From the NCBI GenBank assembly GCA_029007315.1, contig JAQXHO010000162.1:1-33654 (forward strand): a stretch of DNA of 33,654 nucleotides, given 5' to 3'. This DNA is from Oscillospiraceae bacterium (lineage in GTDB: Bacteria; Bacillota; Clostridia; Oscillospirales; Ruminococcaceae). How positions within the stretch are numbered: the stretch's first letter is position 1; each line of letters opens with the position of its first letter. This document shows positions 1-33,654 of this stretch, piece by piece. Below the pieces are notes generated by a model. The model was given only the letters and a program-made list of their open reading frames with translations. It made no database searches and was not told the DNA's origin. The position numbers and the translations under genes are program-made.

Positions 1-3000
1 TTTGTATTCTGGAGTATAATTGAAGCCTTGCCGCCTTCACTGCTGACTGTGAAATCAGCTGAACAAGATTCTGCAAACCTTACATTGGGATCATCAAATA
101 CTGCGATAACCTTGCTGATGTTTGTACCATTATAATCAGAACCCTGGAACTGAGTATCTCTTGCACTCCATTCAGTGTTTGTAAGTCCGCTGCCAAAGTC
201 AAATACATTGTAGTACAGATTGCCTTCCTGCTGAACTTCACCTGCATCAATCTTTGATGACCAGCCGCATCCATCATAACAATTATGAACTGTACCCTGT
301 GCATTGTCGCAGTAAACAATAACCTTCTTTATTACAGCAGCTTCATTCGGGAAAGTGAGTCCCTTGAGCTGAACCTGGTGAGATTCATATACAATAAATC
401 CGGAACAGTCAACGCTCTGGTCAGGGTTCTTTATTCCTTTAACAACATTGTTGGAAGAACCAACAGTAAAGAGGTTCACAATGCCTGCTGCATCTGAATC
501 GGAGCCTGCAGGAGCCACAGTTTCAATAAGAGCATATGTGCCGGCTTCAAGTCCGTTATCAAATACCCAGAGATTTTCAGTTTCCGTATATGTGTCAACA
601 ACGCTGTAATCTGTATCTGCTGAAAGATCAGAAAGTTGAATATTTTTTGCAGGATCATCAGCTAAGAGTGTTTCAACAGAAGCAATGCCGCTGTCAGTGA
701 TCTTTATCAGTGTAAGCTCTGCGCCTGCAACTGTAAGTTCATTTGAACTGTCGATCTTAGAAATGCTGAAATTGGGCTTAGGTGCGTCCACCATAGTAAT
801 AACACGCTGGGAAGCATCTGTAAGCTCAGATTTATTCCAGCCGTTAAGTTCAGTTCCGATAGAAGGATTAGCAGAGCCGGGACCTCCAGCAGAAACCACT
901 TCAGGGAATTTAACATTTGAATCAGCTGAAGCAGTCAGTGTGTACATATATGTCTTGGTATTATTATCAGCGTCTGTTTCCTTTGTGATGAAGAAATAGA
1001 TGTTTGACGCTTTCAGATAACCGCTTGGTGCGCTTGTTTCTGAAATAGTATAAACATTGCTGAGTGTATAACCGCCGCCGAACATAAAGTTATTGGCTGT
1101 TATGTTACAGTACTGAATGTCGCTGTTCTCATCGGTACCGATTGAGAAGCTTTTGCCGTTTTTGTCTGTTGTCCATGTTACAGGCTCCTTGGCTGCAGCA
1201 CCAAATGAACTTATTGTTCCGCCGCCGAATGCGCTGTTTATGCTGCCTGTACGGTCAGTCATGCTAAGCTCTGCACCGGAAAGAAGATTGCCGGAAGGAT
1301 CGGCTTTCTTTATTGTAACAGCCTGTTCGTCTACGATCTCAAACTTATCTATCTGAGTATAGCCGCTGAAATTAATTATCGGGTTGACTGCATTTCCGTT
1401 TGCAATGACAATACCGTCAGCTGTGCTTCCGGTTTCTGTGAAATAGATAACGATTTCATCTGTTGCATCTGCACCGTCCTTGGTGAATGTACATTCATAG
1501 GATTTCGCATTGCCGATATCTTTGCCTGTTACACCGGTAAATGTTATTTCATTTCCAGATACATTACCGTTTGTACCGTTACATGAAGCTGTCATGCCTT
1601 CTGCGTCCGGAACATTTACAACGATAGTATCATTATCAACATCAAACTTATACTCACGGTCGCCAATCATGTAGATGTTAGAAGCAATTTTTGTGAGATC
1701 TGCTGTTGCCTCCTGAAGCTTTGCCGCTTCAGTAAATGTATTGTCCTTATAAACAACTGCTTTTGCAGTAACGGAATATGATACGTTTGTAAATATTTTT
1801 TCTGTAACTGAAGTGCCTTCATATTCGCCTTCAGATGTTTTCTTATAATACTTATTATTATCAGATGAACCGATCACAAATGATGAACCATCTTTATAAG
1901 TAATGGTTACAGAAACAATATCAGTAGGTTTATTTGAATTATTTGAAGCAATCTGTGTCAGTGTGTCCGGATAGCCATCAGCTTCAAGATCAAATACAAT
2001 CTCAGTTGTACCAGCATCATATAACTTTTCCGGTCCGTTATCGCTGCCATTGACCTGACGCACACAGATCTTACCGGAAGATGAACCGTCAAGTGCTATT
2101 GTAATAGTAGAAATACCTTCGTATTTATCTACGCCTGACAAATCAATCTTCCACCAGTATTCATTGCCGCTGATATTAACCTTATCCTTATAGAAGCATT
2201 CGTACAGATCTTTATTATCGGGATTAGCGGCGATATCAGCCTGATACTGCTCTTCGGTAAATACATCTTTCTTGAAGTATGTTCTTGTACCGGTCTGGAT
2301 CTCATCCTTGATAGGATCGCTTTCTGTAATTTCGAAATAATATTCCTTATCAGAAACAGCATATCCGTCCGGTGCAGTAACTTCCTTCAGAACATATTTG
2401 CCGGAACCAATATTAAACAGAGTGGTGTTGTCTTCAGTTGTAAATTTGCTTACCTGACTAAGTACAGGTTCACCGTTTTCATCAACAACAATTGCACCGC
2501 TGTCATCTGTTTTAACAGCAAATATTCCGATTTCAGCTCCCGGAACAAATGCTCCGTCAGCGTCTGTCTTGTCAAGCTCCATTGAATAGGAAGCGTCTAC
2601 ACCAAGAATGTCGATAGGACCCATAAACGGTCTGTAACCGAATTCAAGACCGCCTGTAAAGGACTTTGCAATAAGTGCGCCGGAAAGGTGTCCTTCACAA
2701 TTGCTTGAAGAAGAAGCATCCGCATTAGGAGCAAGGAGAGAACCATTAAAGTTACATGAAATATACAATCTATCCGCATTCGGGAAATTGTAAAGAATTC
2801 TTGAGGAATCCTTGTGGTTGTTGGAAGTGTTATCTCCCATTTCTGTATTGGAGATCTTTGTTCCGTTTATGTAGGTTCTCTTTGTTTTTCCTGCTGTTCC
2901 AATGTCTATAGCTGTATCATCACAGCTTACGATCATATATGAATCATCAGGAATATTTGTAAAGTAAACATTGGTAGAATTCTGGAAAACACTGAAATCA

Positions 3001-3830
3001 TCTACCTTAAAATATATAACCTTATCTGTACAGTTTTCGCCTGCGTCAAAGGTAATGCCCTCGTCAGTGACTGTTACTGTACCTGTGGGTGCCTTTGCAA
3101 GCACTGCATTTGAACGTTCATTTATTGTACTGAACTGCTCATTAAAGAAGTTTTCATCAAAAGCATTGCTTTTCCAGAAATGAGCAAGCTCATCACCGCC
3201 GCTGACATGTGAACAGCTGCTGCTGTAAGGAACATCTGAACCATTAACTATATGACTGGATGATTCCAGACTGAACTTATCGGAAACAGCAATTTCCTTC
3301 CAGTCACTTGAACCTTTAAAATCACGAACATTCGCTCTTTTTATTGTTTCTCCGCCTACTATTATGTGAGCAAAGTTTGTAACATTCTGATACTCTTCAA
3401 GCTTTCCAAGAGGAGTGGAAGTACCGTAGTCACCGTCACCCGCCTGATAGTTGTAGCCTCCTGTAAATGTAAAGTTTCCTTTTACTGCGTTACGGCCTTC
3501 CGAATCGGCTTCCGAAACATTCATATCGCCATCAAGAAATACAGCAAACTGGCTGGCGATACCAAGGAAATATGTTGCGTTTGCATTGGATATTACCTGA
3601 TCTACCGAATTTGCATTTGACGCCAGAGCATGGCCATGACCAACAAGAAGATCCACGTCAGTAATCTGATCAGTGCTGTCCGCAGAGAGATTATCGACAG
3701 GATTGCCTGATGTACAGCCATTCGTCACATCAGCTGACGCTCTGATTGCCGGCACAGATGTAACAACTTGCGATGCTGCTACGATAGCTGCCAGCGCTGA
3801 GCTTAAAAACCGATGTTTTTTAGTCTTCAT
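1..3830 (-). CDS. Giant secreted surface adhesin: signal peptide, choice-of-anchor-A-like domain and at least three SpaA/Cna-B-like domains (C-terminus beyond the left edge)
   Basis: Manual translation of the minus strand from ATG at 3830 stays open for about 1276 codons to the window edge. N-terminus MKTKKHRFLSSALAAIVAASQVVTSVPAIRASA is signal-peptide-like. ATYFLGIASQFAVFLDGDMNVSEADSEGRNAVKGNFTFTGGYNY resembles the choice-of-anchor-A family. SpaA-like motifs: MELDKTDADGAFVPGAEI...YVLKEVTAPDGYAV; VTIKKADPSGNLLSGAEL...YTISETSAPSGYL; FSISKIDSSNELTVAGAELTLI...YALIETVAPAG. Not in the ORF track because there is no stop in the window. Confidence 0.88.
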   Translation of the reverse strand, partial: MKTKKHRFLSSALAAIVAASQVVTSVPAIRASADVTNGCTSGNPVDNLSADSTDQITDVDLLVGHGHALASNANSVDQVISNANATYFLGIASQFAVFLDGDMNVSEADSEGRNAVKGNFTFTGGYNYQAGDGDYGTSTPLGKLEEYQNVTNFAHIIVGGETIKRANVRDFKGSSDWKEIAVSDKFSLESSSHIVNGSDVPYSSSCSHVSGGDELAHFWKSNAFDENFFNEQFSTINERSNAVLAKAPTGTVTVTDEGITFDAGENCTDKVIYFKVDDFSVFQNSTNVYFTNIPDDSYMIVSCDDTAIDIGTAGKTKRTYINGTKISNTEMGDNTSNNHKDSSRILYNFPNADRLYISCNFNGSLLAPNADASSSSNCEGHLSGALIAKSFTGGLEFGYRPFMGPIDILGVDASYSMELDKTDADGAFVPGAEIGIFAVKTDDSGAIVVDENGEPVLSQVSKFTTEDNTTLFNIGSGKYVLKEVTAPDGYAVSDKEYYFEITESDPIKDEIQTGTRTYFKKDVFTEEQYQADIAANPDNKDLYECFYKDKVNISGNEYWWKIDLSGVDKYEGISTITIALDGSSSGKICVRQVNGSDNGPEKLYDAGTTEIVFDLEADGYPDTLTQIASNNSNKPTDIVSVTITYKDGSSFVIGSSDNNKYYKKTSEGEYEGTSVTEKIFTNVSYSVTAKAVVYKDNTFTEAAKLQEATADLTKIASNIYMIGDREYKFDVDNDTIVVNVPDAEGMTASCNGTNGNVSGNEITFTGVTGKDIGNAKSYECTFTKDGADATDEIVIYFTETGSTADGIVIANGNAVNPIINFSGYTQIDKFEIVDEQAVTIKKADPSGNLLSGAELSMTDRTGSINSAFGGGTISSFGAAAKEPVTWTTDKNGKSFSIGTDENSDIQYCNITANNFMFGGGYTLSNVYTISETSAPSGYLKASNIYFFITKETDADNNTKTYMYTLTASADSNVKFPEVVSAGGPGSANPSIGTELNGWNKSELTDASQRVITMVDAPKPNFSISKIDSSNELTVAGAELTLIKITDSGIASVETLLADDPAKNIQLSDLSADTDYSVVDTYTETENLWVFDNGLEAGTYALIETVAPAGSDSDAAGIVNLFTVGSSNNVVKGIKNPDQSVDCSGFIVYESHQVQLKGLTFPNEAAVIKKVIVYCDNAQGTVHNCYDGCGWSSKIDAGEVQQEGNLYYNVFDFGSGLTNTEWSARDTQFQGSDYNGTNISKVIAVFDDPNVRFAESCSADFTVSSEGGKASIILQNT

Positions 3831-3883
3831 AAGCTATCATCCTTTCAATTATTTCACCATTTCATCAATATATGGCTACTCAC

Positions 3884-3912
3884 ATTCTATCACAAATATA
3901 ACATCTTGTCAA
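3884..3912 (-). promoter_or_regulatory. Sigma-A-type promoter for the giant adhesin
   Basis: Minus strand TTGACA (3912-3907), 17 nt, TAGAAT (3889-3884), about 55 bp upstream of the ATG at 3830. Confidence 0.7.
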
Positions 3913-4006
3913 TAATAATTTCACGTAAATTTTTTTTATTTTTGCATATATTACGGAAAAATATGTGTTTTTTACAGCTATTACAAGGTATTATACAAAT
4001 TAATAC

Positions 4007-4040
4007 AGGGCAGCTCTTTATTGCAAGAACTGCCCTTTTT
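4007..4040. terminator. Hairpin downstream of the lipoprotein gene
   Basis: AGGGCAG (4007-4013) / CTGCCCT (4030-4036) stem directly after the minus-strand stop at 4041; T-run is on the + side, A-run on the - side, so direction is uncertain. Confidence 0.5.
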
Positions 4041-4643
4041 TTACTGTTCGTTACTGCTTTCAGAAGATTCGCCGGTGGTTATTATCAGAGATTCAACAGT
4101 TGCAGATGTAGTGGTCATTTTGATTTCTGATGTAAACTCACTGAATTTTATGTAACCGCCCATATTTTCCATTCTGAATTCTGCAAGGCTGCCGTCGCTG
4201 TTCAGAAATAATAAATAAGGTTCTCCTTCAAGTTCACCTTCAATTTCAATAAGGTCATCTTTACTGCTGCCGCTTATCGTTTCCTCTGATGCTGCATCGT
4301 CAACAGCTCTGATCATCTGCAGAAGCAAAGCCTTTGAAGGAAGTACCGACTGAGGAACTGAAAAAGATAATCCTTTATATGAAGCTGATACATCATCTCC
4401 GCTGAAATCAAGCTGTACGCCGGATACCTCTGCAGGAGATTCAAAGTATACGCTCCATATTCCCGAATCATACCTTGTAAGCATTCCTTCAGCGGTAAAA
4501 TCATCAAGCTCTATCGTAAAATCAGATGAAAAGCTTCCGCTGAGTTTCTGCTCCGCCTTTGCTGAAATGCCGCCGCTTTTTCCGCAGGCAGTACAAAGGC
4601 AAAAAGCAATACATACCGTTACAACCATAATCAGTCTTTTCAT
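4041..4643 (-). CDS. Putative lipoprotein of unknown function
   Basis: 200-aa ORF; MKRLIMVVTVCIAFCLCTACGKSGG has a lipobox-like LCTAC cysteine. Confidence 0.75.
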   Translation of the reverse strand: MKRLIMVVTVCIAFCLCTACGKSGGISAKAEQKLSGSFSSDFTIELDDFTAEGMLTRYDSGIWSVYFESPAEVSGVQLDFSGDDVSASYKGLSFSVPQSVLPSKALLLQMIRAVDDAASEETISGSSKDDLIEIEGELEGEPYLLFLNSDGSLAEFRMENMGGYIKFSEFTSEIKMTTTSATVESLIITTGESSESSNEQ

Positions 4644-4702
4644 AGCATCTAATCTCCTTGTAAGTATTGATGACTGAATTATTTATGATTTAACGTCCTT
4701 TA

Positions 4703-5605
4703 TTATCTGTTTCTTTCTGCCTTCAGAAAAGCCTCAGGTATACACTCAATAATATCACGTGGAAGCATGGCGGTTTGACTGAATTTTTCTGCTGCAATAT
4801 CTCCTGCCATTCCGTGAAGGTATACTCCTGCTTTTGCTGCGTCCTGCGGAGTGAGCTTCTGTGCAGCAAATGCAGCTGTCATTCCTGCAAGAACATCTCC
4901 GCTTCCTCCGCGGCTCATTCCGGGATTGCCTGTGGTATTAATGAAAATCTCATTTTTATAACCCACGAGAGTTCCGTGGCCCTTCAATACTATCACAGCA
5001 CCCGGTAATTGTTTCATCATATTATTAATAGTATACACCCTGCTTCTCTGAACTTCCTGTACAGACACTTTAGCTATCCGAGCCATTTCACCCGGGTGAG
5101 GAGTAAGAATGACAGGTTCTTCTCTGTCTGCAATAATATCTATGCAGCCGGCTGCTGCATTTAGACCATCTGCATCTATGATAAGAGGACATTTTGTTAA
5201 ACGGATGACATTTTTTGTCATAAGAACAGTTTCTTCCGTTAAACCAATTCCGCAGCCTATCAGCACAGCGTCAGACTTGCTTATCATGCCGCAGAGAATA
5301 TCTTCATTGCCGTGCCATGTAATAAAACCCTTATCATCGGTTTTCAATGGCAGAAACATTGCCTCAAAACAGCGTGATGACAATGCCGGTATATTTTCCT
5401 CTGCCGTTGCAGCAGTTACAAGTCCTGCACCGCTTCTCAGGGCAGAATATACTGACATCAGTGAGGCACCAGGCATTCTTCTGCTTCCTGTAATGCAAAG
5501 AAGTCTTCCGAAATCTCCCTTATGTGAGTCCTTCCTTCTTTCCGGAAAAAGACTGCATATTTCAGAAAAAGCAATCTCTCTGATATTTCCGTCTGTAAAC
5601 TCCAT
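4703..5605 (-). CDS. nnrD: ADP-dependent NAD(P)H-hydrate dehydratase (YjeF C-terminal domain only)
   Basis: HKGDFGRLLCITGSRRMPGASLMS, VILTPHPGEMARI and TGNPGMSRGGSGDVLAGMTAA motifs. Start set at ATG 5605 (the track uses GTG at 5608) because an AAGGAGGAAC Shine-Dalgarno lies just upstream. Confidence 0.88.
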   Translation of the reverse strand: MEFTDGNIREIAFSEICSLFPERRKDSHKGDFGRLLCITGSRRMPGASLMSVYSALRSGAGLVTAATAEENIPALSSRCFEAMFLPLKTDDKGFITWHGNEDILCGMISKSDAVLIGCGIGLTEETVLMTKNVIRLTKCPLIIDADGLNAAAGCIDIIADREEPVILTPHPGEMARIAKVSVQEVQRSRVYTINNMMKQLPGAVIVLKGHGTLVGYKNEIFINTTGNPGMSRGGSGDVLAGMTAAFAAQKLTPQDAAKAGVYLHGMAGDIAAEKFSQTAMLPRDIIECIPEAFLKAERNR

Positions 5606-5654
5606 CACAGTTCCTCCTTATAACTGTAAACTCCATCACAGTTCCTCCTTATAA
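5593..5654. repeat. Perfect 31-bp tandem duplication (2 copies) covering the RBS and start of nnrD
   Basis: CTGTAAACTCCATCACAGTTCCTCCTTATAA at 5593-5623 and again at 5624-5654. Confidence 0.95.
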
Positions 5655-5687
5655 TAAGAAAACGCTCATCACACAGAATGAGCGTTT
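5653..5687 (-). terminator. Rho-independent terminator after the sortase gene
   Basis: Minus strand AACGCTCAT-TCTGTGTG-ATGAGCGTT followed by TTCTTATTAT. Confidence 0.65.
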
Positions 5688-5710
5688 CTCAGAATCAAGA
5701 TGATATTTTT

Positions 5711-6562
5711 CTATCGCTCACCCAGACATTTTGCGAAAACAACACATCGCATACCGTCGTTATTCCCTGAATAACAGGTTTGCAGACCTATTATGCGGTC
5801 ACCGTATTCAGGAAGTTCATCATCTTTGCAATAAAGGACGTTTGCGGTAGATTTTATATTACGTACATATTTTTCAAAATCGTTTTTGTCAAGCTTCAGA
5901 TCAGTTGGCTGGGACGGAAGCCAGTATGAGAAATCCGCACCGGATTCACCGTAAAGCACACCGGCTGAAATAACTTCATAAAGATATCGCTTGTCCTCAG
6001 AGGCAACTTCAAAATATGGATGTTCTTTGCCCCATTCTTCATTCAAAAAATTCTTTATTCCGTGAAACATAGAGCCGTCACCCATATTATGGCCATAAAG
6101 AAGAGTCAGATTTTTATCATCAAGATCGCCACGGAAATCCTCATAAATACAGCCGGCGAAAGAACTGTTTCCCTTCCAGTCAGAATGTATGTACTGTTCG
6201 TTGCTGACTCCGTGAACTACCGGGTAATTGATTACTGTATCCTTTATGTATATCCAGCCTGCTACATCATCATTTACAGATTTATACTGTGCAACATTGG
6301 AGATATCCAGTTTCATTTCATAATCTATTTCCTTTTCAGTAGTAGTTGTTGTTGTAGTTGCCTTAGTTGTTGTAACAGTAGTTGTGGTAGTTGTGACAGT
6401 TGTTTCGGAAGTGGGAAGCTCGACATTCATCTGCTGTATATCACGGCTTCCTCCGCATTGCTTAGACATAATGAAAAAAACAATAGCCACAGCGGAAACG
6501 GCAAGAAACATAACAAAAAGCATTACCCTGACAATAATATTTGTTTTCTTTTTCTCTTTCAT
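5711..6562 (-). CDS. srtB: Class B sortase with N-terminal TM helix and Thr-rich linker
   Basis: TM segment VMLFVMFLAVSAVAIVFFIM, linker TTTTTTVTTTKATTTTTTTE, LYGHNMGDGSMF (catalytic His region), IGLQTCYSGNNDGMR (catalytic Cys and downstream Arg). Confidence 0.88.
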   Translation of the reverse strand: MKEKKKTNIIVRVMLFVMFLAVSAVAIVFFIMSKQCGGSRDIQQMNVELPTSETTVTTTTTTVTTTKATTTTTTTEKEIDYEMKLDISNVAQYKSVNDDVAGWIYIKDTVINYPVVHGVSNEQYIHSDWKGNSSFAGCIYEDFRGDLDDKNLTLLYGHNMGDGSMFHGIKNFLNEEWGKEHPYFEVASEDKRYLYEVISAGVLYGESGADFSYWLPSQPTDLKLDKNDFEKYVRNIKSTANVLYCKDDELPEYGDRIIGLQTCYSGNNDGMRCVVFAKCLGER

Positions 6563-6577
6563 TTTTTACTCTCCATT

Positions 6578-8005
6578 TTAAAAGCCGTTTAAATTATTCT
6601 TTATCATAATATTCGGATAATTGTAGTACGCATAATTCAGATCAACATCTGTTTCAATGCCGGGAATTCTGCCTGTACATGAATACTGCCATATTCCATA
6701 GTTTCTGCTAAATAAAGGCACCTGCACATTATAGTGAGCAATCCATGTATCAAAACTTTCAAAAATCTCAGGTTCTATTCGTGTGTTTAAGAAATTAACA
6801 TAGCTGCACAGAGAAACATAATACCCGTATGATTCCATCCGGTCGCAGAAGGCATGAATAATAGCGGTGCTTTCTTCTGGTTCAAGTTCGTATTGCGCAC
6901 TTGTTTCATAGTCAAAGAAAATGGGATATTCGAATTTGTAATCCTTTATTACTTCGTAAAACACATCAGCTTCTTTTAAAGCGTCTTCGGGAGTCGTAGC
7001 GTAACTAAACCAGTATGCACCGCAGTCAATGCCGGCTTCCTTTGCTTTTTTCATATTAATATCGAAATACTTGTCTTCCTGATTGATATGCTTGCCATAA
7101 CCGGCACGGATGATTGCAAATTCCACACCACTCTCTTTAACTGCTTTCCAGTCAACCTGCCCCTGATAAACTGATACATCTATACCGCTTGCCAACGGCG
7201 GACGTGTTATAACTGTAGTTGTTACAGTAGTTGTGGAAGTCACTGAAGTGGTATCATCAGAATCAGAAGTTATCTGAGAAACCATTGTTTTGCTTGATGA
7301 AGATATAACCGGTTTGCTTGTTGTTGTCTTTGCATTTGTGGTATTTGTTTTGGTTATCGTTGTAGTTTTTGCGGTTGTGGTATTTGTTTTGGTTGTCGTC
7401 GTAGTTTTGGCAGTTGTGGTATTTGTTTTGGTTGTCGTCGTAGTTTTGGCAGTTGTGGTATTTGTTTTGGTTGTCGTTGTAGTTTTTGCGGTTGTGGTAT
7501 TTGTTTTGCTTGTGGTTGTAGGCTTTGCTGTTGTTACGGTAGTCTGTGGCATATCAGAGGAACTGCTGGTTGCAGAAGTAATTTCTGAAGTGGTTTGTTT
7601 GGTTGTGACTGCTGTTGTTACCGGTGAATATGAACCGTCACGCTTTGGTATGTATCCGCTGAATTCTATTCCGGCACCCTGCAATGAGTATATTTCAAGG
7701 AAATATACTGCATCAGTCAGATTTATCACCTTATCCGGAATAACATCATAAAAACGCCAGTTTCTTTCAGTAACCAGCGGTTCAAGACCAGCAGAATATT
7801 CAGAATAATACTTTAATACTTCTCCTGCAACAGAAAGCCAGTTTTCAATCTGGGCATTTGAAGTATTTTCATCAGTCAGCAGGATAACATCTTCTGATAT
7901 AAATTCTGTTTCCTCTTCCTCTGCATTAACGCTATAGCATACAGCTGATGCAAAAAACACTAAACTTGTAAGCGCAGATAAAAATCGCCTGCAATTTAAT
8001 CGCAT
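6578..8005 (-). CDS. Secreted GH25 lysozyme (muramidase) with Thr-rich linker and N-terminal dockerin-like segment
   Basis: Signal peptide; ASGIDVSVYQGQVDWKAVKESGVEFAIIRAGYG ... EYPIFFDYET ... YGIWQYSCTGRIPGIETDVDLNY are GH25 signatures; about five 13-aa TTTAKTTTTTKTN repeats precede the domain. Confidence 0.92.
   Translation of the reverse strand: MRLNCRRFLSALTSLVFFASAVCYSVNAEEEETEFISEDVILLTDENTSNAQIENWLSVAGEVLKYYSEYSAGLEPLVTERNWRFYDVIPDKVINLTDAVYFLEIYSLQGAGIEFSGYIPKRDGSYSPVTTAVTTKQTTSEITSATSSSSDMPQTTVTTAKPTTTSKTNTTTAKTTTTTKTNTTTAKTTTTTKTNTTTAKTTTTTKTNTTTAKTTTITKTNTTNAKTTTSKPVISSSSKTMVSQITSDSDDTTSVTSTTTVTTTVITRPPLASGIDVSVYQGQVDWKAVKESGVEFAIIRAGYGKHINQEDKYFDINMKKAKEAGIDCGAYWFSYATTPEDALKEADVFYEVIKDYKFEYPIFFDYETSAQYELEPEESTAIIHAFCDRMESYGYYVSLCSYVNFLNTRIEPEIFESFDTWIAHYNVQVPLFSRNYGIWQYSCTGRIPGIETDVDLNYAYYNYPNIMIKNNLNGF
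7338..7532. repeat. 39-bp in-frame tandem repeat (about 5 copies) encoding TTTAKTTTTTKTN
   Basis: GTGGTATTTGTTTT recurs at 7338, 7377, 7416, 7455 and 7494, exactly 39 bp apart. Confidence 0.93.
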
Positions 8006-8148
8006 AAATCAATCTCCATTCATTTTTATAGATAGATACATTATATCAAAATACCATTTTTTTGTACAGCGATTCTAAAAAATTGCGCTTAATTCCGTGA
8101 TTAGTCACAACAATCCGTATGTATATTTGTTATAGTTTAACAATAATT

Positions 8149-8430
8149 TCACATGAAAATATAATAATACAGAAGCATAAGGCCCACAAGCTCCACCAGT
8201 GCTATAAAAGGAAAGCCTATTACAAAATACCAGTGTTTTGTTTTATGACGGAATACATACATTGCGGCTGTACCGCCAATTCCTCCGCCCAGAAGCACAA
8301 ACATAAATAATGTCTTTTCCGGAATACGCCTCTTATTTTTCACTGCACGGCGTTTGTCTATACCCATTGCTCCATATGCAATCAGATTAATGATAATCAA
8401 ATAAAGTAATATCCATTTCATTATAAACAC
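8149..8430 (-). CDS. DUF1294-family small membrane protein
   Basis: MGIDKRRAVKNKRRIPEKTLFMFVLLGGGIGGTAAMYVFRHKTKHWYFVIGFP pattern. Confidence 0.8.
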   Translation of the reverse strand: MFIMKWILLYLIIINLIAYGAMGIDKRRAVKNKRRIPEKTLFMFVLLGGGIGGTAAMYVFRHKTKHWYFVIGFPFIALVELVGLMLLYYYIFM

Positions 8431-8436
8431 CTCAGT

Positions 8437-8952
8437 TCAACGCTGCTTTCTGTACTTTATAATACGAGGCATTGTTTTTTCAATGTAGGAAACCATCTTT
8501 TCGTCAGGAGTAAAAATAAGCCGTATCTTTCCGTATTCCTCGTCTTCTGCGTCAGCGTAATATTCACCTTCGTCAGTATTGTCACTGCAGAGGAACAAAG
8601 TTGCATCCTGATTATCCGGAGTATCCGCATTGACTTCACCGAAATCAATGAGCTTTGCTGTATTAATGGTAATAAGATGCTTTCTTCTTCTCTGTCCGAT
8701 GATCTTGTCAACGTCAAGTTCGCCATTTGTAAAGGTATACTCATATTCAATGTTCGTATCTCGGAAAAAGTAGTACGCACCATAAATCACACCCATGGTA
8801 ATGGCAAGAATAAGATAAAGCCCGGTGACAAATGCCAGATACATTGTAACTGCTGTAATGATAACCGTCCCAAGAATTATCATAAATTTTTTCATATTGT
8901 CGGATGAATCTGGTTTTTTCTTTACAAGACGCTCAGCGAAATTGTCTGTCAT
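8437..8952 (-). CDS. Hypothetical membrane protein (possibly DUF6106)
   Basis: 171-aa ORF with two hydrophobic segments then EYEYTFTNGELDVDKIIGQRRRK; good start context. Family assignment is tentative. Confidence 0.6.
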   Translation of the reverse strand: MTDNFAERLVKKKPDSSDNMKKFMIILGTVIITAVTMYLAFVTGLYLILAITMGVIYGAYYFFRDTNIEYEYTFTNGELDVDKIIGQRRRKHLITINTAKLIDFGEVNADTPDNQDATLFLCSDNTDEGEYYADAEDEEYGKIRLIFTPDEKMVSYIEKTMPRIIKYRKQR

Positions 8953-9035
8953 GGTTAAATTCTCCTTTTAGATAGAATAAAGATTTATTTATATAACTAT
9001 TTTACCACAAAATTTGTTAAATTTCAAGAAAAGAC

Positions 9036-9064
9036 TTGATTTTTTTTTTGAAATTGACTATAAT
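9036..9064 (+). promoter_or_regulatory. Sigma-A-type promoter for the pheST leader
   Basis: TTGATT (9036-9041), 17 nt, TATAAT (9059-9064). Confidence 0.65.
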
Positions 9065-9074
9065 ACTATTATAA

Positions 9075-9308
9075 CACTGTGACGAAGAGAGTAGAAATCA
9101 GAATGTATTCATCAGAGAGGCGTATCATGGCTGAAAGTGCGCTGTCTGCATTGATTTTGAAGTTCACTTCCGAGTGGCTATGCTGAAACTTCTGCTGTAG
9201 GCTTAGACGTAATGTCTGCGTTAAAGACAAGAGAGTGATGGCTCTTGGGAAATGGGTGGTTTTTTGCAAGCTGTGTCTTGTCCTGTTTTCGGGACAAGGC
9301 TTTTTTTA
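9075..9308 (+). promoter_or_regulatory. T-box leader, phenylalanine-specific
   Basis: GACGAAGAGAGTAG stem I start, candidate specifier TTC (9163-9165) followed by ACTTCCGAGTGGC, GCGTTAAAGAC linker, AAATGGGTGGT T-box-like element with TGGT, then a terminator; directly upstream of pheS. Confidence 0.82.
9277..9307 (+). terminator. Intrinsic terminator of the T-box attenuator
   Basis: CTTGTCC-TGTTTTCG-GGACAAG followed by GCTTTTTTT. Confidence 0.85.
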
Positions 9309-9365
9309 TACCGTTTCCTGACGGCTTTAAAAATATGCGGCAATGCCGTGAAAGGATGAAAAAAT

Positions 9366-10385
9366 ATGAAAGAACAACTGGAAGCTATCCGCTCCGAAGC
9401 TGCTGCTGAACTTGCAGCCGTTGGAGATGCCAGAGAACTTGACGCACTGCGTGTAAAGTACCTTGGCAAAAAAGGTGCACTGACTGCTATCCTCAAACAA
9501 ATGGGCAAGCTCAGTGCTGAAGAAAGACCTGTAATGGGTCAGCTGGCTAATGAAGTCCGCAGCAGCATTGAGGAAGCTGTTTCCTCAAAACAAGCTGAAA
9601 TTACCAGACTTGAAACAGAAGCCCGTCTTGCCTCTGAAACCATAGACGTTACTCTTCCCGGCAAGAAGCAGTCTGTGGGCAGTCTTCACCCGCTGTCAAT
9701 TGTGGAAAATGAAATAAAGGAAATATTCCTGGGCATGGGCTTTGAAATAGCAGACGGTCCCGAAGTTGAGTACGATTATTATAACTTTGAGGCTCTGAAC
9801 CTTCCGCCGGACCACCCTGCAAGAGATACCCAGGATACATTTTATATTACTGATAATATTCTTCTGCGTACACAGACTTCATCCGTACAGGTTCATGTTA
9901 TGGAAAACAAGAAGCCTCCGATCCGTGTAATTTCACCGGGAAGAGTTTTCCGTTCTGACGCTGTTGACGCTACTCATTCTCCGCTTTTCCACCAGATTGA
10001 AGGTCTTGTTGTGGATAAGGGCATTACAATGGCTGACCTCAAAGGCACCCTTGAAATGCTGATGAAGCGTCTTTACGGTGAGGAATGCACAATCCGACTC
10101 AGACCTCACCACTTCCCTTTCACTGAACCCAGCGCCGAGGTTGACGTAATGTGCTTCAACTGTCACGGCAAGGGATGCCGCATCTGCAAGAATGAAGGAT
10201 TTATCGAGCTTCTTGGTGCAGGTATGGTTCACCCGAAGGTTCTGGAAGGATGCGGCATTGACAGCAGCGTATACTCAGGCTTTGCATTTGGTCTGGGTCT
10301 TGAAAGAATCGTTATGCGCCGTTACAACATCAGTGATATGCGTCTTCTGTTTGAAAACGATTACCGTTTCCTCGAACAGTTCTGA
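9366..10385 (+). CDS. pheS: Phenylalanyl-tRNA synthetase alpha subunit
   Basis: [80 protein letters not shown]. Confidence 0.98.
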
Positions 10386-10409
10386 TAAAACGGAAAGGAG
10401 AATAAGACA

Positions 10410-12803
10410 ATGAATTTATCCATGAAGTGGCTTTCTGATTACATTAAAAAGGACATCACCACTGCTGAATTCTGTTCCGGAATGACAATGAGCGGTTCTA
10501 AGGTGGAATGCTTTGAAACAGAGGGCAGTGAAATTAAAAATGTTGTTGTGGGAAAGCTTCTGTCAGTCGTACCCCACGAAAACTCCGACCACCTTGTAGT
10601 TTGCCAGGTTGACGTTGGTCAGGGAGAACCTATCCAGATAGTAACCGGCGCTCCCAATGTAAGTGCAGGAGATATTGTTCCCGTTGCGCTGGTGGGTGCA
10701 GAACTTCCCGGCGGCATAAAAATCAAAAAGGGCAAGCTGAGAGGTGTTGAAAGCTGCGGTATGCTCTGTTCTCTGGGTGAACTGGGTCTTACAACTCACG
10801 ATTTCCCGTATGCTATTGCTGACGGAATTTTCCTCATAGAAGAGGAATGCGAAATCGGTCAGGATATCCATGAAGCTATCGGACTGAACGATACCTCCGT
10901 TGAGTTTGAAATAACATCAAACCGTCCCGATTGTCTGTCAGTTGTGGGTCTTGCAAGAGAAGCAGCTGTAACTTTTGATACTGAGCTGTGTCTGGAGGAA
11001 CCTTCATTCAAGGGTGTGGAAGATGACATAAACAAATATCTGAAGGTTGATATTGAAAATGAAACTCTCTGCCCTCGTTATGCAGCAGGCATTGTAAAGA
11101 ACGTTAAGATAGGTCCTTCTCCAAGATGGATGCGTGAACGTCTTCGTGCGAGCGGTGTTCGTCCTATAAACAATCTGGTTGACATTACCAACTACGTAAT
11201 GCTTGAATACGGTCAGCCTATGCACGCTTTTGACCTTCGCTATGTCAAGGATTCACATATTATCGTAAGAAATGCAAAGGACGGAGAAGAAATCACCACA
11301 CTTGACGGGCAGGAAAGAAAGCTCTCCTCCGAAATGTTGGTTATTGCAGATTCCGAAAAGCCTATTGCAGTTGCAGGCGTTATGGGAGGAGAATACAGCG
11401 GAATCATGGATGACACAACTACTGTTGTGTTTGAATCTGCTTACTTCGAGCCTGTACAGGTTCGCCGCACAGCAAAGAAGCTTGGTATGCGCACAGACGC
11501 TTCTGCCCGTTATGAAAAAGGTCTTGACGCTGAAGGCTGTCTGCGTTCTCTTACAAGAGCATTGCAGCTTGTGGAAGAGCTTGGCGCAGGTGAACCTGTT
11601 ACAACTCACATTGATGTTGTAAAGAATATTAAGCCCAGAAATGAGATTCCCTTTGATCCTGCATGGATAAACGGCTTCCTGGGTACTGATATTTCTGAGG
11701 AGGAAATGATAAAGACTCTGAATGGACTTGGCATCGAAGTTAAGGACGGCAAGTGCATTTCACCAAGCTTCCGTATCGACCTTGAACGTCCTGCTGATAT
11801 TGCAGAGGAAGTTGCACGTATTTACGGTTACAACAACATTCCTTCAACCGTTCTTACCGGTGCTGCAAATGCAATCCTTACTCCGGAACAGAAATACCTC
11901 AGAACTATCGAAAACACAATGGTTTCTCTCGGCTGCTGCGGAATTCTCACTTATTCATTCACATCACCTAAATGCTTCGACAAAATAGGTCTTCCTGCTG
12001 ACAGCAAGCTTCGTGATACTATTACTATTATGAATCCTCTGGGCGAAGACACAAGCATTATGAGAACAACAACACTTCCTTCCATGCTTGACATTCTCTC
12101 AGGCAATTACAAAAACAGAAATGCTTCTGTAAAGCTTTTCGAAATCGGCAAGGAATATATTCCAACAGAAGAAGGCAAGCTTCCGAATGAACCCACACGT
12201 CTTACAATAGGTATGTACGGCGATAATATCGACTTCTTCGATATGAAGGGTACTATTGACGCACTGCTTGCTGAAGCAGGAATTTATGACTGCGAATATG
12301 TACGCTGCTCTGAAAGCAACGAATTTGAGGAAACCTGCGCACTGCACCCTGGAAGAAGTGCTGTTATCCTTTGCAAGGGACAGGCTATCGGTTATCTGGG
12401 TGAAATTCATCCTGCTGTACAGGAAACATACGGTTTCGGCACAAGAGTTTATGCTGCTAAACTGAATATAAATGAAATGATGCCTCTGTCAGTTACAGAG
12501 ATCACATATCAGCCAAGCCCGAAATTCCCGGCAATTACAAGAGATCTTTCACTGCTCTGTGAGGATTCTCTCCCTGTGGGAACTATGGAAAAAGCTATAA
12601 AGAATGCTGTAGGAAAGATTCTTGAAAAGGTTACACTTTTCGACGTTTACAAGGGCAAGCAGATTGCTGAGGGCATGAAGAGCGTTTCATTCTCCATCAG
12701 TATGCGTTCACACGAGGGTACTCTCACCGATGAACAGGCTGACGCCGCTATGAAGCGTGTACTCAAGTCACTGGGCGACCTTGGTGCATCGCTCAGAGAA
12801 TAA
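10410..12803 (+). CDS. pheT: Phenylalanyl-tRNA synthetase beta subunit
   Basis: MNLSMKWLSDYIK, EITSNRPDCLSVVGLARE, NNLVDITNYVMLEYGQPMHAFD, SPKFPAITRDLSLL; follows pheS by 24 bp. Confidence 0.98.
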   Translation: MNLSMKWLSDYIKKDITTAEFCSGMTMSGSKVECFETEGSEIKNVVVGKLLSVVPHENSDHLVVCQVDVGQGEPIQIVTGAPNVSAGDIVPVALVGAELPGGIKIKKGKLRGVESCGMLCSLGELGLTTHDFPYAIADGIFLIEEECEIGQDIHEAIGLNDTSVEFEITSNRPDCLSVVGLAREAAVTFDTELCLEEPSFKGVEDDINKYLKVDIENETLCPRYAAGIVKNVKIGPSPRWMRERLRASGVRPINNLVDITNYVMLEYGQPMHAFDLRYVKDSHIIVRNAKDGEEITTLDGQERKLSSEMLVIADSEKPIAVAGVMGGEYSGIMDDTTTVVFESAYFEPVQVRRTAKKLGMRTDASARYEKGLDAEGCLRSLTRALQLVEELGAGEPVTTHIDVVKNIKPRNEIPFDPAWINGFLGTDISEEEMIKTLNGLGIEVKDGKCISPSFRIDLERPADIAEEVARIYGYNNIPSTVLTGAANAILTPEQKYLRTIENTMVSLGCCGILTYSFTSPKCFDKIGLPADSKLRDTITIMNPLGEDTSIMRTTTLPSMLDILSGNYKNRNASVKLFEIGKEYIPTEEGKLPNEPTRLTIGMYGDNIDFFDMKGTIDALLAEAGIYDCEYVRCSESNEFEETCALHPGRSAVILCKGQAIGYLGEIHPAVQETYGFGTRVYAAKLNINEMMPLSVTEITYQPSPKFPAITRDLSLLCEDSLPVGTMEKAIKNAVGKILEKVTLFDVYKGKQIAEGMKSVSFSISMRSHEGTLTDEQADAAMKRVLKSLGDLGASLRE

Positions 12804-12834
12804 TTTCTCATTTATCATTTTACTGTAAAAATAA

Positions 12835-12872
12835 CAGCATCACGGCATTTTTTGCTGTGATGCTGATTTTTC
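12835..12872. terminator. Bidirectional terminator between pheT and the DUF4317 gene
   Basis: CAGCATCACGGCA-TTTTT-TGCTGTGATGCTG followed by ATTTTTCTT; T-rich on both sides. Confidence 0.85.
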
Positions 12873-14075
12873 TTATTCTTCTGTGTAAACTTCTTCAGAT
12901 TCCTCCTGCTCATTTTCAGTTATGTCACCGAAAATCTCCGGCATTTCCTGCAATGTAACATTCATGCCGTTTACCTGAATCTGAGGCTCTTCAAGGTCTA
13001 TAAGCAGAAAACGTCTGCCGTCTATGTACTGAGTACGCACCTTGTTCGTTGCGTCCTTTGCTATCTGTACAGATATTCCTTCTGTTGTAATAGTGGTTTT
13101 GTTTTCTGTCAGATTGCATACAGAAAGAGGCTTTTCTCTTGTTATTTCACGGTAAATATTCTGAACCTTTTCTGCTTTTTCTTCGCTTACTCCGGAATCA
13201 AGGAGAATATCCCTCATCTGGATATCATCAACAGAAGGCAGTTCAGCGTCATTTTTATATTCCTCTGCAATGCTTTTCAGCTTGTCATTTACCTCTGTTA
13301 TAACTGCATAGCTCAGCTCGTCTGCAACGATATCCTCCATAAGGGAATGAAAGCTTTCCTTCTCCTGATTAGCTGTGCAGACAAATTTGCAGCCGAGAAC
13401 ATTCTCAATAATTGACGCATTCACTTCTTTAGGCTTCCGTGCAGAATAAAGCACATGATTAACGTCAGGACCTCTGCCTGTAAATGTGGGATAAAGAAAT
13501 CCGTCTGTGGGAACTTCTGATACAATGCGGTCATATGCGGATTTTTTCTCAATGGCATTTTCGTCTTCATTGTAAATCAGTCCGTCTATTCTCACTTCAA
13601 CAGGACAAATTGCTGTCACAAGGAATGAATATTCCACGCTGTCATAAGGGTTTATTTCATCATTTTTCGTCTTGTTGAAAACTGTATATGTACAGTGGCC
13701 TATAAGTATTGCATATGTAGAGATATAGTCCATTTTCTTTACGATCTGGTCAAGCATAAGATTCACGGCACTTTCATCTGCAAGTCTGCATGAAAGTGCA
13801 TTATATAGAATATGCTGAGGACCTGCTTCCTCGTAAGCTTCGTTCGGGAACTCATATTCAAGAAGTCCCTTTCCTAAAGTTCCTGCCAGAACACGGCGAA
13901 GTGTTTCCATGTAACAGTCACTTTCCTCTGAAGGTATATTGTGAAATGGATCAGATTTTACGCATCGTATATTCTTTTCAGCGTCCACAAATGCAGATAC
14001 CACATGATTAAGCGTAAACAGATCGCTTGCCTGTGAAAAATTCTTTCGAAGTTCATTAAGATCCTTTTTATTCAT
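12873..14075 (-). CDS. DUF4317-family protein
   Basis: MNKKDLNELRKNFSQASDLFTLNHVVSAFVDAEKN ... ISTYAILIGHCTYTVFNKTKNDE pattern. Confidence 0.85.
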   Translation of the reverse strand: MNKKDLNELRKNFSQASDLFTLNHVVSAFVDAEKNIRCVKSDPFHNIPSEESDCYMETLRRVLAGTLGKGLLEYEFPNEAYEEAGPQHILYNALSCRLADESAVNLMLDQIVKKMDYISTYAILIGHCTYTVFNKTKNDEINPYDSVEYSFLVTAICPVEVRIDGLIYNEDENAIEKKSAYDRIVSEVPTDGFLYPTFTGRGPDVNHVLYSARKPKEVNASIIENVLGCKFVCTANQEKESFHSLMEDIVADELSYAVITEVNDKLKSIAEEYKNDAELPSVDDIQMRDILLDSGVSEEKAEKVQNIYREITREKPLSVCNLTENKTTITTEGISVQIAKDATNKVRTQYIDGRRFLLIDLEEPQIQVNGMNVTLQEMPEIFGDITENEQEESEEVYTEE

Positions 14076-14076
14076 A

Positions 14077-14652
14077 TTACTGTTCTCCTTTGTTTTGTCT
14101 GATTATTTCTCTGAGCTTTCGTGAAAGTGCCGCAATGGGAAGTCCCACAACATTATAATAATCTCCCTTTATTCCGCTTACAAAGAGCGCACCCTTGCCC
14201 TGTATGCCGTAGCCGCCTGCTTTATCGAAGGATTCTCCTGTAGCAAGATATTCTTCGATTTCCTCTTCCGAAAGCGCATAGAATGAAACACCTGTTTTTT
14301 CTGAGAAGGAATGTATTTCTCCTCCGTAACCAACAGCACAGCCTGTTACCACGTCATGAGTCCTGCCGGAAAGAGTTCTCAGCATATTTCGTGCATCTTC
14401 TTCACCGGAAGGCTTGCCAAGAATTTTGCCGTCAACTATCACTATGGTATCGCAGCCTATCACAATATCATCCGGACGCTCTGTTGCAGCTGCCGATGCC
14501 TTCTGAACAGCAAGATATTCAGCGGCCTTAAAGGGATCAATTCCATAAGGAAGATTTTCCTCTGCATTTGAAGTGCATACGATAAAATCTTCAGTTATAT
14601 AATTCATAAGCTCACGCCTTCTCGGTGAACCTGACGCCAGTACTATCTTCAT
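14077..14652 (-). CDS. maf: Maf-family nucleoside triphosphate pyrophosphatase
   Basis: MKIVLASGSPRRRELM start, IVIGCDTIV, GRTHDVVTG, GGYGIQGKGALFVSGIKGDYYNVVGLP. Start moved to the internal Met at 14652 that begins MKIVLASGSPRR. Confidence 0.93.
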   Translation of the reverse strand: MKIVLASGSPRRRELMNYITEDFIVCTSNAEENLPYGIDPFKAAEYLAVQKASAAATERPDDIVIGCDTIVIVDGKILGKPSGEEDARNMLRTLSGRTHDVVTGCAVGYGGEIHSFSEKTGVSFYALSEEEIEEYLATGESFDKAGGYGIQGKGALFVSGIKGDYYNVVGLPIAALSRKLREIIRQNKGEQ

Positions 14653-14748
14653 TGCTTTATGGCTCCTTTCATACACAGTACCATTATATCATATCATATT
14701 TTCACATAAAATGCAAGCACCATTGTATGAAAGCCCTGCAGGGAGATT

Positions 14749-15456
14749 TTATTCAAAAGGATCCATGCTGTTGCTTTTCACATCTATCCCGTACAGCAAA
14801 GCCGTATTGTCGGCAGTATTAACAAGCCCCAGAAAAACCTCTCTTTCATTATGAAAGCCATGACTTTTAAGCTGCTTCTGAAGCCATGTTCTGTCATTTC
14901 CGGTATGCTTCAGATTTTCCTCGTTTATATTTCCGTCCAGAATAACATTTACAAGTATATTCTGCTGAACTGGATCAAGATTCATGTCAGAAGGCTCAAG
15001 AGGTCTGTTCTTCTCCACAGGAAGAATGCTGATCGAACCATTGTATTCAAAAACCGCTGTCTGTATCTGCGACAGATCAAAATATCCCTGTGCCCTGCAG
15101 TGAGTCAGAAAATCACTTATATCTATACGTGCCTTTTTGAAATTTTTCCTGTAAAGCTTTCCTTTATCAAATAGTATAAGAGGTCTGCCGATGATAATTT
15201 TTCTCAGACGTGTCGATTTGCCGGTTATTACAGAAACAAGATATGCAATAACTGCATAAACGATCATGGATGCAAGGGTATATTCCGGATTTTCAAGCTC
15301 TGTGGAAAATTCAGCTGCAATGGAACCGATAGATATACCTATTATATAATCAAACATACTAAGCTGTGATACCTGCTTGTTTCCCATAAGCTTTGTTAGA
15401 ATAAACAGTGCGATTATACTTGCCGCTGATGTGAGTATAATTTTAAAAATATCCAT
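14749..15456 (-). CDS. YetF/DUF421-family membrane protein
   Basis: LFILTKLMGNKQVSQLSMFDYIIGISIGSIAAEFS and GRPLILFDKGKLYRKNFKKARIDISDFLTHCRAQGYFDLSQIQTAVFEYNGSISILP. Confidence 0.88.
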   Translation of the reverse strand: MDIFKIILTSAASIIALFILTKLMGNKQVSQLSMFDYIIGISIGSIAAEFSTELENPEYTLASMIVYAVIAYLVSVITGKSTRLRKIIIGRPLILFDKGKLYRKNFKKARIDISDFLTHCRAQGYFDLSQIQTAVFEYNGSISILPVEKNRPLEPSDMNLDPVQQNILVNVILDGNINEENLKHTGNDRTWLQKQLKSHGFHNEREVFLGLVNTADNTALLYGIDVKSNSMDPFE

Positions 15457-15547
15457 TGTCTTTCACGCTCCTTGAATATAGACTGTGAAATATTTCAGGA
15501 ATTATGCAATATATTATAATGGCAATATCACGAAAGGATGATCTGTT

Positions 15548-16042
15548 ATTAAACATAATTATTTTAAAAAGATACTCCCATTGGTTCTTACCGTCTGCTG
15601 CGCAGCAGCTATATTTATTTTCTCAATGCAGAACGGAGATCAGTCATCAAGACTCAGCAAAGGTCTGCTAAGCCATATACTGGCATTTTTCAGAGGCGTA
15701 TCTGTAAATGAAATAACATACGATGATATAAGAAAATACAGCTTTCTTATAAGGAAAATGGCTCATTTTTCCATATTCTTTGCACTGGGTACATTGTCAT
15801 GCTGGAGTGCATACGCCCTTCGTGTTAAGAGATTTATGATAACTTCCTTCATCTTTTGTGTAATTTACGCCTGTACAGATGAAATACACCAGTTTTTCTC
15901 AGAAGGAAGAGGTCCGGCATTCAGAGATGTATGTATCGACAGCGCCGGAGCATTGCTTGGTGTATTCTTTACGGCATTTATAATTTTCTGCATACGTCAC
16001 ATTAGAAATCGCAGTACAAAAAACGCCTTAGATGGCAATTGA
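15548..16042 (+). CDS. VanZ-like membrane protein (probable non-canonical ATT start; ORF track starts at TTG 15581)
   Basis: KMAHFSIFFALGTLSCWS, YACTDEIHQFFSEGRGPAFRDVCIDSAGALLG are VanZ motifs. In-frame ATT at 15548 gives (M)KHNYFKKILPLVLTVCC with an AAGGA at 15534-15538. Confidence 0.82.
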   Translation: MKHNYFKKILPLVLTVCCAAAIFIFSMQNGDQSSRLSKGLLSHILAFFRGVSVNEITYDDIRKYSFLIRKMAHFSIFFALGTLSCWSAYALRVKRFMITSFIFCVIYACTDEIHQFFSEGRGPAFRDVCIDSAGALLGVFFTAFIIFCIRHIRNRSTKNALDGN

Positions 16043-16067
16043 CAAAATTCCGGTAAAGTGATATAAT
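16039..16067 (+). promoter_or_regulatory. Consensus sigma-A-type promoter
   Basis: TTGACA (16039-16044), 17 nt, TATAAT (16062-16067). Confidence 0.8.
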
Positions 16068-16097
16068 AATTTAAAAATATTAAGGAGGCTTCATATT

Positions 16098-16943
16098 ATG
16101 GAAACAAAAGCAAAGACTTCCGCATCTCAAAAGAAAAAAGGCGGCGGTTTCAAAACATTTTTATCTGTTGTATTTTTTATTCTTATCCTTTTGTCAGCTT
16201 TCGTACTTTCTCTGTGTATGAGCATACGAACTAAAAGCTCTGAGATAATCAATGTATACAGCAAAATAGCAGGAAGCGGCATTACGGATTTTCTGGCAGG
16301 AGATATCTGCTTCTGGTGTGCAATATCTGCTGTAATCCTCTGGTTTGGATTATGGGTTCAGACCACCAGACGTGTTCCCTCCGCAATCCGTGGTCTTGGC
16401 ATTGCCTGCAGTATAGCCCCGGCTTCAGTTCTTGCCGGAGAACTTGTTGTAATGCTTCTTGTATGCGCATTCAAGGTTCAGAACAGCCTTACTCCCTATG
16501 CTGACAGTCTTCCCTCACAGTTTGTAAACAGCTGCGGCGATAATGTTATCTTCCTTCTGTCAAGCATGATCATAGCATCTGTGGGAATACTTATCTGTAA
16601 AATAATTAAGCTTTTAAAAGCTAAAAAAGCCGATAAAGCTGAAACATCATCTTTTGAAGCGAATGCGGAACCAGCTGCAGAACCAGTTTCAGATCCTGTC
16701 TTGGAACCTGTAGCAGCTTCTGTTCCTGTGCAGGACAATTTACAGGCAAACACATCTGAAAATGAAAGCATCAGGAATATAGACATAGACGTTTCCGACA
16801 ACAACAATTCAAGTAGTACAGAAACGTCTGATGACGCCGAAAAGAGTATTATCAAAAGCCTTGAAGGCGTCTGTCATTTGTGCGGAGCCAAAAACGAACC
16901 CGGTGTAAAGTTCTGCGGTTCATGCGGTGCTAAGCTCATCTAA
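16098..16943 (+). CDS. Membrane protein with C-terminal zinc ribbon
   Basis: Several TM segments, acidic low-complexity region, C-terminal CHLCGAKNEPGVKFCGSCGAKLI (two CxxC pairs); AAGGAGG RBS. Confidence 0.8.
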   Translation: METKAKTSASQKKKGGGFKTFLSVVFFILILLSAFVLSLCMSIRTKSSEIINVYSKIAGSGITDFLAGDICFWCAISAVILWFGLWVQTTRRVPSAIRGLGIACSIAPASVLAGELVVMLLVCAFKVQNSLTPYADSLPSQFVNSCGDNVIFLLSSMIIASVGILICKIIKLLKAKKADKAETSSFEANAEPAAEPVSDPVLEPVAASVPVQDNLQANTSENESIRNIDIDVSDNNNSSSTETSDDAEKSIIKSLEGVCHLCGAKNEPGVKFCGSCGAKLI

Positions 16944-16955
16944 AATTGTATAAGG

Positions 16956-17003
16956 GCCGGAAAAGCTTTGGAAAATACGTTCCACTGCCTTCCGGCTTTT
17001 TTT
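16956..17003 (+). terminator. Rho-independent terminator
   Basis: GCCGGAA ... TTCCGGC followed by TTTTTTT. Confidence 0.75.
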
Positions 17004-17040
17004 ATTTAATGTAAAATCTGAAAATATATTTAAATTATAG

Positions 17041-17069
17041 TTGAAATTATTCTGGAAACATGGTATAAT
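17041..17069 (+). promoter_or_regulatory. Sigma-A-type promoter for the polyamine operon
   Basis: TTGAAA (17041-17046), 17 nt, TATAAT (17064-17069). Confidence 0.72.
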
Positions 17070-17099
17070 AAATCAATATGACTATTGAGAAAGGCTGTG

Positions 17100-17915
17100 A
17101 TGGTAGGGTTGGAAAAAAAGCTGGCTTTGTACGGGTACAATAATCTGACGAAGGCGCTGAGCTTCAACATTTTCGATGTATGCTATGCAAAATCAGAACG
17201 TGAAAAGCAGGATTACATCAAGTATATCGATGAACAGTATAATTCAGAAAGACTTACAAAAATTCTCTGTGATGTAACGGAAATGATAGGCGCTACGGTG
17301 CTTAACATTTCAAAGCAGGATTATGAACCCCAGGGTGCTTCCGTCAATGTGCTTATTGCCGAGGGAAATGTGGCTCCGGAAAATATGGATTCTTCCTGCA
17401 ATCAGGGCGCTGCGTTTCTTTCTCCCGGAAGAAATGTTCACGCTCATCTTGACAAAAGCCACGTTACAGTGCATACCTTCCCGGAAAGTCACCCGGATAA
17501 TGAGGTCACAACATTCCGTGCGGATATTGATGTTGCCACCTGCGGCGAGATCTCTCCGCTTAATACTCTTGACTATCTTATCAGAAGCTTTGATTCTGAT
17601 ATTATCACCATTGATTATCGTGTGAGAGGCTTTACACGTGATGTCAGCGGTAAAAAATATTTCATAGACCATAAGATCACTTCAATACAGGACTATATAA
17701 GCGACGATATCCTTATGAAATATGACGCTGTGGATATGAATGTGTATCAGTCGAACCTTTTCCATACAAGAATGCTTGTAAAGGATATGCGTCTTCAGGA
17801 TTATCTCTTTAAAACAGACGAGTATGAACTCAGTCCCAGAGTACGTCTTGATATTACCGACCGACTGCGCAGGGAAATGATAGAAATTTTCAGCGGACGG
17901 AATATTTACGAATAA
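17100..17915 (+). CDS. speD: S-adenosylmethionine decarboxylase proenzyme
   Basis: [28 protein letters not shown] and [21 protein letters not shown] with the probable K-S pyruvoyl cleavage site. Start set at ATG 17100 after GAAAGG; track uses TTG 17085. Confidence 0.93.
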
Positions 17916-17927
17916 GGAGGTACTGCC

Positions 17928-19388
17928 ATGGGAAAGATCCTTACCCAGAATGACGCTCCGCTTCTTGAAGCAATGGAAGAGCATCGCTCAAACCGTGTGG
18001 TAAGATTTGATGTTCCCGGTCACAAAGGCGGCAGAGGAAACAGAGAACTTGCTTCATTCTTAGGAGAAGCCTGCGTTAAAATGGACGTAAATTCCATGAA
18101 AAATCTGGATAATCTGTGCCATCCGGTTTCCGTTATTAAAGAAGCACAGGAACTGGCAGCAGAAGCTTTCGGGGCAAAAAATGCCTTCTTCATCGTAGGA
18201 GGCGCCACAAGTGCAAATCAGGCTATGATAATGACCGCCTGCAAGGCAGGTGAAAAACTCATCATGCCCAGAAATGTCCACAGAAGCGCCATAAATGCTC
18301 TTGTACTTAACGGTGCCATACCTGTATACGTTGATCCGGACGAAAACAAGGAGCTTGGCATTCCCCTTGGAATGTCCTATGAAGCTGTTGAAAAGGCTGT
18401 CCTTGAAAATCCGGACGCAAAGGCAATCCTTGTAAACAATCCCACCTATTACGGCGTTTGTGCTGATATAAAAAAGCTCACTGAGCTTGCCCATTCCCAC
18501 GGAATGATGCTGCTTGCCGACGAGGCACACGGCACCCACTTCTACTTCGGAGAAGACCTTCCTGTGTCCGCAATGGCGGCAGGTGCGGATATGGCGTCAG
18601 TCAGCATTCACAAAACAGGAGGCTCCCTTACCCAGAGCGCACTTCTCCTCTGCGGCGAAAATGTCAATGCTGACAGGGTAAGACAAATTATCAACCTTAC
18701 CCAGACTACAAGCGCATCCTATCTGCTTATGGTATCCCTGGACCTTGCAAGAAGGAACCTTGCACTGAATGGCAGAGATATGTTCCGCAAAACCGTTCAG
18801 TTTACTGAATATGCAAGAGAAGAGATAAACTGCATCGGCGGATATTACGCCTACGGTGAAGAATGCTGCAACGGAAGCTCATTCTATGCCTTTGATAAAA
18901 CAAAGCTATCCATTCATACAAGAAATACAGGACTTGCAGGCATTGAAGTCTATGACCTGCTCCGTGATGAGTACGGCATTCAGATAGAATTCGGAGATAT
19001 TGGTAATATACTCGCCATTGTTACCGCAGGCGACAGAGCCCTTGAGATAGAACGTCTTATCTCAGCACTTTCCGAGATAAAGCGAATATACGGCGGTGAC
19101 GCTACAGGTTTGCTTTCAAGTGAATATATTGCTCCGGACGTGGCACTTCCTCCGCAGACTGCATTTTATGCCGATCAGAAGGTCGTTCCTCTGAGGGAAA
19201 GTGCAGGTGCCGTCTGCTGCGAATTCGTTATGTGCTATCCTCCCGGAATACCCATTCTTGCACCAGGCGAACGCATTACAAAGGATATAATAGATTACAT
19301 ATGCTACGCTAAGGAAAAGGGCTGTTTCCTTACAGGTCCGCAGGATATGAACATAGAAACACTCCAGGTTATAAAGGAGGCATTATAA
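17928..19388 (+). CDS. PLP-dependent Orn/Lys/Arg decarboxylase (aminotransferase-fold; probable arginine decarboxylase)
   Basis: RFDVPGHKGGRGN, NAFFIVGGATSANQAMIM, LLADEAHGTHFYF, SVSIHKTGGSLTQSALLL (PLP Lys). Confidence 0.93.
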   Translation: MGKILTQNDAPLLEAMEEHRSNRVVRFDVPGHKGGRGNRELASFLGEACVKMDVNSMKNLDNLCHPVSVIKEAQELAAEAFGAKNAFFIVGGATSANQAMIMTACKAGEKLIMPRNVHRSAINALVLNGAIPVYVDPDENKELGIPLGMSYEAVEKAVLENPDAKAILVNNPTYYGVCADIKKLTELAHSHGMMLLADEAHGTHFYFGEDLPVSAMAAGADMASVSIHKTGGSLTQSALLLCGENVNADRVRQIINLTQTTSASYLLMVSLDLARRNLALNGRDMFRKTVQFTEYAREEINCIGGYYAYGEECCNGSSFYAFDKTKLSIHTRNTGLAGIEVYDLLRDEYGIQIEFGDIGNILAIVTAGDRALEIERLISALSEIKRIYGGDATGLLSSEYIAPDVALPPQTAFYADQKVVPLRESAGAVCCEFVMCYPPGIPILAPGERITKDIIDYICYAKEKGCFLTGPQDMNIETLQVIKEAL

Positions 19389-20252
19389 ATGGATATCTGG
19401 TATACGGAAAACCACACCGACCATGTGCGTATGTCCATACGCATAGACAAACAGCTCGCCTCAGTTCAGAGCGACTTTCAGCGTATAGACATTTTTGAAT
19501 CAAATGAATTCGGCAGAGTTATGACTCTTGACGGTCTGCTTATGCTCACTGAAAAGGACGAATATGTCTACCATGAAATGATCACCCATATTCCTATGGC
19601 TACAAATCCCGATATAAAAAAGGTACTTGTTATCGGTGCAGGCGACGGCGGTACTGTGAGAGAACTGTGCCGCTATGATACAATTGAGCATATAGATATG
19701 GTAGAGATAGACTACAAAGTTGTGGAGCTTGCAAGGGAATTTCTGCCCTTTACATCTTGCAGTCTTGATGACCCGAGAGTTAATATTCACTATCAGGACG
19801 GTCTGCGTTTTGTAAGGCGTGTGCCTGAAGGAATGTATGACCTTATTATTGTGGATTCCACCGACCCATTCGGCGTGGGAGAAGGTCTTTTCACAAAGGA
19901 ATTTTACGGGAACTGCTACAAGGCATTATCTGTCGATGGCATTCTTGTAAATCAGCATGAAAGCACATTCTATGAATCCTACAGAAATTCCATGAAACGT
20001 GCCCACAGCCGCATAAAGTCACTGTTCCCTGTCGCCCTTGTTTATCAGGCACATATTCCGACTTATCCGTCGGGACACTGGCTTTTCGGCTTCGCTTCAA
20101 AAAAATTTGACCCCAGAACGGATCTCCAGGCAATGCGCTGGAATCGTCTTGGTCTTAAAACAAAGTATTATAATACGATACTTCATCAGGGTTGTTTTGC
20201 TATACCAAATAATGTGCGTGACGCTCTGAGAGAATCGGAAAACAAAAAATAA
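19389..20252 (+). CDS. speE: Spermidine (polyamine aminopropyl) synthase
   Basis: FGRVMTLDGLLMLTEKDEYVYHEMITHIP, VLVIGAGDGGTVREL, YDLIIVDSTDPFGVGEGLFTKEFY. Confidence 0.96.
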   Translation: MDIWYTENHTDHVRMSIRIDKQLASVQSDFQRIDIFESNEFGRVMTLDGLLMLTEKDEYVYHEMITHIPMATNPDIKKVLVIGAGDGGTVRELCRYDTIEHIDMVEIDYKVVELAREFLPFTSCSLDDPRVNIHYQDGLRFVRRVPEGMYDLIIVDSTDPFGVGEGLFTKEFYGNCYKALSVDGILVNQHESTFYESYRNSMKRAHSRIKSLFPVALVYQAHIPTYPSGHWLFGFASKKFDPRTDLQAMRWNRLGLKTKYYNTILHQGCFAIPNNVRDALRESENKK

Positions 20253-20277
20253 GTAATCTGAAAGGAATGTTTTAAAA

Positions 20278-21480
20278 ATGGGAAAGGCTTTAATAATCGG
20301 CGCCGGCGGCGTTGCAGGAGTAGTTATCCACAAGTGCTGCCAGAACAGCGAGGTATTTACAGAGATCTGCATTGCAAGCCGTACAAAATCAAAATGCGAC
20401 AAATTCAAGGCTGACCTTGAAAGCAAAACCTCCACAAAAATAACTACAGCTCAGGTGGATGCAAACAACGTTGACGAGCTTATTGCTCTTATTGAAAAGG
20501 AAAAGCCGGATATTGTTATAAACGTGGCTCTTCCCTATCAGGACCTCACAATCATGGACGCTTGTCTTGCCACTAAGACAGACTATGTGGACACTGCAAA
20601 CTATGAACCTGAGGATACAGCCAAATTTGAGTACAAATGGCAGTGGGCATATCGTGAGAAGTTTGAAAAAGCTGGCATCACTGCACTTTTAGGAAGCGGC
20701 TTTGATCCCGGCGTTACAGGCGTATTCTGCGCATATGCACAGAAGCATTATTTCGATGAGATACACTATATCGACATTCTGGACTGCAACGGCGGCGACC
20801 ACGGATATCCCTTCGCTACAAACTTCAATCCGGAAATAAATATCCGTGAAGTTTCCGCAAAAGGCAGCTATATCGAAAACGGTCAGTGGGTGGAAACTGA
20901 ACCTATGGAGATAAAGCGTGTGTATAACTTCGACCAGGTGGGCGAAAAGGATATGTATCTTCTCCATCACGAGGAACTGGAGTCCCTGGCAATCAACATC
21001 AAGGGTGTTAAGCGTATCAGATTCTTTATGACATTCGGTCAGAGCTATCTTACACATCTGAAATGCCTTGAAAATGTGGGCATGACTTCAATTGAGCCCA
21101 TCATGTATGAGGGCAAGGAGATCGTTCCACTTCAGTTTCTGAAGGCTGTTCTTCCGGATCCAGCTTCTCTTGGTCCCAGAACTGTTGGCAAAACAAATAT
21201 CGGCTGTATATTTAAAGGAATCAAGGACGGCAAGGAAAAAACCTACTACGTTTACAACGTCTGCGACCACCAGGAATGCTACAAGGAAGTGGGTTCACAG
21301 GCTGTTTCATACACAACAGGCGTTCCTGCAATGATCGGCGCTATGATGGTTATGACCGGCAAGTGGAAAAAGCCGGGTGTATATAACATTGAAGAATTTG
21401 ATCCGGATCCTTTTATGGAGGCTCTCAATAAATGGGGTCTGCCCTGGACTGAGAATTTCGATCCGGTTCTGGTTGACTGA
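20278..21480 (+). CDS. Saccharopine dehydrogenase-family protein, probable carboxynorspermidine/carboxyspermidine synthase
   Basis: MGKALIIGAGGVAGVVIHKCCQNSEVFTEICIASRTKSKCD, INVALPYQDLTIMDACLATKTDYVDTANYEP; position after speE. Confidence 0.88.
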   Translation: MGKALIIGAGGVAGVVIHKCCQNSEVFTEICIASRTKSKCDKFKADLESKTSTKITTAQVDANNVDELIALIEKEKPDIVINVALPYQDLTIMDACLATKTDYVDTANYEPEDTAKFEYKWQWAYREKFEKAGITALLGSGFDPGVTGVFCAYAQKHYFDEIHYIDILDCNGGDHGYPFATNFNPEINIREVSAKGSYIENGQWVETEPMEIKRVYNFDQVGEKDMYLLHHEELESLAINIKGVKRIRFFMTFGQSYLTHLKCLENVGMTSIEPIMYEGKEIVPLQFLKAVLPDPASLGPRTVGKTNIGCIFKGIKDGKEKTYYVYNVCDHQECYKEVGSQAVSYTTGVPAMIGAMMVMTGKWKKPGVYNIEEFDPDPFMEALNKWGLPWTENFDPVLVD

Positions 21481-21484
21481 TTCC

Positions 21485-21898
21485 ATGCTTCACAAAACAT
21501 GGGTGCGTACAGTACTTCTGATAATTCCGGTTATATTTGTGCTGTGCTGCATTTTTCTCCGTGACCTGGCATTATACATTGCTGAAAACAAACTGCCTTC
21601 ATGTGTTTCTTTCACAACCTTAGGCATATACTGCCCGGGATGCGGACTTACACGGTGCATTCTGGCACTCATGGCAGGAAATATCTGGCTTGCCTTGAGG
21701 TGCAATGCCGTTGTATGCTGCCTGTTTGCAGCTGTCGCAGCTTTGTATATTGAATTTGTGCTTCTGTCTTTCGGAAAAGATGTGTATATTCTTCCGAGAA
21801 AGCCTTTATTCTATATAATATTCAGCGTGGCAGCGGCAGTTTACTTTGTACTTAGAAACTTTTTCCCGGTTCTGGAACCGCCTGCTTTAATTGCTTAA
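21485..21898 (+). CDS. DUF2752-family membrane protein
   Basis: LGIYCPGCGLTRCILALMAGN signature with TM helices. Start at ATG 21485, 4 nt after the upstream stop; track uses an upstream TTG-type start. Confidence 0.82.
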   Translation: MLHKTWVRTVLLIIPVIFVLCCIFLRDLALYIAENKLPSCVSFTTLGIYCPGCGLTRCILALMAGNIWLALRCNAVVCCLFAAVAALYIEFVLLSFGKDVYILPRKPLFYIIFSVAAAVYFVLRNFFPVLEPPALIA

Positions 21899-21905
21899 AA
21901 AAATT

Positions 21906-21955
21906 TGCCTGTTTATGTTGTTTTTTGTGCATAAACAGGCATTTTTATTTTTTTC
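21906..21955 (+). terminator. Terminator of the polyamine operon
   Basis: TGCCTGTTTATG ... CATAAACAGGCA then TTTTTATTTTTTT. Confidence 0.9.
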
Positions 21956-21999
21956 TTTATATTTTTTCGTATTTCATCAATTTTTTTTCAAAAAAACCC

Positions 22000-22028
22000 T
22001 TGCAATTTATTGTGATATGGTATATAAT
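22000..22028 (+). promoter_or_regulatory. Sigma-A-type promoter for the EF-G-like gene
   Basis: TTGCAA (22000-22005), 17 nt, TATAAT (22023-22028). Confidence 0.6.
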
Positions 22029-22099
22029 TAAAATAATGCAGTTGAAATAATTGTATGATTTTACATGACACTAATTTTTTGAATAGGAGCGTAATTAAC

Positions 22100-24166
22100 A
22101 TGAGCAAATCAGCTACAAAGAAAAACATAGTACTGGCAGGTCACGCAGGTTCAGGTAAAACTACTTTGTGCGAGGCTCTGCTTTACAAAAGCGGAACTAC
22201 CGAACGTATGGGCAGAATCGCCGAAGAAAATACTGTATCAGACTATACAGCCGAGGAAATGAAGAGAAAATCCTCTGTTTATACATCAGTCGCTTCAATG
22301 AGTCTTCCGAATCTGGACGTTAATCTTATCGACACTCCCGGAATGCTTGATTTTGCAGGAGAAATGGTTTCCGGTATTTATGCAGGCGACTGTGTTATGA
22401 TTACCGTTTCCGGTAAATCCGGCGTAAGAGTCGGCACCCACAAGGCTTACGACCAGGCTGTTAAAATGCAGAAACCACGTTTGTTCGTTGTTACAAAGCT
22501 GGACGACGAAAACGCTAATTTCTATAATGTATTCACTGAGCTGAAATCTGAATTCGGCTCTGCTGTATGTCCTGTTATTGTACCGGTAATAGCAGACCGA
22601 AAGGTTATTTCCTACGTAAACCTTATTGAAATGAAGGCTTATAAATTTGATGACAAGGGCAATGCTGTGGAAACAGATATGCCCACCGCTGAAGTTTCCG
22701 AAAAAATGAGCTATCGTATTGACGGTCTTATTGAGGCATTTTCAGAGGCTGTTGCAGAAACAGATGACGACCTTCTGGAAAAATTCTTCTCCGGCGAACC
22801 TTTGACAGAAAAGGAGCGTATTGACGGCATTCACAAGGGCGTATGCGAAGGCATTATCACTCCTGTTGTATGTGCCTCTGCACAGACTCTTGGAGCAATT
22901 GAACTTCTCATGAAGGAAATGGATCTTCTTGTTCCAGAGGCTCACGAAACAGTTATCACAGCCGACGCTGATGAAATTTCATGCACTGAAAATGACCCTG
23001 CACTGCTTTATGTATTTAAAACAGCAGCTGACCCGTTTGTAGGAAAGATGTCATATATGAAGGTTCTTTCCGGCAGCGTCAAGAGCGGTGACGAGCTTGT
23101 AAACGCTTCATCAGGCGGCAGCGAAAAGATCGGCAAACTTCTGTGCCTCTGTGGCAAAAAACAGAAAGAAATTCCCTGTGCCGTTAAGGGTGACATTGTC
23201 GCAGTTACAAAGATGAATGTCAGCACAGGTGATACACTTTGCGCTCCCGGTAGAACTGTTGCTCTGGAAACTCCTGAGTATCCAAGACCCAGCTACAGAA
23301 TGGCTGTTGCTCCTGCTGCACGAGGTGATGAAGCAAAAATTGCAAACGCTATGCAGCGTATGCTGGAAAGCGATATGACTCTTACATACGAACAGGATCC
23401 CAATACAAGAGAAATGATTCTCAGCGGTCTTGGCGAACAGCACCTGCTGGCAGTTGCTTCTCAGCTGAAATATGATTTCGGCGTTGAGATCTCTCTGACA
23501 GTTCCAAAAATTGCTTACCGTGAAACCATCCGCAAAAAGGTTAAGGTTCAGGGCAGATACAAGAAACAGTCCGGCGGTCACGGTCAGTTCGGCGATGTAT
23601 GGATCGAATTTGAACCTTGTCTTTCTGATGAACTTGTATTTGAGGAAAAGGTATTCGGCGGTGCCGTTCCCAAGAATTTCTTCCCTGCTGTTGAAAAAGG
23701 TCTTCAGGATTCTGTTAAGAAGGGCATTCTTGCAGGTTTCCCTGTTGTAGGACTGAAGGCTATTCTGGTTGACGGTTCATATCACCCGGTAGATTCCTCT
23801 GAAATGTCATTTAAAACAGCTGCTTCTCTTGCTTACAAGGAAGGTATGCGCCAGGCTGATCCCACACTCCTTGAGCCGATCGGCACTCTGGAGGTATGTG
23901 TTCCCGATGAAAATACCGGCGACATGATGGGCGAACTTAACAAGAGAAGAGGAAGAGTTCTGGGTATGAATCCCTCTGAAAAATTCAAAGGTATGACAGA
24001 CATTATGGCTGAAGTTCCTATGCGTGAAATGAGTGACTTTGCATTGCTGCTTCGTCAGATGACCCAGGGCAGAGGTGAATTTACATTAGAACCGGTTCGC
24101 TATGAGCCTCTTCCTCCTCACCTTATGGCAGATGTAATCGCTTCCTGCGCAGTAACTGCTGAATAA
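22100..24166 (+). CDS. Elongation factor G-like GTPase (EF-G-2 type paralogue)
   Basis: GHAGSGKTTLCEALLYKSG, LIDTPGMLDFAGEM, VVTKLDDE, RYKKQSGGHGQFGDVWIEFEP, RRGRVLGM. Start at ATG 22100 after AGGAG. Confidence 0.92.
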   Translation: MSKSATKKNIVLAGHAGSGKTTLCEALLYKSGTTERMGRIAEENTVSDYTAEEMKRKSSVYTSVASMSLPNLDVNLIDTPGMLDFAGEMVSGIYAGDCVMITVSGKSGVRVGTHKAYDQAVKMQKPRLFVVTKLDDENANFYNVFTELKSEFGSAVCPVIVPVIADRKVISYVNLIEMKAYKFDDKGNAVETDMPTAEVSEKMSYRIDGLIEAFSEAVAETDDDLLEKFFSGEPLTEKERIDGIHKGVCEGIITPVVCASAQTLGAIELLMKEMDLLVPEAHETVITADADEISCTENDPALLYVFKTAADPFVGKMSYMKVLSGSVKSGDELVNASSGGSEKIGKLLCLCGKKQKEIPCAVKGDIVAVTKMNVSTGDTLCAPGRTVALETPEYPRPSYRMAVAPAARGDEAKIANAMQRMLESDMTLTYEQDPNTREMILSGLGEQHLLAVASQLKYDFGVEISLTVPKIAYRETIRKKVKVQGRYKKQSGGHGQFGDVWIEFEPCLSDELVFEEKVFGGAVPKNFFPAVEKGLQDSVKKGILAGFPVVGLKAILVDGSYHPVDSSEMSFKTAASLAYKEGMRQADPTLLEPIGTLEVCVPDENTGDMMGELNKRRGRVLGMNPSEKFKGMTDIMAEVPMREMSDFALLLRQMTQGRGEFTLEPVRYEPLPPHLMADVIASCAVTAE

Positions 24167-24182
24167 TTACGCTTTATTTTGT

Positions 24183-24220
24183 AAGCTGCTGCAGGTAAAA
24201 TCGCAGCAGCTTTTATCTTT
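24183..24220 (+). terminator. Rho-independent terminator
   Basis: AAGCTGCTGC ... GCAGCAGCTT followed by TTATCTTTA. Confidence 0.75.
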
Positions 24221-24270
24221 ATACGGCATTGCCTTTACATAATTATTACAAATTTTTTACTGAACCAAAC

Positions 24271-24299
24271 TTGTAAATGATTGTATTTTTATGTATAAT
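24271..24299 (+). promoter_or_regulatory. Sigma-A-type promoter for ppk1
   Basis: TTGTAA (24271-24276), 17 nt, TATAAT (24294-24299). Confidence 0.6.
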
Positions 24300-24347
24300 A
24301 AAGGCATCGGCATTGCCTTATAAATATGTTTACTGGAGGTAGAAAAT

Positions 24348-26393
24348 ATGCCTAAATATTCATGCTACGACAACAGAGAACTGTCGTGGCTAAAGTTTAA
24401 TCACCGTGTTCTTGAAGAAGCAAATGATGAACGTGTTCCGCTGTGCGAACAGCTTTCATTTCTGTCAATATTCCAGAGCAACCTTGATGAATTCTACATG
24501 GTTCGTGTAGGCTCGCTTTTTGACCTGCCGCCGGATACCAAGGAAAATAAAACATACATGACAAGCAAAGAGCAGCTCAGTGCCATTTTTAAGGAATCAA
24601 GGATTCTTCTTCATGAGAAAGATATGATATATTCTAAATTATGCAAGGATCTGAAAAAGCATGGTGTTGAAATCGTGGATTTTCACTCTATTTCCGAAGC
24701 TGAGGCAAACTTCCTGGAACGTTATTTCAAGGCAGAGATAGAGCCTCTTCTTTCTCCGCAGATAGTCGGTAAAAAGCAGCCATTCCCGTTTTTGCAGAAC
24801 AAGGCAATATACGCAGTTGTACTGCTTGAAAAGAAAGGAAGCGAAAAGCTGGGCATTGTTCCATGTACAAGCACTGTTATTCCTGAGCTTATTCCTCTGC
24901 CTGGTAACACCCACAGATTTATTCTGTCAGAAGAACTGATTCTTCACTTTATGCCTGATGTATTTTCTCATCACACCATAAAAAGCAAGACGCTTATTCG
25001 TATTATAAGAAGTGCTGATATTGACACTGAAGAGGATAAAATGGGTGAGGAAGAGGATTACCGCAAGGCTATGGAGAAGCTCATACGCAAACGCAGCCGT
25101 CTTCAGCCTGTTAAAATGGAATTCTCACGTCTTATGGACCCTGCCGTTATTTCCAGACTGTGCGAATATCTGAACCTTGACGAATCCCAGGTTTTCCACT
25201 CTGAAGCTCCTCTGAAGCTTTCATTTATCTTCAAGGTACGTGATATGCTAAGACATAATAAATCTCTTTTCTTCAAAAGACGTGTTCCACAGAAGCCTGC
25301 TGACATTGATATGAGATCATCAGTAATGAAGCAGATAGAAGAAAAAGACAGACTTTTGTCATTCCCGTATGAAAGCATCAAGCCATTTCTGAAGCTATTG
25401 AGAGAAGCAAGCACAAATCCGGAGGTAGTTTCCATAAAGATGACCCTTTACCGTGTTGCCACAAACAGTAAGGTGGTGGAAGCTCTGATTGAAGCTGCTG
25501 AAAACGGCAAGGACGTGGTGGTTCTGGTAGAACTGCGGGCAAGATTCGACGAGGAAAACAACATTGAATGGTCAAGACGTCTGGAGGATGCAGGCTGCCG
25601 GATCATTTACGGTCTTGATAAAATGAAAGTCCACTCAAAACTGTGTCTTATAACAAAGAAAAAAGAAGGCGAAATTTCATATATCACCCAGATAGGCACG
25701 GGAAATTACAACGAAAAGACTTCAGAAATTTACACCGACTTTTCAATCATGACTGCAAATGATGAAATAGGTCAGGAAGCCAACCGTGTATTCAATGCCC
25801 TGTGCCTTGGACAGACTGTTACAGAAACAAAGCATCTTCTTGTGGCGCCTAATTGTCTTCAGAATAAACTGCTGGATATGATGGACATGGAAATCGAAAA
25901 AGCAAAGGAAGGAAAGCCTGCCTATATCGGCATAAAGGTAAATTCACTGACTGACAAAAAGCTTATAAAAAAGCTTATTGAAGCCTCCTCTTTTGGAGTA
26001 AAGACGGAAATGATAATCAGAGGAATATCTTGTCTTGTTGCAGGTATTCCGGGAGAAACTGAAAATATTACTATCCGAAGCATTGTGGGACGTTTTCTGG
26101 AACATCACAGAGTATACATCTTCGGCACTGGTGAAAATGAAAAAGTATACATTTCCTCGGCTGATTTCATGACCAGAAACACCCTTAAACGTGTTGAGAT
26201 AGGCATTCCGGTAATGGACAAGGGCATCAGAAACAGAATAACAGATATGTTCCGGCTTATGATGCAGGATAATGTGAAGGCTCGCATTCAGCAGCCCGAT
26301 GGCACTTACCGCCATGCAATTGCATACGGAAAGGAAATAAACGCCCAGGAACAGCTTTACGAAGATGCGTATGCAAATTCAGTTAAAGAATAA
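24348..26393 (+). CDS. ppk1: Polyphosphate kinase 1
   Basis: NRELSWLKFNHRVLEEA, LSIFQSNLDEFYMVRVGSL, KVHSKLCLITKK, TQIGTGNYNEKTSEIYTDFS. Confidence 0.97.
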   Translation: MPKYSCYDNRELSWLKFNHRVLEEANDERVPLCEQLSFLSIFQSNLDEFYMVRVGSLFDLPPDTKENKTYMTSKEQLSAIFKESRILLHEKDMIYSKLCKDLKKHGVEIVDFHSISEAEANFLERYFKAEIEPLLSPQIVGKKQPFPFLQNKAIYAVVLLEKKGSEKLGIVPCTSTVIPELIPLPGNTHRFILSEELILHFMPDVFSHHTIKSKTLIRIIRSADIDTEEDKMGEEEDYRKAMEKLIRKRSRLQPVKMEFSRLMDPAVISRLCEYLNLDESQVFHSEAPLKLSFIFKVRDMLRHNKSLFFKRRVPQKPADIDMRSSVMKQIEEKDRLLSFPYESIKPFLKLLREASTNPEVVSIKMTLYRVATNSKVVEALIEAAENGKDVVVLVELRARFDEENNIEWSRRLEDAGCRIIYGLDKMKVHSKLCLITKKKEGEISYITQIGTGNYNEKTSEIYTDFSIMTANDEIGQEANRVFNALCLGQTVTETKHLLVAPNCLQNKLLDMMDMEIEKAKEGKPAYIGIKVNSLTDKKLIKKLIEASSFGVKTEMIIRGISCLVAGIPGETENITIRSIVGRFLEHHRVYIFGTGENEKVYISSADFMTRNTLKRVEIGIPVMDKGIRNRITDMFRLMMQDNVKARIQQPDGTYRHAIAYGKEINAQEQLYEDAYANSVKE

Positions 26394-26424
26394 TTATCCT
26401 GTTTTATAATTTTTACTGCATACC

Positions 26425-26464
26425 AAAAGCAGGATCGGTTTTGATTTAAACGGTCCTGCTTTTT
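26425..26464. terminator. Bidirectional terminator between ppk1 and the araC-type gene
   Basis: AAAAGCAGGATCG ... CGGTCCTGCTTTTT imperfect inverted repeat between convergent genes. Confidence 0.75.
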
Positions 26465-26476
26465 ATTCTGATTATG

Positions 26477-27358
26477 TCAGTTTTTCTGAATTCTCTGAGT
26501 ACGGCTTTTCTTTTTATATTCAAGCGGAGTACAGCCCATAATTCTGGAAAACTGTCTGTTAAAATTTGAGAGATTACTGTATCCGCTGTCAAATGCAATT
26601 TCAGAAATATTTTTTGATGTATCAACAATCTGTTTGCAGGCATAATTAATTCTGTAATGACAGATATATTCTGCCGCACTAAAGCCTACGCTTTTACGAA
26701 AGCGATACATAAAATAACTTGGACTGAGGTGTACTGAATCTGCAAGCTGCTGAACTTTAATATTTTCTTTGAAATGCTTTTGTATATATAACAATGCCGT
26801 TCTTATTATCTCACCTTCCCTGTTGTCGGGAACAGCTTCACGGGCGTCATTTTCCAGAAGCCAGAAAAGCCGGATCAGTTCGCTTCTCATCAGCATATCA
26901 AGCTGCGGTGTATCTCCTCTTGCACAGGAAAATATATTTTCAACAATCATATGGATTTCTTTGTAATAATAATGCTCCGGTGTAATGTGATTCTGAATTA
27001 ATATATTGCCGTTTATAAGCGGCAGAATACATTTCTGATAATATCTGTCAGATTCTGAGCAGCCGAATATCTCCGGATTGAAAACAATGGTATCATACAC
27101 CTGACGGCAGTTATTACAGGGATAGATTGAGTGAGTTACATTTGGCGGCGTTATAATTATACTGCCTTTCCGGGATCTGAATTTATCAGTTCCGCAGATA
27201 AATTCCGCTGAACCTTCAAGTATATAACTCAGCTCAAATTCCTCATGCCAGTGCATGGGAACACAACTGAAAAGATCCGGGATAATACATTCATAAAATG
27301 AAAACGGCTTTTCCTCCGAACTATGCACACGGTTCTCCTTTGAACGAAGCGTATTCAT
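26477..27358 (-). CDS. AraC-family transcriptional regulator with N-terminal cupin
   Basis: MHWHEEFELSYILEGSAEF cupin; VQQLADSVHLSPSYFMYRFRKSVGFSAAEYICHYRINYACKQIVDTSKNISEIAFDSGYSNLSNFNRQFSRIMGCTPLEYKK HTH. Confidence 0.94.
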   Translation of the reverse strand: MNTLRSKENRVHSSEEKPFSFYECIIPDLFSCVPMHWHEEFELSYILEGSAEFICGTDKFRSRKGSIIITPPNVTHSIYPCNNCRQVYDTIVFNPEIFGCSESDRYYQKCILPLINGNILIQNHITPEHYYYKEIHMIVENIFSCARGDTPQLDMLMRSELIRLFWLLENDAREAVPDNREGEIIRTALLYIQKHFKENIKVQQLADSVHLSPSYFMYRFRKSVGFSAAEYICHYRINYACKQIVDTSKNISEIAFDSGYSNLSNFNRQFSRIMGCTPLEYKKKSRTQRIQKN

Positions 27359-27406
27359 TGCAAACCTCCTTAAAAAGTAGAATAGTATCAGAAAAAAGTA
27401 TAATAC

Positions 27407-27420
27407 AGGTAGATTTACCT
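27407..27420. promoter_or_regulatory. Candidate operator between the araC-type gene and GH31
   Basis: Near-perfect palindrome AGGTAGATTTACCT directly upstream of a TATAAT on the + strand (27419-27424). Confidence 0.35.
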
Positions 27421-27481
27421 ATAATATTATGATAATATATAATCAAAGAAAAATCAAGCCCTTATGTAAAGGAGTATTATT

Positions 27482-29464
27482 ATGATAAAGAAATATGTAT
27501 ATGGTAATCCGTTTTCCACAGAAGCAGCAGTTGAAAATATAATCCCGTCAGAAGACAGTATCCCTTACTTTGAAGCTGACGGACAGGGAAATTTCACTCT
27601 GACCCTTGCTGAAAACGATATTGTTTACGGACTTGGAGAACAAATCAGAGGAATCAACAAGCGTGGCTGGGAATATGTAAACTGGAACTATGATAATCCC
27701 AATCATCATGAAGACGCACGTTCTCTTTACGGATCCCACAATTTCATTATTATCAGCGGTGCAGAAACCTTCGGAGCATTTTTTGACTATCCGGGCAAAA
27801 TGACATTTGACATCGGCTATACTAAGAGAAGCGAAATGCACATTCATGCGGAAAGCAGTGACATTGCAGTTTATATCATTACCGGTGAAGATGAAAAGGA
27901 TATTGTAAAGCAATTCAGAAAGCTTATCGGAAGAAGCTATATTCCTCCCATGTGGGCATTCGGATATGGTCAGAGCAGATGGGGTTATAAGGATGAAAAG
28001 GATATCCGCAATGCAGCAGAAGGTTACAGAGCCGCAGGAATTCCTCTCGACAGCATTTATCTGGACATTGATTACATGGAAAATTACAAGGATTTTACCG
28101 TTGATAACAAGCGCTTCCCTGACCTTAAAAAACTCACTGCTGAAATGAAAGCTGATGGCATTCACCTTGTTCCGATAATTGATGCAGGCGTAAAAATAGA
28201 AGAAGGATATGATGTTTACGAGGAAGGCGTTTCTAACAATTATTTCTGCAAAAATGCTGAAGGCGGTGATTTTGTGGGAGCAGTATGGCCCGGCAAGGTG
28301 CATTTCCCGGATTTCCTGAACCCTGCTGCAAGAGAATGGTTCGGAAAAAAATACGAGGTCCTCACCAGCATTGGCATCGACGGCTTCTGGAATGATATGA
28401 ATGAACCGGCTATTTTCTACACTGAAGACAGACTGGCTGATACCCTTTCTGAAATCGAAAAACTTGCCTCCGGAAATATGGGCATTGACGAATATTTCAG
28501 ATTTACCGGCATGGTAGCAGGACTGAACGGAAATATCGGCGACTATGATAAATTTTACCATAACATAAACGGCGAAATGGTGAATCACAGCACTGTTCAC
28601 AACCTGTACGGAATGAACATGACACGTTCTGCTTTTGAGGCGCTTGAGAAAATTGAACCCGAAAAGCGTACATTATTCTTCTCCCGTTCTTCCTATATCG
28701 GCGCTCACCGCTACGGCGGAATCTGGCAGGGTGACAATAAGTCATGGTGGTCCCATATTCTGCAGTCCATGCAGCAGCTTCCTGCGCTGAATATGGCAGG
28801 ATTCCTTTTCACTGGATCAGACACTGGTGGATTCGGCTGTGATACTACAGAGGATCTGGTTCTTCGCTGGCTTCAGTATTCACTTTTCACACCGCTTTTC
28901 CGCAATCATGCCGCAGAGGGTACAAGAGATCAGGAGCTTTACAGATTCTCAACAGTTCAGGCAATGGGCGAAATGATAAAGATACGATACAGTCTGATAC
29001 CCTATCTGTACAGTGAATTTCTTAAAGCGGCACTAAACAATGAAATGATGTTCCGTCCTTTAAGCTTCGATTTCCCGAATGATGAGGATTCACTTAATAC
29101 AGATGATCAGCTGCTTCTCGGCAATGAACTTATGATTGCTCCTGTTTATAAACAGAATGCAAAGGGACGCTGCGTTTATCTTCCGGAAGAAATGATGATG
29201 GTTCGAATGAGAAAGCATGACGACTTCGACACTGAAATTCTTCCCAGAGGTCATCACTATGTCCGTGCAGAACTTGAAGAACTTGTATTCTTCATCCGCA
29301 GCAAAAAAATGATCCCGGTATGCAAACCTGCAAACTCCACAGATAAAATTGATTGGAATTCAATCACTTATCTTGGATACGCCGATTGTACTTATACATT
29401 GTATAAAGATAACGGCATTTCTCCAAATCCGGAAGACAGTCTTGAGATAACTGAACTGCGCTGA
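27482..29464 (+). CDS. GH31-family alpha-glucosidase
   Basis: IPPMWAFGYGQSRWGY, IPLDSIYLDIDYM, IDGFWNDMNEPAIF (nucleophile Asp), GAHRYGGIWQGDNKSWWSHI, GSDTGGFG. Confidence 0.95.
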   Translation: MIKKYVYGNPFSTEAAVENIIPSEDSIPYFEADGQGNFTLTLAENDIVYGLGEQIRGINKRGWEYVNWNYDNPNHHEDARSLYGSHNFIIISGAETFGAFFDYPGKMTFDIGYTKRSEMHIHAESSDIAVYIITGEDEKDIVKQFRKLIGRSYIPPMWAFGYGQSRWGYKDEKDIRNAAEGYRAAGIPLDSIYLDIDYMENYKDFTVDNKRFPDLKKLTAEMKADGIHLVPIIDAGVKIEEGYDVYEEGVSNNYFCKNAEGGDFVGAVWPGKVHFPDFLNPAAREWFGKKYEVLTSIGIDGFWNDMNEPAIFYTEDRLADTLSEIEKLASGNMGIDEYFRFTGMVAGLNGNIGDYDKFYHNINGEMVNHSTVHNLYGMNMTRSAFEALEKIEPEKRTLFFSRSSYIGAHRYGGIWQGDNKSWWSHILQSMQQLPALNMAGFLFTGSDTGGFGCDTTEDLVLRWLQYSLFTPLFRNHAAEGTRDQELYRFSTVQAMGEMIKIRYSLIPYLYSEFLKAALNNEMMFRPLSFDFPNDEDSLNTDDQLLLGNELMIAPVYKQNAKGRCVYLPEEMMMVRMRKHDDFDTEILPRGHHYVRAELEELVFFIRSKKMIPVCKPANSTDKIDWNSITYLGYADCTYTLYKDNGISPNPEDSLEITELR

Positions 29465-29488
29465 AAAATCAGAAATATCAATAGAAAC

Positions 29489-29529
29489 AGGGCTGCTGCA
29501 CCTTAATATCGGTGAAGCAGCCCTTTTTG
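29489..29529 (+). terminator. Terminator after GH31
   Basis: AGGGCTGCTGCACC ... GGTGAAGCAGCCCT followed by TTTTGT. Confidence 0.8.
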
Positions 29530-29649
29530 TATTATGAAGCTTCAGACTGACTGGCATCATCAGGTATAATACACTGTCATTCCTTTATTTGAGTTAGTTC
29601 CTGCAATGAACGGAAAATTTTCTGCAAATCCTCAGCAATATTCTGTATA

Positions 29650-29682
29650 AACAAAAAGGCCCTCAGCAAAATGCCAAGGGTC
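29650..29682 (-). terminator. Terminator after the LRR-dockerin gene
   Basis: Minus strand GACCCTTGGCATTTTGCTGAGGGCC followed by TTTTTGTTT. Confidence 0.75.
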
Positions 29683-29697
29683 TTCTGCGTATATTAT

Positions 29698-31380
29698 CTA
29701 CTTATTCAGAATATTATCCCATGAAGGATCCATTCCTGCCGCACTTTGAGAGTAATATGTGAGAACACCGGCTGCATCTGAAACAGTTATTTTTCCGTCA
29801 CCGTCAATGTCAGCGTTCTGGATCTGTTCTTCTGAGAATTTATCCATAGGCAATCCTGCCGCCTGAATTGCGTATATGTTCAGAACCTCTGCTGCATCTT
29901 GAAGGTCGGCAATTCCGTCACCATTTACATCGCCCTTAACAGACGGTAAGTCACTTATGGAAACGAATGTTCTGCCGTACTTATTCGCATACTCCTCCGC
30001 AGTTGAACCTGCATAACCATAAATGGCAGCCGTATCATTAAATGTGTACTGGCTGTTAAAAATAACACAGTACGGGTTCTTTACAGTCACCGCAGAAAGA
30101 GCGTAGCAGTCAGAAAAAGCTCCATGACCTACTCTTTCAAGATTTGCAGGAAGGGAAACTGATTTAAGCTCCGGGCACTGAATAAAGGCATAATCACCTA
30201 TGCTGGCAAGACTGTCAGGCAGCTTTACCGAAACAAGGTTTTCACAGGCAGAAAAGGAATATTCTCCTATACTTTCCACACCCTCGGGTACTGTCAAAGA
30301 TTCAATGCCTGTACATTCAGTAAACGCACTGTCGCCTATAGTCACAAGGCTGTCAGGAAATGTTACTGAGGTAATTTTAGTATTGGAACAGAAAGCATTT
30401 CCTGCAATTACTCTTACGCCTTCCGGTACAGCAACATCACCTTCCATATTATACCCGTCAATAAGTATGTCATTTACAATACAGAGAGGGCTTTCCTTTC
30501 TCTTAGCATCAAGCCATGGTGTTGTGAAAAATATACCTCTTCCTACTGTTTTAAGATTTACAGGGAGAGTTACAGCAGTCAGATTTTCACAGAATTCAAA
30601 GGCATAATCATTTATTGTTTGAGTACTTTCAGGAATTTTGACTGAGGTAAGTTCTGCATTATAAGAAAACGATGAAGACGCTATGCACTTTACACCGGCA
30701 GGAACAACAACATCACCCTCGGCTTTTTGGGCGTCGATGAGAATATCATTAACAATAACAAGAGGATCTTCTGCCTGTTTAGCCTCAAGCCACGGAGTCA
30801 TCCCAAAGGCATATGCACCTATATTCTCAACACTTTCCGGAATAGTAATCTCCTCAAGGCTTGTGCAGTAATCAAAAGCTCGCTTTCCTATATTTACAGT
30901 ACCCTCCGGGATAATCACTGACACAAGTTTTTTGCAGCCAAAGAAGGTATCTGTTTCAATACTTGTAATACCATCCGGTATTGTCACTTCCGTAAGATTT
31001 TCGCAGGATTCAAAGGCGGCATAATCTATACGGGTCACGCTGTCAGGTATGGTCACTGAGATAAGGTTTACGCAGTCAGCAAATGATTTATTGCTTATGC
31101 TGGTTACGCCCTCTTTAATCACAGCACTTTTAATAGTATCTTTGTAATTATTCCAGGGTGATTCTGCGTATTTTTCGTAATTATACATATCTCCTGTTCC
31201 CGAAACAGTAAGTACACCCTCTTCAAGGCTCCATGTGAGATTTTCACCGCACTGACCCGAACTGTCTTCTGCAACGGCACAGATTTTCATTTGCGGACAG
31301 ACCAATGATACAGGTACAAGACAGCTCATACCCAGTATCGCTGATACTGTAAATATTTTTATCCTTCTTAATTTAAACAT
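29698..31380 (-). CDS. Secreted BspA-type leucine-rich repeat protein with C-terminal type I dockerin
   Basis: Signal-peptide-like N-terminus; repeated LTEVTIPDGITSIETDTFFGCKKL-type LRR_5 units; C-terminal GDVNGDGIADLQDAAEVLNIYAIQAAG ... ADIDGDGKITVSDAAGVLTYYSQSAAG dockerin pair. Confidence 0.93.
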   Translation of the reverse strand: MFKLRRIKIFTVSAILGMSCLVPVSLVCPQMKICAVAEDSSGQCGENLTWSLEEGVLTVSGTGDMYNYEKYAESPWNNYKDTIKSAVIKEGVTSISNKSFADCVNLISVTIPDSVTRIDYAAFESCENLTEVTIPDGITSIETDTFFGCKKLVSVIIPEGTVNIGKRAFDYCTSLEEITIPESVENIGAYAFGMTPWLEAKQAEDPLVIVNDILIDAQKAEGDVVVPAGVKCIASSSFSYNAELTSVKIPESTQTINDYAFEFCENLTAVTLPVNLKTVGRGIFFTTPWLDAKRKESPLCIVNDILIDGYNMEGDVAVPEGVRVIAGNAFCSNTKITSVTFPDSLVTIGDSAFTECTGIESLTVPEGVESIGEYSFSACENLVSVKLPDSLASIGDYAFIQCPELKSVSLPANLERVGHGAFSDCYALSAVTVKNPYCVIFNSQYTFNDTAAIYGYAGSTAEEYANKYGRTFVSISDLPSVKGDVNGDGIADLQDAAEVLNIYAIQAAGLPMDKFSEEQIQNADIDGDGKITVSDAAGVLTYYSQSAAGMDPSWDNILNK

Positions 31381-31416
31381 TTTTTCATACCCCTTTCTGT
31401 AAATTTTTACAATTTC

Positions 31417-31444
31417 ATTATAACATATACAACAAAAAAGTCAA
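31417..31444 (-). promoter_or_regulatory. Sigma-A-type promoter for the LRR-dockerin gene
   Basis: Minus strand TTGACT (31444-31439), 16 nt, TATAAT (31422-31417). Confidence 0.6.
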
Positions 31445-31547
31445 TGTTGCACTGCAAAAATCTTCCGATTTTTATAAAACTTTTTCTGCCGATGTATCTT
31501 TACGAAAAATAAATAAAGTGAACTTGTTTTTTTATTATTTTTTATTT

Positions 31548-31698
31548 AAGGACTTTATTTTTATTATTAAATATGCTATAATGAATGCAAAGCATTCATT
31601 ATAATTTATTTTAATGTCCTTGCAGATACGCAAATCAAAGATTTGCTCCCTGCATATCGGGCAATTATAGCACAAAATCTTCGATTTTATGCTATAAT
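31548..31698. repeat. Cluster of three short inverted repeats with 3-nt loops
   Basis: TATAATGAATGC-AAA-GCATTCATTATA (31577-31603); GCAAATC-AAA-GATTTGC (31630-31646); ATTATAGCACAAAATC-TTC-GATTTTATGCTATAAT (31664-31698, one mismatch). Confidence 0.85.
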
Positions 31699-31796
31699 AT
31701 ATATATAATATCAGATATACGAAATACTGAACAAAATGCAGACAACTAATTCGGTTATGTAATGAAAAGCAATACTGCGGCAGATAAGGAGCATAT

Positions 31797-32495
31797 ATGA
31801 AAATAGCAATGATAAACGGACAAAATCATAAGGGCAGCAGCTATCATATAGGACGCATGATAATAGAGAAGATCGAGGGTGATAATGAAGTCACAGAAAT
31901 CTTCCTGCCAAGAGATCTGAATCATTTCTGTATGGGCTGCTACAAATGTATTGAAGATGATACAGCCTGCCCTTTTTTTGAAGAAAAAAAGGTTATACTT
32001 GACGCAGTTTCTGAAGCAAATCTGATTGTAATTACAACGCCTACATACTGCCTGCACGTTTCAGCGCCATTAAAATCACTGATAGATATGACTTTTGATT
32101 ACTGGATGGTTCACAAACCAAGAGAATGTATGTTCAGCAAACGTGCCGTTGTTGTATCCTCTTCAGCAGGATCCGGTGCAAAGTCTGCAGTAAAAGATGT
32201 ATGTGACGCACTGTTTTATCTTGGCGTACCCAGTGTTATTAAATACGGTACGGCAGTTCATGCCATGAACTGGGCAGGTGTCAGCCAGAAGAAAAAAGCA
32301 AAGACAGAGCGTGACACTTCACGAATTGCCGAAAAACTCAGCGTCAGAAAAAAGCCTTCAGTCGGCTTAAAAACAAGGTTCATATTCAGTATGATGGGAA
32401 TGATGCAGAAAAAGGGTATGGGTTCCTCTCCCTCAGAAAAGGAATACTGGGAAAAGAAAGGCTGGCTTTCAGGCAAAAAGCCGTGGAAAACCTGA
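31797..32495 (+). CDS. Flavodoxin-like / NADPH-dependent FMN reductase-family protein
   Basis: MKIAMINGQNHKGSSYHIGRMI, CMGCYKCIEDD, VITTPTYCLHVSAPLKSLIDM, AVVVSSSAGSGAKS. Confidence 0.82.
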   Translation: MKIAMINGQNHKGSSYHIGRMIIEKIEGDNEVTEIFLPRDLNHFCMGCYKCIEDDTACPFFEEKKVILDAVSEANLIVITTPTYCLHVSAPLKSLIDMTFDYWMVHKPRECMFSKRAVVVSSSAGSGAKSAVKDVCDALFYLGVPSVIKYGTAVHAMNWAGVSQKKKAKTERDTSRIAEKLSVRKKPSVGLKTRFIFSMMGMMQKKGMGSSPSEKEYWEKKGWLSGKKPWKT

Positions 32496-32564
32496 AATAA
32501 ATATATTTAAAATATAAAAGATGAAATTTGGTTGTAAACGTAATAAAATTGAATGAAAAGGTCA

Positions 32565-32593
32565 TTGAACTCTTTTTTATAATATGATAGAAT
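32565..32593 (+). promoter_or_regulatory. Sigma-A-type promoter for the GH43-like gene
   Basis: TTGAAC (32565-32570), 17 nt, TAGAAT (32588-32593). Confidence 0.6.
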
Positions 32594-32622
32594 ATAAAAA
32601 ACATTCAGGAGGTATACAATTT

Positions 32623-33654
32623 ATGTCAGTAAAAAAAATATTGTCTGTTATTGCTGCTGGAATCGTTATGTTTACGGGAATATCTTTTAGCACGTCAAAT
32701 GCAGAAGCTGCTATAACCTCAAGAGTTTCCGTTCATGACCCGTCGGTGATCAAAGACCCTGTATCCAATCAGTACTATGTGTTTGGCTCTCATATTGACG
32801 CCGCCAAAAGCTCTGATTTACAGAACTGGCGAACCTTTACAAACGGCTACACAACACCAAATAATGTGGAATTCGGCGACTTGTCCGCAAATCTCAAAAA
32901 GGCTTTTGAATGGAGCGGTGAGGACCTTGAGGACTGCAAGGGCGGCTTTGCAGTATGGGCGCCGGACGTTATCTGGAATCCTGAGTACATCAACACAGAC
33001 GGCTCAAAAGGTGCCTATGTGATGTACTTCTGCACATCTTCTACATATATTCGTTCTGTAATATGCTATGCAGTTTCAAAGAATATTGAAGGTCCATACC
33101 AGTTTGTTGATACTCTTATCTACACAGGATTCACAGCAAATGACCAGTATGTTACGAGCGATACTAAAAACGTAAACAAGAAATATACCTCCACAAATAT
33201 TGATGAACTGATTTCAGCGGGAGAAGTAACCTACAATCCGAATTGGTTTGCAGGAAACAACTACAATAACAATGCATTCCCCAACGGCATTGACCCTACT
33301 ATCTACTACGATACAGAGGGCAAAATGTATATGGTTTACGGTTCATGGTCGGGAGGTATTTTCACACTTGAAATTGACCCTAAAACAGGAAAATGTATTC
33401 ACCCAAAAACAGGAACCACCTCAGACGGCAGAATGGTTGACAGCTATTTCGGCACAAAACTCATAGGCGGCTATCACAAGTCGGGTGAAGGCCCTTTCAT
33501 TGAGTACAATGAGGAAACAGGATACTATTACCTCTGGGTAACATTCGGCGGACTGTTTTCTGAGGGCGGCTACAATATGCGTGTTTACCGTTCAAGAAAT
33601 CCTATGGGACCATTTGAAGACCCTGCAGGCAATAACGGCATTATGGCTGCAAAT
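32623..33654 (+). CDS. Secreted GH43-family glycoside hydrolase (arabinanase-like), truncated at the right edge
   Basis: Manual translation from ATG 32623 (CAGGAGG RBS) stays open for 344 codons to the edge: MSVKKILSVIAAGIVMFTGISFSTSNAEA signal peptide, VHDPSVIKDPVSNQYYVFGSH, VWAPDVIWN, GIDPTIYYD, YHKSGEGPFIEYN. Not in the ORF track. Confidence 0.9.
   Translation, partial: MSVKKILSVIAAGIVMFTGISFSTSNAEAAITSRVSVHDPSVIKDPVSNQYYVFGSHIDAAKSSDLQNWRTFTNGYTTPNNVEFGDLSANLKKAFEWSGEDLEDCKGGFAVWAPDVIWNPEYINTDGSKGAYVMYFCTSSTYIRSVICYAVSKNIEGPYQFVDTLIYTGFTANDQYVTSDTKNVNKKYTSTNIDELISAGEVTYNPNWFAGNNYNNNAFPNGIDPTIYYDTEGKMYMVYGSWSGGIFTLEIDPKTGKCIHPKTGTTSDGRMVDSYFGTKLIGGYHKSGEGPFIEYNEETGYYYLWVTFGGLFSEGGYNMRVYRSRNPMGPFEDPAGNNGIMAAN

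Follow-up and report, generated by a model that had tools for sequence, protein, structure and literature searches.

A perfect 31-bp tandem duplication of the nnrD ribosome-binding site and start codon in an Oscillospiraceae bacterium, probably recent and near-neutral

The window analyzed here, a stretch of 33,654 nucleotides from an uncultured, Ruminococcus-like Oscillospiraceae bacterium, encodes a standalone NAD(P)H-hydrate dehydratase, NnrD (Table 1). Its assignment is firm, as the protein passed both curated cut-offs with 217 bits (E = 3e-64) against TIGR00196 (cut-off 129.85) and 183.7 bits against PF01256 (cut-off 27). nnrD is a metabolite-repair gene and its product a housekeeping repair enzyme. 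The gene upstream is class B sortase-like, with TIGR03064 as its best model at 132.7 bits, under the cut-off of 153.75, and a Pfam Sortase match of 37.0 bits, over the cut-off of 26.6. It is followed at its 3' side by a terminator-like hairpin, whose foot lies 4 nt from a 31-bp tandem array at the nnrD start. We found no promoter-like sites in the gap between the sortase-like gene and nnrD, so that nnrD may rely on read-through transcription past the hairpin. A new promoter made by the duplication was considered and rejected, as the array contains no promoter-like site and the six sites in 2.2 kb correspond to chance expectation. Likewise, two Rfam matches were disregarded, both being sub-threshold, including BTnc201, which overlaps the hairpin and scored 23.1 bits against a cut-off of 105. 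Elsewhere in the window, a GH25-like gene (6578-8005) carries an array of 39-bp units at 7320-7534 (5.5 copies, 90% matches), whose period is a multiple of three and which probably encodes a Thr-rich linker; this genome contains many such ACA/ACC-rich arrays.

Table 1 Features at the nnrD locus, in window positions.
Feature	Position	Strand	Model or remark
nnrD, standalone NAD(P)H-hydrate dehydratase, 300 aa	4703-5605	-	TIGR00196/PF01256
24-codon out-of-frame ORF from the upstream copy	5562-5636	-	44-nt overlap with nnrD
Downstream 31-bp copy	5593-5623	-	bears the in-frame nnrD start
Upstream 31-bp copy	5624-5654	-	SD AAGGAGG and GTG/ATG
Terminator-like hairpin 3' of the sortase gene	5659-5688	-	
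Class B sortase-like gene upstream of nnrD	5711-6562	-	TIGR03064 best model, Pfam Sortase

For the array at 5593-5654, TRF reported a period of 31, 2.0 copies and 100% matches on the minus strand, and the unit TTATAAGGAGGAACTGTGATGGAGTTTACAG was recovered exactly at both sites, back to back. Each unit holds the Shine-Dalgarno (SD) sequence together with the start codon and the initial 4 1/3 codons of nnrD, the SD and ATG thus being present twice, once per copy. In both cassettes the SD measures 7 nt and so does the spacing, and GTG and ATG follow the SD in a common frame, giving two adjacent in-frame starts per cassette. The nnrD start is the second ATG (5605-5603), directly preceded by the same-frame GTG at 5608. 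Since the copied unit includes the SD, the start codon and these first codons, nnrD stays intact via the downstream copy. Translation from the upstream ATG (5636-5634) yields MEFTVIRRNCDGVYRRKYQRDCFF*, with its stop at 5564-5562, inside nnrD. These data bear out the preliminary description, which had listed a perfect 31-bp tandem duplication of the nnrD ribosome-binding site (RBS) and start, with the upstream ATG out of frame and opening a 24-codon peptide. The 24-codon ORF is most likely a by-product of the duplication, a decoy start whose peptide has no function of its own.

With up to three mismatches allowed, the unit was found at no other site in the whole assembly (2.16 Mb, 194 contigs). 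A scan for duplications covering 1.17 Mb, ~54% of the genome, revealed no other exact period-31 duplication and, low-complexity-coding-like arrays aside, one other exact tandem duplication with a period of at least 20, a 22-bp repeat at L176:323-366, which excludes coincidence as the source of the 31-bp repeat. This 22-bp duplication (G000:C118) is located just before an apparent RBS and ATG, and a 26-bp unit repeated about three times lies directly before an apparent RBS and start on the reverse strand at L127:7072-7147 (G000:C69). With these two further short repeats preceding apparent starts, leaders here seem to tolerate such insertions.

We compared the locus with its counterparts in relatives, a check proposed in the preliminary description. 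nnrD was detectable in 14 of the 16 genomes of the genus, this genome included, and every genus-mate nnrD start that could be read exhibited a single SD and a single start, G008 having a different, weaker leader and the G012 start being read in one comparison only. The paired-SD pattern matched this genome alone (1/16). By inspection, several genus-mates have a similar hairpin before nnrD, closely followed by one SD and start. Beyond the genus-mates, none of the 79 nnrD loci from other genomes carried a tandem duplication near the nnrD start (period 12-89, -180 to +60); an alignment-based search of genome contigs had yielded 80 nnrD loci. In one genus-mate, at L035 (G013:C100), the NnrD match lies inside a longer 557-aa frame, consistent with a fused epimerase-dehydratase, the others read being standalone. 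At the protein level, NnrD of this genome carries a lineage-specific extension, MEFTDGN (5585-5605), starting ~7 residues before most genus-mates; as most of these begin that much later, the NnrD N-terminus is variable and not tightly constrained.

The copies are identical and the arrangement is absent in the relatives examined, suggesting that the duplication is most likely recent and lineage-specific, in agreement with the recent event proposed earlier. Loss of a duplicate in sister lineages would be conceivable but less likely, the nearest named relative, an uncultured Ruminococcus sp. (L180), sharing only 68% NnrD identity.

Two adjacent, near-identical copies with no equivalent in relatives are what a single mutational event would leave behind. 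We therefore consider it quite probable that one recent small tandem duplication, adding a single extra 31-bp copy at the 5' end of nnrD, arose in this lineage and is neutral or slightly alters nnrD translation. The slipped-strand event offered as one reading in the preliminary description fits less well in its classic form, as we detected no flanking microhomology: the array is exactly 62 bp, with an extension of 0 on either side, leaving slippage between pre-existing short repeats unsupported. A polymerase pausing at the hairpin foot and then re-copying the adjacent 31 bp would fit an array that begins 4 nt from it; such an origin, through the hairpin or a template switch, is guesswork only.

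Whether the extra cassette has been selected for shifting NnrD output up or down is a separate matter, and such tuning appears unlikely. Ribosomes might begin at the decoy and traverse the real start out of frame, lowering the output, or the second SD might be better exposed and bring more ribosomes nearby, raising it. Besides the matching SD and spacing of both cassettes, the predicted cost of opening the nnrD start speaks for an effect, decreasing from 10.0 kcal/mol with one copy to 7.5 with two when the hairpin is included, and from 8.4 to 7.7 when it is left out. Relative to a one-copy version, opening the second start is thus predicted to take 0.7-2.5 kcal/mol less, but these small shifts are near the error of the method and vary with the stretch folded. 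Moreover, neither conservation nor recurrence was seen in the genus-mates and the 79 further nnrD loci. Overall, NnrD levels probably change modestly if at all, and as modeled the direction is unpredictable, with easier opening set against a decoy start drawing off ribosomes. The 31-nt distance between the loading sites is about one ribosome footprint. That the doubled start has been retained because its two loading sites tune NnrD, by ribosome queueing or second-site exposure, strikes us as very improbable.

A precedent for tuning comes from laboratory-evolved Escherichia coli, where a 38-bp duplication at the argB start region is among the upstream mutations that arose under selection (PMC6941894). 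Six re-tested argB-upstream mutations raised ArgB 2.6-8.2-fold, the six being left unnamed where these values are given (PMC6941894). The argB case resembles nnrD in that a short stretch was duplicated at the initiation region, within a few nucleotides of the start codon, with another gene and a hairpin lying upstream (PMC6941894). In contrast to nnrD, it arose under known selection and argB lacks a canonical SD (PMC6941894), whereas at nnrD a strong SD and start codon are themselves duplicated and the selection, if any, is not known.

An artefact of assembly, with only one copy being real, had been raised in the preliminary description and would be conceivable for a draft of 194 contigs, where an iterative assembler could carry over an error from a lower k. 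However, all 12 of the 12 detectable contig-end overlaps were exactly 141 bp, with no other length among 15-160, indicating a de Bruijn graph with k=141, well above the 62-bp array, such that single 141-mers span the array and its flanks. The lack of a second period-31 duplication in the 1.17 Mb scanned likewise argues against a length-specific artefact, and a systematic k-mer error was rejected on these two observations. We therefore regard an artefact as highly unlikely.

A phase-variation-like switch, turning nnrD on and off by changes in copy number, had been suggested as well. In its favor, tandem repeats can vary in copy number and 31 cannot be divided evenly by 3. We constructed versions with 1-5 copies in silico. 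In each of these, the last copy opened the complete 300-codon nnrD in frame, the earlier copies giving 20- or 24-codon peptides only, so that in no version was the gene out of frame or its start lost. The switch fails because the start codon sits inside the repeat unit, which keeps nnrD always in frame; the presence of only two copies and the housekeeping role of the enzyme also count against it, rendering this reading exceedingly improbable. In simple-sequence phase-variable genes, the repeats lie in the reading frame or promoter. nnrD shares with them a tandem repeat near the gene start with a unit that is not a multiple of three, but differs in that its array consists of two long copies, with the start codon inside the unit and a frame that cannot be shifted. 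This leaves quantitative tuning as the only possible effect. Finally, we give practically no credence to the 24-codon ORF as a functional leader peptide controlling nnrD, as, despite its good SD and its overlap with the nnrD start, its sequence results from reading the duplicated unit and nnrD in a shifted frame, and no comparable arrangement was found in the relatives examined.

Taken together, the nnrD duplication is genuine and ordinary, and probably recent and near-neutral, and it matters little outside gene calling. Small duplications that include the start codon are tolerated automatically, the gene being restored by whichever copy comes last, and a near-start repeat whose length is indivisible by three is by itself no evidence of phase variation.
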